Source: Gemmataceae bacterium (lineage in GTDB: Bacteria > Planctomycetota > Planctomycetia > Gemmatales > Gemmataceae). From it: a DNA stretch of 64,000 bases. Positions 1-64,000 of the stretch are shown here, piece by piece. How positions within the stretch are numbered: position 1 is the first letter of the stretch; every line of letters starts with the position of its first letter. The translations under genes and the position numbers were made by a program. The notes beneath the pieces are model-generated. The model did no database searches and was not told the DNA's origin. It worked only from the letters and a program-made list of their open reading frames with translations. Where the stretch lies: contig JAQGHQ010000296.1 of NCBI GenBank assembly GCA_028288765.1, positions 1 to 64,000 of the forward strand, read 5' to 3'.

Positions 1-1
1 G

Positions 2-26
2 CGGCCGAGACGGCCGCGCTCCCAGG
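2..26. repeat. GGCCGCGCTCCCAGG interspersed repeat, copy 1
   Basis: Bases 2-26 match 55342-55366 at about 23 of 25 positions; both end in GGCCGCGCTCCCAGG. The first half is a short near-palindrome (CGGCC...GGCCG). The second copy sits between purU and the APC permease gene, so this is an interspersed repeat rather than conserved coding sequence. Confidence 0.55.
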
Positions 27-45
27 TAAGACGTCCCGACGGAAG

Positions 46-498
46 TTGTTGGCCGCCGGGATCGCGGTCGTCGTGTCTGCGGGTGTTGTGGCAACCCTCT
101 GGTTCGGTGCGTTCCGCGGATCGAAGGACGACCTCGGGCGGTTCCAGGGGGAATGGGCGATCACGGCGAACGGCCGGTCCGACATTGGGACCATCCGCGT
201 CGAGGGCGACCGCTGGACCTACGTCGTCGGCGGGCTGGAGCGGAAATCGTACCGGCTAACCCTCAAGCCCGAAGCGAGTCCGAAGGAGATCGACCTCGCC
301 CAACTCGGCGAGGACGGCCGACCGGTGACATTCACCCACGGCACCGGGAAAGGGTCCGAGGTGAAGCTGCACGGGGTTTATTCCTTCGACGGCGATACAG
401 CACGGGTAATCCTGGCCCCGGGCATCGAGCCCCGCCCACTTTCTTTCGACACCGATACCGACGCCCAGGTGTTGAACTTGACACGGGTCAAGAAGTAA
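46..498 (+). CDS. TIGR03067-like domain protein, membrane-anchored or exported (5' end uncertain)
   Basis: A hydrophobic segment at about residues 1-20 is followed by a single domain. It begins LGRFQGEW, then has SPKEIDL, FDGDTARV and a closing RPLSF...LNLTR pattern, which match the TIGR03067 family that is expanded in planctomycetes. The function of that family is unknown. The listed start is TTG with no convincing ribosome binding site, and the frame stays open to the left edge of the window, so the true start may lie outside. Bases 2-26 closely resemble an intergenic repeat at 55342-55366, which argues against coding at the very edge. The vWA cluster follows 40 bp downstream on the same strand. 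Confidence 0.6.
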   Translation: MLAAGIAVVVSAGVVATLWFGAFRGSKDDLGRFQGEWAITANGRSDIGTIRVEGDRWTYVVGGLERKSYRLTLKPEASPKEIDLAQLGEDGRPVTFTHGTGKGSEVKLHGVYSFDGDTARVILAPGIEPRPLSFDTDTDAQVLNLTRVKK

Positions 499-538
499 CC
501 GCCCCGCGCCACAATCGAACTCCCGCAGGTTCCCCCCG

Positions 539-2764
539 ATGATGTTCCTGTCCCCCTGGATGTTGCTCGGCGGCGCGGCGGTCGGGGTGCCGATCGCGCT
601 CCACTTCTTTTACAAGGCGCGCTACAGGAAACTCCCGTGGGCCGCGATGGAGTTCCTGAAAGAGGCCATCGAGCAGACCAGCCGGCGGCTCAAGTTCCAG
701 GAGTGGATCCTCCTCGCCCTCCGGTGTCTCGTCCTCCTTCTGCTCGCCCTCGCGCTCGCCCGGCCCGGCATCGAGTCCGCCGGGGCCACCGGCCGCGGGG
801 AGGCCGTCGACGCCGTACTCGTGGTCGACACCTCCTTCAGCATGGGCGCCCAGGATGGCGACAAGACCCGGCTCGACCGGGCGAAGGAGGCCGCCGTCGG
901 TGTCCTCGACTCGCTCCCGCCGAACTCGTCGGTCCAGATTTATTCGTGCTCCGACCGGGCCGAACTGCTCGGCCCGAAATCCCGCTACAACCTCGACCAG
1001 GCCCGCCAGCTCATCCCGACCATCGAGACGTGCGGGCTCGCCAGCGACTTCCTCCCCGGGCTTACCGCCGCCCTCGAGGCGGCGAACACCGGGACGGCCC
1101 CGGTCAAGGAAATCTACTTCTTCAGCGACCTCCAAAAGCTCGGCTTCGAGCGGCAACAGGGGGCGCTCCGCGACAAGTGCGAGGAGATCCGGCAAAAGGC
1201 GAACCTCGTTTTCGTCCGGTGCGGCAACGAGAACCGCAAGGTGCCGAACGTGGCCGTCACGGACGTGACCGCCGTCGGCACCATCCCGCACACCCGCACC
1301 CGCGTCCCGTTCGTTATCAGCCTGAAGAACACGGGTACCGAGCCGGTCAAGGGCCTGAAGGTCGGGCTGGAGCTGGAAGGCCGTGCGGTCGAGAGAGATG
1401 TGGTGCAGGTCGAGTTGATCGAGTCGGGACAGGTCGTCCCGGTCACTCTGACGGGCAGCCTTGAGGAGGCCGGCCCGAAGGTCCTGACCGTCCGGGTCAG
1501 TGGCGACGGCTTGCCCGGCGACAACCGGTTCGACAAGGTCATCCTGATCCGGGACGTGATCCGCGTCCTGCTGGTCGACGGCTCCCCGAACCCGCAGTCG
1601 CCGGCCGAGTCCGGGTCGCACTTCGTCCGCAACGCCCTCACCCCGGTCCCCGAGAACCGGACGGAAGAATACTACATCCGCCCGCAGGTGGTCACGGTCC
1701 CGGAGGTCAGCCCCGCGTCGCTCCAGAATATCGACGTGGTGTACCTCCTGAACGCCCCGGCCGCGACCGAATTGGACCCGCGGGCGGGTCTGCCGGCGGA
1801 TTTCGTGAGCCGGCTGAAAGAGTTCGTCGCCGCCGGCGGCGGGCTCGTCATCGGGTGCGGCGATCAGGTAACGGCCGCCGACTACAACCGCGTCTTCGGG
1901 TCCGGCGGGGCCGGTCTGCTACCGTTCGACCTCGTCAACACCCCCGAGAACGCCACCGACACGAACCCGTTCACGCCGGCCCCGGAGTCGGTAGACCACC
2001 CCTCCTACCTGAGCCAGTTCCGCGACCCGCCTTACAGCTCCGCCCTCCGCGGGGTCGGGATCACGAAGCTCTTCGGCGTGCAGGAGACCGGGCCGGGCGC
2101 AACCGGCGGGCGGGTCCTGGTCCGGACTGCCGACCTCAAGCCGTTCATCGCGTCGCGGGTGGTCGGCGAGGGCGAGGTGGTGTTCGTCGGCACCTCGCTC
2201 GACGAGCGGTGGACGAACTTCCCCGGCCGCGGGTCCGATGCGTTCGTCCCGTTCACCGCGTTCACACTCGCCCACCTCACGGGGCGGAAGGTGCCCGGCG
2301 GGAACAAGACGGCCGGCGACCCGCTAGTCTGGTTCCCGCCCGAGGCCGAGGGCGCGTTCGAGCTGGTCAAGCCACCGAAGGCCGGTGAAACAGTGACTCG
2401 GCGGGCCCGACTGGACAAGGCCGAGGCCCCGACCCCCGGCGAAAAGCTGACCGTGACCGCCACCGATACCGCCGCCCCCGGCATCTACCATATCGTGCCC
2501 GAGGGCGCGCCGGACTCCAAGGGACCGGTCTATGCCGTGAACCCGGACTTGCGGGAGTCGGCAAACCTGGACGTCGCGTCGACCCCGGACCTGACCAAAT
2601 GGCTCGGGTTCGAGCCGGCGGTGATCCAGGCCGGGGCGGGAACCGAGACGGCCGTGACTCAGCAGCGGGTCCGCCGGGAATGGACCGAGTGGATACTCCT
2701 GTTGGTGCTCCTGGCCCTCGTCGCGGAATCGGTCTGGGCGTGGACGTGCGGTAAGGCGTGGTGA
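539..2764 (+). CDS. BatA/vWA-domain membrane protein
   Basis: The 741-aa protein starts with an N-terminal BatA-type segment (hydrophobic residues 4-25, then LPWAAMEFL) and a second membrane helix at about 55-75. A vWA domain follows, with a MIDAS metal site DTSFS at residues 97-101. The middle holds a CARDB-like beta region and a GATase1-like fold (VRVLLVDGSPNP; FVAAGGGLVIGCG). A last membrane helix lies near the C-terminus (WILLLVLLALVAESVW). In bacteria, BatA/vWA genes usually accompany MoxR-type ATPases and DUF58 proteins; none is visible here, so they may lie upstream of the window. A role in an envelope metal-dependent binding or chaperone system is inferred. ATG at 539 or 542 are both possible. 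Confidence 0.85.
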   Translation: MMFLSPWMLLGGAAVGVPIALHFFYKARYRKLPWAAMEFLKEAIEQTSRRLKFQEWILLALRCLVLLLLALALARPGIESAGATGRGEAVDAVLVVDTSFSMGAQDGDKTRLDRAKEAAVGVLDSLPPNSSVQIYSCSDRAELLGPKSRYNLDQARQLIPTIETCGLASDFLPGLTAALEAANTGTAPVKEIYFFSDLQKLGFERQQGALRDKCEEIRQKANLVFVRCGNENRKVPNVAVTDVTAVGTIPHTRTRVPFVISLKNTGTEPVKGLKVGLELEGRAVERDVVQVELIESGQVVPVTLTGSLEEAGPKVLTVRVSGDGLPGDNRFDKVILIRDVIRVLLVDGSPNPQSPAESGSHFVRNALTPVPENRTEEYYIRPQVVTVPEVSPASLQNIDVVYLLNAPAATELDPRAGLPADFVSRLKEFVAAGGGLVIGCGDQVTAADYNRVFGSGGAGLLPFDLVNTPENATDTNPFTPAPESVDHPSYLSQFRDPPYSSALRGVGITKLFGVQETGPGATGGRVLVRTADLKPFIASRVVGEGEVVFVGTSLDERWTNFPGRGSDAFVPFTAFTLAHLTGRKVPGGNKTAGDPLVWFPPEAEGAFELVKPPKAGETVTRRARLDKAEAPTPGEKLTVTATDTAAPGIYHIVPEGAPDSKGPVYAVNPDLRESANLDVASTPDLTKWLGFEPAVIQAGAGTETAVTQQRVRREWTEWILLLVLLALVAESVWAWTCGKAW

Positions 2765-2772
2765 ACCAGAAA

Positions 2773-2852
2773 CCCCTCCCCCGGCCCTTCCCCTAAGAAG
2801 GGAGGGGAGAAAAACCGACTCTGGACTCCCCCTTCCTTTCCAGGGAAGGGGG
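2773..2852. repeat. Twin C/G-rich hairpins between the two vWA genes
   Basis: Two adjacent hairpins fill most of this gap. The first pairs CCCCTCC (2773-2779) with GGAGGGG (2801-2807) and is followed by AGAAAAACC. The second pairs CCCCCTTCC (2828-2836) with GGAAGGGGG (2844-2852). They could act as a processing site or attenuator within the cluster, or be intergenic repeat units. Confidence 0.5.
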
Positions 2853-2897
2853 TTGGGGGGTTAGGTTCTTCGCGGATATCGGTCTGAGTAACGAACC

Positions 2898-5336
2898 ATG
2901 ACGCACCTGTTCGCAGTTTCACCCCTGTTCGCCGAGCTATCCCTGCGGGGATGGTTCCCCGTCTGGCTGGCGTTCCTTCTCGGGATCGCCGCCGTCGCGG
3001 CCGTCGGGGTGCTCTACGTCCGGGAGGCCGGGCGGCTCGGGTTCGCCCCCCGCAGCACGATGGCAATGATCCGGATCACCATTGTCGTTGTGGTCGCCTT
3101 CCTCCTACTGCGGCCCGTCTGGGTCCGCGAGTACAAGGGGGAGAAGCGGCGGCCGGTGGCGGTGCTGGTCGACGTCTCACAGAGCATGGCCAGCAAGGAC
3201 CCCCGGCCCGGGGCCGGCGACCAGTGGCGGGTCGCGATCGCCTACGACTTTGTCGCCCCGGACAAGGGCATCCCGGACATGCCCATCACGTCCGTCATCG
3301 GCGACGGGAAGCTCCCGGACAAGCCCCAGCGGATCGAGGTCGCCCGGGCCGCCCTCACGAACCCGAAGCTCAGTTTCTTCGGCCGGCTGAGGGACAAAAG
3401 CGGCCCGCTCGAAGTCTCCACGTTCGGCAGCCGCCGGGCCGGGCAGGAGGGGGTCGACAACAAGTGGCTCAAGGAGCTGGCCGCGACCGAGCCCCGGACC
3501 GCCCTGTGCGACGCGGTCAACGAGCTCATCGGCCGCGACCCGAACGACCTGCCGGCGGCCGTCGTCCTGGTTACCGACGGGCGCGAGAACGCGAGCCGGG
3601 CGAGCCTCGACGACATCGCCCGCGAGTGCGCCCGGCTGAAAGTCCCGCTCCACGTCTACGGGGTCGGCAGTTCGGCGTACGGCCACGTCCAGCTCCGCGA
3701 CGCGGCCGTGCCGGACGTGCTCTTCGTCGACGACCTCGTATCCGTGCCGGTCCGCTACCGGGTCAAGGGGGTGACGGACGGGCGGGCGGAGATCGTCCTG
3801 AAATACGGCGACCGGGAGGTCGCCCGGAAGGTCATCGACCCGGTCCGGGAGGGCGACGACCTGCGGGAGGTGCTTTCGTTCGTGCCCTCCAAGCAGGACG
3901 CCGAGGCCCGGAAGCAGGAGTTGACCGTTACCGTCCGGGTGACGAGCGGGGCCGGCGTGACCGCGGAGGTGCTGACGGACGAGACGACGAAGGCGGTCAA
4001 GGTGGTGGACCGGAAGCTCAAAGTGCTGCTCGTCGACTCGTTACCGCGGTTCGATTTCAAGTTCCTCCAGCGGGCACTCCTCCGGGACCGCCGGGTCGAG
4101 GCCCGGTTCTACCTCACCGAGGGCGACCGGACGACGATGAAGTCCGGTAAGCCGTGGGTGCCCGGGTTCGCGTTCGGCCGCGACGAGTTCCGCAAGGAGC
4201 TGTTCGAGTACGACCTGCTCATCCTCGGCGACGTGCCCGCCACGTTCTGGACGCCCGAGCAGCAGGAGGTCGTCAAGGACTTCGTGGCCGAGGGGGGCGG
4301 GCTGATCCACCTGGCGGGCCGGTGGCACGCCCCGGCCGGGTGGCTCAAGTCGCCGATCGCGGACGTTCTGCCGGTCGAGTTCGCGGCGGTCCGGTTCCCG
4401 ATCGAGTCCCCGCAGCGGCCGACCCCGTTCCGCCCGCAGGTGGTCCCGGCCGCCGGCCGGTCAGCGGTGCTGGCACTGGAAGACGACCCGCTCGACAACG
4501 CCCGGTTGTGGCGGACACTGCCCGAGGTCTACTGGCACTACCCGGTCACGAAGCTGAAGCCGGCGGCCGAGGTGTTCCTCGCCCACCCGCGGGAGAAGCT
4601 GGCCGACGGCAAGCCGATGCCGCTGTTGGCCGGGCACTACTACGGCAAGGGGTATGTCCTGTTCGTCGGGTTCGACGAGACGTGGCGGTGGCGGCTCAAC
4701 GAGGGCGACAAGTTCTTCGGCCGGTTCTGGAGCCAGGCCGTATACGTCGCCGGGGTCCCCCGGACGGTCGGGACGAAGCTCACCCAGCTGTCGCTCGACA
4801 CCACCGACCCGATCCAGGGGAAGACCGGGCAGCTGTACGCCCGGCTGTTCACCAAGGACTTCCAGCCGGTGACGGCGGAGGAGATTGAGGCCCGGCTGGT
4901 GAAGGTAGACGCCGACCCGAACGACAAGGACACGAACGTCCCGGTGAAGCTGGTCGCGATCCGCGGGCCGGACAACAAGCCGACCGGGGAATACGTCGCC
5001 ACCCTGCCGTTCAACCGGACCGGCCGGTTCTCGCTCAAGGTCGACCCGAACAACGGCAACCCGGCCGCCCTCGACTACCGGGTGAACCTGCCCCCGGAGC
5101 ACGAACTCGCCCCCGGCGGGATGGCCGAGGGGGAGATGCGGAAGCTGGCCGAGGCGAGCGGCGGCAAGTTCTACCGCGAGGAAGACCTGGTCAAACTCGC
5201 CGACCAGGTGAAACCGCAGTACACCCCGTACTCGGTCCGGACCGAGACGGTCCTCTGGAACCGGTGGGCGTTGTTCCTGCTCGTGGGCCTGATGACGCTG
5301 GAATGGATCGTGCGGAAGCTCAACGGTTTGAGTTAA
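2898..5336 (+). CDS. vWA / glutamine amidotransferase-like membrane protein
   Basis: The 812-aa protein has two N-terminal membrane helices (about 20-40 and 57-73), a vWA domain with MIDAS motif DVSQS at residues 92-96 and VLVTDGREN further on. A class I glutamine-amidotransferase-like domain follows (KVLLVDSLPRFDFKFLQ; FVAEGGGLIHLAG), without an obvious catalytic Cys triad. A C-terminal helix (ALFLLVGLMTLEWIV) anchors the end. It shares its architecture with the preceding vWA gene, and the two probably arose by duplication. It is likely a membrane-bound partner in the same vWA system. The gene start follows a hairpin-containing gap of 133 bp. Confidence 0.82.
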   Translation: MTHLFAVSPLFAELSLRGWFPVWLAFLLGIAAVAAVGVLYVREAGRLGFAPRSTMAMIRITIVVVVAFLLLRPVWVREYKGEKRRPVAVLVDVSQSMASKDPRPGAGDQWRVAIAYDFVAPDKGIPDMPITSVIGDGKLPDKPQRIEVARAALTNPKLSFFGRLRDKSGPLEVSTFGSRRAGQEGVDNKWLKELAATEPRTALCDAVNELIGRDPNDLPAAVVLVTDGRENASRASLDDIARECARLKVPLHVYGVGSSAYGHVQLRDAAVPDVLFVDDLVSVPVRYRVKGVTDGRAEIVLKYGDREVARKVIDPVREGDDLREVLSFVPSKQDAEARKQELTVTVRVTSGAGVTAEVLTDETTKAVKVVDRKLKVLLVDSLPRFDFKFLQRALLRDRRVEARFYLTEGDRTTMKSGKPWVPGFAFGRDEFRKELFEYDLLILGDVPATFWTPEQQEVVKDFVAEGGGLIHLAGRWHAPAGWLKSPIADVLPVEFAAVRFPIESPQRPTPFRPQVVPAAGRSAVLALEDDPLDNARLWRTLPEVYWHYPVTKLKPAAEVFLAHPREKLADGKPMPLLAGHYYGKGYVLFVGFDETWRWRLNEGDKFFGRFWSQAVYVAGVPRTVGTKLTQLSLDTTDPIQGKTGQLYARLFTKDFQPVTAEEIEARLVKVDADPNDKDTNVPVKLVAIRGPDNKPTGEYVATLPFNRTGRFSLKVDPNNGNPAALDYRVNLPPEHELAPGGMAEGEMRKLAEASGGKFYREEDLVKLADQVKPQYTPYSVRTETVLWNRWALFLLVGLMTLEWIVRKLNGLS

Positions 5337-5350
5337 TTCAGAAAGAAAAC

Positions 5351-5428
5351 TTCACCACAGAATCACAGAGAGCACAGAGCAAACCCAAACAGGATTCACC
5401 ACAGAGTCACAGAGGACACAGAGAGAAG
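5351..5428. repeat. Left terminal inverted repeat of the GxxExxY element
   Basis: This arm contains two copies of the unit TTCACCACAGAGTCACAGAG, at 5351-5370 (one mismatch) and 5395-5414, joined by CAAACCCAAACAGGA. The same layout appears reverse-complemented at 5842-5926. Within each unit the word CACAGAG recurs every 8-10 bp, like an iterated protein-binding site. Confidence 0.85.
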
Positions 5429-5457
5429 ACAAACACCGAGAAGGGAACGAGGAGAGT

Positions 5458-5835
5458 ATGGAAGAGGAAGACGATCCACTGACCCGAGCAGTGATCGGGT
5501 CGGCGATCGAGGTTCACCGCATCCTCGGCCCGGGGCTGCTCGAATCGGTATACCAGCGGTCCCTCTGCCACGAGCTGGAGCTGAGGGGTATACCCTTCCG
5601 CCCTTTCGTCAGGCTTCCGGTCCGGTACAAGGGGCTGGAGTTGGGGAACGACCTTGTTCTCGACATCCTGGTGGAAGATCGCCTCGTACTGGAGCTGAAA
5701 GCGGTTGATACACTCGAATCGGTCCACGAGGCCCAGCTCCTGACATACCTCCGGCTGGCCGGCGTCCGACTCGGGCTGTTAATCAATTTCAACGTACGGT
5801 TCCTCAAAGACGGCGTTCGAAGACGAATTCTTTAA
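5458..5835 (+). CDS. GxxExxY family protein (PD-(D/E)XK nuclease-like)
   Basis: The 125-aa protein is full length for the GxxExxY family (TIGR04256/PDDEXK_3-like). The name-giving motif GLLESVY lies at residues 26-32. A PD-(D/E)XK-type core follows: D69 in LVLDI, then LELKAV with E79 and K81, and Q93 in a helix (EAQLLTYL). The family is known by fold; its biological role is not established. The gene is flanked at both ends by long inverted repeats and splits a same-strand cluster of vWA and membrane genes, which suggests it arrived as an inserted cassette. The upstream AGGAGAGT gives a plausible ribosome binding site close to the ATG. Confidence 0.88.
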   Translation: MEEEDDPLTRAVIGSAIEVHRILGPGLLESVYQRSLCHELELRGIPFRPFVRLPVRYKGLELGNDLVLDILVEDRLVLELKAVDTLESVHEAQLLTYLRLAGVRLGLLINFNVRFLKDGVRRRIL

Positions 5836-5841
5836 TCGCTC

Positions 5842-5926
5842 CTTCTCTCTGTTTTGGTTTTGCTCTGTGCCCTCTGTGACTCTGTGGTGAATCCTGTTTG
5901 GTTTTGCTCTGTGACTCTGTGGTGAA
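5842..5926. repeat. Right terminal inverted repeat of the GxxExxY element
   Basis: Read on the minus strand, this arm begins TTCACCACAGAGTCACAGAG (5926-5907), then CAAAACCAAACAGGA, then a second copy (5891-5872), then GGCACAGAGC. It mirrors the left arm at 5351-5428 with only small differences. The arm ends 33 bp before the next gene start. No target-site duplication is visible outside the two arms. Confidence 0.85.
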
Positions 5927-5958
5927 TCTTGGCCTTGCTGTGATCACCGGATAACACG

Positions 5959-7989
5959 ATGAAGTCATTGCTCCGACAGCTCCACCGATGGCGGTTCCTG
6001 GAACGGCTGGTGCGGCTCGCCTGGGGCGGTTCGCGGTGGCTGGCTGTCGTCGCGGCCGTCCTGGGCGTCGCCTGCTTCGCCGACTGGCTGTACGACAAGC
6101 GGGCGGAAGTGCCGTTCGTTCTGCGCCTCCTCGCGACCGCCGGGCAGGCCGCCCTCGCGGCCGGTCTCGCGTACGCATTGGTCGCCCGGGCATGGGCGAA
6201 GGCGCCGCCGCTGGATCAGCTCGCCTACCTGGCCGAGAAGGCTATCCCCGAGTTCGGGCACCGGCTCGTCACCGCGCTGCAACTGAACCGCCCCGGGGCA
6301 AAGACCGCCGGGATGTCCCAGATGCTCATCGCCGAGGTGACCCGCGAAGCCGGGGAGATGGCCGCGCGCCACCGACTGACGAAGCTGATCAATTACCGCC
6401 CGGTGGGGTGGGCGGCCGGGGTCGTGCTCCCTGTCTTGCTCGCATGGGGGGGGTTCGTCGCCGCCAAACCGGACCTCGCCCTGGTCCTGCTCAGGCGGCA
6501 GGCGCTGTTGGGCGGGGAGATCCCGCGGTCGGTCCGTCTGGAGAACATCACCCCGGAGGTCTGGCCGAGCGGGGCCGAGGTCGAAATTCGTTACCGGGTG
6601 AGCGGCGAATACACCCAGGGCATGGCCGGGACGGCCTTCGTCCGCCCCGACGGCCAGCCGGCCGACGATTACCCGCTCGCCTACGAGAAGGAGAACCCGG
6701 ACGGGACGGCAACATTCCTCTCGAAACTTCCACCGTCGTCGACCCCGTTCACATTCCGCGCCCGGCTGGGCGACGGCCGGACCCGCACCCCCGGGCGGGT
6801 GGATTTCGAACCACCCCCGCAGGTCCAAACCATCGACGCCACCCTGTTACTGCCGGGCTACCTCGGCGGCCGGGCGGCCCAGAAGGACGGCAAGTGGGTC
6901 ACCCTGCCCTACGAGCGGCCTCAGCCGCGGGGGGAGGTGGTCAACGCCCTGCCCCTCTCGGAAATCCAGGTCGAATCGACATTCAACAAGCCGGTGGTGA
7001 AGGCGGTCCTTATCCCGATCGAGCGGGGCGATGGGAACAAGGAGGTCGACGGAAAGCGGCTCGACCCGGAAGAGCTGGCCGCGGACGGGAAGTCCGCCGA
7101 GTGGACGTTCCGGACCACGCCGAAAACGATCGGCTACCGGATCGAGCTGACCGATCCCCGCGGGTTCACCAGCCCGGCCCCCGCCCGCCGGGGGGTACGG
7201 ATGCTCCCGGACGAGCCACCGGCCGTCGAATTCCGCAAGGAGTCGAACCGTAACCCCGACCCGACCGCATTCGACGGAAAGGGCGACCCGCGGATCTACG
7301 AGTGGGACTTCCCGGTGGCGTTGATCCCGTCGGCCCAGGCCGGGGAGAGCGAGACGGGGCCGATCCAGGTGATCTACTCGGCCCGGTCCGAGCTCGGGGT
7401 CGGACGGGTGAACCTCGCCTACCGGGTGGTCCCGAGGGGGGAACCGGCGGAGAACGTCCACCCCCGCGACGACCCGGGCGAGCGGTTCTACAAACGCCTC
7501 CCGCTCAGCCGGACCGCCGCGGACACAAAGAAGGTCGGCAAGTGGGTCCCCGACCTCGGTCTGTTCGAGAAGTCGTTCGTGGGCTTCGGCCGCCCGGACC
7601 GCCAGAAGGCGCAGGTCGAGTTCTACCCGGTCCCGTCATCGAACCCGGCGGCCGAGCCCGGCGAGTTGGAAGGTGGGGGTCGTTATAATTTCCAGACGAA
7701 TGGGCTGAGGAAAAAGAGCCTCGACGGGTCGGAAACGAAACTCGAGGTCGGGGATACGGTTGAAATCTACGTGGAGGTGTTCGACAAGTACTCAACGTAC
7801 CTGGAGGGCAAGAAGCTCCCCGCCCGCCTAGCCGGCTACACCCGGGAGGCGAAGCGGAAAACGATTGTGACCGAGGACGACGCCCGGGTCCTGATCATCC
7901 AGCGGAACGAGACCCAAAAGAAGCTCCAGGACAAGATTCGCGACATCGCAACAGACCAGGGGAACGTCTTCCAGCCGCAGAAGAGGTGA
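5959..7989 (+). CDS. Large membrane-anchored protein, DUF4175-like N-terminus
   Basis: The 676-aa protein has two hydrophobic N-terminal helices (about 28-46 and 53-75) and a third at about 147-165, followed by a long extracytoplasmic region with beta-rich segments. The C-terminal part is charged and helical (RNETQKKLQDKIRDIATDQ). The N-terminal layout resembles DUF4175-type membrane proteins; this assignment is tentative. It sits between vWA proteins and an exported coiled-coil protein, so it probably belongs to the same envelope system. No good ribosome binding site precedes the ATG, possibly because the repeat-flanked GxxExxY cassette inserted just upstream. Confidence 0.7.
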   Translation: MKSLLRQLHRWRFLERLVRLAWGGSRWLAVVAAVLGVACFADWLYDKRAEVPFVLRLLATAGQAALAAGLAYALVARAWAKAPPLDQLAYLAEKAIPEFGHRLVTALQLNRPGAKTAGMSQMLIAEVTREAGEMAARHRLTKLINYRPVGWAAGVVLPVLLAWGGFVAAKPDLALVLLRRQALLGGEIPRSVRLENITPEVWPSGAEVEIRYRVSGEYTQGMAGTAFVRPDGQPADDYPLAYEKENPDGTATFLSKLPPSSTPFTFRARLGDGRTRTPGRVDFEPPPQVQTIDATLLLPGYLGGRAAQKDGKWVTLPYERPQPRGEVVNALPLSEIQVESTFNKPVVKAVLIPIERGDGNKEVDGKRLDPEELAADGKSAEWTFRTTPKTIGYRIELTDPRGFTSPAPARRGVRMLPDEPPAVEFRKESNRNPDPTAFDGKGDPRIYEWDFPVALIPSAQAGESETGPIQVIYSARSELGVGRVNLAYRVVPRGEPAENVHPRDDPGERFYKRLPLSRTAADTKKVGKWVPDLGLFEKSFVGFGRPDRQKAQVEFYPVPSSNPAAEPGELEGGGRYNFQTNGLRKKSLDGSETKLEVGDTVEIYVEVFDKYSTYLEGKKLPARLAGYTREAKRKTIVTEDDARVLIIQRNETQKKLQDKIRDIATDQGNVFQPQKR

Positions 7990-8644
7990 GAAAGCAGTAG
8001 GTGGTGGCGAGCGTCGGCCCGGATTTCTTGTCGGCAGGCAACCGGCCGGCCGACTCCGTGTCTCGGCTGACCGCTGGTGGGATTCGGGAAGAAGAAGGGG
8101 TGATCCGTTGGGGACGATGCACCCGTGGTGACCTGGGCAGGGAGTGTTGCCGCCTCGACAAAACGACCATCAAGCGATTGCAGGGCGCGCCTGATTTATA
8201 CATCCGTATAGTTAGCGAAGACCGATTACTGCCCGCCGAGTCTTTTGAGGATCTCTTGGGGGTACTTTCGCCAACCGGATAATCTTAACCAATCTTAACC
8301 CGTTAACGTGGCGATTTTTGCTGGAAGATAACTCTGGGTCAGAAGTTCCGGTGTCGGCTATTGGAGAAAGTTGCGGCCGAGTTTTTCACAGGCTACTCCG
8401 GTCTTTTCGTTCCCTGCTGGGACATGATTCCGGCCCCAGATTTCTTCTGACGACGGGTTGATAGTACTCCGGACAGCGGTAGGAATCGATGCGAAAGGTT
8501 TGACAACCGAGATCTCCCAAGCCTGCGTAACACCCTGTAACGAGGCCTGAATTGCTGTTGCAATGGCCTGATGAGCCTTCGATACTGGACAGAATCCTCA
8601 CCGGGTCGCCCCTCCCCGCGGCCCACCGCCTCAAGGAGGCCTCT
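7990..8644. other. 655-bp gap with no supported gene
   Basis: No recognisable gene lies here. A 93-codon frame at 8001-8282 has no homology signal that I recognise and no coding-like context. The only ordered feature is the tandem decamer at 8281-8308. The ribosome binding site for the next gene (AAGGAGG) lies at the right end of the gap. Confidence 0.6.
8281..8308. promoter_or_regulatory. Tandem decamer AATCTTAACC x2 plus CGTTAACG
   Basis: Two exact copies of AATCTTAACC occupy 8281-8300 and are followed directly by the palindrome CGTTAACG (8301-8308). Ten-bp spaced direct repeats match one helical turn, the arrangement bound by OmpR/PhoB-type response regulators. The site lies 337 bp before the exported coiled-coil gene, which is far for an operator. 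Function is inferred from spacing only. Confidence 0.35.
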
Positions 8645-11600
8645 ATGCCCGCCGGACGTCCCTTTCGCTTTGCGGCCGCCTTGTTCCTGTCCTGGGCCAT
8701 GGTCCACGTAGCCGTCTCGAAGGACCCCGACCCGGCCAAGCAGCGGGACGAGCAGAAGAAGGTCCAGGCCCGGATCGAGGAGGCCTCCCGGCGGGCCTCG
8801 TCCACCATCGACGCGATGCTCTTCCAGCGCCTCTCACCGTCGGCCGAGCAGAAGATGCTCGACGAGGTTGCCGACTCACTCCGCGGGCTCAGCCAGGACG
8901 AGATCAAGGCGATCCTCGACCACCTCGATCGGGCCGTCCAGGCCCCGGACCCGACGTCCGCCGAAAAGTCACAAAAAGAGGCTTACAAGAAGCACAAAGA
9001 GGTGGTCGCACAGCTGCGCGGCATCCTGGTCAAGCTGGACGTGATCAAGAACCTGGACGAGGCCGCCGCCCGGCTCGACCGGGCGGCCAACGACCAGCTC
9101 GCCATCAACGCCGAGACGTTGAACAACGCCACCCGGCGGGGCCGCCGGGGATCCGGGGACGCCCGCGAGGACCTGTCCGATAAGCAGGGCGCCCTCGGGG
9201 CCGAGGTCGGCGCCGTGTTCAAGCAGATCGACGCCCTTCTCCCGTTCCTCACTTCAGAGCAGAAGGAACGAGTCGAGAAGGGGGAGGTCAAGGCCCGCGG
9301 AACCAAGCTCGCGTCCGACATGACGCAGACCACCCGGACCGTCCACCAGGGCGGGTTCGACGACGCGGCCGAGCGCCAGCGGCGGCACGCCAAGGAGATG
9401 AAGGACATCGCGGCCGCCCTCCGTACCCCGCCGTCGGGTAAGCTGGAAGCCCTGAAGCAGGCGAGCGAGAAGGTGGCGAAGGCGATCGAGGCACAAAAGA
9501 CGGTCAACGAGGAGACCGCCAAGAAGCCGGAGGCCCGCGACGAGGATCCCCGCCGGAACCCGGCCGAGGCGAAGCGCGAGAAGGGTAACGAGTTGGCCGT
9601 CGCCCAGACCAAGGCCGAATTCGACACCCGTGACGCCCGCAAGGCCGTCGAGCAGGCGGCCCCGGAGGTCGTCGACACGATCAAGCCGGCCGAAACGAAC
9701 CAGTGGAAGGCCGAGGACAAGCTCCGGAACGCCGACCTGGACGGGGCCAAGGACCCGCAACGGAAGGCAATCGACGCCCTGAAGGCGGCCAAGGAAGAAC
9801 TCGACAAGCAGATCGCGGCCGCTGAGCTGGCCCGGAAGGACCCACTCGCCGCCGCCAAGCAGGCGGCCGAGCAGATCGATGACCTCATCAAGGAACAGAA
9901 GGCCGCCGCCGCGAAGACCGAGACGGCGGAGAAAGACGCGAAGAAGATCCCGGACGCGGCCGACGCCCAGAAGGACGTCGCGAAGAAGGCGGACGAGCTG
10001 AAGAACATGCCGCTCCTGCCGAACCCGGAGGCGAAGGCGGCGCTCGACAAGGCTGCTGAGGCCACCAAGCAGGCGAAGACCGACCTCGACAACAAGAACC
10101 CCACGGACGCCAAGCCGGATCAGCAGGAGGCGATCAAGAACCTGGAGGCGGCCAAGGCCGCGCTAGACAACCAGGCCAAGATGATCGAGGACCGGCGGGC
10201 CGAGATCGCGAAGCTCGAAGAGGCGAAGAAGGATCTCGATAAACTCGCCGCGGCCGAGAAGAAGGTGGCCGACGACGCCAAGAAGGCGGCGGGCGATGAG
10301 GCGAAGACGGGTGACGACCCCAAGGCGAACAACGACCCCAAGAACCCTGCCGATCCGAAGGCGAATAACGACAAAAACCCCAACGCCGACCCGAAAAACC
10401 CGGCCGGGGACCCCAAAGCTAAGAACGATCCCAAAAACGCCGACGCGAAGAAGCAGGACACCGGCAACCTTGCGAAGCAACAGGCGGACTTGCAGCCCCC
10501 GACCAAGGAGGTCGGTGAGAAGCTGAAGGACGTGGCCCCGGACGCCGCCAAGAAGGTCGACGAGGCGGGGATGAAGCAGGAGGGGGCGAAGAACGACCTC
10601 GCCAAGAACGACCCGATGGCCGGCGCCGAAAAGGCGAAGGACGCGGCGAAGAAGCTCGACGAGGCCGCCAAGGCTGTCGACATGCAGCTCGCCGAGAAAC
10701 GCGGCATGGAGGCGAACGACCAGGCCGCCCTCATGCCCAACAACGTCGACCCGATGGCCACGGCCCAGCAGCTGGCGAAGGCGGTCGAACAGGCGAACAA
10801 GGCCGCCGAAAAGGCCGACGAGGCCGCCAAGGCGGCCAACCAGCAGCCAATGGACGGCAAACAGCCCATGGCCGGGATGCAGCCGATGGACGGCAAACAG
10901 CCGATGGGCGATAAGCAGCCCATGAACGGTATGCCGAACATCACCGACCTCCAGAAGCAGGTCGCCAAGCAGGCCGCCGATTTGAAGCAAGAGGACGCCG
11001 CCAAGGCCGCCGACGAGGCCGCCAAGGCACTGGAGAAGGGGGATCTCCCGGCCGCCGTCCAGAACCAGCAAAAGGCGCTCGACGCTCTCAATAAGGCCGC
11101 GATGGCCCAACCGATGGACGGCAAGCCGATGGCGGGCATGCCGAAGGACGGTCAGCCCAAGGAGGGTCAGCCGATGGGCGGAATGCCCAAAGAAGGCCAG
11201 CCGAAAGAAGGCCAGCCGATGGGCGGAATGCCGATGGGCATGGGCATGCAGCCGATGAACGCCCAGACGCCGGGCGAGCTGGCGAAGACCCAGGAGAAGT
11301 TGATCGATGCGACCAAGGCTCTTCAACAGTCGCAACAGGCGACGAACGCCGCCAAGGCCGCGCTCGCCCAGGCCCAGGCGAACGCCCCGATGGCCATCCA
11401 GCCACAGCTGAACCAGGCGAACGAGGCCCTGAACGCGGCCGGCGAACAGCTCGGTATGGGTCAACCGAGTCAGGCCGGGATGAACCAGATGGACGCCGCG
11501 AACTCCCTGCAACAGGCCCTGAACGCCCTCAACGCCGCCGCGATGGCAAACGGTCAGATGGGCACCCAACCCGGCCAGACCCCGATGGCCAACGCCGGGA

Positions 11601-11956
11601 TGCAGCCCGGCATGGGCATGCAACCCGGGATGGGAATGCAGCCCGGGATGGGAACGGGTATGGCCAAGGGGATGCAACCCGGGATGGGTCAGCAGCCGAA
11701 CCCCGGCCAGCCGAACAACACCGCCCAGTCCGAAGGTGACAAGGACGGCCCGGAGAAGCTCAAGAACGCGGCCTCGTCGAGCAACGGCCAGACCGGCGAT
11801 GGCGGGTTCATCCATCTGCGGAAGCGGGAGCGGGGCAACGTCCAGCAAAACGCCGAAGCACAGTTCCCTGCCGAGTTCCGGGAGTTGATCAAGCAGTACA
11901 ATATCAACATCAAGAACAACAAGCCGGCGATGCCGGCTGCCCCGGGCGGCCGCTGA
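8645..11956 (+). CDS. Exported Ala/Lys-rich coiled-coil protein with Met-Gln-Pro-Gly repeats
   Basis: I chose the ATG at 8645 because a strong AAGGAGG lies just upstream and a signal peptide follows (FRFAAALFLSWAMVHVAVS); the frame is open 93 bases further upstream. The mature protein (about 1080 aa) consists of long Ala/Lys/Glu/Asp-rich helices predicted to form coiled coils. An Asn-Pro-Lys-Asp linker lies near residues 550-600. Low-complexity tracts built on QPMDGK, GMPKEGQP and GMQPGMG follow toward the C-terminus, and the last 60 residues are less repetitive. I recognise no enzymatic domain. It closes the vWA cluster and could be a periplasmic or surface structural protein. Confidence 0.8.
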   Translation: MPAGRPFRFAAALFLSWAMVHVAVSKDPDPAKQRDEQKKVQARIEEASRRASSTIDAMLFQRLSPSAEQKMLDEVADSLRGLSQDEIKAILDHLDRAVQAPDPTSAEKSQKEAYKKHKEVVAQLRGILVKLDVIKNLDEAAARLDRAANDQLAINAETLNNATRRGRRGSGDAREDLSDKQGALGAEVGAVFKQIDALLPFLTSEQKERVEKGEVKARGTKLASDMTQTTRTVHQGGFDDAAERQRRHAKEMKDIAAALRTPPSGKLEALKQASEKVAKAIEAQKTVNEETAKKPEARDEDPRRNPAEAKREKGNELAVAQTKAEFDTRDARKAVEQAAPEVVDTIKPAETNQWKAEDKLRNADLDGAKDPQRKAIDALKAAKEELDKQIAAAELARKDPLAAAKQAAEQIDDLIKEQKAAAAKTETAEKDAKKIPDAADAQKDVAKKADELKNMPLLPNPEAKAALDKAAEATKQAKTDLDNKNPTDAKPDQQEAIKNLEAAKAALDNQAKMIEDRRAEIAKLEEAKKDLDKLAAAEKKVADDAKKAAGDEAKTGDDPKANNDPKNPADPKANNDKNPNADPKNPAGDPKAKNDPKNADAKKQDTGNLAKQQADLQPPTKEVGEKLKDVAPDAAKKVDEAGMKQEGAKNDLAKNDPMAGAEKAKDAAKKLDEAAKAVDMQLAEKRGMEANDQAALMPNNVDPMATAQQLAKAVEQANKAAEKADEAAKAANQQPMDGKQPMAGMQPMDGKQPMGDKQPMNGMPNITDLQKQVAKQAADLKQEDAAKAADEAAKALEKGDLPAAVQNQQKALDALNKAAMAQPMDGKPMAGMPKDGQPKEGQPMGGMPKEGQPKEGQPMGGMPMGMGMQPMNAQTPGELAKTQEKLIDATKALQQSQQATNAAKAALAQAQANAPMAIQPQLNQANEALNAAGEQLGMGQPSQAGMNQMDAANSLQQALNALNAAAMANGQMGTQPGQTPMANAGMQPGMGMQPGMGMQPGMGTGMAKGMQPGMGQQPNPGQPNNTAQSEGDKDGPEKLKNAASSSNGQTGDGGFIHLRKRERGNVQQNAEAQFPAEFRELIKQYNINIKNNKPAMPAAPGGR

Positions 11957-11986
11957 TGCCCGCCGGCCAATGTGCTAACCCCCGGG

Positions 11987-12016
11987 CCCGGAGGCTGATC
12001 CCTCTCAGCCCCCGGG
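11987..12016 (+). terminator. Stem-loop after the coiled-coil gene
   Basis: CCCGGAGGCTGA (11987-11998) pairs with TCAGCCCCCGGG (12005-12016) with one mismatch and a 6-nt loop, 30 bp after the stop codon. TCCTTTG follows. It is consistent with a rho-independent terminator closing the vWA cluster, although the T-tract is short. Confidence 0.6.
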
Positions 12017-12201
12017 TCCTTTGTTCGTAGAGCGGCAGGTGACTACTGCCCCACGAAATAGAGTCTGTCGGGCTTGAGCTCTTGTGGCCCAGGTTATCTG
12101 ACCTGTGGCACAACAACTCGGCTGGTTGGGTTCCACCTGCCGCCCACCTGACCGGTTGTCTTGCCAACGTCGACCGTGCGGTTTCAGCCGGAGGCTATCT
12201 C

Positions 12202-13221
12202 ATGCGTTTCGCCGTCGCCGCCACCGCCTTACTCCTGTTCGCCGTCCCGGGCACCCCAGCTGCTGTGCAGCCGCCCGACCCGGCCCCCGCAGCGGGGCCG
12301 GACAAGGACAAGGTGAAGATGGACGAGCAGACGAAGGCGGCGGTGGACAAGGCTCTGAAGTGGCTGAAGGACCAGCAGGCCACGGACGGCTCGTGGGGGA
12401 ACACCGCGATCACCTCGTTCGGACTGCTCGCGTTCATGGCGAACGGGCACGTCCCGAACCAGGGGGCGTACGGGCCGGAGGTGTCGAAGGGGGTCCGATA
12501 CCTGCTCGCCTGCGCCCGGGACGACGGCTACCTCGTCGGCCCGCGGGGCGGGAACATGTATTGCCACGGGATGGCGACCCTCGCCCTCACCCAGGTGTTC
12601 GGGATGACCGGGGACGAGGACGTCAAGAAGGTACTCAAGAAGGCGGTCGATCTGATCGTCCGGACGCAGAACTTCGAGGGCGGATGGCGGTACGACCCGA
12701 CCCCGACGGGGGCGGACATCTCGGTCACAATCATGCAGGTGATGGCCCTCCGGGGGGCCAAGGACAGCGGGCTGCACGTCCCGGACAAGTGCATGGCCGC
12801 CGCGGTGAAGTATATCAACCGGTGTTACGACGCCGGGTCGGGTGGGTACCGGTACCAGACCCACGGCGGCCCTCCCGGGTACGCCCGGACCGCCGCCGGG
12901 GTGTGCGTGCTCCAATTGAGCGGTGAGTACGATGCGGACGAGATCAAAAAGGCCGTCAAGTATATGCAAAAGACCGGCGACGACCGCCAACACTATTGGT
13001 ACGGGCACTACTACGCGGCCCACGCCTTGAATCAGGTCGGCGGGGAGGTATGGGAGAGCTACTACGAGCGGATGAAGACCACGCTCCTGCCGCGGCAAAA
13101 GGCGAGCGGGGAGTGGCACGAGCCGCGGCTCGAACCCGGGTACGGGCCGGCCTACCAGACCGCCATTGCCGTGCTCATCCTCAGCGTCCCGACGCACTAC
13201 CTGCCGATCTACCAGAGATGA
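12202..13221 (+). CDS. Secreted prenyltransferase/squalene-oxidase-repeat protein
   Basis: The start at 12202 is preceded by CGGAGGCT and followed by a signal peptide (RFAVAATALLLFAVPGTPAA), so the longer upstream frame is rejected. After a Pro/Ala linker come repeated alpha-toroid motifs (KALKWLKDQQATDGSWGN; GVRYLLACARDDGYLVG; FEGGWRYDPT; GYRYQTHGGPPGYARTAAGV). These are typical of the prenyltransferase/squalene oxidase repeat superfamily common in planctomycetes. The Asp-rich motif of squalene-hopene cyclases was not seen, so catalysis is unlikely to be terpene cyclisation. The mature part is about 315 aa and is probably periplasmic. Confidence 0.82.
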   Translation: MRFAVAATALLLFAVPGTPAAVQPPDPAPAAGPDKDKVKMDEQTKAAVDKALKWLKDQQATDGSWGNTAITSFGLLAFMANGHVPNQGAYGPEVSKGVRYLLACARDDGYLVGPRGGNMYCHGMATLALTQVFGMTGDEDVKKVLKKAVDLIVRTQNFEGGWRYDPTPTGADISVTIMQVMALRGAKDSGLHVPDKCMAAAVKYINRCYDAGSGGYRYQTHGGPPGYARTAAGVCVLQLSGEYDADEIKKAVKYMQKTGDDRQHYWYGHYYAAHALNQVGGEVWESYYERMKTTLLPRQKASGEWHEPRLEPGYGPAYQTAIAVLILSVPTHYLPIYQR

Positions 13222-13291
13222 ATCGGCGTTGACCGGGGCGCGACCAGGGGGGGGCGTTGATGGGAACGGGCCCAATGCCTCACGAAACGAG

Positions 13292-13897
13292 TTAGTCGCG
13301 CGGGCCGTGGGGGTCGGTCCGGGCCACCCGCGGGGAATAGCCCCTCAGGTATCCCTCGATGTGCTCGTGCATGTCCGCCGGGTCGAAGCCGCAAGTCTGC
13401 ATCTCGGCGATCGCGCGATCCGCAGGCCAGTGGTGGAACTCCATCCGGAAGATCGCACACATCGTCCCGGTCCGGTGGATCCCGGCGAAGCAGTGGACGA
13501 GGACCGGGTAGTTGGACCGGTCGTCCATCACCCGCAGGAACTCCCGGACCGCTTCCTCCGCCGGGATTTCACCCTTTTCGTCCGGCCCCCACACCCTGGG
13601 AATGATCCGGACGTGGTTGAGTCCGCGGGCGGCGCAGGTGGTCTTCTCCCACTCGTCCGGGTACGGCGCGCCCGACTGGCGGACGGTCCGGAGCGTGACC
13701 ACCGTCTTGATCTGGTAGTCGTGGAGCACCCGCTCGAACCCGGCCGGGGAGAGCTGGCCGCTGCGGTAGAGGACCCCGTCCTCGACCACCCGAAAGTTCC
13801 GCAGGTGGGTCTGCCGGTGGGCCGAGTAGAGGAGTGGGACGGCGACCACCAGGGCGACGACCACCGCGCCGAGAAACTTCCGCCAGGTACGCTTCAT
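13292..13897 (-). CDS. Membrane-anchored dual-specificity/tyrosine phosphatase-like protein
   Basis: The 201-aa protein starts at an ATG preceded by GGGAGG on the minus strand. One N-terminal membrane helix (about residues 8-24) is followed by a phosphatase domain. The signature HCFAGIHRTG carries the catalytic Cys136 and Arg142, matching CX5R of the DSP/PTP superfamily. A possible general-acid Asp sits in the loop RVWGPDEKGE (about residue 106). The substrate is unknown. It is transcribed toward the preceding + strand gene and is followed upstream by another minus-strand membrane gene. Confidence 0.85.
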   Translation of the reverse strand: MKRTWRKFLGAVVVALVVAVPLLYSAHRQTHLRNFRVVEDGVLYRSGQLSPAGFERVLHDYQIKTVVTLRTVRQSGAPYPDEWEKTTCAARGLNHVRIIPRVWGPDEKGEIPAEEAVREFLRVMDDRSNYPVLVHCFAGIHRTGTMCAIFRMEFHHWPADRAIAEMQTCGFDPADMHEHIEGYLRGYSPRVARTDPHGPRD

Positions 13898-14031
13898 TAG
13901 CACCCTCCCAGGCCCCGGCCGCCGGCCGGGTGGCAAACTCTAACAGCGGGGAGGGTCCTGGGAAAGGCCGACCGGCCGGCGCGGGGAAAACGCTCCCCGA
14001 CCCGATGGTCTGACTGTACCGGCGGCGAGAG

Positions 14032-15408
14032 TCAGACCGCCAGTTCCTTCGACGTGTTTGTCGAGCGACCCGGGCGGACCCGCCGCCACGCCGCCCCGGC
14101 CCAGCGGAGCATTACCCCCCCGCCCGGCTCGACCGAGGGCGGCTCGTGCCCGGTCAGGTTCGGCCGGAACACCATGAGCAGGACGAGCGGGAGATACCAC
14201 AGCACGTAGACCCCGCCCCGGTCGGCGTGCCAGAACTGGACCCCGATCAGCACCGCGGCCGACAGGGCGACGAGGTGCGACAGGTTCTTCGGCGACGGCC
14301 AGACGGTGATCGCCGCGAGGAAGGCGACGAACAGCACGAAAATCGGCAACCGGTACGCCCCGTGGACGCCGGTCCACAGGCTCTCCGCCTGCGGTCGCTT
14401 CCACGGGAGCCACTCGGCCACGGTGGCCGAGGTCAGCCCGGACGTGAGCCACCCGCCCGACCACAGTGCCACCGCCATCATCCCGAGGCTGACCGCGAGG
14501 GCGGAGGCGAACGACAGGGCGAACCGCCACCCCCCGCGGCGGGCGTAGAACCCGGTCCACAGCGGGAACAAGAGCAGGGGAACGAACGCGCTCCCGGCCG
14601 CCAGCCCGAGCAACCACCCGCTCACCACCGGCCGGCGGTAGCAGAACACCGCCCAGGTAACGAACGCGGCCGGCCAGACGAGGTGGAACTGGCCGATGTG
14701 GAACGCTGTGTAGGGCAGCAGCAGGTAGAGGGTGCCGAGGGCCATCCCGGCGGTCGGGTCCTGGAAGTGACGCAGCCCGATCATGAAGAGCCCGAGCGCG
14801 ACCGCGAGGTGACAGGCCGTGGCCAGCGCCCGTTCGACCCAGAACCGAACATCGGCGGGGGACGCCCCCGGCCCGACCCCGTCCTGCGTCTGCTGGACCA
14901 CCGCCGTCGCCCCGTTCTGGAACTGTTCGATCGGGATCGGGCGGGAACCGACGGGCCCGGATACGACCGGGTCGCCTGTCCGGCGGATCGCCACCGCGGT
15001 CAGGCAGAAGAAGAGCGCCAGCCCGAGCCAGGCGAGCCCGGGCGTGTTGAGGTTCGGGTTTGCAACCGGCCGGCGGACCAGGGCCAGGTCGACAATCGCC
15101 CGGACGAGCCAGTAACCCGACCCGGCCAACAACCAGGTGTACGCGAAAATGAGTTCCCGCTGCCCACGGGCGGTCTGCCACACCGCTTCGGGCGAATCGG
15201 CCGTGTTGGCGGCGAGTAGGGTGTGCGCTTCCTGAAGAAGGAGGAAGCCCGGGGTGAGCAGGAACAACGTCAGAAGATCCAGATTCCGGATGGAGAAGAC
15301 CCGGCCGAACTGGAAGAAGAGAGCAACAGTGAGAATGAGCGAAAAGTAAAACCAGGTTGCGGCGTTCGGGAGATTGAAGTCGAGAAAGATGGATGGTTCC
15401 ACGGGCAC
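14032..15408 (-). CDS. Polytopic membrane protein, possibly GT87-like
   Basis: The 458-aa protein has about ten hydrophobic helices spread over the whole length. The start is GTG at 15408 with GGGGACT upstream. Features such as HIGQFHLVWPAAFVTWAVF and a C-terminal hydrophobic segment (VLWYLPLVLLMVFRPNL) recall polyprenol-phosphate-mannose-using membrane transferases, but no diagnostic motif is certain. It is divergent from the glycan operon at 15700, with 291 bp between them that presumably hold both promoters. The link to glycan synthesis is inferred from position only. Confidence 0.65.
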   Translation of the reverse strand: MPVEPSIFLDFNLPNAATWFYFSLILTVALFFQFGRVFSIRNLDLLTLFLLTPGFLLLQEAHTLLAANTADSPEAVWQTARGQRELIFAYTWLLAGSGYWLVRAIVDLALVRRPVANPNLNTPGLAWLGLALFFCLTAVAIRRTGDPVVSGPVGSRPIPIEQFQNGATAVVQQTQDGVGPGASPADVRFWVERALATACHLAVALGLFMIGLRHFQDPTAGMALGTLYLLLPYTAFHIGQFHLVWPAAFVTWAVFCYRRPVVSGWLLGLAAGSAFVPLLLFPLWTGFYARRGGWRFALSFASALAVSLGMMAVALWSGGWLTSGLTSATVAEWLPWKRPQAESLWTGVHGAYRLPIFVLFVAFLAAITVWPSPKNLSHLVALSAAVLIGVQFWHADRGGVYVLWYLPLVLLMVFRPNLTGHEPPSVEPGGGVMLRWAGAAWRRVRPGRSTNTSKELAV

Positions 15409-15699
15409 AGTCCCCGGATACCCTCTTCCCGGTTGTGCGAGTCACAAGCCGGGGCGCCGGTCAACCCGTCGCAGTACCGAAAAGCCTGTCTGGGGCGCGA
15501 GAACCGTCATTTGGGATACGACCAACCCGAGCTCTCGTCAAGTGGCCGGGCAGTCGCGAGCCGCCTGACTCGGGCCGCGATTCCCATCCTGCCTCGGGAA
15601 CAACGGGTCAAGGTTGAGACCATAACTTCCGATTGACAGGAGAGTACACGACGGGGTACCCCCCCGTCACCCTAAGAGAGACCGACCGGCAGGGAAGCC

Positions 15700-16899
15700 A
15701 TGGCCTCCACCACAATCGTCGGCGGTTGCGGGCACGTCGGGCTGCCCCTCGGGATCGCTCTGGCGAACGCCGGGGCCGATGTCACCCTCTACGACACCCA
15801 CCCGGAGCGGGTCGACGAGGTCGCGGCCGGCAAGATGCCGTTCCTCGAGTGGGGCGCGGACTCGGAACTCGCGCGCGCGATCGGCTCGGGCCGGCTCCGG
15901 GCAACGACCGACCCCGCCTCCATTTCCAGCGCCGAGGTCGTGATCGTCACCATCGGGACCCCGGTGGACGAGTTCCTCGACCCGAAGGTCCGGATGTTCG
16001 ACCGGGCTATCCGCAGCCTCCACCCCCATTTCCGGGCCGGACAGCTGTTGGTGTTGCGGAGCACCGTGTTCCCCGGCATGACCGATCGGCTGATCAACTG
16101 GTTCCGCCAGGAAGGACCGGCACTGGACGTCGCGTTCTGTCCGGAGAGGATCGCACAGGGGTACGCGCTGAAGGAACTGGCCGAGCTACCGCAAATCGTG
16201 AGCGGGTCGTCGCCAGCCGCACTCAACCGGGCCAAGGTCCTGTTCCAGCTGCTCACCCCGGACCTCGTCGAACTCCCACCGCTCGAAGCCGAACTGGCCA
16301 AGCTGTTCGCCAACACCTTCCGGTACATCAACTTTGCCGTCTCGAACCAGCTGTACCTGATCGCGCAGAAGTTCGACGCCGACTTCGGCCGCATTCACGC
16401 GGCGGTGACCCACAAATACCCGCGGCTGGCCGGGTTCCCGAAAGCCGGGTTCGCAGGCGGGCCGTGCCTGCTCAAGGACACGATGCAGCTCGCCGGGTTC
16501 AACCACAACTCCTTCCCGATCGGCCAGGCGGCGATGATGGTGAACGAGGGGCTGCCGTCCGCCCTGGTCGAGCGGGTCAAGGCGACCCGCGACCTATCCC
16601 GCGACTGTGCGGCCATCCTCGGGATGGCGTTTAAGGGCAACTGCGACGACCACCGGGACTCGCTCGCTTACAAGCTCCGGAAGATCCTTACTCTGGAATG
16701 CCGCGAGGTCGTCTGCACCGACCCGTACATCGCCGACCCGTCGTTCGTCCCGCTGGAAGTCGCCCTCGCGAAGGCCGACGTGATTTTCGTCGGGGCGTGC
16801 CACAACGAGTACCGGACGCTCCGGCCTCGGCAGCCGGTGATCGACGTGTTCGACTTCCTCCCGAAGGCGGCGCTGCCGGCGCTCCGCAAGGCCGGGTGA
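15700..16899 (+). CDS. UDP-glucose/GDP-mannose-type nucleotide-sugar dehydrogenase
   Basis: The 399-aa protein has an N-terminal Rossmann motif (GGCGHVGLPLG, residues 8-18), the STVFPGMTD segment near 121 and the catalytic Cys256 in FAGGPCLLKD. A C-terminal nucleotide-binding domain follows (MAFKGNCDDHRDSLAYKL). These match the NAD-dependent family that oxidises the C6 hydroxyl of a nucleotide sugar to a uronate. Substrate cannot be told from sequence. A ribosome binding site AGGGAAG precedes the ATG. It heads an operon with an epimerase, a GT2 transferase and a membrane protein, so it likely supplies an activated sugar acid. Confidence 0.9.
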   Translation: MASTTIVGGCGHVGLPLGIALANAGADVTLYDTHPERVDEVAAGKMPFLEWGADSELARAIGSGRLRATTDPASISSAEVVIVTIGTPVDEFLDPKVRMFDRAIRSLHPHFRAGQLLVLRSTVFPGMTDRLINWFRQEGPALDVAFCPERIAQGYALKELAELPQIVSGSSPAALNRAKVLFQLLTPDLVELPPLEAELAKLFANTFRYINFAVSNQLYLIAQKFDADFGRIHAAVTHKYPRLAGFPKAGFAGGPCLLKDTMQLAGFNHNSFPIGQAAMMVNEGLPSALVERVKATRDLSRDCAAILGMAFKGNCDDHRDSLAYKLRKILTLECREVVCTDPYIADPSFVPLEVALAKADVIFVGACHNEYRTLRPRQPVIDVFDFLPKAALPALRKAG

Positions 16900-16934
16900 T
16901 CCCGGATCCCCATCACCCTACCACCCCACCCGAT

Positions 16935-17957
16935 ATGAAGATTCTGGTAACCGGCGCCGCAGGGTTCATCGGCACCTACCTCGTGAAGGAACTCCTTTCC
17001 CACGGGCACGAGGTGGTCGGGGTCGACAACTACTCGAAGTACGGCCCGATCCGCCAGGACTGCGACGGCCACCCGCGATACCAGCTCGTGGTCGGGGACG
17101 CCAAGGACCCGGCCGTCCTCAAGCCGCTGCTCGCGGACTGCGACCACTTCGTCGCCGGGGCGGCAATGATCGGCGGGATCTCGTACTTCCACACCTACGC
17201 CTACGACCTGCTCGCCGAGAACGAACGGCTGACCGCCGCCGCGTTCGATGCCGCCATCCACGCCTACAAGACTGGCCGGCTGCGGAAGGTCACACTGATC
17301 TCGTCATCAATGGTGTTCGAGAACGCCCTCACCTTCCCGTCCAAAGAGGGCGACCAGCGGGCATGTCCGCCCCCGTCGTCGACCTACGGGTTCCAGAAGC
17401 TCGCGGCCGAATACTTCGCCCAGGGGGCGTACGAGCAGTACGGGCTCCCGTATACCATTGCACGACCGTTCAACTGCGTCGGGATCGGTGAACGGCGTGC
17501 TCGCGGGGAGGACGAGATTTTCTCCGGGAACGTGAAGCTCGCGATGAGCCACGTCGTCCCGGACCTCGTGCAAAAGGTTCTCAAGGGGCAAGACCCTCTG
17601 TTCATCCTCGGCAGCGGCCGGCAGGTCCGCCACTACACCTACGGGGGTGACCTCGCCCGCGGCATTCGGCTGTGCGTCCAGCACCCGAACGCCCTGAACG
17701 AGGACTTCAACCTGTCGACCGCCCAGTCCACCACGGTCCTCGAACTGGCCGAGCTGATCTGGGCGAAGATCCACGGCGGCGCGAAGCCGTTCCGGTACAC
17801 GACAGACCAGGCGTTCCGGTACGACGTCCAGTGCCGCATCCCGGACGTGGCCAAGGCGACCCGGCTGCTCGGGTTCGAGGCGAACACGACCCTCAACGAG
17901 ATCCTCGATGAGGTGATCCCCTGGATCGCCGAGCAAGTCCAATTAGGGGTGATCTGA
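16935..17957 (+). CDS. NAD-dependent epimerase/dehydratase (extended SDR)
   Basis: The 340-aa protein starts at 16935, where the Rossmann motif TGAAGFIG immediately follows (residues 6-13). The catalytic YxxxK is Y151-GFQ-K155, with SSS near 123-125. The SARPFNCVG-like segment appears as ARPFNCVGIGERR. This is a typical extended short-chain dehydrogenase acting on a nucleotide sugar (epimerase or 4,6-dehydratase; the exact reaction is not determinable). It lies 35 bp after the dehydrogenase, and its TGA overlaps the ATG of the following GT2 gene, showing translational coupling. Confidence 0.9.
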   Translation: MKILVTGAAGFIGTYLVKELLSHGHEVVGVDNYSKYGPIRQDCDGHPRYQLVVGDAKDPAVLKPLLADCDHFVAGAAMIGGISYFHTYAYDLLAENERLTAAAFDAAIHAYKTGRLRKVTLISSSMVFENALTFPSKEGDQRACPPPSSTYGFQKLAAEYFAQGAYEQYGLPYTIARPFNCVGIGERRARGEDEIFSGNVKLAMSHVVPDLVQKVLKGQDPLFILGSGRQVRHYTYGGDLARGIRLCVQHPNALNEDFNLSTAQSTTVLELAELIWAKIHGGAKPFRYTTDQAFRYDVQCRIPDVAKATRLLGFEANTTLNEILDEVIPWIAEQVQLGVI

Positions 17958-18739
17958 TGACCCCCGAGCCTCTCTCCCTGATCGTCCCGGTGTACAACGA
18001 GGCCGATAACTTTCCGAAGCTTGTCCGGGAAGTGGAGGGCCACGTCCCCCGGCCGTTCACGCTGTATACCGTCTACGACTTCGACGCCGACACTACCCTC
18101 CCGGTGGCCCGGGAACTGGCCGCCAGCCGGCCCTGGCTGCGACTCGTCAAGAACGAGGGGAAGGGCGTGGTCGGCGCCCTGCGGACCGGGTTCCGGGCGG
18201 TCGGCCGCGGCCCGGCCCTGGTGGTCATGGCCGATCTGTCCGACGACCTGTCCGGCGTCCCGCGGATGTTGGACCTCTACCGCCGCGGGGCCCGGGTTGT
18301 ATGCCCGAGCCGGTATTGCGCCCGCGGCCGGCAGATCGGCGGGCCGTGGCTCAAGAAGACAATGAGCCGGCTCGCCGGGATGACGTTGAACCTGATCGTG
18401 CGGTTCCCGACCCGGGACGCGACGAACAACTTCCGGCTCTATGATGCTGCCCTGGTAAACGAGCTGGGCGTCGAGAGTTCCGGCGGGTTCGAACTGGCCC
18501 TGGAACTGACGGCCAAGGCGTTCCGTCGTGGGGTCAAGATCGCCGAGGTCCCGACTACCTGGCGGGACCGGGTTGCCGGGGAGTCGCGGTTCAAGTTCCG
18601 CAAATGGCTCCCGAAGTACGCCTACTGGTACGCCCGGGCCGTCCTGGCCGGGGTCGAGCGGAAGCTCGGGCTGAGCCCGTCGGAGTCCCCGACGAATCCC
18701 ACGAGGGTAGCTCCCACCCGACCCGGGGTTGCGGCGTAG
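17957..18739 (+). CDS. Family 2 glycosyltransferase (dolichol-phosphate-sugar synthase-like)
   Basis: The 260-aa soluble GT-A protein begins LSLIVPVYNEADNFPKLV, as GT2 enzymes do, with an acidic cluster YDFDADTT near residue 37 and MADLSDDLSGV at about 90 as the metal/nucleotide region. There is no C-terminal membrane helix. It resembles enzymes that load a sugar onto a polyprenyl phosphate. The start overlaps the stop of the epimerase gene, and the next gene begins 11 bp downstream, so the three are almost certainly one transcript. Confidence 0.87.
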   Translation: MTPEPLSLIVPVYNEADNFPKLVREVEGHVPRPFTLYTVYDFDADTTLPVARELAASRPWLRLVKNEGKGVVGALRTGFRAVGRGPALVVMADLSDDLSGVPRMLDLYRRGARVVCPSRYCARGRQIGGPWLKKTMSRLAGMTLNLIVRFPTRDATNNFRLYDAALVNELGVESSGGFELALELTAKAFRRGVKIAEVPTTWRDRVAGESRFKFRKWLPKYAYWYARAVLAGVERKLGLSPSESPTNPTRVAPTRPGVAA

Positions 18740-18750
18740 GAGGACGGGTC

Positions 18751-20544
18751 GTGCTCGCTTTGCGCCGTTTGCTCCTCCCGCCTCCGGGCGGAATCCGCCC
18801 TCGCCTCCCGCTGCCGGCGACCCCCGCCGGCCGGGTCGTCCTACTGGTATACGTCGCCTCGGCAGCACTTCTGCTGTCCTTTGTCGCCCGCCACGTCTCG
18901 CGGGTCCCCTTCAACGACGAGTACGGGAACTTTCATTTTTTCTTCGGGACCGCGTGCTGGCGGCCCGCGATGTACTGGGGCCAGCACAACGAACATCGGA
19001 TTCCGCTTCCGCGGGTGGTGTACGTCGCGGCGGTACGGCTGACCGGGCTCGACTTCCGGGCCCCGGTGTTCGTGAACGCCGCCCTGTTGGGGTTCGCCGC
19101 CGCATACCTCCTCCGGGTGGTCCACCGGGTCCGCGGCCGGTTTTCGTACTCCGACGCGTTCATCCCGTTGACCGTCCTCGGGCTCGGCGGGTGGGAGAAC
19201 CTGATCTGGGGGTTTCAGCTTCAGTTCGTGCTCTCGACGACCTTCATCCTCGGCTTCCTCGGACAGGTGGTAGTCCCCGGGTTCGTTGCGTCAACGCCCC
19301 GGGTTGCCGCCGCGGGGGTGCTCCTCACGCTCATGCCCCTCTGTGGGGCAAACGGGGTCGCGGTCGTACCGGCCCTCGGGCTGTACCTTCTCTACGTCGG
19401 CGGACGAAACATCCTGTCCGCCGACCGAACACTCCTCCGGCCGGGGATCGTGGCGGTGCTGGGCGGGGTCGCGGGCCTGGCCCTGCTCGCGGCGTACTTC
19501 CACGACCTCCGGAAGGTAGGCCACCACCCGCCGCCGCCGAACCCGGAGGCGGTGGTCTATGCGGCGGTCAACTTCCTCGGTCTGGGGATGGGGCCGGTCA
19601 CGCACCTGCTCCACTCCCCCGGCTACGACCGGGTCACCGCCGTCGGGGCGGGGGTGCTCGGGCTCGTCGCGGTGACCGGGGTCCTCCTCGGGCGGGCGGT
19701 CCGCGGTCCCGGCGACCGCCCACGGGCGGTCGGGATCGGGTGCGTCCTCGGCGGGCTCATTTGCCTGGCCGGTGGGCTCGCCTACGGCCGGGCCGGGTAC
19801 GGTAACATCATGGGGGCGAGCCGGTACATCACCCTGGCGATGCCGATCCCGATCACCGCCTATTTCGCCTGGGTCTCATTCGGGCAAGGCAGGGGCGGAA
19901 GGGTCGTCCCGGTCGCGCTGTTCGCCGCGTCCCTCCTTTTCCTGGTCCCGAACACCCGTTATGCCTTCCAGGCCGGCCTCTTCCACGCGGCCCGGTTGAA
20001 GAAGGTCGAGTTCGAAATCAAGGACGGGGTGCCGCTCGGGTTCATCGCGGACGGAAACCGGACCATCCACCCCGGGCCGCCGGACTGGTTCCGGTCGTCA
20101 CTCGGGCACCTCCGGGACGCGGGGGTCAAGCCGTTCGCCGCCGTCCGCCCGGACCCGCCACTCGCGACCGACCCCGTCCCGGTCCGCGTCCTCCGGGTCG
20201 AGGGAATGACCGCGGCAGAGGATGGCTCGTTCCGGGTCACCGGGGACCTCGGAACGGTCGTATTCGCGATACCCTGCCGGCGGCACGTCTTCGGGCTTGC
20301 CCTTACGTACGAGGCCGAGGTGGAACACGGGAGGGCTCTCCTGTCGATGACGAGCTGGGACTTCGACGGCCACGCGCCCCCGCGCGACGGGCGTGGGGTC
20401 CTTGACCAGTTGATGGTCACGGACGGCCCGGTCACTACCCGCATCTTCGTCGACCGGGAGGTCGACACCCTCCGGATCGATATCGCCACCTTTGGGACGA
20501 AGGTCCGCATCCACGGCCTCGCGATCCTCTCCCGCACGGACTGA
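18751..20544 (+). CDS. Polytopic membrane protein of the glycan operon (GT-C-like)
   Basis: I chose GTG at 18751 because AGGAGG lies at 18738-18743, giving 598 aa; the open frame extending further upstream overlaps the GT2 gene. A first helix (VVLLVYVASAALLLSFVA) is followed by an acidic loop FNDEYGNFHFFF, the typical place for the catalytic Asp/Glu of GT-C transferases, and by about ten more helices. The last 180 residues form a soluble beta-rich domain. Together with the preceding GT2 gene this suggests transfer of a lipid-linked sugar at the membrane. No family name is certain. Confidence 0.7.
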   Translation: MLALRRLLLPPPGGIRPRLPLPATPAGRVVLLVYVASAALLLSFVARHVSRVPFNDEYGNFHFFFGTACWRPAMYWGQHNEHRIPLPRVVYVAAVRLTGLDFRAPVFVNAALLGFAAAYLLRVVHRVRGRFSYSDAFIPLTVLGLGGWENLIWGFQLQFVLSTTFILGFLGQVVVPGFVASTPRVAAAGVLLTLMPLCGANGVAVVPALGLYLLYVGGRNILSADRTLLRPGIVAVLGGVAGLALLAAYFHDLRKVGHHPPPPNPEAVVYAAVNFLGLGMGPVTHLLHSPGYDRVTAVGAGVLGLVAVTGVLLGRAVRGPGDRPRAVGIGCVLGGLICLAGGLAYGRAGYGNIMGASRYITLAMPIPITAYFAWVSFGQGRGGRVVPVALFAASLLFLVPNTRYAFQAGLFHAARLKKVEFEIKDGVPLGFIADGNRTIHPGPPDWFRSSLGHLRDAGVKPFAAVRPDPPLATDPVPVRVLRVEGMTAAEDGSFRVTGDLGTVVFAIPCRRHVFGLALTYEAEVEHGRALLSMTSWDFDGHAPPRDGRGVLDQLMVTDGPVTTRIFVDREVDTLRIDIATFGTKVRIHGLAILSRTD

Positions 20545-20605
20545 CCTCTCCCAACCGCGGGCCGTTTCCGTGTAATGACGGTGTCATTCACGGAGACGGA
20601 CGGCC

Positions 20606-21376
20606 ATGCGGATCCTGCTCACCAACGACGACGGCATCTACGCCCCCGGCCTGCGGGCCCTTCGCCACGAGCTCCTGAAGCTCGGGGCGGTCACGGTCGT
20701 CGCCCCGGCGACGGAGCAGAGCGCGGCCGGGCACTCGGTCACGCTGCTCAACCCGCTCCTGGTGAGTGAGGTGTTCGAGGACGATGGAAAAACATTCATC
20801 GGGTGGGCAGTGGAGGGGCGGCCCGCGGACTGTGTGAAACTCGCCCTTCTCGAACTCCTGCCCGACACCCCGGACGTGATCGTCAGCGGGATGAACGCGG
20901 GGTCGAACGCCGGGATCAACGTGGTCTACTCCGGGACCGTGGCCGCGGCGGTGGAGGGGGCGTTCTTCCACCGCACCTCGATCGCCGTCTCGCTCGAATA
21001 CGACAAGAAGATCTACGACTTCGCCACCGGGGCCAGGTACGCCCGGCAGGTGATCGAACAGATCCTCGCCCGCAAACCGGCTGACGGGAGCCTCTTCAAC
21101 GTGAACATCCCCGTCCTGGAACGCGGGCCGATCCGCGGGGTGAAGGTCCTCCCACAGAACGTCACCCCGTACCAGGAGCAGTTCGACCGGCGGGTGAACC
21201 CCCGCGGCCGGACCTACTTCTGGACGACCCCCGCCTTCCGGTGCCCGGAGCCGCACCCGGAAACGGATGTCACGGCCCTGGAGGAGGGCTACATCACCGT
21301 CACACCACTCAAGTTCGATCTGACCGACCACGCCCGTCTGACGGAGATCCAGAATTGGGGCTGGGAGCTCAGGTGA
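20606..21376 (+). CDS. surE: 5'/3'-nucleotidase SurE
   Basis: The 256-aa protein begins with the SurE signature RILLTNDDGIYAPGL, whose paired Asp residues (8 and 9) bind the divalent metal. ATEQSAAGHSVTL supplies the conserved Ser, and SGMNAGSNAG matches the conserved Asn region. SurE removes phosphate from nucleoside monophosphates in the cytoplasm and is of usual length here. GGAGACGG precedes the ATG. It follows the glycan operon by 62 bp and may be co-transcribed, though it is functionally unrelated. Confidence 0.95.
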   Translation: MRILLTNDDGIYAPGLRALRHELLKLGAVTVVAPATEQSAAGHSVTLLNPLLVSEVFEDDGKTFIGWAVEGRPADCVKLALLELLPDTPDVIVSGMNAGSNAGINVVYSGTVAAAVEGAFFHRTSIAVSLEYDKKIYDFATGARYARQVIEQILARKPADGSLFNVNIPVLERGPIRGVKVLPQNVTPYQEQFDRRVNPRGRTYFWTTPAFRCPEPHPETDVTALEEGYITVTPLKFDLTDHARLTEIQNWGWELR

Positions 21377-21433
21377 CACGGGGCAATCCCCACCCGGAGC
21401 GACCTCGAATGCGGCGGGCTTGGCCTGTTACGA

Positions 21434-22768
21434 TTACTCTTCCGTCAGCCGCTTCCGGCGGAGCATGTGGTGGTAGTGCTGGGCGAACCGGTGGGCCTCG
21501 TCGCGGACGTACTGTAGCAGCCTCAGAGCGGCCGAATGTCGGCTGAGCTTGATCGGCTCGGCTTCCCCGGGGCGGTAGATTTCTTCCTCCTGCTTGGCCA
21601 GCGAGATCACGCACGGCGGCTCGATCCCTAGCGCCCGGAACGCATCCAGCGCGGCGTTCAACTGCCCCTTCCCGCCGTCGATCAGGAGGACGTCGGGGAA
21701 GACCTCGTCCTCCTCCTTCAGCCGGCGAAACCGCCGGCTCACCACTTCGCGCATCGACGCGAAATCGTCCACCCCCTCCACGGTCTTGACCTTGAACCGT
21801 CGGTAGCCCGGCTTGAACGGGAGCCCGTCGAGGAACGATACGAGCGACGCGACCGTGTCCGTCCCCCCGAGGTGGGCGATGTCGACGCCCTCGATCGTCC
21901 TGGGCGTCTTCGCCAGGCCGAGGACCTTTCGCAGGCCGAGGAGCCCCTTCTTCGGGTCGATCGGGAACACTTCCGGCTGTACGTCCTTGTCCTTGTCGCC
22001 GCGCAGGTCGAGGTTCTGGAGGGCGGCAATCTCGTCGCGGAGCCGGCGGGCCTTCTCGAAATTCAGGGCCCCGCTGGCGGCGTGCATTTCTTTTTCCATC
22101 CGCCGGATCAGCTTCCCCTTCTTCCCTTCCAGGACGAAGATCAGGTTCTTCACCTGGCGCCGGTAGTCCTCCCGGCTCACCCGGAAGTTACAGGGGGCGG
22201 TGCACCGGCGGATACTGTGCAAAAGGCAGGGGCGGAACCACCGCCACCGGTCCTCGGTCGACTTGATGTCGAGGGCGCAGGTGCGAAACTGGAACACCCG
22301 CTGGAGGACGTTCACCGCCGCCTTCAGACTCCCGGCGCTGGTGAACGGGCCGTACAACCGGACCCCCTTCCGCCGCGGGGAGCGGGTAATCTCGACCCGG
22401 GGGAACTCTTCGCGGGTGCGGATTTGCAGATAAGGGAAGGTCTTGTCGTCCTTGAGCCCCTTGTTGTAGCGCGGGCGGAGGTCCTTGATCATCCGGGCCT
22501 CGACGAGCATCGCGGCGATCTCGTCGTCGGTGGTGATGAAGTCGGTGTCGGCGATCAGGCCGATCCAGTCGCGGACCCGGACATCGACGGCCGCTTCCTT
22601 CGAGAAGTACGTGGAGGCACGGCTTCGGAGGTTCTTCGCCTTGCCGACGTAGATCACGTTCCCCGCGGCGTCCTTCATGAGGTAGACGCCGGAGGTGGTG
22701 GGGAAGGTCTTGACCTTCTCGGCGGGCGGGAGGCTGCCGGACTCGGCGGTCGGAGCGGGGTCGGGCAT
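21434..22768 (-). CDS. uvrC: Excinuclease ABC subunit C lacking the C-terminal HhH domain
   Basis: The 444-aa protein contains the GIY-YIG domain (SGVYLMKD ... VIYVGKAKNLRSRASTYF), a cysteine-containing segment, a UVR-like helix pair (IRRMEKEMHAASGALNFEKA) and the RNase H-like endonuclease domain. All four acidic/His positions of the 5' incision site appear: VDIAH, DDFASM, LIDGGKGQ and RDEAHRFA. It stops at LRRKRLTEE, where typical UvrC proteins (about 600 aa) continue into a helix-hairpin-helix pair. The stop is a clean TAA and no HhH-coding sequence follows. Both nuclease centres look intact, so it is probably functional. Confidence 0.92.
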   Translation of the reverse strand: MPDPAPTAESGSLPPAEKVKTFPTTSGVYLMKDAAGNVIYVGKAKNLRSRASTYFSKEAAVDVRVRDWIGLIADTDFITTDDEIAAMLVEARMIKDLRPRYNKGLKDDKTFPYLQIRTREEFPRVEITRSPRRKGVRLYGPFTSAGSLKAAVNVLQRVFQFRTCALDIKSTEDRWRWFRPCLLHSIRRCTAPCNFRVSREDYRRQVKNLIFVLEGKKGKLIRRMEKEMHAASGALNFEKARRLRDEIAALQNLDLRGDKDKDVQPEVFPIDPKKGLLGLRKVLGLAKTPRTIEGVDIAHLGGTDTVASLVSFLDGLPFKPGYRRFKVKTVEGVDDFASMREVVSRRFRRLKEEDEVFPDVLLIDGGKGQLNAALDAFRALGIEPPCVISLAKQEEEIYRPGEAEPIKLSRHSAALRLLQYVRDEAHRFAQHYHHMLRRKRLTEE

Positions 22769-22852
22769 GAGAGGGTTCCGCGAACGGCCGAGGCCGCAGG
22801 TTCACAGGTACCCTCATTATAACCGGCAGAGGCCGTCTTTCCCTTCACGAGC

Positions 22853-23050
22853 TCAACGTACTTCCGGCGGCGGTACGACGTCCGGGTAGTACGTGGTCAG
22901 GCACGCCCGGCAAATCCCGTGACTAACCCGGGGCAACCGGGGTGTGGCGGCCTCCCACTCGCCGGTCGGGGTACGGACCTTCCGGCAGTGGCAGCACACC
23001 ATGGCCACGTCATGCACCGGACGGTAGTCAGCAACCAAGGTTCCGGACAT
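22853..23050 (-). CDS. Small zinc-ribbon-like CxxC protein
   Basis: The 65-aa protein starts at ATG 23050 with AGAGGGG upstream. It has two CxxC pairs: C19/C22 in CCHCRKVR and C47/C50 in SHGICRACL, with a Trp between them. This CxxCxxxR...W...SHGICxxC pattern occurs as a small stand-alone or C-terminal module in many bacterial signalling proteins and probably binds zinc. Function is unknown. It lies 84 bp upstream of uvrC on the same strand. Confidence 0.7.
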   Translation of the reverse strand: MSGTLVADYRPVHDVAMVCCHCRKVRTPTGEWEAATPRLPRVSHGICRACLTTYYPDVVPPPEVR

Positions 23051-23318
23051 GGGAACCCCTCTGCTCGATCGGAGTTTACGAATTCGCGCCACGGGGGGAA
23101 CACTGACACTTCCCCGGAAAACCCACCGTTGATCCCACAATCCAGCGATTTCGGGGTGCTATGCGCTGCTATTAGCGTGCCGAGCACGAGCCGAACAGGC
23201 TCGATGGCGCCACACGACCTGAACTCGTCACGGGGCGGATTCAAGGAGTTCCGACGACCACCCACCATCGAATGCTGAGCGCGTCCGCCCGCCAAAACCA
23301 CCTGGGAAGGGGACGGGT
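23051..23318. other. 268-bp gap, nothing recognised
   Basis: This stretch between the small CxxC gene and the DUF1559-type gene shows no supported gene or repeat. The ribosome binding site GGAAGGGG of the following gene lies at its right end. Confidence 0.5.
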
Positions 23319-24100
23319 ATGCGACGGAGGCTGAATCCTGCTCTCGTCGAACCGCTCGTGCCGATGGCCGGCTGTCTCCTCCTCACCAGGGTCGGCCGCG
23401 TCCGCCACACGGCCCAGATGTCCCGTGACGGAATCACTTGCGGAACGTGGGGACGGCGTTGAGCAACTCTCACGACTTCTACCAGCGGTTCCCGGCCGCG
23501 ACGTACCCGAACCCGAACCTGCCGCCCGAGCGGCTGAGCTGGCTGTTCGAGCTGGACCTGTTCGTCCACGCCTGGATGGACCCGGACTGGACGGCGCACC
23601 GGACCGAGCCCTGGGATGCGGACGAAAACCTGAAACTTCTCCGCCAGCCGATGCCCCTGTACGTCTGCCCGGCCGCGGCACGCCCGACGACCGCCGACGG
23701 GTTCGCCGTCACCAGCTACGTCGGGGTAACCGGGGTCGGACTCGACGCGGCGACCGTGCCCGGGGGCGACCCGCGGGCGGGCCTGTTCGGGTACGACCGG
23801 GTGACCGCGTTGCCCGACGTTCGCGACGGCCCCGGGATGATGATTGCGGTGGTCGAAACGGATCGTGATCCTGGCCCGTGGATGGCCGGCGGGCGGCCCA
23901 CCGCCCGGCCGTTCGACCCGGGCGGCCCGAGGGCGATCGGCCAGGAAGGTCAGTTCGGGGGGCTTCACGTTAACGGAGTGAACGTTCTGTTCGTGGACGG
24001 ATCCGTGCGCTTCCTTCGCGATACGGTCAACGGGAACACCCTGGCGGCCCTCTTCATCATCGCGGGCGGGGATCACCCCGGGCTGTTCGGGAACGACTAA
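23319..24100 (+). pseudogene. DUF1559 (H-X9-DG) pilin-like protein, apparently frameshifted
   Basis: The C-terminal 220 codons (from 23438) carry the DUF1559 ending HVNGVNVLFVDGSVRFL, in which His and Asp-Gly are separated by exactly nine residues. The region RNVGTALSNSHDFYQRFPA matches the family's segment after the pilin-like helix. In this frame a stop lies at 23426-23428. A good ribosome binding site (GGAAGGGG) and ATG lie at 23319 in another frame, which reads MRRRLNPALVEPL ... MSRDGITC up to about 23440 and looks like the missing N-terminus. A frameshift near 23430-23445 therefore splits the gene. The hydrophobic pilin stretch is also eroded. A sequencing error is possible. Confidence 0.65.
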
Positions 24101-24134
24101 CCGGCCGCGGCATAGCCGGCCTGCGCCGTGGCCG

Positions 24135-27100
24135 TCACCGTGGGGACGGTGCCCGCCCCTCCGCCGGCCCCCGGGCCGGGTTCGGCCCGGGCTTCAGGTC
24201 AAACCACCGGACCTTGTTCTCGTCCCCTTCGTGTACCACCAGTCCCCGGCCGTCGGCCGTGAAGAAGAACAGCGGCGCCCCCTCCCGGGTCGGGAACGTG
24301 GCCCGCCCGACCAGCCGACCGTTGGCCGTCTCGACCACGTCGAGCCAGATCTTCCCGTCGGGCCGGGGCCGGCGGAGGGCGGCACACAGTCGACCGTCGG
24401 CCGAGACGACCGTCGGTAACCCCCGGATGTACTCCACGGTGAACTCCCAGACCACGTTCCCGGTTTTCCCGTCGTAGACCGCCGGAAACAGCGGCGCGGG
24501 GGCTCCGGCCCGCTGGAGCAACCCGATCCGAGACCCATCGGCCGAGATGTTCAGCCCGCGGAGCTTGAGCGCGGGCGGGACAGGTCCAGTCCCCCACGCC
24601 GGTCCCGGGTCTCCGGACGGGAGGTCGAACCACCGGTGCTTGCCGTCCGTCGCGGCCAGCAGCACCCGGCCGCTGTCGGCGGTGAACGCGGCCGAGTACG
24701 CCGGCCAGTCGACTGTCACCAGTGGCTTCCCGGTCGCCCGTTCGACCACCTTCGTCCCGGCCCCGGCGATGGCCGCGTACCGCCCGTCCGGGGATAGCCA
24801 CACCGCCCTCGGGTCCTTCCCATCCTTCTCCGCGGGCGGAAGCGAGAGCGGGTCGGCCGGCTTCCCGGCCTTCAGGTCCCAGACCGCGACGGCCGGGTCT
24901 GTCATCCCACGGAATCCCAACCGGCCCTGCGAGAGGACGTACAGGCTCCCGGCCGTGTCCCTCTTCCACCCGGTCGGGCCGGCCGCGACCTTGGCCCCGG
25001 TGTCGGCGTCGAGGATCGTCACCGCGTCCCCGCCCGGGCGGGCGATGACCACCCGCCGGGTCTCCGGGTCGTAGACGAACGTCGTGCCCGACGGGCCCCC
25101 GCCGGTCGCGGTCGCCCACCGCTCGGGCAGGACCGGAACGGGCGGGTCGGGGTCCGGGGTCGGGTAGACGGCCAGCTGCTTGCCCCCCCGGAAGAACACC
25201 GCCAGCTCCTTCCCGTCCGGTGAGAACCGGGCCTGGCCCTGGTCCTGGTGGCTCTCCGGAGGGTGGGTGATCCGGGCCACCGGCCGCCACCGGTCCATCG
25301 CAACCAGATCGATGTGCTGCGGGAGGCCTCCTTCCCAGACGGCGACCGCTGCCATCCGGCCGTCCGGGGACAGGGTGAACCCGAGCTCCGGGGTGTAGCC
25401 GCTCAGGTTCAGTTGGGCAAGGAACCGGCCGGTCTCCCCGTCGAGCAGGACGACCGCGCCCGGCGCGTTCCCGTATGGGCCGTGGACCACCACTCGCTTT
25501 CCGTCCGATGACACCGCCAGGACCCGGTGGTGCTCGCCGCCGAGGTCCCAGCTCCGCTCCACCCAGCAAAACGGGAGGCTGTACCACGTTGCCTTCCCGG
25601 ACCCGTCCAGGACGAACATCCGATGTCCGTCTTTGGTGAACGCGACGTTCCCGGGCGATCCCCGCCACTCGGCAGCGAGCCTGACCGTACCGTTGCTCGT
25701 GTCCATAACCCGGAGCGGGCCGGGGACGTTCCCGAGTTCCCGCCGGGCGGCGATGCTGCATTGCCCGCTCGGGGACACCGCCCAGGTGCACCCGGCGTGC
25801 CCGCGCGCCCCGTCCGGGAGCGCGGGGAGCGCGGGAAACTTCCAGTCGGCCTCTCGCTTCCCGGTCCGGGCCGTCCAGGTAACCGGCGGGCCGTCGAACC
25901 CGGCAGACAGCACCTTGTCCCCCCACACCCCGACCCAGTCCACCCCGCCGAGGCCCTTGTGGCCGTCGAATACCGGCCCGGCCGCCCCGGTCTTGGCGTC
26001 GAAGGTCAGGACTGTTCCGGCCGCCCCGCCAGAGAGGACGAGGGTTTTCCCGTCCGGGGTGTAGAGCGGCGCCTGGGGCCGGGCGAGGGCCTGGAGGGCA
26101 GCGGGTGTCTTCACCATCCATCGGGGCTGGATAATGGGAACGTCCGGGAGGGCCGATCGAAGCCCCGGTCGGGACTCGACGGGGGCAAACCACGGGGTCG
26201 ACGTCTCGGGAAACGGGGCCGCCGGGGGCGGGATCGGGGTTTCGTCCGGGACCGACGGGACATCGTCCCGCAGGGCGTAATAAACCAGCTCCTTCCGCCC
26301 GGGGATGTGGACGGCGAGCACCCGACCGTCGTTCGATACCGCAGTCGTGCCGATATCGCCTGGGCCAATCGCCAGTGGGGTATGGACCAGCACCACCCCG
26401 GTCCGGGCATCGGTGACCTGGATCGCTGCTTGCGGTCGGTCCGGCCCGGACACAAGGCCCACGACCCACCGGCCGTCGTCCGTCAGCACCGTCCGGCCGG
26501 GAGTGAAGACGGGCCCGAGTTCGCGGAGCGGCTGCCCCGTCCGGGCGTCGGTCAGGTAGTACCCGGGCGGCTTCCCGGGGAACTCGATCCACAGGACGGC
26601 CAGCGAACCGTCGGCCGACAGCCCGGAGAGCCGGTCCGATACCGCCCCATTGCCGGAGGGGAACCGCCACCCGACTTCCGTATGTCCGTCCCACGCCTGG
26701 AACCACTCCACCTCCCCGGTCGCCCCGGCCACCAGTACCCGGTCGCCGGAGAACCGGGCTGAGCCGCGCCCGCCGAGAAAGGCGCCGGACTTGGCCGGCT
26801 GCTTCTGCCCCACCTCACTCAGGCGGTACGGGGCCGGGTAGTGAACAGGGTGGCTGGTCTTCCCGTTGTCGGCGGTAAAGCGGTCGATCTTCTCGATCTT
26901 CCCGTAGTTGGCGGCGAAGACGTACCGGCCGTCCGGGGAAAACGTGCACCAGTCCGGCCCGCTGCCGCGGGGTCCTGGCGGGGCGAGTATTCCCTTGATC
27001 GGGTCGTTCAGTCGGGTTCCGGTCCGCACTTGCCAGGCGGTCGGGGCGGGGAGCGGGTGCCCGTACACCCAGACCTCATCCGGGGAGAAGGACCTGACCC

Positions 27101-28556
27101 GCTCGTCCTCGTCCGGGGGGAAGGGCAAGGCCCCGGCGGTCTCGGTCGGGGCGAAGGACCAGACCCGAGCGGCCTCGGTCGGCAGGCCCGGACCACGGAG
27201 GGTGGCAACCGTGGCCCCGCTCTTGGCGTCGAACGTCTCGATCCGGTCACTCCGCTGGGCAAGGACTGTCCGCCCGTCCCTGGTCAGGTGGACGGAGAGG
27301 ACCGGCCGGTCGTCCGCCAGCCCGACGGCCCAGACCTGGCGGAACCCGACCGCCTTGGGGGCGAGTTGCGACACGGCTGGCGCCGGTTTCGGCGGGCTGG
27401 CAATCGGCGGGGCGGGCTGACCGGCGGCCGGCGGCTCGGCTTGCGGCGGGTGGGCCCCCGCGTCGGCTGTCTCCGCCGGCCGGGAGCCGGCCCCCGTCCG
27501 GAGCCCGACGGCCGCGGCCCCGGCCAGCAGCACGCTGGCGAGGACGGCCAGCGCGACGGACCGGCGCCGCGGCCTCGGCTTACGGGGCGGGGCGGCCGGC
27601 GGATCGTCGGCCGCGAGCCCGAATGGAAGGTCCTCGTCGTCCGCGGGCCCGGACGGGAGATCCTCGTCGTCCGGGCGGGGACAGAGGTCGTCCGCCCACG
27701 GCGTCTCGGCCGCCGGCCGGCCGCACGCCCCGGCCACCGCCGCCGCCAGGGTCCGGAGCAGCGGGTCGGGCGAGCTGGTGAGATCCCGCAGGAGGGGGGA
27801 CGCGGCCGGGTCGCGGAAGTCGGCCGCAGTGAACAGCAGGCCGCCCCCGGCTGCGTACCGGTCCCACACCCCCCGGCCGAGTACCTCCACCGCCCGCAGC
27901 GCCGTCGCCACCACCAGGAGCGGGAACCGGTCCCGGTCGGCCGGATCGGCGCCGGCCGGGTGCCGGAAGTCCGGGTGCCCGGCGTCCGCCGCCGGGGGGA
28001 GGCCCGGGAGGTGGAACGAGTCGTAGTCCACCAGCCTGATCGGGTCCGCTCCCGGGACCACCAGGACGTTCGCGTGGGACAGCTCGCCGTGGGCGGCCCC
28101 GGCTGCCCGGAGCCCGGCGGCCACCCGGATCCAACCTTGGAACAGCTGGTGGATCGCCACCGGGTCGGCGGCCCGGTCCCGGACCGCCCGGTCGAGGGGC
28201 ACCCCCTCCACCCAGTCAAGGACGGCGACCGGGGCGGTCTGCCCGCGGGCCTGCAGCCCGCGTTCGAGGAACCGGCACGGGACGGCGAACGGGAGCCGGC
28301 CGCGGCCGACCAGCTCGGCCACCCGGGCGTACCGGTCGGCGAGGGCCGGGTCGGCAGCCGGGTAGCACTTGACCGCCCACCCGTGGCCGGCGCCCGGCGG
28401 GCAAAGCTGGAACACGACCGCCCGGTCTCCGGGGTAGGCGAGCGGCAGCCCGCCGGCCCCCAGGACCGGGTCCGCAGCGCGGAGGGTGGGGTCGGCGAAG
28501 GCGGCGGCCGGGGCGCGGACGGCGGCGGCGAGGTCGGCGAGGGTGGGCCCGGTCAT
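24135..28556 (-). CDS. Giant protein kinase-like / TM / beta-propeller protein
   Basis: The start at 28556 is preceded by AGGAG; the mature frame is 1473 aa. Residues about 25-300 resemble a protein kinase: WAVKCY holds the lysine, but the catalytic loop is HGELSHANVLV instead of HRD...N and the metal loop is VDYDS instead of DFG, so activity is doubtful. Pro/Gly-rich and Arg-rich segments lead to one membrane helix (SVALAVLASVLLAGAAAVGL) near residue 330. The remaining 1100 residues are many WD40/YVTN-like blades with LSPDGR and FSPDGKELAV motifs. The layout suggests a cytoplasmic kinase-fold sensor with an external propeller. It is a planctomycete-style architecture of unknown role. Confidence 0.8.
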   Translation of the reverse strand: MTGPTLADLAAAVRAPAAAFADPTLRAADPVLGAGGLPLAYPGDRAVVFQLCPPGAGHGWAVKCYPAADPALADRYARVAELVGRGRLPFAVPCRFLERGLQARGQTAPVAVLDWVEGVPLDRAVRDRAADPVAIHQLFQGWIRVAAGLRAAGAAHGELSHANVLVVPGADPIRLVDYDSFHLPGLPPAADAGHPDFRHPAGADPADRDRFPLLVVATALRAVEVLGRGVWDRYAAGGGLLFTAADFRDPAASPLLRDLTSSPDPLLRTLAAAVAGACGRPAAETPWADDLCPRPDDEDLPSGPADDEDLPFGLAADDPPAAPPRKPRPRRRSVALAVLASVLLAGAAAVGLRTGAGSRPAETADAGAHPPQAEPPAAGQPAPPIASPPKPAPAVSQLAPKAVGFRQVWAVGLADDRPVLSVHLTRDGRTVLAQRSDRIETFDAKSGATVATLRGPGLPTEAARVWSFAPTETAGALPFPPDEDERVRSFSPDEVWVYGHPLPAPTAWQVRTGTRLNDPIKGILAPPGPRGSGPDWCTFSPDGRYVFAANYGKIEKIDRFTADNGKTSHPVHYPAPYRLSEVGQKQPAKSGAFLGGRGSARFSGDRVLVAGATGEVEWFQAWDGHTEVGWRFPSGNGAVSDRLSGLSADGSLAVLWIEFPGKPPGYYLTDARTGQPLRELGPVFTPGRTVLTDDGRWVVGLVSGPDRPQAAIQVTDARTGVVLVHTPLAIGPGDIGTTAVSNDGRVLAVHIPGRKELVYYALRDDVPSVPDETPIPPPAAPFPETSTPWFAPVESRPGLRSALPDVPIIQPRWMVKTPAALQALARPQAPLYTPDGKTLVLSGGAAGTVLTFDAKTGAAGPVFDGHKGLGGVDWVGVWGDKVLSAGFDGPPVTWTARTGKREADWKFPALPALPDGARGHAGCTWAVSPSGQCSIAARRELGNVPGPLRVMDTSNGTVRLAAEWRGSPGNVAFTKDGHRMFVLDGSGKATWYSLPFCWVERSWDLGGEHHRVLAVSSDGKRVVVHGPYGNAPGAVVLLDGETGRFLAQLNLSGYTPELGFTLSPDGRMAAVAVWEGGLPQHIDLVAMDRWRPVARITHPPESHQDQGQARFSPDGKELAVFFRGGKQLAVYPTPDPDPPVPVLPERWATATGGGPSGTTFVYDPETRRVVIARPGGDAVTILDADTGAKVAAGPTGWKRDTAGSLYVLSQGRLGFRGMTDPAVAVWDLKAGKPADPLSLPPAEKDGKDPRAVWLSPDGRYAAIAGAGTKVVERATGKPLVTVDWPAYSAAFTADSGRVLLAATDGKHRWFDLPSGDPGPAWGTGPVPPALKLRGLNISADGSRIGLLQRAGAPAPLFPAVYDGKTGNVVWEFTVEYIRGLPTVVSADGRLCAALRRPRPDGKIWLDVVETANGRLVGRATFPTREGAPLFFFTADGRGLVVHEGDENKVRWFDLKPGPNPARGPAEGRAPSPR

Positions 28557-28681
28557 CTGGGGCTCCTGGGCGGCGGGGCACGGCCCCACCGTCATACCAG
28601 CTCGCCGGCCGGACCGAAAGGACTAACGGGGTGCGGGGTCTGGTTTTTCGCGCGGGCGGCCGGGGTGCGAATGTCGGCGGC

Positions 28682-29083
28682 CTAACCGGCGAACCGGCCG
28701 TCCGTGTCGGGCTGGTACGGCCGAACCCACTGCAAGATCTCGATCCGGTTGCCGTCCGGGTCGTAGACGAAGAACCGGTCGGCGGCCGCGATCTTCACCG
28801 TCTCCTCAAACGGCACGCCGAGGCCGGATAGATACACCCGGGCGGCCTGGGCGTCCGGGGTGAACAGGCAGAAGTGGCGGGGACTGGGAGTGTCCGGGTG
28901 GGGCTTCTGCAGGAGGTGGACATAGGTCCCGCCGAGGTCGTACCAGACCGCCACAAAGTCGAACTCCTTGGGGGCCGGGATCTCCCTCAACCCGAGTACC
29001 CGGCCGTAGAAATCCCGGCTCCGGGCCAGGTCCGTGACGATCACCGAACAATGATCGATGTGGGTAAAGCGAATACCACTCAT
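28682..29083 (-). CDS. VOC family (glyoxalase/bleomycin resistance-like) protein
   Basis: The 133-aa protein has the two beta-alpha-beta-beta-beta modules of the vicinal oxygen chelate fold. The first is FTHIDHCSVIVTDLARSRDFY with a candidate metal His. The second includes RHFCLFTPD and ends FFVYDPDGNRIEIL with the family-typical DPDGNxxE pattern and terminal Glu ligand. Substrate is unknown. It stands alone and is divergent from the YcjX-like gene, with 88 bp between them. Confidence 0.88.
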   Translation of the reverse strand: MSGIRFTHIDHCSVIVTDLARSRDFYGRVLGLREIPAPKEFDFVAVWYDLGGTYVHLLQKPHPDTPSPRHFCLFTPDAQAARVYLSGLGVPFEETVKIAAADRFFVYDPDGNRIEILQWVRPYQPDTDGRFAG

Positions 29084-29171
29084 AGGATAGGTCCCGTACA
29101 GTAGGTGGCGTCCTCCCTCCCGGCCGTGCCGAGGGTATTATACGGCCGGGGACGTCCTCCCAGAGGCGGGT

Positions 29172-30545
29172 ATGAGCATCTTCCGCGTCAAGACCACGGA
29201 ATGCCGGGTCGGGGTCGTTGGTCTGTACAACGCCGGCAAGACCGTGTTGCTCACCTCGCTCATCAACCACCTCCAGGACCACGACCCGGACCGGTTCCGA
29301 CTCGGCGGTCCTGACACCCGTATCCGGAAGTTCTCCACCCTCAACCCGGACGAGGGGTGGGACGCGTTCAACTACGCCGGCTGCCGGGACGCGCTCGTCC
29401 ACGGCGGGCGGTGGCCGGGAAAGACCCGCGACCGGTCGCAGTTCGTCTGCCGGTTCGAGCGGGCGGACTGGACGTTCAGCGACTGCCTCCTGAAGGTGTA
29501 CGACCTGCCCGGGGAGCGGATCGCCGACGCCGCAATGCTCGGCCGCGACTTCGCCGGCTGGTCCGAGCACATCCTGGCGCTCGTCGCCAACGACTCGGGC
29601 TACCGGAACTGCTGCCGGCCGTTCCTTACCGAAATTGCCAACCCCGCCCCCACGGAGGCCGGCCTCCTCCGGGCGTACAAGCTCGCGCTCGCCAACCTGA
29701 TCCTCAACTTCAAGCCGCTGGTTTCGCCGTCCACGTTCCTGCTCGACGTCAAGGGTCAGCCCGCCCGGCCGGACACCCCCGAGAACCTGGCCGATTCCCG
29801 GTTCCTCGGGCTCGGGCCGGGGGCCGAGTTCTGCCCGCTCCCGGCCGGCCTGCGCGCGGCCGACCCGGAACTCGTCGCCCGGTTCGCGGCCCGCCACGCC
29901 GAGTACGTCGACCGGGTGGTCCGGCCGGCGGTGTCCGCACTCCGGTCATGTACCGCCCTGGTCGTGTTGATCGACGTGACGATGCTCCTGGCCGGCGGGG
30001 TCGGCATGTACGACGACAACAAGCAGATCCTCCACGACCTTCTCGACGTGCTTTCGCCCGGGGAACACCCGGTCTTCGGGCCGCTCGCCCGCGGGCTGAG
30101 CAAGGTGTTCCTCCCCCACCAGCTCCGGCCGGGATGGATCACCAAACTCGCGTTCGCCGCCCCGAAGATGGACCTCGTCCACCCGACCGACCGCGACCGG
30201 ATGCTTGCCCTGACGCGGCGGATGGTGGAGAAGTACGCCGATAACCGGGACGGGCTCCGGTACGAGTTCTTCAACCTGGCCTCAGTCGTCTCGACGAAGG
30301 TGCTGCCGGCCGAGTCCGGCCGGCGGTATCTGGTCGGGGTGCCGATGCGGGACGCCGAGGGCCGGAAGCTGCCGCCGGGGCCGGAGCAGCGGTTCGAGGT
30401 GTCGCCGCTCCCGGACGACTGGCCGACCGACTGGAAGTCGGGGCAGTACGCCTTCCCCGAGGTGTACCCGCAGATGCCGATGCGGAAGGACTACCCGCCC
30501 GAACAGGTGAACGTCGACAAGCTGGCGTCGTTCGTGATCGACTGA
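29172..30545 (+). CDS. YcjX-like P-loop GTPase
   Basis: The 457-aa protein has an N-terminal Walker A motif GLYNAGKT (residues 17-24) after VGVV, followed by TSLINHL. A Walker-B-like segment LKVYDLPGERIAD lies near residue 110. Together with ALVVLIDVTMLLAGG and its length, this matches the YcjX/DUF463 family, an enigmatic group of stress-linked putative GTPases. GAGGCGGG precedes the ATG. In proteobacteria ycjX pairs with ycjF, but no partner is seen here. Confidence 0.82.
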   Translation: MSIFRVKTTECRVGVVGLYNAGKTVLLTSLINHLQDHDPDRFRLGGPDTRIRKFSTLNPDEGWDAFNYAGCRDALVHGGRWPGKTRDRSQFVCRFERADWTFSDCLLKVYDLPGERIADAAMLGRDFAGWSEHILALVANDSGYRNCCRPFLTEIANPAPTEAGLLRAYKLALANLILNFKPLVSPSTFLLDVKGQPARPDTPENLADSRFLGLGPGAEFCPLPAGLRAADPELVARFAARHAEYVDRVVRPAVSALRSCTALVVLIDVTMLLAGGVGMYDDNKQILHDLLDVLSPGEHPVFGPLARGLSKVFLPHQLRPGWITKLAFAAPKMDLVHPTDRDRMLALTRRMVEKYADNRDGLRYEFFNLASVVSTKVLPAESGRRYLVGVPMRDAEGRKLPPGPEQRFEVSPLPDDWPTDWKSGQYAFPEVYPQMPMRKDYPPEQVNVDKLASFVID

Positions 30546-30581
30546 TAGTGGCCCGCCGCACTCGTCTTCGACTGAGAGCCA

Positions 30582-30680
30582 CCCGCCACCCCGAGGCGGT
30601 CTTACCGACCATCGCGTCAGCGCATTCCGACTTGTGTAAAAGCATCGGCCAATAGCAGAAAACCGCTTCGGAGTGGCGGG
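30582..30680. terminator. Long inverted repeat between convergent genes
   Basis: CCCGCCACCCCGAGGCGGT (30582-30600) matches the reverse complement of 30662-30680 except for about two bases. The loop is about 60 nt. It lies exactly between the convergent YcjX-like and DUF1549 genes, so a bidirectional terminator is plausible. Confidence 0.4.
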
Positions 30681-30718
30681 CGACTATCGGAAACTTCGTT
30701 CCCCACCCGCCGGGCCGA

Positions 30719-33043
30719 TCACGGCCTGTAAACGTACTCGTTCGTGTTGAGCACGACCACACACAGGTCGGCGAGCGCCCGCATATCAGCTGCGTCCGCA
30801 CCGGGCGGAAGGTCTCCCACGGGCAGCCCGATCGGGAGGCCAGCTTTTAGCCGTTCGCGGATCGACCCGCCCTGGTCTTTCAGGAATTCGAGCCCGGCGA
30901 GCTTTTCCGCCCCGGTCGGCGACCGTCCCACCGCCCGCCGGTACAGCGCGTCGAGTTGTTTTGCCGGGTCGGTCCCGACCTCGCGTACGAGTTTCATGGC
31001 GAGCGCCTTCCCCTGCTCCTGCACAAACGGCCCGTTCATCAGGATGAGCGCCTGCGGGGCGAACGTGCTGACGGGCCGGGCCGCGCACGAGTTCAGGGTG
31101 TCGGGCTGGTCGAACGCCTCGAAGAGCGGGAGCCTGACGTTCCGCTTGTTGAACAGGTAGACCGACCGGCGGGCGTGCTGGGCCGGGTCGGGCGTAACCG
31201 GCCACAAGCCGTCAGGCTCGCCCTCGGTGAAGATCAGGTCGTAGACCTCGGGTTCGAGCGGGACCTTCACCGGCGGCCCCCCGACCTGTCGGTTCAGCGC
31301 GCCCGAAGTCGCGAGGACCGAATCGCGGATCGCCTCGGCTTCGAGCCGTCTGCGGTTCATCCGCCAGAGGAGCGTGTTGTTCGGATCGGCTTTTGTCGCG
31401 GCGGGAGGAACGGGCACGTTGCCCGCCTGCCGGTATACGTTCGAAAGGACCATCAGGCGGTGGATATGTTTGAGCGACCAGGGCACGGCGGGCGGAATGC
31501 GCCCCCCGGCAGAGTCGCCGATCAACGTCGGATTCACCAGCTCGGTCGCGAGCCAGTCGAGCAATTCGGGGTGAGTCGGGCGTTCGCCGCGGACCCCGAA
31601 GTCGTTCGGGGTCGCGACGATCCCCCGACCGAAGTGGTGCTGCCAGAGCCGGTTGACGATTACCCGGGCCGTGAGCGGGTGGCCCGGGCGGGTAACCCAC
31701 TTCGCGAGTTCGACCCGGTTCTTGGGCTCGACCGGCGCGGCGACCAGCACCCGCGGGAACGCGGCCTTCACCGCCGCCAGCTTCTGCTTCGGGTTGCCGC
31801 GCTTGAAGACGAATGTCTGGGCGGGGTCGCCGTTCTGGATCGCCCACGCAGCGGATGTCGGCGGGGGCACCCGGGCTTCGAGTGCGTGTAGTTCCTCCCG
31901 CAGTGAAATCCGCTTCGTCCTATCCGCGGGCGTCATCGCCGCTAGTATCTCATCCCACCGGACCGCCAACAGCGGCTGGGCATCGGCGACGAGTTTCTTC
32001 TGGTCCGCAGTCCGCTTGTCCGCCGGGACGGCCAGGGCGTCCTTGTACTTCGGTTCAAGCGCGTCGTGCTTCGCCTGGGCGAGTTTCGCGCGGACCGGGG
32101 CGTCGATCTTCGCCACCTGCTGCCGGAGTGGGGCCATCTTCGCGTCCAGTTCGTCGGCCAGTTTCTTTCTGGCCTCCTTCTCGGCCGGAGTGGCGAGGTC
32201 TGTGTCGACGTATTTCGTCGACGCGAAGAACGCCTGAAGCCGGTAGTAATCGCCATGGGAAACCGGGTCGAACTTGTGGTCGAGACAGCGGGCGCAGGCG
32301 ACCGTCAGGCCCAGGACCGCCGACCCGAGCCCGTTCACCATCTCGGTAAGGACTTCCTGCCGGAGGACGTCCTTCTCGACGTTCCCGCTGATCATGTGGA
32401 CCGGCCCGCACCGGTGCATCCCGGTCGCGGCCCAGAGGTCCGCGCAGCTGCGCGGGTCCTTCCCGGCGGCAAGCTCGTCGCCGGCGAGCTGCTCGGTGAG
32501 GAAGACGTCGTACGGCTTGTCGGTGTTGAAGCTGCGGACGACGTAGTCGCGGTACCGCCAGGCGTGGGGCCGTTCGGAATCCCCCTCGTACCCGTTCGAC
32601 TCGGCGAACCGGACGACGTCGAGCCAGTGGGCCGCCCACCGCTCGCCGAAGTGTTGTGACGCGAGTAACCGCTCGACCAGCTGTTCGTAAGCGTCCGGGC
32701 GAGAATCCTTCAGAAAGGCGTCGACTTCCGCGGGCGTCGGCGGGAGACCGGTGAGGTCGAGCGAGAGCCGGCGGATGAGGGTGAGGCGGTCCGCCTCGGG
32801 TGCCGGCACCAGCCCGGCCGCTTCGAGCTTCGCGAGGACGAAGGCATCCACCGGCGTGCGGGCCCAGGCCGCCTTATTGACCGCGGGGACTGCCGGACGG
32901 GCCGGCGGTTTGAACGCCCAGTGGGATTTCTCACCCGGAGTGATGGCAGGGTCGTCGTAGTCTCCCGGCTCCGGCCCGGTCGCTCGGGACGTGGTGTTGA
33001 AGATGAGACTGGTCAGGAACAGAAGCGAGACGAGTCGGGCCAT
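30719..33043 (-). CDS. DUF1549/DUF1553 (PSD1-type) secreted protein
   Basis: The ATG at 33043 follows GGAGCC and opens a signal peptide (ARLVSLLFLTSLIFNTTS), giving 774 aa. The DUF1549 region spans about residues 60-270 (TPVDAFVLAKLEAAGL; RRLSLDLTGLPPTPAEVDAFL; HWLDVVRFAESNGYEGD). A coiled-coil insert follows, then DUF1553 (LAKWVTRPGHPLTARVIVNRLWQHHFGRGIV ... SVYLFNKRNVRLPLFEAFDQPD). These domains define a planctomycete family that usually carries an N-terminal haem CxxCH domain; none is present here. A partner DUF1501 gene often follows; it is not seen. Periplasmic location is likely, function unknown. Confidence 0.9.
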   Translation of the reverse strand: MARLVSLLFLTSLIFNTTSRATGPEPGDYDDPAITPGEKSHWAFKPPARPAVPAVNKAAWARTPVDAFVLAKLEAAGLVPAPEADRLTLIRRLSLDLTGLPPTPAEVDAFLKDSRPDAYEQLVERLLASQHFGERWAAHWLDVVRFAESNGYEGDSERPHAWRYRDYVVRSFNTDKPYDVFLTEQLAGDELAAGKDPRSCADLWAATGMHRCGPVHMISGNVEKDVLRQEVLTEMVNGLGSAVLGLTVACARCLDHKFDPVSHGDYYRLQAFFASTKYVDTDLATPAEKEARKKLADELDAKMAPLRQQVAKIDAPVRAKLAQAKHDALEPKYKDALAVPADKRTADQKKLVADAQPLLAVRWDEILAAMTPADRTKRISLREELHALEARVPPPTSAAWAIQNGDPAQTFVFKRGNPKQKLAAVKAAFPRVLVAAPVEPKNRVELAKWVTRPGHPLTARVIVNRLWQHHFGRGIVATPNDFGVRGERPTHPELLDWLATELVNPTLIGDSAGGRIPPAVPWSLKHIHRLMVLSNVYRQAGNVPVPPAATKADPNNTLLWRMNRRRLEAEAIRDSVLATSGALNRQVGGPPVKVPLEPEVYDLIFTEGEPDGLWPVTPDPAQHARRSVYLFNKRNVRLPLFEAFDQPDTLNSCAARPVSTFAPQALILMNGPFVQEQGKALAMKLVREVGTDPAKQLDALYRRAVGRSPTGAEKLAGLEFLKDQGGSIRERLKAGLPIGLPVGDLPPGADAADMRALADLCVVVLNTNEYVYRP

Positions 33044-33130
33044 GCGGTACCGGCTCCGCGACGGGTGGTGTGGTAGGCAGGTGCCTACAGCGTAACCCGA
33101 ACCAGCCCCAGAAAGCAACCGGTTGATCCG

Positions 33131-34918
33131 TTACCCGACGTATAGACCGTACGCCCGGGATGGGTCGTTCGGGGAGGCGAACGCGGGCGTGTCCGAGAGC
33201 CCGAGGTACACGTTCACCGATACCCCCTCCCCCGGCCCGTTCCCGACCACCAGCCGCCTGCCGACCACCGCGACCCGGGCCCCACCGATGGCATCGGCCG
33301 GGCCGGCGAAGAGGTCTTCGAGCCCGACTCCGGTGGACGGATCGATCACCCGGACGTGCGTGATCCCGGCGGCCGGGGCGGACACGATCTGTTCGGCCCC
33401 GGACCCAGTCAGGTCGCCCGCGGCCACGTTCACCCCGCTCCGGGCGGACGGGTCGTACGCCAGGTACGAGACCGCCGGGACGAGCTCGCCATACCTGTAA
33501 ACCTTGACGACCGGTCCTCCGCCGTCACCCGCCCCGACCACGAGCGACGGCCCGTACCCCGCCAGGTTCGCCGCGGCGGCGACCGTGACCCCGCCCCGGA
33601 AAGACCCCTCGAAGGCGAAAAAACGTTCGACCAGCTGGAGATCCCCGCCGCGGAACACCGCCACCGCCGGGCCGCCGCCCACCCCCGCCCCGACAACCAC
33701 CTCGGCTTTCCCGTCCCCGTCCAGGTCCGCGGCGGCCACGTTCACCCCGGTCCGGAAGGATGGCTCGAACGCCAGCACACTCCCGATCAGCGACCCGTCT
33801 TTCCCGCTGAATACCTTGACCACGGGCCCACCCCCGACCCCCGGCCCGGTGATGATGTCCGGGATGCCGTCCCCGTTCTCGTCCGCGACCGCCACCGTCA
33901 CCCCGCCGGTGAACGACGGCTCGTAAGCAAGGAGTTGATCGAGCAGCTTCCCGGTCGCGCTGTCGTACACGGTCACCACCGGACCCTGGCCCGCCCCAGG
34001 GCCGACCGCGTACACCGCTTGACCGGTCGTCAGCGGGGTCCAGGCCGGGAGCGTGGGTACGAACCCACCACCCCCCGGGACCACCGTCTCCCGATACCAG
34101 TCCAGCACTTCCAGCGCCCCGAGGTTGTGGACGTTCTGGCCGAACAGCAGATCGTCCGAGAAGAAGCTGCCGCCGCCGTTCGGAGAAACGCTCAGGTGGA
34201 CTCCCCCGGATTCCAGCCCGGCAGCCGGTAGGCTTTCCTCCTGCCGGAACAGGTTCCAGAGCGGGACGTGATCCTGCTCGGCCACGTCCGCGATGACCTG
34301 GTTGAACGTCCGGACCAGGCCGGCCAGTTGGCCGCCGTTGTACGCCGAATCCGGGATCGTACTGAGGATCGGCACCACGCCGGCCTGTTCGAGCGTGCCG
34401 AGCAGTTGTTGGAGGTTCGCCCGGAACTGGTCCGGAGAAGTGCCCACCGCCAGGTCGTTCGTCCCGAGCATGATCAGGGCAACCCCGGCGTTGCTGGCAG
34501 CGATCTCGCCCGCCAGGAGAGGCAACACGCTCGGAATCTGGAACCCTGGGTACGCGGTCGAGTCCGCCCGGGAGAACGAGTTTAACACCCCGCCTACCGG
34601 GTGAGTAAACGTCGCCCATGTGTTCAAAAGGTTCTGCCCGTATGCAGCCAGTCCCGAGGTGACGGGGTTGAACCCGGCATCCCCGAGGGGTCTCAGGTAT
34701 CCGTTCTCCAAGTATGGGAAGAAGTCGGTGTTGCTGTCTCCGATCTTCATGAACACGTCCGTGCGCCGGCCGAGGGCCGCTCCTCGTGCGGCGACCGCCC
34801 AAGCGGTGTCCAGGGCGGCGTGGTCAGCCGTGGGAAGGACAGGGAATGTGTCGAAGGCGGCGGCCGGGACCGCGCGAACCTCGAGGGCTTCGACGCCCAG
34901 GTAGACGGAGTGGGACAT
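33131..34918 (-). CDS. Secreted SGNH-hydrolase-like protein with FG-GAP repeats
   Basis: The 595-aa protein (start ATG 34918; a TTG lies 6 bp earlier) begins VYLGVEALEVRAVPAA, which resembles the LExRxVPA N-terminal motif of large exported planctomycete proteins. Residues about 55-270 are SGNH-like: block I is KIGDSNTDF, block III is LGTNDL and the final block is SGGVHLS. The Asp three residues before the catalytic His is replaced by Gly, so the triad may be incomplete. Residues 290-590 hold about five FG-GAP/integrin-like repeats with GPGVGGGPVVKV cores, several with Ca-binding-like DENGDGIPD. It is probably an extracellular carbohydrate- or surface-binding hydrolase. Confidence 0.83.
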   Translation of the reverse strand: MSHSVYLGVEALEVRAVPAAAFDTFPVLPTADHAALDTAWAVAARGAALGRRTDVFMKIGDSNTDFFPYLENGYLRPLGDAGFNPVTSGLAAYGQNLLNTWATFTHPVGGVLNSFSRADSTAYPGFQIPSVLPLLAGEIAASNAGVALIMLGTNDLAVGTSPDQFRANLQQLLGTLEQAGVVPILSTIPDSAYNGGQLAGLVRTFNQVIADVAEQDHVPLWNLFRQEESLPAAGLESGGVHLSVSPNGGGSFFSDDLLFGQNVHNLGALEVLDWYRETVVPGGGGFVPTLPAWTPLTTGQAVYAVGPGAGQGPVVTVYDSATGKLLDQLLAYEPSFTGGVTVAVADENGDGIPDIITGPGVGGGPVVKVFSGKDGSLIGSVLAFEPSFRTGVNVAAADLDGDGKAEVVVGAGVGGGPAVAVFRGGDLQLVERFFAFEGSFRGGVTVAAAANLAGYGPSLVVGAGDGGGPVVKVYRYGELVPAVSYLAYDPSARSGVNVAAGDLTGSGAEQIVSAPAAGITHVRVIDPSTGVGLEDLFAGPADAIGGARVAVVGRRLVVGNGPGEGVSVNVYLGLSDTPAFASPNDPSRAYGLYVG

Positions 34919-35041
34919 GAGCAACTCGTGGTTGCAAAATCTTGGTGTATCCTACCTAAATCACTCAATCATCCGATCCGGTCAAGCATTCCCGATCTAT
35001 CTAATGTGCTTTTCACGGGTTTTCGCCCATGTAACCCAACC

Positions 35042-36079
35042 TCAGACCGTGGCACCGACAACCTGTGACGGATCGGCGAAGATGGCGGGCACGCCGCCGG
35101 TGTGGATGAACACGAGTACCGCACCGGGCTTGTACTTCCCAGCCCGCACATCGGCGATCAGCCCCGCCATCGCCTTCGCCGAGTAGACCGGGTCGAGCAG
35201 GATCGCTTCCCTGGTCGCCAGTAACTGGAGGGCTTCCCGCCCTGCCGGCGACGGGAGGCCGTACCCGGGGGCGACGAAGCTCTCGTCGGCGTCGATGTCG
35301 GCGGCGGTCAGCCGGTGTGGCAGGCCGAGCCGGCCGGCCGCGTCGTTCGCGTCCCGCGCGAGCGCGGTCGGGATGTGCCAGGGCCAGTGCATCGGGCAGA
35401 TCAACCGGGCCGGGCAGTCGAGCCCGAGCAGGGCCTTCCCGAGCGCAACTCCCGCCCCCGTCGCCCCGGAAGACGACACGTACAGGGCGTCCGGCTTCAA
35501 CCCCCGGTCCGCCAGCTGGTCGGCGATTTCCGCGACGCACAGGGTGTAGCTCACTGCCGCAAGCGGGACGACCCGCGGGCGGTGCCAGGCGTACGGTTTC
35601 CGCCCCGCCTGTCGAAACTCCGCGGCCTTCCCGGCGAGGAATGCATCGAGTTCCGGGCCGATCGTCGCGTCCGTGAACTCGACGTGGGCCCCGACGAGGT
35701 AATCGAGGAGCAGGTTGCCCTGGGGCTCGGTCCGGTAGTGGCCCCGGCTCAGGTAGAGCCGGCATTCCAGCCCGAGTTTGGCACACCCGGCCGCTGTTTG
35801 TCGGCAGTTGTTCGATTGAACCCCGGCCCCCCAGACCACCATGTCGCAGCCCTGGTCGACCGCGTCGCCGAGCAGGAACTCGTTGTGGCGGGCCTTGTTA
35901 CCGCCGAGTAGCAGGCCGGTGCAGTCGTCCCGCTTGACGAACACCCTGACCCCACCGCCAATCCGCTCCGCGAACCGGGGTACCTCTTCGAGCGGCGTCG
36001 GGAGGTGGGCGAGCGGGACGCGGGGGAGCTGGGCCGCGGCGGCACGAATCTCTGCCGGGGTCAGAGCTGCAGGGGGCAT
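35042..36079 (-). CDS. D-cysteine desulfhydrase / ACC deaminase family PLP enzyme
   Basis: The 345-aa enzyme has fold-type II PLP features: FVKRDDCTGLLLGGNKARHNEF holds the Schiff-base Lys in the GGNK motif (about residue 61), and WGAGVQSNNCRQTAAG holds the substrate-binding Ser/Asn. SSSGATGAGVALG is the phosphate-binding Gly-rich loop, and the ending FIHTGGVPAIF is conserved in this family. It releases ammonia with sulfide (from D-cysteine) or with 2-oxobutyrate (from 1-aminocyclopropane-1-carboxylate). Sequence alone does not separate the two; D-cysteine desulfhydrase is the more common role. Confidence 0.88.
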   Translation of the reverse strand: MPPAALTPAEIRAAAAQLPRVPLAHLPTPLEEVPRFAERIGGGVRVFVKRDDCTGLLLGGNKARHNEFLLGDAVDQGCDMVVWGAGVQSNNCRQTAAGCAKLGLECRLYLSRGHYRTEPQGNLLLDYLVGAHVEFTDATIGPELDAFLAGKAAEFRQAGRKPYAWHRPRVVPLAAVSYTLCVAEIADQLADRGLKPDALYVSSSGATGAGVALGKALLGLDCPARLICPMHWPWHIPTALARDANDAAGRLGLPHRLTAADIDADESFVAPGYGLPSPAGREALQLLATREAILLDPVYSAKAMAGLIADVRAGKYKPGAVLVFIHTGGVPAIFADPSQVVGATV

Positions 36080-36176
36080 GGCGGAATCCTCGCGGGTGGT
36101 TATCCGGGCGGGAGTTCCGGTCTATTACTATGGGCGTAACCGGTCGGGCTCGCGAGTGACCGGGTTCTTCCCTGAT

Positions 36177-36200
36177 GGCACCGGTCGCCAGACCGGTGCC
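36177..36200. repeat. Perfect GGCACCGGTC palindrome
   Basis: GGCACCGGTC (36177-36186) and GACCGGTGCC (36191-36200) form a perfect 10-bp stem with a 4-nt loop. Related palindromes lie at 36983-37008 and 47709-47726. Confidence 0.7.
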
Positions 36201-36237
36201 GACACTCCCGTCCGCGAATGGGTTCCGCCCGCCCGAT

Positions 36238-36691
36238 TTGGGTTCGTTCGGTAGAATCGACCCCCGGGCCGGTCGCCCCGACACGAGGGAGAACGTCCCC
36301 GGGAATTGGGTTCGTTCGGCAGAATCGGCCGGCGGACCGGCGGGAGCCCGGGTGGTGGCAGCTGGTGACAGGGAATGGCAGTCCCAAGACAACAGAGGCC
36401 GATCTCGTGACCTCCCATTCGGGACCGGGCTGGCAATCCGGTGGGAAGCCTGACCGGGTGATGAAAATCGGGTTCGTTCTGCAAAACCGACCTCCCACCG
36501 GGTGGGAACCGCTCCCCGGATTGGGTTCGTTCCGCAAAGCCGACCTCCCGCCCGCTCCGGTGGTCGACCCAAATCGGTGAGGACCGATGCGGGTTGGGTT
36601 CGTTCTGCAAAACCGACCCTGCCCGAGTGGGTCGGATCGGCCCGAGGTGTGAAGGAAGCGTGTCGATTGGGTTCGTTCGGCAGAATCGACC
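36238..36691 (+). repeat. Six irregularly spaced 25-bp direct repeats (TTGGGTTCGTTC family)
   Basis: Copies start at 36238, 36306, 36468, 36521, 36594 and 36667, with spacings of 68, 162, 53, 73 and 73 bp. Each begins TTGGGTTCGTTC (third copy TCGGG) and continues with a GCARAAYCGACC-like half. Intervening sequences are unlike each other. Spacing is too irregular for CRISPR and no cas gene is nearby. It is an interspersed repeat family clustered in one gap. Confidence 0.8.
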
Positions 36692-36982
36692 CCCCAACCG
36701 CCGCTCCGACCTCCGGCCCAACGCTCCCCGCTTCGGAGTCCACCGGCCACTCGATCCGGCCTCTCAACCTGGTGGCGCATACCACAACCCCCGGGCGTGG
36801 CCGACCGCCACGCCGGAGTCCAGGGCCGGAAGCCACGTCGGCCGCACTGCCTCCACTGTACCAGTGTACTTGGGCGACCTACCGGTCCGAAGACGAACTG
36901 GACGTTGAAACGGGGAGCTCAGGGCCGGGCTCGCGAGCGACTCCGCTGTTTTCGGGAGGTTTCCGTCCTCAGATCTGGGTGC

Positions 36983-37008
36983 CTGCACCGGTCTCCAGAC
37001 CGGTGCAG
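36983..37008. repeat. Perfect CTGCACCGGTCT palindrome
   Basis: CTGCACCGGTCT (36983-36994) pairs perfectly with AGACCGGTGCAG (36997-37008) across a 2-nt centre. It belongs to the same family as 36177-36200. Confidence 0.7.
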
Positions 37009-37126
37009 CAAAACCCTTCAACGACGCGAGCGGGCCACCGGGTACGCCCTATTCCTATGGCTCTCATCAAACGAGAAAGCAGCCTGTTGGTGCAACGAGT
37101 CGGACAGGACTCTTTTCGGGACGAGA

Positions 37127-37157
37127 TGTGGGGGCAAGTTTCCAACTTGCCCCCACA
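37127..37157. repeat. GGGGCAAGT stem-loop repeat
   Basis: TGTGGGGGCAAGT pairs perfectly with ACTTGCCCCCACA across a 5-nt loop. The same unit recurs as an inverted pair at 40966-41076, so both ends of the carotenoid desaturase block carry this repeat. Confidence 0.75.
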
Positions 37158-37326
37158 CGTGTCGCCTCGGGTTCTATACAGGACATCCCGGCTTTCTCGT
37201 CCGGTGCTCGGTCCTCAGACTGGGTGACGAGAACCGACTGTTTCTCCTGACCGGCACGAGAGCGACTGGATTTTGACCGGGTGCAGCGCCTAACATCGGT
37301 GGAGCCCGCTCGCACCGGGCGAATGG

Positions 37327-38958
37327 ATGTCGACTCGCCATTACCGGAAACCGAGCATGGCTCTCCCGGCCGACGCCGCCACCCCCGATCTCCCCACCCC
37401 CCATTCCACGCGCAACCGGACGGGTACGGTGTTGGTTATCGGGGCCGGCCCGGGCGGGCTGGCGACGGCGCTCCTCCTCGCTCGTGCCGGGCTCGACGTC
37501 CGCGTGATCGAGCGGCTCCCGCGCGTCGGCGGGCGGTGCAGCGCGATCGAGGTTCCCGTTCCGGGCACTCCGGATGAGAACGCGAGGTTTCGGTTCGACC
37601 TGGGGCCGACATTCTTCCTGTACCCCCGCGTCCTCGAACGCATCTTCAAGCTCGTCGGCCGGGACCTGCACGCCGAGATCCCGATGATCCGGCTCGATCC
37701 GCAGTACCGGCTCGTTTTCGGGTCCGGCGGCCAGCTCGACTGCACCCCGAACATCCCCCGAATGGAAGAAGAGATCGCCCGGATCAACGCCGCCGACGCG
37801 GGAAACGTCCGCCGGTTCCTGGACGAGAATCGGCGGAAGATGGACGGGTTCCGATCGATCCTCGAACGGCCCTTCCTCGGCTGGGGCGATCTCCTGAGCT
37901 GGGACTTGATCAAAATGTTGCCGGTCCTCCGGCCGTGGAAATCGATCGATTCGGAGCTCGCCCGGCACTTCGCCGACCCGCGCATCCGGCTCGCGTTCAC
38001 CTTCCAGTCCAAATACCTCGGGATGTCGCCGTTCAACTGCCCGAGTTTGTTCTCGATCCTCTCCTTCCTCGAATACGAATACGGGGTCTGGCACCCGATG
38101 GGCGGGTGTTCGGCGGTGTCGGAGGGGATGGCCCGGATCGCGGCCCAGATGGGAGTGAAATTCGGTCTCGGGGAAGAGGTCAAGGAGATCCTGTTCGACG
38201 GCCGGCGGGCAGTCGGCGTACGGACCGGCGCGGGCGAGTACCGGGCCGACGCGGTGGTCGTCAACGCCGACTTCGCCCACGCCATGACGAGGCTCGTCCC
38301 GGATCACCTCCGCACCCGCTGGACCGATCGGAAGATCGCCCGGAAGAAGTTCTCGTGCTCGACGTTCATGCTCTACCTCGGCATTGAGGGGCGGTGCGAC
38401 CTCCCGCACCACACCATCTACACCGCCCGGGATTACATGGCGAACCTCCGCGACATCGAGGAACGGCACGTCCTCACCGACGACACGTCGGTCTACGTCC
38501 AGAACGCGTGCGTCACCGACCCGGCCCTCGCCCCGGAGGGGATGAGTACCCTCTACGTCCTCGCCCCGGTCACCCACCAGCACCCAAACGTGGACTGGAC
38601 GGGCGAGGCGCCGCGCTTCCGGGCCCGGATGCTGGCCCAGCTCGAAAAGCTCGGCGTCACCGACCTGGAGAAGCGAATCCGGTTCGAGAAGTTCGTCACG
38701 CCCGACGACTGGGAGGGGCGGTACGCCGTATACCGCGGGGCGACCTTCAATCTGGCCCACACCCTGACCCAGATGTTACACTTCCGGCCACGCAACCGGT
38801 TTGAGGACCTCGACGGGGTGTACCTGGTCGGCGGCGGGACGCACCCGGGCAGCGGGCTGCCCGTGATCTACGAGTCGGCCCGGATTACCTCGCGGCTCCT
38901 GCTCGCGGACCTGGGCCGCGACGTCGGCTGGCTGGGTGAGCCTGAGAACAGGACATAA
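37327..38958 (+). CDS. Carotenoid desaturase/oxidase (CrtI/CrtN-type), first copy
   Basis: The 543-aa FAD-dependent protein has the dinucleotide-binding motif VIGAGPGGLATALLLARAGLDV at about residues 37-58 followed by GGRC, a phytoene-desaturase-like middle (FRFDLGPTFFLYP; YGVWHPMGGCSAVSEGMARIA) and the C-terminal FAD signature GVYLVGGGTHPGSGLPVIYESA. These define the CrtI/CrtN/CrtP family, which desaturates or oxidises C30 or C40 carotenoid chains. The N-terminal 30 residues are not conserved, so an internal ATG at 37357 is possible. It is followed by a second paralogue, a PlsC-like acyltransferase and a CrtQ-like transferase. Confidence 0.87.
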   Translation: MSTRHYRKPSMALPADAATPDLPTPHSTRNRTGTVLVIGAGPGGLATALLLARAGLDVRVIERLPRVGGRCSAIEVPVPGTPDENARFRFDLGPTFFLYPRVLERIFKLVGRDLHAEIPMIRLDPQYRLVFGSGGQLDCTPNIPRMEEEIARINAADAGNVRRFLDENRRKMDGFRSILERPFLGWGDLLSWDLIKMLPVLRPWKSIDSELARHFADPRIRLAFTFQSKYLGMSPFNCPSLFSILSFLEYEYGVWHPMGGCSAVSEGMARIAAQMGVKFGLGEEVKEILFDGRRAVGVRTGAGEYRADAVVVNADFAHAMTRLVPDHLRTRWTDRKIARKKFSCSTFMLYLGIEGRCDLPHHTIYTARDYMANLRDIEERHVLTDDTSVYVQNACVTDPALAPEGMSTLYVLAPVTHQHPNVDWTGEAPRFRARMLAQLEKLGVTDLEKRIRFEKFVTPDDWEGRYAVYRGATFNLAHTLTQMLHFRPRNRFEDLDGVYLVGGGTHPGSGLPVIYESARITSRLLLADLGRDVGWLGEPENRT

Positions 38959-38959
38959 A

Positions 38960-39083
38960 CAAGATTCACCACAGAGTCACAGAGAGCACAGAGAAGAGCA
39001 GAAAGAAAGTTTACTCTTAAAACCATACTTCAAACTCTGGTTGGTTCTTCTCTGTGCTCTCTGTGACTCTGTGGTGAATCTTG
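38960..39083. repeat. Gene-less CACAGAG palindrome, copy A
   Basis: A perfect 38-bp inverted repeat (38960-38997 and 39046-39083) encloses a 48-bp A/T-rich core. The outer end of each arm holds TTCACCACAGAGTCACAGAG, the same unit as in the terminal repeats of the GxxExxY element at 5351-5926. It begins 1 bp after the stop codon of the first desaturase gene. Confidence 0.88.
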
Positions 39084-39102
39084 TATTTGAGGAGCACAAC
39101 CC

Positions 39103-39180
39103 GTGTGCGAGTCGGCCAGGAACAGGCGGGTCGGGGTGGTCGGCGGCGGGCTCGGCGGGCCTGGAGTTGGGAAGCAATGA
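39103..39180 (+). pseudogene. Duplicated 5' fragment of the second desaturase gene
   Basis: From a GAGGAG ribosome binding site through a GTG start and 20 codons, this stretch copies the start of the gene at 39334, including the FAD-binding VGVVGGGLGG. It then diverges and stops at 39178. The two copies (39089-39160 and 39322-39391) differ at about ten positions including a 2-bp gap. It could be translated as a 25-residue leader peptide, but is more simply a duplication remnant. Confidence 0.8.
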
Positions 39181-39188
39181 GCAACAGA

Positions 39189-39307
39189 ATTCACCACGGA
39201 GTCACAGAGGGCACAGAGAACGGACACAGAGGAATGGATTTATTAAATCCGGATTTCTAATTCTGATATTCATCCCTCTCTGTGCCCTCTGTGACTCTGT
39301 GGTGAAT
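39189..39307. repeat. Gene-less CACAGAG palindrome, copy B
   Basis: Two 31-bp arms (39189-39219 and 39277-39307, one mismatch) enclose a 57-bp A/T-rich core unlike that of copy A. The arms read ATTCACCACRGAGTCACAGA and continue GGGCACAGAGA. It ends 26 bp before the GTG of the second desaturase gene. Confidence 0.87.
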
Positions 39308-39333
39308 GTCTTTCAATGTGTGAGGACTAGCCC

Positions 39334-40911
39334 GTGCATGATTCGGCCAGGACGGGGCGGGTCGGGGTGGTCGGCGGCGGGCTCGGCGGGCTGGCGGCCG
39401 CGTGCGTGTTGGCGGCCCGGGGCTACAAGGTCGTTCTCTTCGAGAAGAGCCCGCGGCTGGGCGGGAAGGCCGCGGTCCTGACCGCGGCCGGGTTCCGGTT
39501 CGACATGGGCCCGACCATCCTCACGATCCCGTCCGTCCTCCGGCGGATTTTCGCCGAGGCCGGGCGGGACCTCGACGACTACGTCGATCTGATCCGGCTC
39601 GACCCCCAGTGGCGCTGCTTCTTCACCGACGGAAGCGTACTCGAATTGGTCGAAGACGGGGAGGCGATGGCGAATGGGCTCGACGCCTACGCCCCCGACA
39701 GCGGGGCCGCGGCCGGCTATCGCAACTTCCTCGGCCTTTCTCAGCGGCTGCACCGGATCTCGGCCCAGCATTTCTTCTGGAAGTCGATCGGCAGCGTCCG
39801 CGACATGATCGACCTGAAGGCCGGCTTTTCGCCGAAGCTCCTGGCCGACGTGCTGGCGATGCGGATGGGCCGATCGGTGGCCGGGACGGTCCGGAAGTTC
39901 ACCCCGGACCCGCGCGTGGCTCAAATGCTGGACCACTTCACCCAGTACGTCGGGTCGAGCCCGGCGGCGTCTCCCGCGGTGCTGTGCGGGATCGCGCACA
40001 TGCAGACCAGCGAGGGCGTATGGTACCCCCGCGGCGGCACGGGGGCGGTACCGGACGCGCTCGCCCGTCTCGCCGAGGAGCTTGGCGTCGAGTTCCGCCC
40101 GAACTGCGGGGTCAGACAGGTCCTGATGACCGCCGCCGGAACGGCGGTCCGGGGAATCGAAACCGAGTCCGGAGAGGTGGTCGAGCTCGCCGCCGTGGTG
40201 TCGAACGCCGACAGCGTGCGGACGCACCGGGACCTGATCAACGGGGCGGCCCCGCGGGCGGTGCGAAGGTTCGAGAAGCGCCGCCACTACGAACCCGCCT
40301 GTTCGGGCGTTGTCCTCTATCTCGGGCTGAACAAGGGCTACGACCACCTGCTCCACCACAACTTCGTATTCTCCCGCGACCCGGAGGAGGAGTTCGAGTT
40401 CATCTACCGCAAGGGCGAGCCGGCCCCAGACCCGACCTGCTACCTGGCCGCCACCACCTGCACCGAGCCGGGAACGGCCCCGACCGGCGGCGAAGCCCTG
40501 TACGTGCTCGTTCACGCGCCCTACCTGCGGCCCCACCACGACTGGTCGAAGCTGCTACCGGATTACCGGCGGGTGATCCTGAACAAGCTCAAAACGACGG
40601 GCCGGATGCCGGACATCGAAGACCGGATCGTGTACGAATCCGCTCTGACACCCCAGGACATCCACAACCGTTACCACGTGCTAAACGGGGCGATTTACGG
40701 GCTGGCGAGCCACGGCAAGTGGTTCGGCGCCTTCAAGCCGGCGAATCGGTCGCCGGACATCAAGGGGCTCTACCTTGCCGGCGGGGCGGCCCACCCCGGC
40801 CCCGGAATGCCGATGGTCCTGATGAGCGGCTGGATCGCCGCCGATACCCTGGACCAGGACGGGATCGTGTCGAAGTCGGTCGCGAGCGTTCGCCAACCGG
40901 TCGCAACGTGA
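39334..40911 (+). CDS. Carotenoid desaturase/oxidase (CrtI/CrtN-type), second copy
   Basis: The 525-aa protein starts with GTG after GAGGA. It has the FAD motif VGVVGGGLGGLAAACVLAAR (about residues 9-28), then GGKAAVL, RFDMGPTIL, MQTSEGVWYPRGGTGAVPDAL and a C-terminal GLYLAGGAAHPGPGMPMVLMSG. These are diagnostic of the phytoene desaturase/diapophytoene desaturase family including CrtP-type oxidases. It shares the overall plan of the preceding paralogue, so the pair could split desaturation and terminal oxidation. The start region is partly duplicated upstream at 39103. Confidence 0.9.
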   Translation: MHDSARTGRVGVVGGGLGGLAAACVLAARGYKVVLFEKSPRLGGKAAVLTAAGFRFDMGPTILTIPSVLRRIFAEAGRDLDDYVDLIRLDPQWRCFFTDGSVLELVEDGEAMANGLDAYAPDSGAAAGYRNFLGLSQRLHRISAQHFFWKSIGSVRDMIDLKAGFSPKLLADVLAMRMGRSVAGTVRKFTPDPRVAQMLDHFTQYVGSSPAASPAVLCGIAHMQTSEGVWYPRGGTGAVPDALARLAEELGVEFRPNCGVRQVLMTAAGTAVRGIETESGEVVELAAVVSNADSVRTHRDLINGAAPRAVRRFEKRRHYEPACSGVVLYLGLNKGYDHLLHHNFVFSRDPEEEFEFIYRKGEPAPDPTCYLAATTCTEPGTAPTGGEALYVLVHAPYLRPHHDWSKLLPDYRRVILNKLKTTGRMPDIEDRIVYESALTPQDIHNRYHVLNGAIYGLASHGKWFGAFKPANRSPDIKGLYLAGGAAHPGPGMPMVLMSGWIAADTLDQDGIVSKSVASVRQPVAT

Positions 40912-40965
40912 ACCACCTCGAGAGGGGTGGCCTCATTGTGGCACAGGTCGGAAGACTGGACGAGA

Positions 40966-41076
40966 TGTGGGGGCAAGTTTCCAACTTGCCCGGGGCGGTT
41001 GGAACCCGGCCCCACGCATTGGGCTGGTCCCCGTCCGGCACGTCTGGCCCGGGCAAGTTGGAAACTTGCCCCCACA
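40966..41076. repeat. Perfect 29-bp inverted repeat (GGGGCAAG family)
   Basis: Bases 40966-40994 and 41048-41076 are exact reverse complements (29 of 29) with 53 bp between. Each arm is itself a near-palindrome (GGGCAAGTTTCCAACTTGCCC). The same unit stands alone at 37127-37157. The element fills the gap between the second desaturase and the acyltransferase genes. Confidence 0.85.
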
Positions 41077-41126
41077 CGTGTTCCCAGCGGCCCAGGGTTC
41101 AACCGAGTACCACAAGAACAGAGCCC

Positions 41127-41960
41127 GTGACACCGCCGCCCACTCCCACCCAAGCTGATCCCCCTGCCCCGCGGGTCGAATTGCCCCGCCAGTGGCCCTG
41201 GCTGCTACGGGGGTTCCGGAAGTATTGCGTTCGCTATATCCGCAAGCACTTCCACGCCCTTTGGGTGTCGAACACGAGCTCCCCGTTCCCGCCGGCGGAC
41301 GAGCCTGTCCTGATCGTGCTCAACCACCCGTCCTGGTGGGACCCCCTGCTCGGCCTCGTCCTGAGCACGCGCTTCCCGGACCGGGATCAGTTCGGCGCCA
41401 TCGACGCGGTCGCGGTCCAGCGGTACGGGTTCTTCAAACGGATTGGGTTCGTCGGGGTCGACACGACCAGCCTGCGGGGCGCGGCCGAGTTCCTGCGGGT
41501 CGGGCGGACGGTCCTTTCTAAACCGGGTCGGGTCTTCTGGGTCACCGCGCAGGGTCAGTTTTCCGACGTCCGGGAGCGCCCCCTCAACCTTCGGTCCGGC
41601 GTCGGCCATCTTGCCGCCCGCCTCGACCGCGGGGTCATCGTCCCGCTCGCCCTCGAATACACGTTCTGGACCGAGCGGACTCCGGAAGCCCTGGTCCGCT
41701 TCGGCGAGCCCCTGAGAATCACCGACCACCCCGGACTCGATGGTCGGGAGTGGACCCGGCGGATCGAGGAGGCGCTCACCCGCACGCTGGACGTCTTGAA
41801 CGCCGAGACGATGTCCCGCGACCCGGCGAAGTTCACCGCCATCGTCTCCGGCCGGACCGGTGTGGGCGGGGTGTACGATCTGTGGCGGCGGGCGAAGGCG
41901 TGGGTGCGAGGAAAGAAGTTCGACCCGTCGCACGATGCCGCGCGGGGGGAGCGGCCGTGA
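41127..41960 (+). CDS. PlsC-like acyltransferase of the carotenoid cluster
   Basis: The GTG at 41127 gives 277 aa; an open frame reaching much further upstream overlaps the desaturase and is rejected. The acyltransferase motif I is NHPSWWD (HX4D), and later segments ([26 protein letters not shown]) match motifs III and IV of the PlsC superfamily. A neighbouring glycosyltransferase suggests acylation of a carotenoid glucoside, as the last step does in staphyloxanthin-type pathways, although the classical CrtO is a different family. Its stop overlaps the GTG of the next gene by 4 bp. Confidence 0.83.
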
Positions 41961-43120
41961 CCCTTCTCACTCTGGCCTCCGTCAGCCTCGGTTGCGCGGC
42001 ACTCCCGGCCCTCCTCTATCTCTGGAACACCTGGCTATTCCGGCCGCCACCCGTCTTGAGCCTGCCGGGTCGTGAAGCCGGAAGTGGGACTGCCGGCCCG
42101 GCGATTCCCCGGATCTCTGTGCTCATCCCCGCCCGAAATGAGGAGCGGTCGATCGGGGCGTGTCTGGATTCGGTGTTGGCGTCGGATGGGGTCGAGATGG
42201 AAGTGGTGGTCCTGGACGACCACTCGAATGACCGCACCGCCGCAATCGTCCGGGAGCTGGCCGCAAAAGATCCCCGGGTCCGTCTCGAACCCGCACCGCC
42301 TCTCCCGGCGGGCTGGTGCGGGAAGCAGCACGCTTGTTTCATCCTGTCCGGGCATGCCCGGTTCCCTGTGATCACTTTTCTGGACGCCGACGTGAGGCTC
42401 GCCCCGGACGGGCTCGCCCGCATGGCGGCGTTCCTTCGGCGATCAAAGGCCGGGCTGGTGAGCGGGTTTCCACGACAGGAGACGGGTACGCTGCTGGAGA
42501 AGCTCGTCATCCCGCTGATCCACTGGCTCTTGCTGGGCTTTCTGCCGATGGCCGGGATGCGGTGGACGCGCCGGGCCGCGTTCGCGGTCGGGTGCGGGCA
42601 GTGGTTCATGACCACCCGCGCGGCGTACGAGCAGGTGGGTGGGCACGCCGCCGTGAAGGCGTCGCTTCACGACGGCCTGAGCCTGCCGCGTGCTTACCGC
42701 CGAGCGGGGTTGTCGACCGATATCTGCGACGCGACTGACCTGGCGGTGTGCCGGATGTACCGGTCGGCGAGCGAGGTCTGGTTCGGGCTGGCGAAGAACG
42801 CCCGCGAGGGGATGGCCGCGACCTCCCAGATCGGGTTCTGGACGGTCATCCTACTATGCGGCCAGGTGCTGCCGTTGATTCTCCTGTTGTGCCCGCTCCT
42901 GGTTTGGGTAGGCGGCCTCCCGGCGGTTCTTGCAGCGATCGCACTGATCTACGTGGTCCGGGCTCACGTTGCGATCCGTTTCCGTCAATCCGCCCTCGGG
43001 GAACTGCTACACCCGATCGGCGTCCTTATCCTGATCGGTATTCAGTGGTACGCAATCTACCGGGCGGTGGCCGGGAGGCCGGTGGGATGGAAAGGGCGAA
43101 CGCACCCGGCCAACACGTGA
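41957..43120 (+). CDS. CrtQ-like family 2 glycosyltransferase
   Basis: The 387-aa protein begins at GTG 41957 (GTGA overlap with the acyltransferase stop). One N-terminal membrane helix precedes the GT2 domain: [50 protein letters not shown] (DxD) and [19 protein letters not shown]. QxxRW is replaced by a [13 protein letters not shown] region. Three C-terminal helices follow. The plan matches 4,4'-diaponeurosporenoate glycosyltransferase CrtQ. It completes a desaturase-desaturase-acyltransferase-glycosyltransferase set. Confidence 0.83.
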
Positions 43121-43153
43121 GCGGCCCGGCCGCATCACCGACGCACCGGCGCC

Positions 43154-45091
43154 TCACACGTCCAGCTCGTCCACGATCGCCTGGTCGGCCTTCTCCATGA
43201 TGAACTTGTACCGGTGCTCGGCGTCCTTCCCGAGGAGGTCGTGGAACGCCTCGTGGGCCTCCCTCGGGTTGTCGATCTCGACCTTCAACAGTGTGCGGAA
43301 CCGCGGGTCGAGGGTCGTCTGGGCGAGGACCTTGAACGGCATCTCGCCGAGCCCCTTGAACCGCGTGATGTCGGTCTTCGCGTTCGCCTTCAATCCGGCA
43401 AGGATCTCTTCCTTGTGCTCGTCGTCGCGGGCCCAGTGCGTTTCCTTGCCGACGTCGATCCGGTAGAGCGGCGGCTGGGCGATGTACACGTGCCCCTTGT
43501 GGATCAGTTCCGGGGCGTGCCGGAGGAAGAAGTCCAGCATCAGGGTGGTGATGTGGTGCCCGTCCGCGTCGGCGTCCATCAGGAGGATGATCTTCCCGTA
43601 CCGCAGCCCCTCGTAGTGAAACTTGTCGCCGGCCCCGGTCCCGATCGCCTTCACCAGATCGCCGATCTCCTGGTTCGCCACCACCTTTGCCGTCGGCAGG
43701 TCTTCCCCGTTGAGGATCTTCCCGCGGAGCGGGAGTACCGCCTGCGTGTGATTGTTGCGGCCTTGCTTCGCCGACCCGCCGGCCGAATCGCCCTCCACGA
43801 TGAACAGCTCGGTGTTGTCGCGGTCGGTGGACTTGCAGTCGGCGAGCTTGCCGGGAAGGCTCGTCCGGCGGCTCCCGGGCGTATTCCGCTTCACCTCGGT
43901 GGCCGCCGCCCGGGAGGCCTCCCGGGCCTTCGCCGCGAGCTGGATGCGGCCGATGATCGCGTCGGCCGCGGTCTTGTTGTTGTTCAGCCACGCTTCGAGG
44001 GCGGGCCGGACGAACCCGTCGACCGTGGCCTCCATCTCCGGGTTGTTCAGCCGCTGCTTCGTCTGCCCCTCGAACTGCGGCTCGCGGACGAACACGGACA
44101 GCACCACGACCACGCCCTCGCGGATGTCGTCGGACGTGATCTTCAGGCCCTTGGTCTTGATGTCGTGCGTCTCGATGTACGCGTTGACCGCTTTCCGCAG
44201 GGCACTCTTCAGTCCGTTCTCGTGCGTCCCGCCGTTCGGGGTGCGGATCCCGTTGACGTACGACCGGTAGGTCTCCTCCGTCGACTCCGTCCACTGGAGG
44301 GCGATGTCGATCTTGCTGCCGTTGTCGCGGACGGCGGAAAACGCCGTCTCGGTCACCGCCGGTTTCTGCCCGTCGGTCACGAGTTTCTGGAGGAAGGCCG
44401 GAAGCCCGCCGGGGTTGGCGAACTCGTAGGTGTGCCCGCCGTGCTCGTCCCGGAACGAGATCGACAGCCCGCTGTGGACGTACGACATGTCCTCCAGCCG
44501 GGCCTTGAGGGTGTCCGCGTCGAACCGGGTGTTCTTGAAGATCGTGTCGTCCGGCTCGAAGTAGATGCCGGTCCCGTGCCCCCGGAACGGGCCGACCTTT
44601 TCGAGCTTCGTCTGCGGGCTCCCCTTGGCGTACGTCTGGCTGTACTCGAACCCGTCCCGTTTGACGGTGGCCACGAGCTTGCGCGACAGGGCGTTCACCA
44701 CCGACGCCCCGACCCCGTGCAGCCCGCCGGAGTGCAGATACCCGCTCTCCGTCTCCCCGAACTTCCCGCCCGCGTGGAGGACGGTCAGCACGAGTTCAAG
44801 CCCGGTCTTCTTGTACTTGGGGTGCATCCCAACGGGGATGCCGCGGCCGTTGTCGGTGATCGTGAGCGCGTCCCCGGCCTTGTGCAGGGTCACCGTGATG
44901 TGGTCGGCGTACCCGTTGATGTACTCGTCGACGGCGTTGTCGAGGATCTCCCACGCGAGGTGGTGCAGGCCCTTGGCGTCGACCCCGCCGATGTACATGG
45001 CGGGCCGTTTGCGGACGGGTTCGAGCCCCTCCAGGACCTGAATGTCTTCGGTCCGGTACTGGGCGGTTCGGGTGGCCGATAGTGTGCTCAT
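43154..45091 (-). CDS. Type IIA DNA topoisomerase subunit B (GyrB/ParE)
   Basis: The 645-aa protein shows the GHKL ATPase region (LHHLAWEILDNAVDEYINGY; ITDNGRGIPVGMHP; GGLHGVGASVVNALS) and the TOPRIM region (EGDSAGGSAKQGRNNHTQAVLPLRGKILN; LLMDADADGHHI) with the catalytic Glu and DAD acids. Length suits ParE or a short GyrB. With the A subunit 216 bp upstream on the same strand it forms a complete enzyme. Whether it is gyrase or topoisomerase IV cannot be fixed here, because other copies may exist in the genome. Confidence 0.95.
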   Translation of the reverse strand: MSTLSATRTAQYRTEDIQVLEGLEPVRKRPAMYIGGVDAKGLHHLAWEILDNAVDEYINGYADHITVTLHKAGDALTITDNGRGIPVGMHPKYKKTGLELVLTVLHAGGKFGETESGYLHSGGLHGVGASVVNALSRKLVATVKRDGFEYSQTYAKGSPQTKLEKVGPFRGHGTGIYFEPDDTIFKNTRFDADTLKARLEDMSYVHSGLSISFRDEHGGHTYEFANPGGLPAFLQKLVTDGQKPAVTETAFSAVRDNGSKIDIALQWTESTEETYRSYVNGIRTPNGGTHENGLKSALRKAVNAYIETHDIKTKGLKITSDDIREGVVVVLSVFVREPQFEGQTKQRLNNPEMEATVDGFVRPALEAWLNNNKTAADAIIGRIQLAAKAREASRAAATEVKRNTPGSRRTSLPGKLADCKSTDRDNTELFIVEGDSAGGSAKQGRNNHTQAVLPLRGKILNGEDLPTAKVVANQEIGDLVKAIGTGAGDKFHYEGLRYGKIILLMDADADGHHITTLMLDFFLRHAPELIHKGHVYIAQPPLYRIDVGKETHWARDDEHKEEILAGLKANAKTDITRFKGLGEMPFKVLAQTTLDPRFRTLLKVEIDNPREAHEAFHDLLGKDAEHRYKFIMEKADQAIVDELDV

Positions 45092-45170
45092 AGGACTCGG
45101 CGTCGGTGGTCGTGGGTCAGTTACTGGTAGTACTTCTTGGACACGATCACGATCGGTCCCTCTGGGATTT

Positions 45171-45300
45171 CAGCCTGAAAGGCTGAGAGCCCTTAGCCCA
45201 GGGCAACGCCCTGGGCGGTGGCGGTCGCAAAGCGCCCAGGGCGATGCCCTGGGCTAAGCGCTCTCACCCCCGTTGGGGTAAAAACCTTTCGGCGTCATCC
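45171..45300. repeat. CCCAGGGC repeat element between the topoisomerase genes
   Basis: Two nested palindromes with arms GCCCAGGGC/GCCCTGGGC lie at 45196-45216 and 45234-45254. They sit inside a larger inverted repeat (45183-45217 with 45232-45266). The right side continues TAAGCGCTCTCACCC then GTTGGGGTAAAAAC. The same order recurs at 63907-63960, so this is an interspersed repeat. Confidence 0.8.
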
Positions 45301-45307
45301 TCGTCCC

Positions 45308-47692
45308 TCAGTCAAACAGGTTCCCCTGCCCGTCGGCCGGCTTCTCACCGTCCTTCGCCTTCGGCACCTTCCCGTCGACCTCGTCCCAGTTTACGATCTC
45401 GATCGGCGGGGGGACGACGCGGGTGAACTTCGTCCGCACCCCGGGCTTGTCACCCTTCCCCCCGCGGTTCTGCGACTTGATCGCCCCGGGGCCGAAGTCC
45501 TGGGCCTTCCCGTTCTCCGTCTCGACCACCAGCTTGTCGAACCGGCTCCCGACCAGAACCCCGCCGAGGCACTCGTCGTCAGCCTCCAGCTTGATCCCGA
45601 TGACGCCCTTGCCGACGCCGGACAGGATGTTCACCTGCTCCAGCGGGAAATGGATCAGATGCCCGCGGCGGGACGCGAGCATCACCCCCTCCTCGTCCCG
45701 GGCCAGTTTGGCCATCGTCACCCTGTCGCCCGGCTCGAGCTTCACGTACCGCCGCCCCGCCTTCGTGGATTCCGACCGGAAGGAGGTGAGCGGAATTCGC
45801 AGGACGTTTCCGCCCTTCGTCGCCACCACCACGAACGGCCCGCCGGGCTGGTCGCCGGTGGCGGGTAGGTCCTCCGGGGTGAACCGCGGGTCGGTCGAGA
45901 CCGCCCCAACAATCTTCACCTGGTCCGCGAGCTTGAAGAACTTGGTGATCGGGTCGCCGTACCCGGAGCTCGCCGGGACCTCGTTGATCCGCATCGTGTA
46001 CACGGTCCCGTCGTCGGCGAAGAATGCCACGTAGTCGAGGGTGCTGCCCGGGGTCACTGCGACGACCTCGTCCCCTTCCCGCACCCGCGTCGATTCCACC
46101 GACGCCAGCCGGCCGACCCGCTTCACCCACCCGTCGCGGGTGAGGATCACGTTCGCGTTCTCCCGGACGATGTACGCCTCCTCGTCGAACTCCAGCACGT
46201 CCTCGTCGGACGCCATCCGGGTTTTCCGCCGTTCCGGGAACAGGGCGAGCAGCTTGTCCATCTCGTCCTTGATCACGCCCCACAGCTTCTTCTCGGAGGC
46301 CAGAATCCCCTCGATCCGCTCGGCCTCTTTCTTCTTCTCCCTCAGCTCGTCGAGGATCTTCTTGATCTCCATCTGGGCGATCTTGTACAGCTGGGAGTCG
46401 AGGACGGCGGTCGCCTGCTCCTCGTCCAGCTTGAACGTCGCCTGGAGCTTCTCCGATGCGTCCTGCTTGCCGCCGCTCTCGCGGATAATCTTGATCGCCT
46501 TGTCGAGGGCGTTGAAGATGATCGCGAACCCGTCGAGGATGTGGATCCGCTTGCGCAGCTGCCGGAGCTGGTACTCGAACCGCCGCCGGACGGTGGCCAA
46601 CCGGAAGTCGAGGAAGTGGCGGAGGATGTCCTTGAGGCTCAACCCGTCCCGCGGCACCATCGTCTTCCCGTCCGGGCCCGGGACGAGGGCCGTCATGTTG
46701 TACGAGAAGCTCCGCTGCAGGTCGCTGTGCTTGTAGAGGTACGCCATCACCAGCGCGGGGTCGGTGTTCGGCTTGAGCTCGAGTACGATCCGCATCCCGT
46801 CCTTGTCGTTCGTCTCGTTCGCGAGGCCGAGCAGCTGGGGGAGCTTTCGGTCCTCGATCATCCCGCCGATGGTCTTCTCCAGCTCCCCCTTGTCCACCCC
46901 GTACGGGATGGACGTGACGACTATTTGTTTCTTCCCGCGCTCGATGGTCTCTTCCTTCCACTCGGCCTGGACCTTGATGCTGCCCGACCCCGTCTCGTAG
47001 ATCCGGCGGAGCGTCGCCCGGTCGGTCACGATCTTCCCGCCGAGCGGGAAGTCCGGGCCTTTGATCTTCTCCATCAGGGTCGCGACCGACGCGTCCGGGT
47101 TGTCGACGAGCAGGACGCACGCCCGGAGGACTTCGGCGAAGTTGTGCGGCGGGATGTTCGTGGCCATCCCGACCGCGATGCCCGACGTGCCGTTCACCAG
47201 CAGGTTCGGGAACTGGGCCGGGACCACGACCGGCTCCCGCTTCGTGCCGGTGTAGTTGTCCCGCAGGTCGACCGTTTCCTGGTCCAGCTCGCTCAGCAGG
47301 TTCTCGGCCGCCCGGGTCAGCTTCGCCTCGGTGTATCGGTGGGCGGCCGGCGGGTCGCCGTCGACCGACCCGAAGTTCCCCTCGCCGTGGACGAGGGGGA
47401 CCCGCATCACCCAGTCCTGGGCCAGACGGACCATCGCCTCGTAGAGGGCCACGTCCCCGTGCGGGTGGTAGTCGCCCATCACCTTCCCGACGATCTGGGC
47501 GGACTTCGCCGGCCGGCGGTCGAAGGTCAGGTTCAGGTCGTGGTACATCCCGAACAGGATGCGGCGCTGGACCGGCTTGAGCCCGTCCCGGATGTCCGGC
47601 AGGGCCCGGCCGGTGACCACCGACATGGCGTACCGGATGAACCGGCTCCGGGCCTCTTGTGCGATCGACACCGTCTCGACTGTTCCCGCCAT
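45308..47692 (-). CDS. Type IIA DNA topoisomerase subunit A (GyrA/ParC)
   Basis: The 794-aa protein starts after GAGGCGAG. The breakage-reunion domain has GLKPVQRRILFGM, DYHPHGDVALYEAMV and the active-site Tyr120 in AAHRYTE. The C-terminal beta-pinwheel holds about six blades. A GyrA-box-like NRGGKG appears only in the last blade (SQNRGGKGDKPG), not in blade 1 as in standard GyrA, which leans toward ParC-type. Residue 81, equivalent to the quinolone-resistance Ser83 of E. coli GyrA, is Val; the position equivalent to Asp87 is Glu. Confidence 0.94.
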   Translation of the reverse strand: MAGTVETVSIAQEARSRFIRYAMSVVTGRALPDIRDGLKPVQRRILFGMYHDLNLTFDRRPAKSAQIVGKVMGDYHPHGDVALYEAMVRLAQDWVMRVPLVHGEGNFGSVDGDPPAAHRYTEAKLTRAAENLLSELDQETVDLRDNYTGTKREPVVVPAQFPNLLVNGTSGIAVGMATNIPPHNFAEVLRACVLLVDNPDASVATLMEKIKGPDFPLGGKIVTDRATLRRIYETGSGSIKVQAEWKEETIERGKKQIVVTSIPYGVDKGELEKTIGGMIEDRKLPQLLGLANETNDKDGMRIVLELKPNTDPALVMAYLYKHSDLQRSFSYNMTALVPGPDGKTMVPRDGLSLKDILRHFLDFRLATVRRRFEYQLRQLRKRIHILDGFAIIFNALDKAIKIIRESGGKQDASEKLQATFKLDEEQATAVLDSQLYKIAQMEIKKILDELREKKKEAERIEGILASEKKLWGVIKDEMDKLLALFPERRKTRMASDEDVLEFDEEAYIVRENANVILTRDGWVKRVGRLASVESTRVREGDEVVAVTPGSTLDYVAFFADDGTVYTMRINEVPASSGYGDPITKFFKLADQVKIVGAVSTDPRFTPEDLPATGDQPGGPFVVVATKGGNVLRIPLTSFRSESTKAGRRYVKLEPGDRVTMAKLARDEEGVMLASRRGHLIHFPLEQVNILSGVGKGVIGIKLEADDECLGGVLVGSRFDKLVVETENGKAQDFGPGAIKSQNRGGKGDKPGVRTKFTRVVPPPIEIVNWDEVDGKVPKAKDGEKPADGQGNLFD

Positions 47693-47708
47693 CTCTCGCC
47701 TCGTTGCG

Positions 47709-47726
47709 ACCGGTCAGGAGACCGGT
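47709..47726. repeat. ACCGGTC palindrome, third copy
   Basis: ACCGGTC (47709-47715) pairs with GACCGGT (47720-47726) across AGGA. It is related to the palindromes at 36177 and 36983. Confidence 0.5.
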
Positions 47727-47960
47727 TTGTAGCCCATTATCCGGGTGGGGCCAAAGGGCACATCGCCATTTATTACTGAACGCCCGATCACGTTACTATA
47801 GCCCGGTCTGCCGCAACCGGAAGGTCGGTTCCCGGTCGCACCCGGCCGGCCATTTAGAGGGAAGCTCGGCAAACCCGGGTTCTCCGAAACCGCGGACGTC
47901 CCGTCGGTATACCCCCGGACCGGCGGTCCCGGAGGGCGGTTTGGCCCGGGTAAGCGCGAA

Positions 47961-47983
47961 CAACCCCCGACGAGCGGGGGTTG
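47961..47983 (-). terminator. Stem-loop after the PhnD-like gene
   Basis: CAACCCCCG (47961-47969) pairs perfectly with CGGGGGTTG (47975-47983) across a 5-nt loop, 34 bp past the stop codon of the minus-strand gene at 48017. The trailing T-tract is weak (TTCGCGCTT). Confidence 0.55.
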
Positions 47984-48016
47984 AGCGGGACGGGCGGATC
48001 GTCGCGGGAGGGTGGA

Positions 48017-48913
48017 TTACTTCGGCGACGGGGCCTTTTCCGGCCGGGCGGGGGGCGGGTACGCCTTTAACGTCTGGTGCAGTTCCGCGTCGTACCCGGC
48101 CGGGACGTCCTCGAACCCCTTGAGCTTCCACAGGAACAGGAACGCCCGACCCTGTGGGTTGTCCTTGACCTTCAAGAGCCCGCCCCGGATCTTTTCGACC
48201 GTGACCTCATCGACCCCGCCCTTGCGGTACACGATCACCGCCGGGGGGAACGGGTCACTCTGGCACAGGACTTTCACCTGCGTGGCCGCACCGGGCTTGT
48301 TGTTCTGATACGCGGAGAGGGCGGCCGTGTCCACGAGGGCCGCCGCGACGTCGCCGTTCCCGACGGCATCCAGTGCCTCCTCCGGTCCCCAGGTGGCCTT
48401 GTTGACCGGCCGGCAGCACCCGGCCGGGAGTGTTCCCAGGAGATGGGTGTGGTACAGCTCGGAGTGGATCTTCGTGCCCGACGGGACGGCCACGCACGCC
48501 CCCTTGAGGTGGGCCGGCTTCGTCGCGTTCGACTCGACATGGACGACGATGCACGCCTGGGGCTTCTTCGGCGGGACGGTCACGACGAGGGCCTGGAGGT
48601 CCGGGTACCGGCCCCGCACCCACGCCCACTCGAACCCGTGAAACACGCCGAACTGGAGCTTCTTCTCGTTCAGCCTCGCCGCGAGGACTTCGTACTCGTC
48701 CACCACCTCGATGTCGCCGTCCAGACTCGTATGCTTTTTGAACAGATCGCGGAACGGGGCGGCGGCGGCCTGGACGACGGGCGGGGGAACGTCCCGGAAC
48801 ATCCCGCTCAGGACCCCGAGCTTGATGGTCGTCTGCGGGGGCTCGGCACCCGCCCGGGGGGTAACCCCCACGGCCATCACCAACGTCATGAGGAACCCGA
48901 ACACCCGAGCCAC
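48017..48913 (-). CDS. PhnD-like periplasmic binding protein
   Basis: GTG at 48913 is preceded by AGGGGGG and opens a signal peptide (ARVFGFLMTLVMAVGVTPRAGA), giving 298 aa. The mature protein follows the phosphate/phosphonate binding protein PhnD fold: IKLGVLSGMFRDV, LQFGVFHGFEWAWV, KGACVAVPSGTKIHSEL and AALVDTAALSAY. No ABC permease or ATPase is nearby, so it may serve as a sensor or act with a distant transporter. It lies 77 bp downstream of a TolC-like gene on the same strand and may share its transcript. Confidence 0.82.
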   Translation of the reverse strand: MARVFGFLMTLVMAVGVTPRAGAEPPQTTIKLGVLSGMFRDVPPPVVQAAAAPFRDLFKKHTSLDGDIEVVDEYEVLAARLNEKKLQFGVFHGFEWAWVRGRYPDLQALVVTVPPKKPQACIVVHVESNATKPAHLKGACVAVPSGTKIHSELYHTHLLGTLPAGCCRPVNKATWGPEEALDAVGNGDVAAALVDTAALSAYQNNKPGAATQVKVLCQSDPFPPAVIVYRKGGVDEVTVEKIRGGLLKVKDNPQGRAFLFLWKLKGFEDVPAGYDAELHQTLKAYPPPARPEKAPSPK

Positions 48914-48990
48914 GGCACACCCCCCTGTTAGTCGCGGCCCGGACGTCCTGCCCGCGCCGATGCCGTACGCCAAACTCACTCGGCCGCCGC

Positions 48991-50400
48991 TCAGCGGCCC
49001 GGGAACGCCGGACGGATCCCGCCCGCGGTGACCCGTTCCAGGGCCGCCAGCGCGAGCAGGTACTGGTACACCGCTTCCACGTACTCGGACTGGAATTCGG
49101 CCGCCTGGCCGTAGCCCAGGAGCAACTGGTCCTTCTGGGCCTTCGGGTTGTCGAACCCCTCCCGGACCCGGTCCATGAGGTCCTTGGCGGCGTCGAACCC
49201 CTCTTTACCCACCTCAACCCGCTTCGCCGCCTTCTCGAAGGTGTAGAACGTGTTTTCCGCCTCCAGGACCATCAGGTTCCGGACCTTCTCGTAGACCGCG
49301 TCGGCCCGCTGGCTGAAAGCCATTACCCGGGCCACCCGGTCGGCCTTACTCCCGACCACCTGGGGCGGCATCGACGGCGGGATCGGCTCCGGCCGGTACT
49401 CCTTCTCGGGGTCCCGGCTGCCGGACGGGAGCAGCTTGTCGTGGATGTCTGACCCGGACCCGAGGGTGGGAACGGCCCGGCGGAATGGGATCTTGCCCTG
49501 GGCGTAGACCTCGAGGCGGAAGGCGTCCGCCCCGGCCGCGGCGAGGGCGAGTTCCGGCCGCCGACATAAGGTCATCTCGATCACCATCTCCTTGGTCAAC
49601 TTGACGTTCTGGGACATGACCGGGAGTTCCTTGTCCTTGACCCGGAACACCTCGTCCTGGGCCCCCATCACCTCCCGGAGCGCGGCGTACGCCTGCTTCT
49701 CGCCCGCCCGCGCGGTAGCCAGGAGCCGACGGGTCTTTGCCTGGCCCAGAAGCATCACGTCCAGCTTGGCCCGGGTCATCTCGCCGGGTTGCTTCGATTG
49801 CAGCAGTTTATTTGCGGCCAAAACGAGGAGTTCGATCTGGGCGACGACCTCCTCGGCGAGTTGCTCCTGCTGGTGGGCGTAAACCACCGTGTAGTAGAGC
49901 CGGGTGACGTCGTGGACGACCTCGTTGTGAAGCTTCTGGACGTCGGCCGCGGCGGCGATCACCCCGCGGCTCGATTGCTCCTTGCGGATGGGCAGGTCGG
50001 GGCTCAACAGCGACCCGAGCCGGCCGATGTTGTTGAGCGCGTGCATCCCCGCGGAGGTCGCCTGCTGGCTGGCCCGGACCGCCTTCAGGGCCGGCTGCCG
50101 CTCGAGGGCGATCGCGATGCACTCGCCGAGGGCGAGTTCCGGCCCGGCATCTTTCGCGACCTCCTTCTCGTCGTTCGCCTTCTCGCCCTCAACCCCCGGC
50201 TGAGTCGTCGCGGTCGCCCCCGGCAGGCCGTGCGGGGCCACGCGCAATTGGCCCAGTGGGCGGGGCGGCGGCACTGTGGGAAAGACGGGGGCGGGTTGCT
50301 GGCCCGGGCCACGGGCGTGGAAGAAGACGAGGACGACTGCCAGGACGGCCGCGACCCGAAATAGGTGGACTCGGCCTGCGGTCGCGACGGTCATCAGCAT
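48991..50400 (-). CDS. TolC-like outer membrane efflux protein
   Basis: I chose ATG 50400, which follows AGGGGATC and opens a hydrophobic export segment (VHLFRVAAVLAVVLVFFHARG); a longer frame upstream is unlikely. The 469-aa protein has the long amphipathic helices of outer membrane efflux proteins (LALGECIAIALERQPALKAVRAS; HDVTRLYYTVVYAHQQEQLAEEV; AEFQSEYVEAVYQYLLALAALERV). A Pro-rich linker follows the signal. No inner-membrane pump or adaptor gene adjoins it; instead a PhnD-like gene follows. Confidence 0.78.
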   Translation of the reverse strand: MLMTVATAGRVHLFRVAAVLAVVLVFFHARGPGQQPAPVFPTVPPPRPLGQLRVAPHGLPGATATTQPGVEGEKANDEKEVAKDAGPELALGECIAIALERQPALKAVRASQQATSAGMHALNNIGRLGSLLSPDLPIRKEQSSRGVIAAAADVQKLHNEVVHDVTRLYYTVVYAHQQEQLAEEVVAQIELLVLAANKLLQSKQPGEMTRAKLDVMLLGQAKTRRLLATARAGEKQAYAALREVMGAQDEVFRVKDKELPVMSQNVKLTKEMVIEMTLCRRPELALAAAGADAFRLEVYAQGKIPFRRAVPTLGSGSDIHDKLLPSGSRDPEKEYRPEPIPPSMPPQVVGSKADRVARVMAFSQRADAVYEKVRNLMVLEAENTFYTFEKAAKRVEVGKEGFDAAKDLMDRVREGFDNPKAQKDQLLLGYGQAAEFQSEYVEAVYQYLLALAALERVTAGGIRPAFPGR

Positions 50401-50685
50401 GGCCGATCCCCTGGCCGACCGGCCGCCGTGCTCGAACCACACGGACACCCCCGTGCGGAACTCCGGCGGCCGATTATCGCGGTCCGTGACGCGAACGGGC
50501 GAAGCGTTCGTGTCATTTTCATCGACCGCCAGAGGGGCCGACTGGACTTCCACAGGGTGGGAGTGCTGAATCCCCATGCGGGCAGTGCCGGATAAACGGT
50601 CTGAACCGCATGGACCGTATCCCACCTCCGGGCCGGGCATGCGTACACTTTAGAATAAGGTGGGTGGATACCGGAGGCGTCGAGC

Positions 50686-52179
50686 ATGCACCAGACGAGC
50701 CCGGGTGTCGAGCGGGCGGTCCAAAGGGCTGGGGCGTGGGCCGAACGGCTTGGGGCCACTGAGGTCCGGCTGGCCGACCTCGTCCTCGGGCTGCTCGACG
50801 AGGAGGAAGGGCGCCCGGCGGTCCTCCTCGAACGGCTCGGTCTGGTTCCCGCAGATGTGCGCCAAAGTATTGTTTCCCTGCCACTTACGAAATATCCACC
50901 CGCCCCGCCTCTTATCGCCCTCTACGACGCCGCCCGGGATTGGTCACTCGCCAACCGGGCCGATCCGGCGTTCATGACCGATGCGCTGCTCCTCGCCGTC
51001 CTTGAAGTTGATCCTGATTTCGGCATGACCGTTAGGAGGTTCGGCCTCGACGTCAATCAGCTGGCGGCTTTAATGACGGGAGACGAGACACCGATCGCCC
51101 CGCCCGGAGATACGACGACCGCTTTCATCCTCCCTGATTCTACAGACGATCTCGACGCGGCCCGGGTGCTCGACGCGAACCTCAACCGGGCCCGGGAAGC
51201 CCTCCGGGTGCTGGAGGATTATTGCCGGTTCGTTCTGGACGATCGGTTCCTGACCGGCGAGGTCAAGGCCGCGCGGCACGACCTCGCCGAGGCGGCAGCG
51301 CAAATCGCACCTCAACTCTTGCTCGCCGGCCGTGAGACTCTCCGTGATGTGGGCACGACCGTCTCGGCGTCCGGGGAATACGATCGGGGGTCGCCGCGGC
51401 AGGTCGCCGCGGTGAACCTGAAGCGGCTTCAGGAATCGCTCCGGAGCCTGGAGGAATACGGGAAGCTATTCGGGCCCCAGCTCGGTCGCGACCTGGAAGC
51501 CATCCGGTATCGCGCGTACACGCTCGAGCGAGCAATTGTCATCGGTTCGGGCGCGCGGGAAAAACTCGCCCGGGCGCAGCTGTACGTCCTGCTAACGGGC
51601 GCGCAGTGTGCGGCGTCCATGGACTGGGTGATCGAACGGGCCGCCGCCGGTGGGGCGGCCCTCTTTCAGCTGCGCGAGAAGACGATGCCGGACCGCGAGC
51701 TATTGGAGCGGGCCCGGAACGTCCGCCGGTGGACGCGAATGGCGGGTACCCTGTTCGTCGTCAACGACCGGCCGGACGTCGCGAAGCTCGTCGAGGCGGA
51801 CGGGGTCCATCTCGGCCAGGACGACATGCCGGTGAGGGAAGCCCGCCGCATCGTGGGCCCGGACGCCCTCATCGGGGTGAGTACGCACTCGATCACCCAG
51901 GTTCGGCAGGCGGTCCTCGACGGGGCCGACTACATCGGGGTGGGGCCGACATTCCCGTCGAAGACCAAAGTCTTCGACGCATTCCCCGGGCTGGCGTTCG
52001 TCCGCACCGTGGCGGCCGAAACCTCCCTCCCGGCCTTCGCCCTCGGAGGAATCAGCCCGGAAAACATCGGTCAGGTGGTCGCGGCCGGGGGGCAACGGGT
52101 GGCGGTCGGTTCGGCCGTCTCTCAGGCCGAGGACCCCGAGCCGATCGCCCGGGTTCTGCGGGCGGCACTGGAGGGATGA
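50686..52179 (+). CDS. thiE: Clp_N-ThiD2-ThiE fusion: thiamine-phosphate synthase
   Basis: The 497-aa protein begins after GGAGGCG. Residues about 1-135 look like a double Clp N-terminal repeat (VRLADLVLGLLDEEEGRPAVLLERLGL; FMTDALLLAVLEVDPDFGMTVRRFGLDV). Residues about 158-285 are ThiD2-like (ARVLDANLNRAREALRVLEDYCRFVLDD). Residues about 295-497 form the ThiE TIM barrel: LFQLREKTM, FVVNDRPDVAKLVEADGVHLGQDD, YIGVGPTFPSKTK and PAFALGGISPENI. ThiE joins HMP-PP and HET-P to thiamine phosphate. The ThiD2-ThiE pairing is known; the Clp_N part is unusual. No TPP riboswitch was seen upstream. Confidence 0.87.
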   Translation: MHQTSPGVERAVQRAGAWAERLGATEVRLADLVLGLLDEEEGRPAVLLERLGLVPADVRQSIVSLPLTKYPPAPPLIALYDAARDWSLANRADPAFMTDALLLAVLEVDPDFGMTVRRFGLDVNQLAALMTGDETPIAPPGDTTTAFILPDSTDDLDAARVLDANLNRAREALRVLEDYCRFVLDDRFLTGEVKAARHDLAEAAAQIAPQLLLAGRETLRDVGTTVSASGEYDRGSPRQVAAVNLKRLQESLRSLEEYGKLFGPQLGRDLEAIRYRAYTLERAIVIGSGAREKLARAQLYVLLTGAQCAASMDWVIERAAAGGAALFQLREKTMPDRELLERARNVRRWTRMAGTLFVVNDRPDVAKLVEADGVHLGQDDMPVREARRIVGPDALIGVSTHSITQVRQAVLDGADYIGVGPTFPSKTKVFDAFPGLAFVRTVAAETSLPAFALGGISPENIGQVVAAGGQRVAVGSAVSQAEDPEPIARVLRAALEG

Positions 52180-52435
52180 TGTATCGCCGTATGGGCGGTC
52201 GTTCCGGTGTCCGGAGGTACTGCCAGGCCGATTCTTTCAGCCTCCCCTCACTCCCTGTTCCGCATGCGACGAAGAACAAAGACGTGGCATGGCGGGTCTG
52301 GAGTAACTTGAGGGGATTGGTAAAATGGGAGAGATACACCCGACTGTGCCGCTCGGCGTTGCCCCGAGTGCGGACCGGGTGGTGTTGCCGCAGTCGGACC
52401 GAGACCCGGGCCTTGTCCGTGGACGGAGTCGAGGA

Positions 52436-52897
52436 ATGGACGGCATTCGAGAACTCCTGGAGGCGATCCGCGACAGCGGCATTCTGACCGGCCACTTCCG
52501 CGGTCTGCTCCACATCGCCATCGGCCGCAAGATCACAAAGTCTGACGGGACAGTCATTTCCACCGGGGTGACGTGGCGGGAACTGGCCGCCGTGCTGAAA
52601 CTTCTCCGGTTCGACCGCGAACTCGTCCGGGAGTTCGGTGCGGACCCGGACGCACTGGCACCCCGCGACCGAGAAAGGTTCTGGTACTCGGCGATCGCAC
52701 AGGCGAAGGTCGAGTCCCGGGAAGCGGTCGCCGATGCCGAAGTGCTTGCCGGTCGGTTAAAGGACCTCGGGTTCATCGTCGGCCCACCCCCGACCGCTTC
52801 CGCGGCGACACGCCCGCTGACCAGGGCGAAGCCGCAGAAGGCTCCCGAGCCGAAAGGCAAAACGAAGGAAGAGAAGCCGCCGAAGCGGAAGAAATAG
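52436..52897 (+). CDS. Hypothetical protein with basic Lys/Pro-rich tail
   Basis: The 153-aa protein (ATG 52436 with GGAG...AGG upstream; a longer frame is possible) has a predicted helical body (IRELLEAIRDSGILTGHFRGLLHIAIGRKIT; WRELAAVLKLLRFDRELVREFG) and a highly basic C-terminus rich in KPK, KEEKPPKRKK. I recognise no family. The tail suggests nucleic acid or polyanion binding. It stands 256 bp after the thiE fusion. Confidence 0.6.
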   Translation: MDGIRELLEAIRDSGILTGHFRGLLHIAIGRKITKSDGTVISTGVTWRELAAVLKLLRFDRELVREFGADPDALAPRDRERFWYSAIAQAKVESREAVADAEVLAGRLKDLGFIVGPPPTASAATRPLTRAKPQKAPEPKGKTKEEKPPKRKK

Positions 52898-52979
52898 AGT
52901 GAGCCCAGAGGGCCGTACAAAGGCTGGCCGACGTTCATCCCCCGGCGGACACACACGAATGATACCTGCCCGGGTGCCG

Positions 52980-53723
52980 TCACGTCTCCGGAAGCGGCAC
53001 GAAGTCGAACCACTCGTACCCGTCGGGGAGCGCCCGCGACGGCGCGCATTCCAGATGGACGATACGGCGGTGGCGGGTGGTGTTCGGGTCGCAATGTCCG
53101 CTCGCGTGGGTGACGAGTGGTCGTATCAGCAATACATCCCCGGCCCGACAGCGAATCACGACCGGTAGGTGCGTAACCGGATCAGCCCCGTGGGCGTTCC
53201 GGTGCGAGCCGGGGATGACTCGTAGCGGGCCGTTCTCGTCGGTCATCTCGTCCAGGTGAACCCGGACTGTCACCATGCGTTCGAGTAGATCGATCGGGGC
53301 CTCGACGTGGGGCACCCCGGCCTTCGTGGTCGGCTTGGAAAACCGCCCGGTCGGCCCGTGGGCGCGGACCGCGACGTTGTAGTCCTTGTGCCAGGGAAGT
53401 GCCCACCCGTTTCCGGGCGGTTTATCGAAGAAGAGCGCGCGGACCACACCCGCCTCCGGGCCAAGGAGGTGGGCGAGCCGATCCAACAGACCCGGCCGGC
53501 GGACCAGACCGACCACCCCGGGCCACATCCGGAGCAGGTTGCGGGCCCCGCTCACGTGGCCCCCGGCACCGGTCAGGATCGCCGGGTCGGCGGCGTTCCG
53601 CTTCTGTACCTCGTCCCACTCGGCCAGCCCCTCCCCCACTTCACGGGCTTCGAGTACCGCCGGCAGGAGCACGTAACCGTCTGCTTCGAGGCGGGTCTGC
53701 CAGTCGAGATCCGTTCCCGTCAT
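52980..53723 (-). CDS. Phytanoyl-CoA dioxygenase (PhyH) family protein
   Basis: The 247-aa protein has the Fe(II)/2-oxoglutarate pattern: H112 and D114 in PWHKDYN, a distal His near 206 in RPLVTHASGH and a following Arg-rich segment (TTRHRRIVHLE). ENGPLRVIPGSH is typical of PhyH. Substrate unknown. Its ATG overlaps the stop codon of the APC permease gene upstream (ATGA at 53720-53723), so the two are translationally coupled, hinting that the permease imports its substrate or a related compound. Confidence 0.85.
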   Translation of the reverse strand: MTGTDLDWQTRLEADGYVLLPAVLEAREVGEGLAEWDEVQKRNAADPAILTGAGGHVSGARNLLRMWPGVVGLVRRPGLLDRLAHLLGPEAGVVRALFFDKPPGNGWALPWHKDYNVAVRAHGPTGRFSKPTTKAGVPHVEAPIDLLERMVTVRVHLDEMTDENGPLRVIPGSHRNAHGADPVTHLPVVIRCRAGDVLLIRPLVTHASGHCDPNTTRHRRIVHLECAPSRALPDGYEWFDFVPLPET

Positions 53724-55210
53724 GGCGCGTCGGTTCCTCGGAACACCAACCAGTAGACCGCCGCCCCCAGGCCGATGAACCCGAGCCCGATCCCGGCCTC
53801 GCTCCGCTGCTCGGGGGTCACGAACATGTTCACGAACACCGCGCTCATGATGAGGATGTACAGGGCCGGGACCACGGGATACCCCCAGCACCGGTACGGC
53901 CGATTCTCCGGGGTCGGCGGAATCCGCCAGCGGAACACGTAGATCGACGCCACGGCCAGCGTCTCGAACGCGACCGCCCCGAACATCGCGAAGTCGGTCA
54001 CCACGTCGAACGGCGATTTCTTCACCGGCTTCCCGTCCGGGCCGATCTGGTTGGTGTCGAACAGCGGCAAGTCTGTTTGCAGGAGGGCGCCCAGACCGAG
54101 GACGAGGGCACATGACCAGCCGGCGAGCACGGCCGTGGCGACGGCCGGCGTATCGAACCGCGGGTGGAGCCGGCGGAGCGCTTGCGGCGCCAGCCCGTCC
54201 TTCCCCATCGCGAACAGTACCCGCGGGCCCACGAGCAGGTTCCCGTTCAGGGCCCCGAACACGGAGGTCATGATGATGGCCGAGGCCAACAGCCCGCCGA
54301 CCGGGCCGAGCAGGCGCAGACAGAACTCGGTCGCGACGGTGGTGTCTTTCAACTCCTTCATCTGGTCGCGGGGGATCGTCAGGTAGTACGCCAGGTTCGC
54401 CCCGCAGTACAGGGCGATGAGCAGGAGGATGCCGCCGAACAGGGCGAGGGGGATGTTCCGGTTGGGGTGGATCACCTCCTCGGCCATCGGGGCGATGTTC
54501 ATCCACCCGTGGTACGCCCAGAGCACCCCGACGAGGGCCGCGCCGTAAAGGCCCCAGTTCACGCCCAGCAAACTTCCCGGCCAGGTCGGGGACAGGTGGG
54601 TGGTGTTCGGCGGGTAGGTCGGCTCGGACACGGCGGCGAGAACGGCGAAGGGAAGGACGATGATGAGCAGGAGCGACCCGACCTTGACCGTGGTCACGAC
54701 CACCTGGAGCCCGCCACCGAGCTTGGTCCCCCGGACGTTGACCGCGGCCAGCGCGACGATAACGAGCGAGGTGAGCAGCTGTCGCGGCCAGAACCCGAGG
54801 ACCTCGACGGCGTGCACCGACGGCCCGTCGTGGAGGGCCTGTTTGAGTACGTCGTGGAACGACTCGGTGAACATTGTGGCGAGGGCGGCGATCGAGGCCG
54901 AGCGGATGATCCAGAATTCGACCCAGCCCCACAGAAACCCGGCCATTCGGCCGTACCCCTCGCGGAGGAACACGTAGTTCCCGCCGGCCCGGGGGAACAG
55001 CACCGCCACTTCCGCGAGGGCCAGCGCCCCGAGCAGGGCGAGCACCCCGCCGAGCACCCAGACGCTCATCGCCAGCCCGAACTCGGGGACGTTCTCGGAG
55101 ACGTTACGGGCCTTCTTGAACACCCCGGACCCGATCACCGTGCCGACGACGATTGCAGTCGCCATCCACGGGCCGATGACGCGGAGGAGACTGGGTTGGG
55201 GCTGGTTCAT
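53720..55210 (-). CDS. APC superfamily amino acid permease
   Basis: The 496-aa protein has twelve or more membrane helices beginning with the APC signature VIGPWMATAIVVGTVIGSGVF (helix 1 with the GSG break), followed by PRAGGNYVFLREGYG and WGWVEFWIIRSASIAA. These match the amino acid/polyamine/organocation family, which imports amino acids or polyamines by proton or antiport coupling. Specificity is not determinable. It overlaps the PhyH gene. Confidence 0.9.
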   Translation of the reverse strand: MNQPQPSLLRVIGPWMATAIVVGTVIGSGVFKKARNVSENVPEFGLAMSVWVLGGVLALLGALALAEVAVLFPRAGGNYVFLREGYGRMAGFLWGWVEFWIIRSASIAALATMFTESFHDVLKQALHDGPSVHAVEVLGFWPRQLLTSLVIVALAAVNVRGTKLGGGLQVVVTTVKVGSLLLIIVLPFAVLAAVSEPTYPPNTTHLSPTWPGSLLGVNWGLYGAALVGVLWAYHGWMNIAPMAEEVIHPNRNIPLALFGGILLLIALYCGANLAYYLTIPRDQMKELKDTTVATEFCLRLLGPVGGLLASAIIMTSVFGALNGNLLVGPRVLFAMGKDGLAPQALRRLHPRFDTPAVATAVLAGWSCALVLGLGALLQTDLPLFDTNQIGPDGKPVKKSPFDVVTDFAMFGAVAFETLAVASIYVFRWRIPPTPENRPYRCWGYPVVPALYILIMSAVFVNMFVTPEQRSEAGIGLGFIGLGAAVYWLVFRGTDAP

Positions 55211-55341
55211 GACGCATGATCATACGGGAGCACGGGAGGGAGTGCTACCGGGCTTCGGGTTCGATCGAGGAATCGATTCAAACATTCCTTCCCGTGACGG
55301 CACAGGTGTCTCGCCCGATGCGACCCGGGTGACACGAAGAT

Positions 55342-55366
55342 CGGCCAAGATGGCCGCGCTCCCAGG
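55342..55366. repeat. GGCCGCGCTCCCAGG interspersed repeat, copy 2
   Basis: This matches bases 2-26 of the window at about 23 of 25 positions and lies in the gap between the permease and purU genes. Confidence 0.55.
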
Positions 55367-55376
55367 GAGGAGAGAA

Positions 55377-56231
55377 TCAATCGAAAATGACCGTCTTGCG
55401 GTCGTACACGAGGACGCGGTGGTCGATGTGCCAGCGGACGGCCCGGGAGAGGACCACTTTTTCGAGGTCGCGGCCCTTTTGGAGCAGGTCGTCGAGCCCG
55501 TCGCGGTGGGAGATCCGGACCACGTCCTGCTCGATGATCGGCCCCTCGTCCAGCTCGTCGGTCACGTAGTGGCTCGTCGCCCCGATCAGCTTGACCCCCC
55601 GCTCGAACGCCCGGTGGTACGGCTTCGCCCCGCTGAACGCCGGGAGGAACGAGTGGTGGACGTTGATGACCCGCCGCGGGTACTTGGCGACGAAGTCCGG
55701 GGAGAGAACTTGCATGTACCGCGCGAGGACGACGAGGTCGATCTTGTTTTCCGCGAGGAGGTCGAGCTGGTGCCGTTCGGCCTCGACCTTTCCCCCCGCC
55801 GCGACGGGAACCAGATGGAACGGCACCTTGTAGAACACGGCCCACTTCTCGGCGGCCGGGTGGTTGCTGACGATCAGCGGCACCTCGCACGGGAGCTCGC
55901 CGGTCTGGTGCCGGTAGAGCAGGTCCATCAGGCAGTGGTCGTATTTCGACACGAATAGAGCAACCCGGAGCGGGTGGTCGGACCGCTCCAGCCGCCACCG
56001 CATCTCGAACCGGTCGGCGAGCGGGGCGAACCGGCGGGGGAACTCGGCGAGGTCGAGGTTGAACCCCGCCAGGTCCCACTCGACCCGCATGAGGAACAAG
56101 CCCCGCTCGGCGTCCTGGTGCTGATCGGCGTGCATGATGTTCGCGTCGTGCCGGTACAGGAACTCGCCGACCCCGGCGACGATCCCCTTCCGGTCCGGGC
56201 AGGTGATGAGCAGGACGGCGGTGTTTTTCAT
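55377..56231 (-). CDS. purU: Formyltetrahydrofolate deformylase PurU
   Basis: The protein (284 aa from ATG 56231; a TTG at 56261 would add 10 residues) has an N-terminal ACT domain (TAVLLITCPDRKGIVAGVGEFLY) and a C-terminal formyltransferase domain. The catalytic motif is INVHHSFLPAFSGAKPYH with the His, and SHYVTDELDEGPII holds the catalytic Asp. PurU hydrolyses 10-formyl-THF to formate and THF, controlling one-carbon pools. Length is usual for the family. Confidence 0.94.
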   Translation of the reverse strand: MKNTAVLLITCPDRKGIVAGVGEFLYRHDANIMHADQHQDAERGLFLMRVEWDLAGFNLDLAEFPRRFAPLADRFEMRWRLERSDHPLRVALFVSKYDHCLMDLLYRHQTGELPCEVPLIVSNHPAAEKWAVFYKVPFHLVPVAAGGKVEAERHQLDLLAENKIDLVVLARYMQVLSPDFVAKYPRRVINVHHSFLPAFSGAKPYHRAFERGVKLIGATSHYVTDELDEGPIIEQDVVRISHRDGLDDLLQKGRDLEKVVLSRAVRWHIDHRVLVYDRKTVIFD

Positions 56232-56434
56232 CAGGCTTTTCGGCTGGAAATGGGTGGACAAGGTCTGTTCTGGACGAGCCTCTCACCCGGCTCGGCCGCG
56301 CGGTCCGGGCCGCCTCCCACAGTTTATAGCCGGTTCGCCCGAAAGCCGCTGTCGAACGGCAAGCTCACCGGCCCGCCGGCCGGGCGACACGTTCCGGGGA
56401 GTCGACTCTCGGGCCGGTCCGGTGCCGCTCCGGC

Positions 56435-57190
56435 CTACTCCAGTCCGAGTACGCGATCGAGAACCCAACACCCGCGGGCGTGCAGCCCGGGCTCGCGGCA
56501 ATGGCGGAGCATGGCCCGGTCCGTGCAGCCGGCCTTCTCCAGTGCGTCCGCCAAGACCGGCAGCCTGTCGAACTGGTGGCCCTCGTAAGCCACACCGGCC
56601 AGCTCCCGGACCGACGCCGTGATCCACACCAGGTTGATCGGCTTCCGGCGCTGTGGCCCAAGGAGGGTATCCCGGATTAGCGCGCACACGGCGGCGCCGT
56701 TGCCCGGGTGCAGGCCGTCTGGGCAGGCGACTCGGAAGGTGTCCCGGTATCCGAGCAGCCGCCGGGTTACCTCCTGTTGCTGCAGGGTCGCGACGTAGAC
56801 CATCGCGACCGGGAGATAGGCCAGCCAGCACCCCGGCTGCGGCTCACAGTTGTACGCCGGGGTGCAGGTGACCGCGGCCCAGTCCGCTCCGGACCCGATG
56901 CCCTGTGCCGTCTCCCACTCGTCGGCGGTCGCCCTCCCGTCAGCGTGCTGCTCGGCCGCGGCGACCACCTCGCGCAGGTTGAGGTTCCACCGGCTCTCGG
57001 GACGGCCCGGAGCGAACCACCTCGACTCGGGCAGGAGATCCCAAACCGACCGGCCGTCCGGGTGGAAAGGGGCGTGGCGGATTACGGCGCACGCGAGCAG
57101 CCGCAGCTTCCTTTCGCTCCGGCAGGCGGTGACCAAGCCGATGAGGCGTTCGGGCATCTGTCGCTCATCCCAGATGCATCTGTCGCTCAT
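56435..57190 (-). CDS. Gemmataceae-type hypothetical protein (ADALExAGC/RGCW ending)
   Basis: The 251-aa protein starts with SDRCIWDERQMPERLIGLV and contains RKLRLLACAVIRHAPF and AAAEQHADGRATADEW. It ends with LADALEKAGCTDRAMLRHCREP and HARGCWVLDRVLGLE. I recognise this composition, especially the ending, as a highly paralogous planctomycete family (often annotated hypothetical or SMI1-like). Function is unknown. It stands alone 160 bp from the DUF4058 gene. Confidence 0.7.
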   Translation of the reverse strand: MSDRCIWDERQMPERLIGLVTACRSERKLRLLACAVIRHAPFHPDGRSVWDLLPESRWFAPGRPESRWNLNLREVVAAAEQHADGRATADEWETAQGIGSGADWAAVTCTPAYNCEPQPGCWLAYLPVAMVYVATLQQQEVTRRLLGYRDTFRVACPDGLHPGNGAAVCALIRDTLLGPQRRKPINLVWITASVRELAGVAYEGHQFDRLPVLADALEKAGCTDRAMLRHCREPGLHARGCWVLDRVLGLE

Positions 57191-57350
57191 TTCAGATGCT
57201 CGCTATCACGTCGCTCTCCATCGCCGACCTTGGACCGGTCTATCTCTGGACAAGCTATCACCTAAACCGGCCGGCCGCGTCGCGGTGGGATGGCCCGGAG
57301 ACGCCCCCGGCCGACCGGTGATGTCGCCCGCCGCTGCCCCGAATCCGGGG

Positions 57351-58085
57351 TCACTCGATGTGCAGGAGCCGACAGGTCTCCTCGTAGCTCGGTTCGAGCG
57401 GCAGCAGCACCCGGAGGTCGGGGGCCAGCCAGAGGGGTAGGATCGGGAGCGGCTGCCCGAGGGTCATGGGGTAATGCCACACGTCCAGGAGCGACCGCCT
57501 CGCCGTTCGCTTGCGGGCCCGGACCGCGACCGCGTAGAGGTACGGCGGGGCCGGGCCGAGCTGGGGGTCGACCCCACCGATCAGGGCGAGCAGGTCGGCG
57601 TACAGATTGAATTGACGGATCGTCACCAGGTCGACAATTGAGACACAGACATCCTTCTGGAGCAGGGCCTCGACCTTGGCCGCGAACGCCCGCCGGTTCT
57701 CGGGCCGGTCCTTGTTCGCCGGGCTGACCAGCTCGACCGCGGCCACCAGCTGGCGGCCACGGTCGGCGTCGTACACCCGGACCTCGAACTCGTCCTGGTC
57801 GGCCAGGTCGGCCTCCAGGGTCAGGGTCGGGGTCGGCACCGCAGCTGTGGCCACACCCCCATTGGCTGCCCCGGTCGGTCGGCCGGTTTCGGCCGGTTCG
57901 TCGTGCTCGAACGCCGAGACGTCGATCTCGAACAGCTGCCCGACGTGAACGCTCGGCGCGGCGATATACCCCGCGGGGAGGATCTCGAACAGTTGCCGGA
58001 CGAGCATTGCCGGCCACATGCCGTGGAGTTCGTTCCATACGTGCCGGTCGTTGACCGGCGAACGGAAATGATCGCGTAGCGGCAC
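57351..58085 (-). CDS. DUF4058 family protein
   Basis: The 244-aa protein (GTG start after GGAGGGTGAGCC) has the family's N-terminal NDRHVWNELHGMWPAML, the central VELVSPANKDRPENRRAF with the conserved E...SP.NK, and the C-terminal LLPLWLAPDLRVLLPLE. DUF4058 resembles a restriction-endonuclease-like fold in some descriptions, but no reaction is established. It is common in planctomycetes and cyanobacteria. Confidence 0.82.
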   Translation of the reverse strand: MPLRDHFRSPVNDRHVWNELHGMWPAMLVRQLFEILPAGYIAAPSVHVGQLFEIDVSAFEHDEPAETGRPTGAANGGVATAAVPTPTLTLEADLADQDEFEVRVYDADRGRQLVAAVELVSPANKDRPENRRAFAAKVEALLQKDVCVSIVDLVTIRQFNLYADLLALIGGVDPQLGPAPPYLYAVAVRARKRTARRSLLDVWHYPMTLGQPLPILPLWLAPDLRVLLPLEPSYEETCRLLHIE

Positions 58086-58201
58086 GGCTCACCCTCCGAA
58101 GCGATTCTACCCGTCCACGGGCGGGAGTTCACCGGCGGCGATTTCGGCCGGTTCTTCCTCCTTTTCCCCCGGGTCCCACGCGGAGCACCAGACCAAGGGG
58201 C

Positions 58202-60643
58202 TCAGTCCACGATCCCCGCCCCGAATGCGTCTTCCTCTTCGGGCTCGGCGCCCGGCGGGGGTTGTTCCGGGACCGTGGCGGTCACCGCTATCGCGTGCTC
58301 TTCGCCCTCGACCACGTCGGCCGCGTGAGCCTTCTTGATCGTCTCCTCGGTGCTGGTCGGGTCCACCACCCGGCACATCTCGGTCAGCTTGTCAGCAATC
58401 TCTTTCAACTCCGCCTTCCACTGTCGCTCGTCCAGGCCGGTCGGGGTGAGCTGTTCGAACTCTTCCAGGAGCAGGATGAGCCTCAGACAGTGGCGGAAAA
58501 TGAGCCCCTCCTGCTTGGTCAGCTCCCGGCTGGTGACGTAGGTATTGAAGTTTCCGCCGTACCGGAACAGGAGGTCTCCCGCCGCCCACACCGCCTGCGT
58601 GGTGAAGTCCCCGACCTCGGGGTAATGCGAATCGAATAGCATCCGGAGCTTGTCGGCCAGAACCGGCGGCCGCTCGTCCCAGGGTACGAACTCGTCCTCT
58701 TCCTCGTCAGGCTCTCCCTCGGCTTTCGGGGGCTTCGCGGTCATCAGCCCGCGGGCGATCAGATCGGGGTCGAGTTTCTCGGTCGCCAGCGGCCCGGCGG
58801 ACAGGTCGAACGGCACCCGGACGTACTTGAGCAGCGGGCGCGGGAGTTCCAGCACACTCTCGAGCGCCTGAATCCGTTCCTCCCGGCTGGCGATACCGAG
58901 CTGGTCGATCAGGTACGCCCCATACAACGGGTGACAGGCCCGGAACACGAGTAGCTTGTCGAGCGCCGGGGTCGGGGTGGCCGTGACCGGCTGGTACGAC
59001 GGCAGAAGGTCGGGGGGTGGAGCGGCAACCGGCGCCGTCCGCAACCCGGCGATCGACTTGGGTTCGTCCTTTTTCCGATCGGCTTCGGCCTGCGCCTTCG
59101 CCGCGGCCACCTCGTCGGGCGTCGGCGGGAGCGGGTCCAGCTGAACGAACCCCTTCTCGTGGAGCGTGATCAGCATCCGGTTCAGCTGCTTCATCCCGGC
59201 CTCGACCCGGGGCTGGTCGAGCAGCCGCTTGCGGACCACGTTCCGGATACGGTCCACCTCGGGCGACACCTTCAGCAGGTACGCGAGCAGCCGCCACGGG
59301 AGCGGCCCCTTGCTGTAGAGCCGGGCCGGCGGGGCGCCCTTCAGCCGTTCGAAATCCGACTCGTTCCAGTACTTCCTCTGCTGGTTCCGGGTCGGCTTCT
59401 TCCGCTGGAGGTCCTTCTTCTTCTTCAGCATGACGGGGTCTTTCGCGTTCTCCGGGATCTGGTCGTACTGCTGCTTCCAGCGGAGAATCCGCACGTCGTC
59501 CTCGTGCGGGAACGCGAACACGAACCCTTCCGTGTCGTACTGCGGCCGGCCGGCCCGGCCGAAGATCTGGTGGGCGGTGCTCGGGTCGATCACCTTTTCC
59601 TTGCCGAATGGCCCCTTCACCAGGCTCGACAGCACGACCGACCGGGCCGGCAGGTTGATCCCCGCCGCGAGAGTCTCCGTGCAGAGCGCGACCGAGAGCA
59701 GCTTCTTCTCGAACAGGTCTTCGACCACGCGCCGGTACTTGGGGAGCAGCCCGGCATGGTGTACGCCGACCCCGCGGCGGAGCATCTGCTTCAGCTTGGG
59801 GCCCACCCCTTGCGGCCACTCCAGGTGGTCGACCTCCTTGTTCAGGGCCGTCTTCTGCGCGGGGCTCATGAGTTCGAGCCCCTTGAGCTGTTCGGCAATG
59901 CTCCAGCACTCGTCGCGGTTGAAGCAGAATACGAGGGCGGGCGTCTTCCGGGTCGTCTCGTCCCCCCTCGCGATGTCGACCAGCAGCTCGTTCAGGAACT
60001 TGTCGGGCGCCCAGTGGTAGGAGAGCGGGATCTTGCGCTCGCGCCCCTCGACCAGTTCCAGCTTCCGCCCGTGGTACCGGTCGAGCCAGGAAATGAACTC
60101 GATGGCGTTGCCGACCGTCGCCGACAGCAGCATCAGCTTGACGTGCTTGGGGAGCATGTTCAGCGACAGCTCCCAGACGATCCCCCGCTCCGGGTCGGCG
60201 AAGCTGTGGAACTCGTCCATCACCACCGCCGACACGTGGCCGAAGTCGAACCCCTCGGAGTGCAGTAAGCGGTTCAGCAGGATCTCGGCGACCACGACGA
60301 GCACCCGCGCGTTCGGGTTCACCCGCCGGTTGCCGGTGACGAGCCCGACGTCGTCCGCCTTGAACCCCCAGCGGACCGCGGCGGCCTGCATCTCGGCGAA
60401 TTTCTGCTCGGTGAGGGCGATGAGCGGCGTGGTGTAGTATGCGACCGTGTTCGTGTGCAGGGCCTCGAACAGGGCGGCCTGCGCGACCAGCGTTTTCCCC
60501 GTCCCGGTGGGGGCGCACATCAGCACCCCCTGCTCGGCGGTGAACCACGCAAGGAGAGCTTCTTCCTGAACCGGGTACGGCGGGTAGGGCAGCTGTTCCA
60601 GGAATCTGGTCGCCAGGTCGTTACGGATCTCGGCCGCGGCCAT
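58202..60643 (-). CDS. Ski2-like DExH-box helicase
   Basis: The 813-aa protein starts after GGGAGCTG. Motif I APTGTGKT lies at residues 44-51, motif II is DEFH within VVMDEFHSFADPERG, motif III is LLSATVG and motif VI is QIFGRAGRPQYDTEG. ARSVVLSSLVKGPFG and TETLAAGINLPA match the Ski2/Mtr4/Hel308 group of superfamily 2. The C-terminal 350 residues hold Lys-rich linkers and a helical domain. It likely unwinds RNA or DNA; the substrate is not determinable. It stands alone. Confidence 0.9.
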   Translation of the reverse strand: MAAAEIRNDLATRFLEQLPYPPYPVQEEALLAWFTAEQGVLMCAPTGTGKTLVAQAALFEALHTNTVAYYTTPLIALTEQKFAEMQAAAVRWGFKADDVGLVTGNRRVNPNARVLVVVAEILLNRLLHSEGFDFGHVSAVVMDEFHSFADPERGIVWELSLNMLPKHVKLMLLSATVGNAIEFISWLDRYHGRKLELVEGRERKIPLSYHWAPDKFLNELLVDIARGDETTRKTPALVFCFNRDECWSIAEQLKGLELMSPAQKTALNKEVDHLEWPQGVGPKLKQMLRRGVGVHHAGLLPKYRRVVEDLFEKKLLSVALCTETLAAGINLPARSVVLSSLVKGPFGKEKVIDPSTAHQIFGRAGRPQYDTEGFVFAFPHEDDVRILRWKQQYDQIPENAKDPVMLKKKKDLQRKKPTRNQQRKYWNESDFERLKGAPPARLYSKGPLPWRLLAYLLKVSPEVDRIRNVVRKRLLDQPRVEAGMKQLNRMLITLHEKGFVQLDPLPPTPDEVAAAKAQAEADRKKDEPKSIAGLRTAPVAAPPPDLLPSYQPVTATPTPALDKLLVFRACHPLYGAYLIDQLGIASREERIQALESVLELPRPLLKYVRVPFDLSAGPLATEKLDPDLIARGLMTAKPPKAEGEPDEEEDEFVPWDERPPVLADKLRMLFDSHYPEVGDFTTQAVWAAGDLLFRYGGNFNTYVTSRELTKQEGLIFRHCLRLILLLEEFEQLTPTGLDERQWKAELKEIADKLTEMCRVVDPTSTEETIKKAHAADVVEGEEHAIAVTATVPEQPPPGAEPEEEDAFGAGIVD

Positions 60644-60773
60644 ACAGCTCCCTCAGGGTGAGATGACACTGTAGCAGACCGGCAGGAGATGCGAACACCA
60701 CCCAGCTCATTCAGTGTGGTCCGCTCACGGGACGAGCGGAGCACACCCCCGACCGACCTTCGAAACGCCCGGC

Positions 60774-62222
60774 TCATCGTGCTCGCAGCGCCCACCCCAC
60801 CCCGAGCCCGACCAGCGCAAGAATCAACACCGCCCCGGCGGCGTTCCAGTAATCGCGGCCGTTGCTCTCCCCGGGAGTCTCGGTCAGGTCGGGCGTCTTG
60901 GTCTCGACGATCTCGTTCCCGCCGTCCGGCCGTTTCCGCAATTCGAACGCATCGAACTGGTCGCCCGTCGCCGTCCGGGCCTCGTAGGTCAGTCGGTCGC
61001 CGGCGACCCGGATGAGCTGATAGAGCTGAACCCCCTCGCCTCTCCGGGCCATCCACGGCTGGTCGCCGAGGCCGTACAGCTTCGGCCCGCTCACCGACAC
61101 GGCGTACACCGTCCCCCACTCGCCGAACACCTGGCCGCCGCTCAGGGTGTTGTCGTCCCGCATCAGCCCGCTGCGGCCGTAGGTGTGGTCGTGCCCCTGG
61201 AGGACGAGGTCTACTCCCTTCGGGGCCCGGTCGAACACCGGCCGCCACGCCTCCCGAAGGGCCTTGTTATCCCGCCCCTTGGCCGGCGAGTAGATCGGGT
61301 GGTGGAACGTGATGACGGTCCACCGGGACGGGTTGTTCGCGAGCACCCGGTCCAGCCACCCGACCTGGTCGGCGGTCCGCTCGTTGGAGTTCAGGCTGAT
61401 GATCCGCACGCCCTGGAAGTCGAGGTAGTAGCACGTCTCTTCGAGCCCCGGCGGGCCGTTTTCGGGCAGGGTGAACTGGGCCCGCCAGTGGGCGGTCAGT
61501 TTCGGGCTGTACTCGTGGTTGCCGGGGGTCGGGACGCTCGGCACCATCCCGTTGATCCACCCGGCGGCGGTGTGCCACTCGCCCCACTGGGCGTCGTTCG
61601 GGCCGGAGTCCACCAGGTCGCCGGCGTGGACGATGAACCGGGCCTTGGGCATGTCCGAGAACGCCCCCCGGGCCACCCGCGACCAGTGCGCCTTGATGTC
61701 GTTCTGGGCGTCCCCGAAGTAGATGAACCCGAACGGCTCCGGCCGGTCGCTCGCCGTCTCGAACTGGAACCACTCGCTCCAGCTCTTCCCGCCGCCGACG
61801 CGGTATACGTATTTCGTCTTCGGTTTCAGGCCGTCGAAGTTGACGCTGTGGTAGTGGGCCTCGTTGATCGCCGTCTTGAGCAGCTGGGTCTGGGCCGGGA
61901 CGCGGCGGACCTTGCCGCCCTGGGTGAACCGCGGTCCGCCTTCGGACAGGGCAATCTCGGCAGCCGCTTCGGTCACGGTCGGGTCGGTGCGCCAGGTCAC
62001 CGCCTGGGTCGTCGCCGGGTCGCCCTTCCAGGTCAGGATCACGCGGTCGGGCACCGGGCCCGGCCGGTGGGTCTGCTTCTCCAGCTCGATCCGGGCGGCC
62101 TTCTCTTGAGGATCTTCGACCCGGCGCGGCGGCGGGGCAACTTCCTGCGAGAACGAAACCGCTACGACAACGAGGACTGCGACACCGGTCGAGACGGTGG
62201 CGATCCGGACCTTACGAGTCAT
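60774..62222 (-). CDS. Purple acid phosphatase-like metallophosphoesterase, membrane-anchored
   Basis: The 482-aa protein has an N-terminal signal or anchor (VRIATVSTGVAVLVVVAVSFS), a fibronectin-like N-domain of purple acid phosphatases (AVTWRTDPTVTEAAAEIAL; YVYRVGGG) and a metallophosphoesterase domain. The metal motifs are FGDAQND, HAGDLVDSG, GNHEY, HHPIY and GHDHTYGR. A C-terminal helix (AAGAVLILALVGLGVGWAL) ends it. The active site faces outside the cytoplasm. It presumably hydrolyses phosphomonoesters or -diesters. Confidence 0.9.
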   Translation of the reverse strand: MTRKVRIATVSTGVAVLVVVAVSFSQEVAPPPRRVEDPQEKAARIELEKQTHRPGPVPDRVILTWKGDPATTQAVTWRTDPTVTEAAAEIALSEGGPRFTQGGKVRRVPAQTQLLKTAINEAHYHSVNFDGLKPKTKYVYRVGGGKSWSEWFQFETASDRPEPFGFIYFGDAQNDIKAHWSRVARGAFSDMPKARFIVHAGDLVDSGPNDAQWGEWHTAAGWINGMVPSVPTPGNHEYSPKLTAHWRAQFTLPENGPPGLEETCYYLDFQGVRIISLNSNERTADQVGWLDRVLANNPSRWTVITFHHPIYSPAKGRDNKALREAWRPVFDRAPKGVDLVLQGHDHTYGRSGLMRDDNTLSGGQVFGEWGTVYAVSVSGPKLYGLGDQPWMARRGEGVQLYQLIRVAGDRLTYEARTATGDQFDAFELRKRPDGGNEIVETKTPDLTETPGESNGRDYWNAAGAVLILALVGLGVGWALRAR

Positions 62223-62455
62223 GATGGCGGGTGGGTTTGGGGAGGGTTCGGCGGGGTCGTCACTCCATCATGGTGGGGCTCTGTGGCATTTCCACCCCCC
62301 GGAAGATGAAGATTGCGAAAAACCGCGATCCCCCTTCCGGCCGACCGGATTCGGTCTAGACGAATGGCAAAACGCTTTGCCAGTGATACCCGGGCCGGGT
62401 ATCGTTCAGGAATTGCTCCCCGTCTCCTCCACCGCTGCCGCGGAGGCTTCCTCTC

Positions 62456-63889
62456 ATGACCCGCCAGACTCGCCGTTCGTTCCTGAAATCGACACTCGCC
62501 ACCGCTGCCACGGTCACCGTCGCCGGCACCAAGTCGTCCGGGAAGATCCTCGGAGCGAACGACACGATCCGCATTGCTATCGCCGGGCTGAACGGCCGCG
62601 GCGAATCCCACGTCGGCGCCTATTCCGGAATGAAGGGCGTCGAAATCGCGTACCTGATCGACCCGGACAAGCGGACCTACAAGAAGCGGATCGACCAGCT
62701 GGCGGCCAAGGGCCGGCCCGAACCCGTCTGCGTGCAGGACGTCCGGAAGGCGTTTGAGGACAAGACCCTCGACGCGGTCTCGATCGCCACCCCGAATCAC
62801 TGGCACGCCCTGATGACGATCTGGGCCTGCCAGGCCGGGAAGGACGTGTACGTCGAGAAGCCGTGCAGCCACAACATCCATGAAGGGCGGATCGCGGTTG
62901 ATATGGCCCGCAAGTACAAGCGGATCGTCCAGCACGGGACCCAGAATCGTAGCAGTCAGTCGTGGGCCCAGCTCGCGGCCGTCGCCAGGAGCGGGAAGCT
63001 CGGCAAACTGCTCGTCTCCCGGGGGCTCTGCTACAAGTCCCGCGGGTCGATCGGGACGAAGCCGGCGACCGCCCCGCCGGCCGAAGTCGACTTCAACATC
63101 TGGCTCGGGCCGGCGACCGAGCAGCCGCACCACGCCAATCTCGTCCATTACAACTGGCACTGGTTCTGGGACTTCGGCAACGGCGACATCGGGAACCAGG
63201 GCGTCCACCAGATGGACGTCGCCCGCTGGCTGATCCCCGGGGCGGTCTGGCCGAAGACGACGATCAGCCTCGGCGGGCGGTTCGGTTATACCGACCAGGG
63301 CCAGACCCCGAACACGCAAATCACTGTCATGGACTATGGTGAAACTCTCCTGATCTTCGAGGTGCGTGGGTTGAAAACGGCGCCCCAGAACGGGCAGACG
63401 ATCGGCAACATCCTGCACTTCGAGGCCGGCACGGTGGCCGGCGGGAAGTTCTACCCCAAGGGCAAGTCTGAGGGCGAACCGCTTCCGAAAGTGGACGTGC
63501 AGCCGGAGAAGAAATCCGGGGACATCTTCGGCAACTTCATCGCCTGCATGCGGAGCCGGAAGGTGGAAGAGCAACACGCGGACATTGCCGTCGGGCACGT
63601 GTCGGCGGGCCTCTGCCACCTGGCCAACATCTCGTACCGGCTCGGGGCGGAGACGGCGTTCAACCCGCGGACCGGAGCGGTGGCCGGGAACGATTTCGCG
63701 ACCGAGACGCTGGCCAAAACGGAAGAGCACCTCAAGGACAACGGCGTGGTGCTCGACGACGCGAAGCTACGGGTCGGGCGGAAGCTGGAGTTCGACGCCG
63801 AGACGGAGACGTTCAAGAACGACCCCGACGCGAACGCCCTTCTCACCCGCAAGTACCGCGCTCCGTTCGTCCCAGACCGGCCGGTGTGA
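62456..63889 (+). CDS. Tat-exported Gfo/Idh/MocA family oxidoreductase
   Basis: The 477-aa protein starts with a Tat signal (TRRSFLK, then ATAATVTVAG) after GGAGG. A Rossmann domain follows (IRIAIAGLNGRGESHVGAY; YLIDPD), then EKPCSHNIHEG, the family's EKP motif with a catalytic Lys. A C-terminal alpha/beta domain follows (FWDFGNGDIGNQGVHQMDVARW). The family oxidises or isomerises sugars with NAD(P). Export by Tat with a pre-bound cofactor is common in planctomycetes, which have many such paralogues. Confidence 0.9.
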   Translation: MTRQTRRSFLKSTLATAATVTVAGTKSSGKILGANDTIRIAIAGLNGRGESHVGAYSGMKGVEIAYLIDPDKRTYKKRIDQLAAKGRPEPVCVQDVRKAFEDKTLDAVSIATPNHWHALMTIWACQAGKDVYVEKPCSHNIHEGRIAVDMARKYKRIVQHGTQNRSSQSWAQLAAVARSGKLGKLLVSRGLCYKSRGSIGTKPATAPPAEVDFNIWLGPATEQPHHANLVHYNWHWFWDFGNGDIGNQGVHQMDVARWLIPGAVWPKTTISLGGRFGYTDQGQTPNTQITVMDYGETLLIFEVRGLKTAPQNGQTIGNILHFEAGTVAGGKFYPKGKSEGEPLPKVDVQPEKKSGDIFGNFIACMRSRKVEEQHADIAVGHVSAGLCHLANISYRLGAETAFNPRTGAVAGNDFATETLAKTEEHLKDNGVVLDDAKLRVGRKLEFDAETETFKNDPDANALLTRKYRAPFVPDRPV

Positions 63890-63906
63890 GGAACCAGGAC
63901 TCTCAG

Positions 63907-64000
63907 GGCGCCCAGGGCGTTGCCCTGGGCTAATCGCTGTCACCCTGTTGGGGTGAAAACATACGCCGTTGGTCGAGATTTTCAGTCCAAAGGACTGACA
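63907..64000. repeat. CCCAGGGC repeat element, copy at the right edge
   Basis: The palindrome GCCCAGGGC/GCCCTGGGC at 63910-63930 is followed by TAATCGCTGTCACCC and GTTGGGGTGAAAAC, in the same order as 45234-45290. The run continues past the window end; the last bases (TCAGTCCAAAGGACTGA) form another small palindrome. Confidence 0.75.

Follow-up and report, generated by a model that had tools for sequence, protein, structure and literature searches.

The N-domains of Clp proteins (Clp_N) are generally regarded as unfoldase components, and the bifunctional ThiD2-ThiE enzyme (PRK02615) is known from cyanobacteria and planctomycetes. Plant ClpT1 and ClpT2 bind the ClpPR core; they have a Clp_N-like fold without AAA modules, and no enzyme is attached to them. 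Mycobacterial ClpC2, which carries a Clp_N-like domain apart from AAA modules, is reported to be a repressor of its own promoter and an antibiotic sponge (PMC10030653); in the protein described here, by contrast, an enzyme is attached to the domain. Fusions of ClpN repeats to vWA domains have also been described. The window analysed in this study is a stretch of 64,000 nucleotides from a Gemmataceae bacterium (contig JAQGHQ010000296.1), and its forward strand encodes, at 50686-52179, a protein of 497 residues in which a double Clp_N domain, a linker, ThiD2 and ThiE follow one another, as read from Pfam, NCBIfam and an AlphaFold model. Each of the three domains is known, as is the pairing of ThiD2 with ThiE. 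The open-access literature searched contained no report of the Clp_N addition, of its class-wide spread, of its forming a single clade, or of a divergent clpC-thiE gene pair.

The open frame begins with the ATG at 50686, which coincides with the ATG starts of homologues, and its stop codon ends at 52179. In Pfam, ThiD2 (PF17792, HMP-phosphate kinase family) was matched at residues 160-282 (51163-51531, forward strand; E 1.4e-40, 138.9 bits against a cut-off of 23.5) and ThiE (TMP-TENI, PF02581) at residues 300-478 (51583-52119, forward strand; E 1.4e-56, 191.2 bits, above the cut-off). The NCBIfam models TIGR00693 (175.1 bits) and PRK02615 (thiamine phosphate synthase, 365.2 bits) also scored above their cut-offs, the latter spanning residues 153-496. 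Q328, R330, K332, N360, D361, R362, G454, G455 and other motif residues of ThiE, which we take to be catalytic, were invariant in the 85 aligned rows of homologues. By these conserved motifs, the window protein is an HMP-P kinase and thiamine phosphate synthase that is putatively active. It resembles PRK02615 in all of these respects and differs from it at the N-terminus, since the family model begins near ThiD2 and the cyanobacterial and Phycisphaerae relatives examined carry no Clp_N extension. As thiE genes without the extension retain both catalytic domains, the extension would not be required for catalysis.

The preliminary description had read the first 135 or so residues as paired Clp N-terminal repeats, and this reading stood up both in profile searches and in structure prediction. 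The double domain covers residues 1-132 (50686-51081, forward strand), with repeat 1 at about residues 5-65 and repeat 2 at about residues 74-132. When the whole protein was searched, the Clp_N model of Pfam (PF02861) matched residues 32-63 at 19.1 bits, just below the cut-off of 20.7, and the domain may therefore escape automatic annotation; the score exceeded the cut-off for fragments consisting of residues 1-145 (22.7 bits) or 1-163 (21.4 bits). A phmmer search of PDB sequences with residues 1-145 placed ClpC N-domains at the top, with ClpC1 (5gui) at E 2.7e-6 and Bacillus ClpC N-domains at E ca. 3e-5. We then used an alignment of 97 N-terminal extensions (A1), which has the window sequence first and was drawn from 106 rows after removal of near-duplicates and of sequences containing gaps or N. 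The A1 profile matched the N-domain of Mycobacterium tuberculosis ClpC1 with an E value of 2.8e-22, ClpB with 4.5e-18 and ClpA with 5.5e-12, and 82 of the 97 extensions had a Clp_N match of their own at E<=0.01. The single-sequence Pfam score is marginal, yet the identity is settled because the homologous extensions match Clp_N.

AlphaFold predicts eight helices for residues 1-163 (mean pLDDT 90.3, pTM 0.79). Nearly all of the best 50 rows in Foldseek were Clp/Hsp100 N-domains, and 50 of 50 among the VIA-align matches listed were Clp/Hsp100 N-domains or plant ClpT-type proteins (ClpT1/T2, PDB 4y0b and 4y0c), the best match being a ClpC-type N-domain (Z 16.4, 131 aligned residues, rmsd 2.5). 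Residues 1-132 are confirmed, by profiles and by the predicted fold, as a double Clp_N domain. Like the ClpC N-domain (PDB 3fh2, 3wdc and 5hbn), the extension is a predicted eight-helix double repeat with a profile match that stands N-terminally on a probable tether; unlike it, it is not followed by AAA modules, none being found among the Pfam and NCBIfam matches of the window protein except for the N-terminal stretch of ClpK. In the full-length AlphaFold model (pLDDT 94.3, pTM 0.72), the linker at about residues 133-150 (51082-51135, forward strand) had a pLDDT of 54-59, and the relative placement of Clp_N and ThiD2-ThiE was not fixed. Since the model has this stretch of low confidence at about residues 131-150, the tether between Clp_N and ThiD2 is likely to be flexible.

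A search for ThiD2 was positive in 156 of 292 genomes of the phylum and in 84 of 95 genomes of the window's own family. A thiE frame was obtained from each of 120 stretches except L214, which was chosen for a lone Clp_N protein, and an extension was counted when at least 115 residues preceded ThiD2. In the own family (f1, 79 loci, with the window and the second copy L212 counted apart), the extension was found in 78 of the 79 loci, the sole miss being L153 of genome G324; part of one f1 stretch, L136, reads N. It was also found in 27 of 36 loci from other families of the same class. Counted by genome, an A1 Clp_N match within the ThiD2 frame was present in 24/25 for f2, 1/2 for f4, 1/1 for f5, 1/1 for f6 and 0/7 for f3. 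From their grouping with named loci in the trees, f1 would correspond to Gemmataceae, f2 to Planctomycetaceae and f6 to Isosphaeraceae, and f3 appears to be Pirellulaceae-like. Among the A1 matches listed for the 292 genomes, none outside the class had Clp_N and ThiD2 in one frame.

The named records that bear the extension include Singulisphaera acidiphila DSM 18658, one record each from Isosphaeraceae, Gemmatales and Gemmataceae, Planctomycetaceae records, and several records labelled Pirellulales or Planctomycetia, L226 being a weak case. The extension was absent from one Pirellulaceae record and one Planctomycetota record among the named loci and from the Phycisphaerae and cyanobacterial records examined, and L232 and L266, which are long frames of the Phycisphaerae type, gave no A1 match. 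An HMM built from ClpC only proved too narrow as an independent detector of extensions, giving the window an E value of 5.3e-4 and, at E<=1e-3, retrieving 17/79 f1 frames, 3/36 other class frames and 2/61 named frames. The fusion spans orders of Planctomycetia. The claim that Clp_N is fused to ThiD2-ThiE therefore survived the taxonomic survey, in which homologues shared the extension across the class. Genome G353 has two ThiD2-ThiE genes, L177 and L212, of which one is fused and one is not; the unfused copy lies beside clpC on a 7-kb contig, groups with f3-like rows and may represent contamination or transfer. In addition, contig C144 of the own genome (L007) has an extended AAA+ frame in which Clp_N matches weakly; this frame presumably resembles ClpV of the type VI secretion system.

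The ligand sites of the extension were compared with those of ClpC. We take T81 to be the marker of the second pocket of ClpC, paired with E106, and the groove residues are presumed to be V13, V14, L88 and L92. The residues of the phosphoarginine pockets of the ClpC N-domain include T7, E32 and E106 (PMC12583610). T7, E32, T81 and E106 were all invariant in 24 of 24 ClpC N-domains of the class. In the extensions, the equivalent of E32 was replaced (E in 2 of 21 f2 rows, and not among the six commonest residues in the 73 f1 rows), as was that of T81 (A, S, H and others). The equivalent of T7 stayed S or T (72/73 f1 and 21/21 f2 rows), and that of E106 was E or D in 64/73 f1 rows and E in 20/21 f2 rows. 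The pocket pairs T7/E32 and T81/E106 of the ClpC type were thus not found, each pocket being short of one marker; the kept residues at T7 and E106 could serve a partial ClpC function or only helix capping.

The equivalents of V13, V14 and L88 remain hydrophobic in the extensions. At the L92 position, which figures among the mutants described for the ClpC1 N-domain, all 24 class ClpC have M and 65 of the 73 f1 rows have R or K; most f2 rows have no basic residue there (L in 6 and R in 5 of 21, the others mixed). A second position, in the repeat 1 loop, is V in every one of the 24 ClpC and R in 41 of 73 f1 and 16 of 21 f2 rows. In the window these are R84 (codon 50935-50937, aligned with L92 of ClpC1) and the ThiE-specific basic residue R43 (codon 50812-50814), both on the forward strand; the assignment comes from one alignment of distant sequences and may be off by a helix turn. 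Since each pocket lacks one of its two markers and one groove position is Arg or Lys in Gemmataceae, ordinary ClpC-type ligand binding is not supported, and the extension does not look, from the aligned residues, like a faithful copy of the ClpC ligand domain.

Because each pocket has lost a marker while new basic residues are conserved, we favour the reading that the extension is a repurposed, ThiE-specific binding or regulatory module made from Clp_N and flexibly tethered to the ThiD2-ThiE enzyme, and we give this reading about an even chance of being correct. Such a module would stand apart from the catalytic machinery and link the enzyme with a partner or an anionic ligand; it would tune the level or activity of ThiE, or else localise ThiD2-ThiE.

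The relationship of the extension to ClpC was examined in a Clp_N tree of 60 rows, 41 of which were ThiE extensions. All 41 fell into one clade (support 98/96). ClpB is separated by a branch with support 99/95, and the clade of extensions lies on the ClpC side of it. ClpC, joined by a single free-standing Clp_N protein, made up a clade of its own (98/97), to which the ThiE extensions were sister. The end branches of the tree were long (median 0.78 changes per column), and those of the ThiE extensions were much longer than those of the ClpC N-domains. An origin of the extension nested inside planctomycete ClpC was not seen in this tree, a result that the long branches weaken.

In 25 of the 36 non-f1 loci of the class, thiE has a full-length clpC as its head-to-head neighbour, and these comprise 18 of the 27 that carry the extension and 7 of the 9 that do not; of the extension-less loci lacking this partner, L115 ends near a contig edge and L127 showed no clpC. 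The same arrangement was seen in the named loci L221, L222, L228 and L231. The gap between the two open frames ranges from an overlap to ca. 1.3 kb, and loci with a divergent clpC upstream of thiE include L099, L105, L109, L114, L117 and L122. In extension-less f3 loci (L103, L109, L122, L123 and L124), an open frame of ca. 220 codons lies on the clpC strand between clpC and thiE. No clpC was found near the fused thiE in the 79 f1 loci, some of which have little upstream sequence. In the window, too, no clpC lies beside thiE; the upstream gene carries an outer membrane efflux domain, a protein of this type adjoining a phosphonate-binding-type periplasmic protein at 48017-50640 on the reverse strand. 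Downstream of thiE lie a 190-aa ORF without a Pfam match (52325-52897, forward strand) and a PurU-like gene with ACT and formyltransferase domains (55377-56261, reverse strand). A riboswitch before thiE was also considered and rejected, as the window had no Rfam match at the gathering threshold and 14 related loci yielded only a tRNA. Upstream of extension-less thiE, the matches listed for 13 regions included no split or relic Clp_N on the thiE strand; the A1 matches listed for these regions were on the opposite strand, in the frames of head-to-head clpC.

Early in the history of the class, thiE and clpC probably stood side by side in divergent orientation, and the Clp_N domain of ThiE may derive from the adjoining clpC. 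It was possibly gained by an inverted duplication of the 5' end of clpC; this origin is not shown by the tree, in which ClpC forms a clade apart and a long branch leads to the ThiE extensions.

The neighbourhood bears on the main alternative, in which the extension serves Clp-linked control as a docking platform for adaptors, a decoy for ClpC ligands in the manner of ClpC2, or a handle for ThiE turnover. Being head-to-head, clpC and thiE could share a divergent promoter region, and the extension falls on the ClpC side of the tree. One gene for an McsB-family arginine kinase (ATP:guanido phosphotransferase, PF00217) was present in each of 34 of 34 class genomes (for example, G000 C581 26587-27186), and phosphoarginine signalling may therefore operate in Planctomycetia, judging from gene content. 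ClpS was found in 15 of 20 genomes and was absent in 5 of 5 f2 genomes tested. Given the kinase gene and, in most cases, ClpS, the protein may have Clp adaptors in its vicinity. ClpC2, reported to be a decoy that bears Clp_N (PMC10030653), offers a precedent; a CLPC1 trap in chloroplasts enriched the thiamin enzyme THIC (PMC8889267), which is only loosely relevant. Against this alternative, E32 and T81 are lost in the ThiE extensions and invariant in all 24 ClpC sequences, the groove position is basic in most f1 rows, and clpC is not near thiE in the f1 loci. Moreover, the adjacency of clpC and thiE is independent of the extension, since it is also present in loci without one. We regard Clp-linked control as possible but rather doubtful. 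The preliminary description had left open whether the domain places ThiE under proteolytic or adaptor control or is a repurposed ligand-binding domain; the lost pocket markers and new basic residues favour the latter, and the divergent clpC and the McsB-family gene are circumstantial support for the former.

The extension might also be a passenger, an accidental fusion that has been tolerated and selected only for solubility. Mapped on a 68-row ThiD2-ThiE tree, the presence and absence of the extension required 8 state changes, and the extension-less rows of the class (the f3 rows, L128, L129, L153, L212, L224 and L228) were scattered. Since the Clp_N parts form a single clade, the simplest reading would be one gain near the base of the class and several later losses. 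Lineages without the extension still retain ThiD2-ThiE as a normal enzyme, and with repeated loss the domain is arguably not essential. These observations, together with the long Clp_N end branches, would suit a passenger. However, dN/dS of the extension was 0.07-0.35 in 20 of 21 close pairs across many lineages (dS was zero in the remaining pair), as compared to 0.03-0.21 for the catalytic part in 21 of 21 pairs. By these ratios, the extension is under purifying selection and diverges faster than the catalytic part. This selection, the near-complete retention in f1 and the conserved ThiE-specific residues that ClpC lacks make a passenger unlikely.

A more specific account is of similarly low probability. 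In an ancestral planctomycete, the 5' end of clpC would have been copied and inverted before the divergent thiE; the copied Clp_N would have lost its ClpC-type ability to bind peptides and phosphoarginine and acquired a basic site, made of R43 and R84, through which ThiE senses an anionic ligand, such as a phosphate of the thiamine pathway or a phosphorylated partner. If this is true, the synthesis and stability of ThiE would both be tied to the state of Clp proteostasis. Finally, the idea that the extension is not Clp_N, for which only the whole-protein Pfam score speaks, is scarcely credible, since a chance match of a helical bundle is ruled out by the profile, the fold (Z 16.4) and the 82 matching homologues, and a wrong start codon by the ATG starts aligned across many loci.

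Under the favoured reading of a repurposed module, a single gain of Clp_N would have taken place close to the base of the class, in a genome with thiE and clpC head-to-head, and the extension would later have been lost in several lineages. The natural absences (the f3 family and genomes G272, G268 and G324) offer ready comparisons. The fusion of Clp_N to a vitamin B1 enzyme, which is spread across the class, is under selection and in many genomes has a divergent clpC next to it, provides a concrete test case for the recruitment of proteostasis domains to metabolism.
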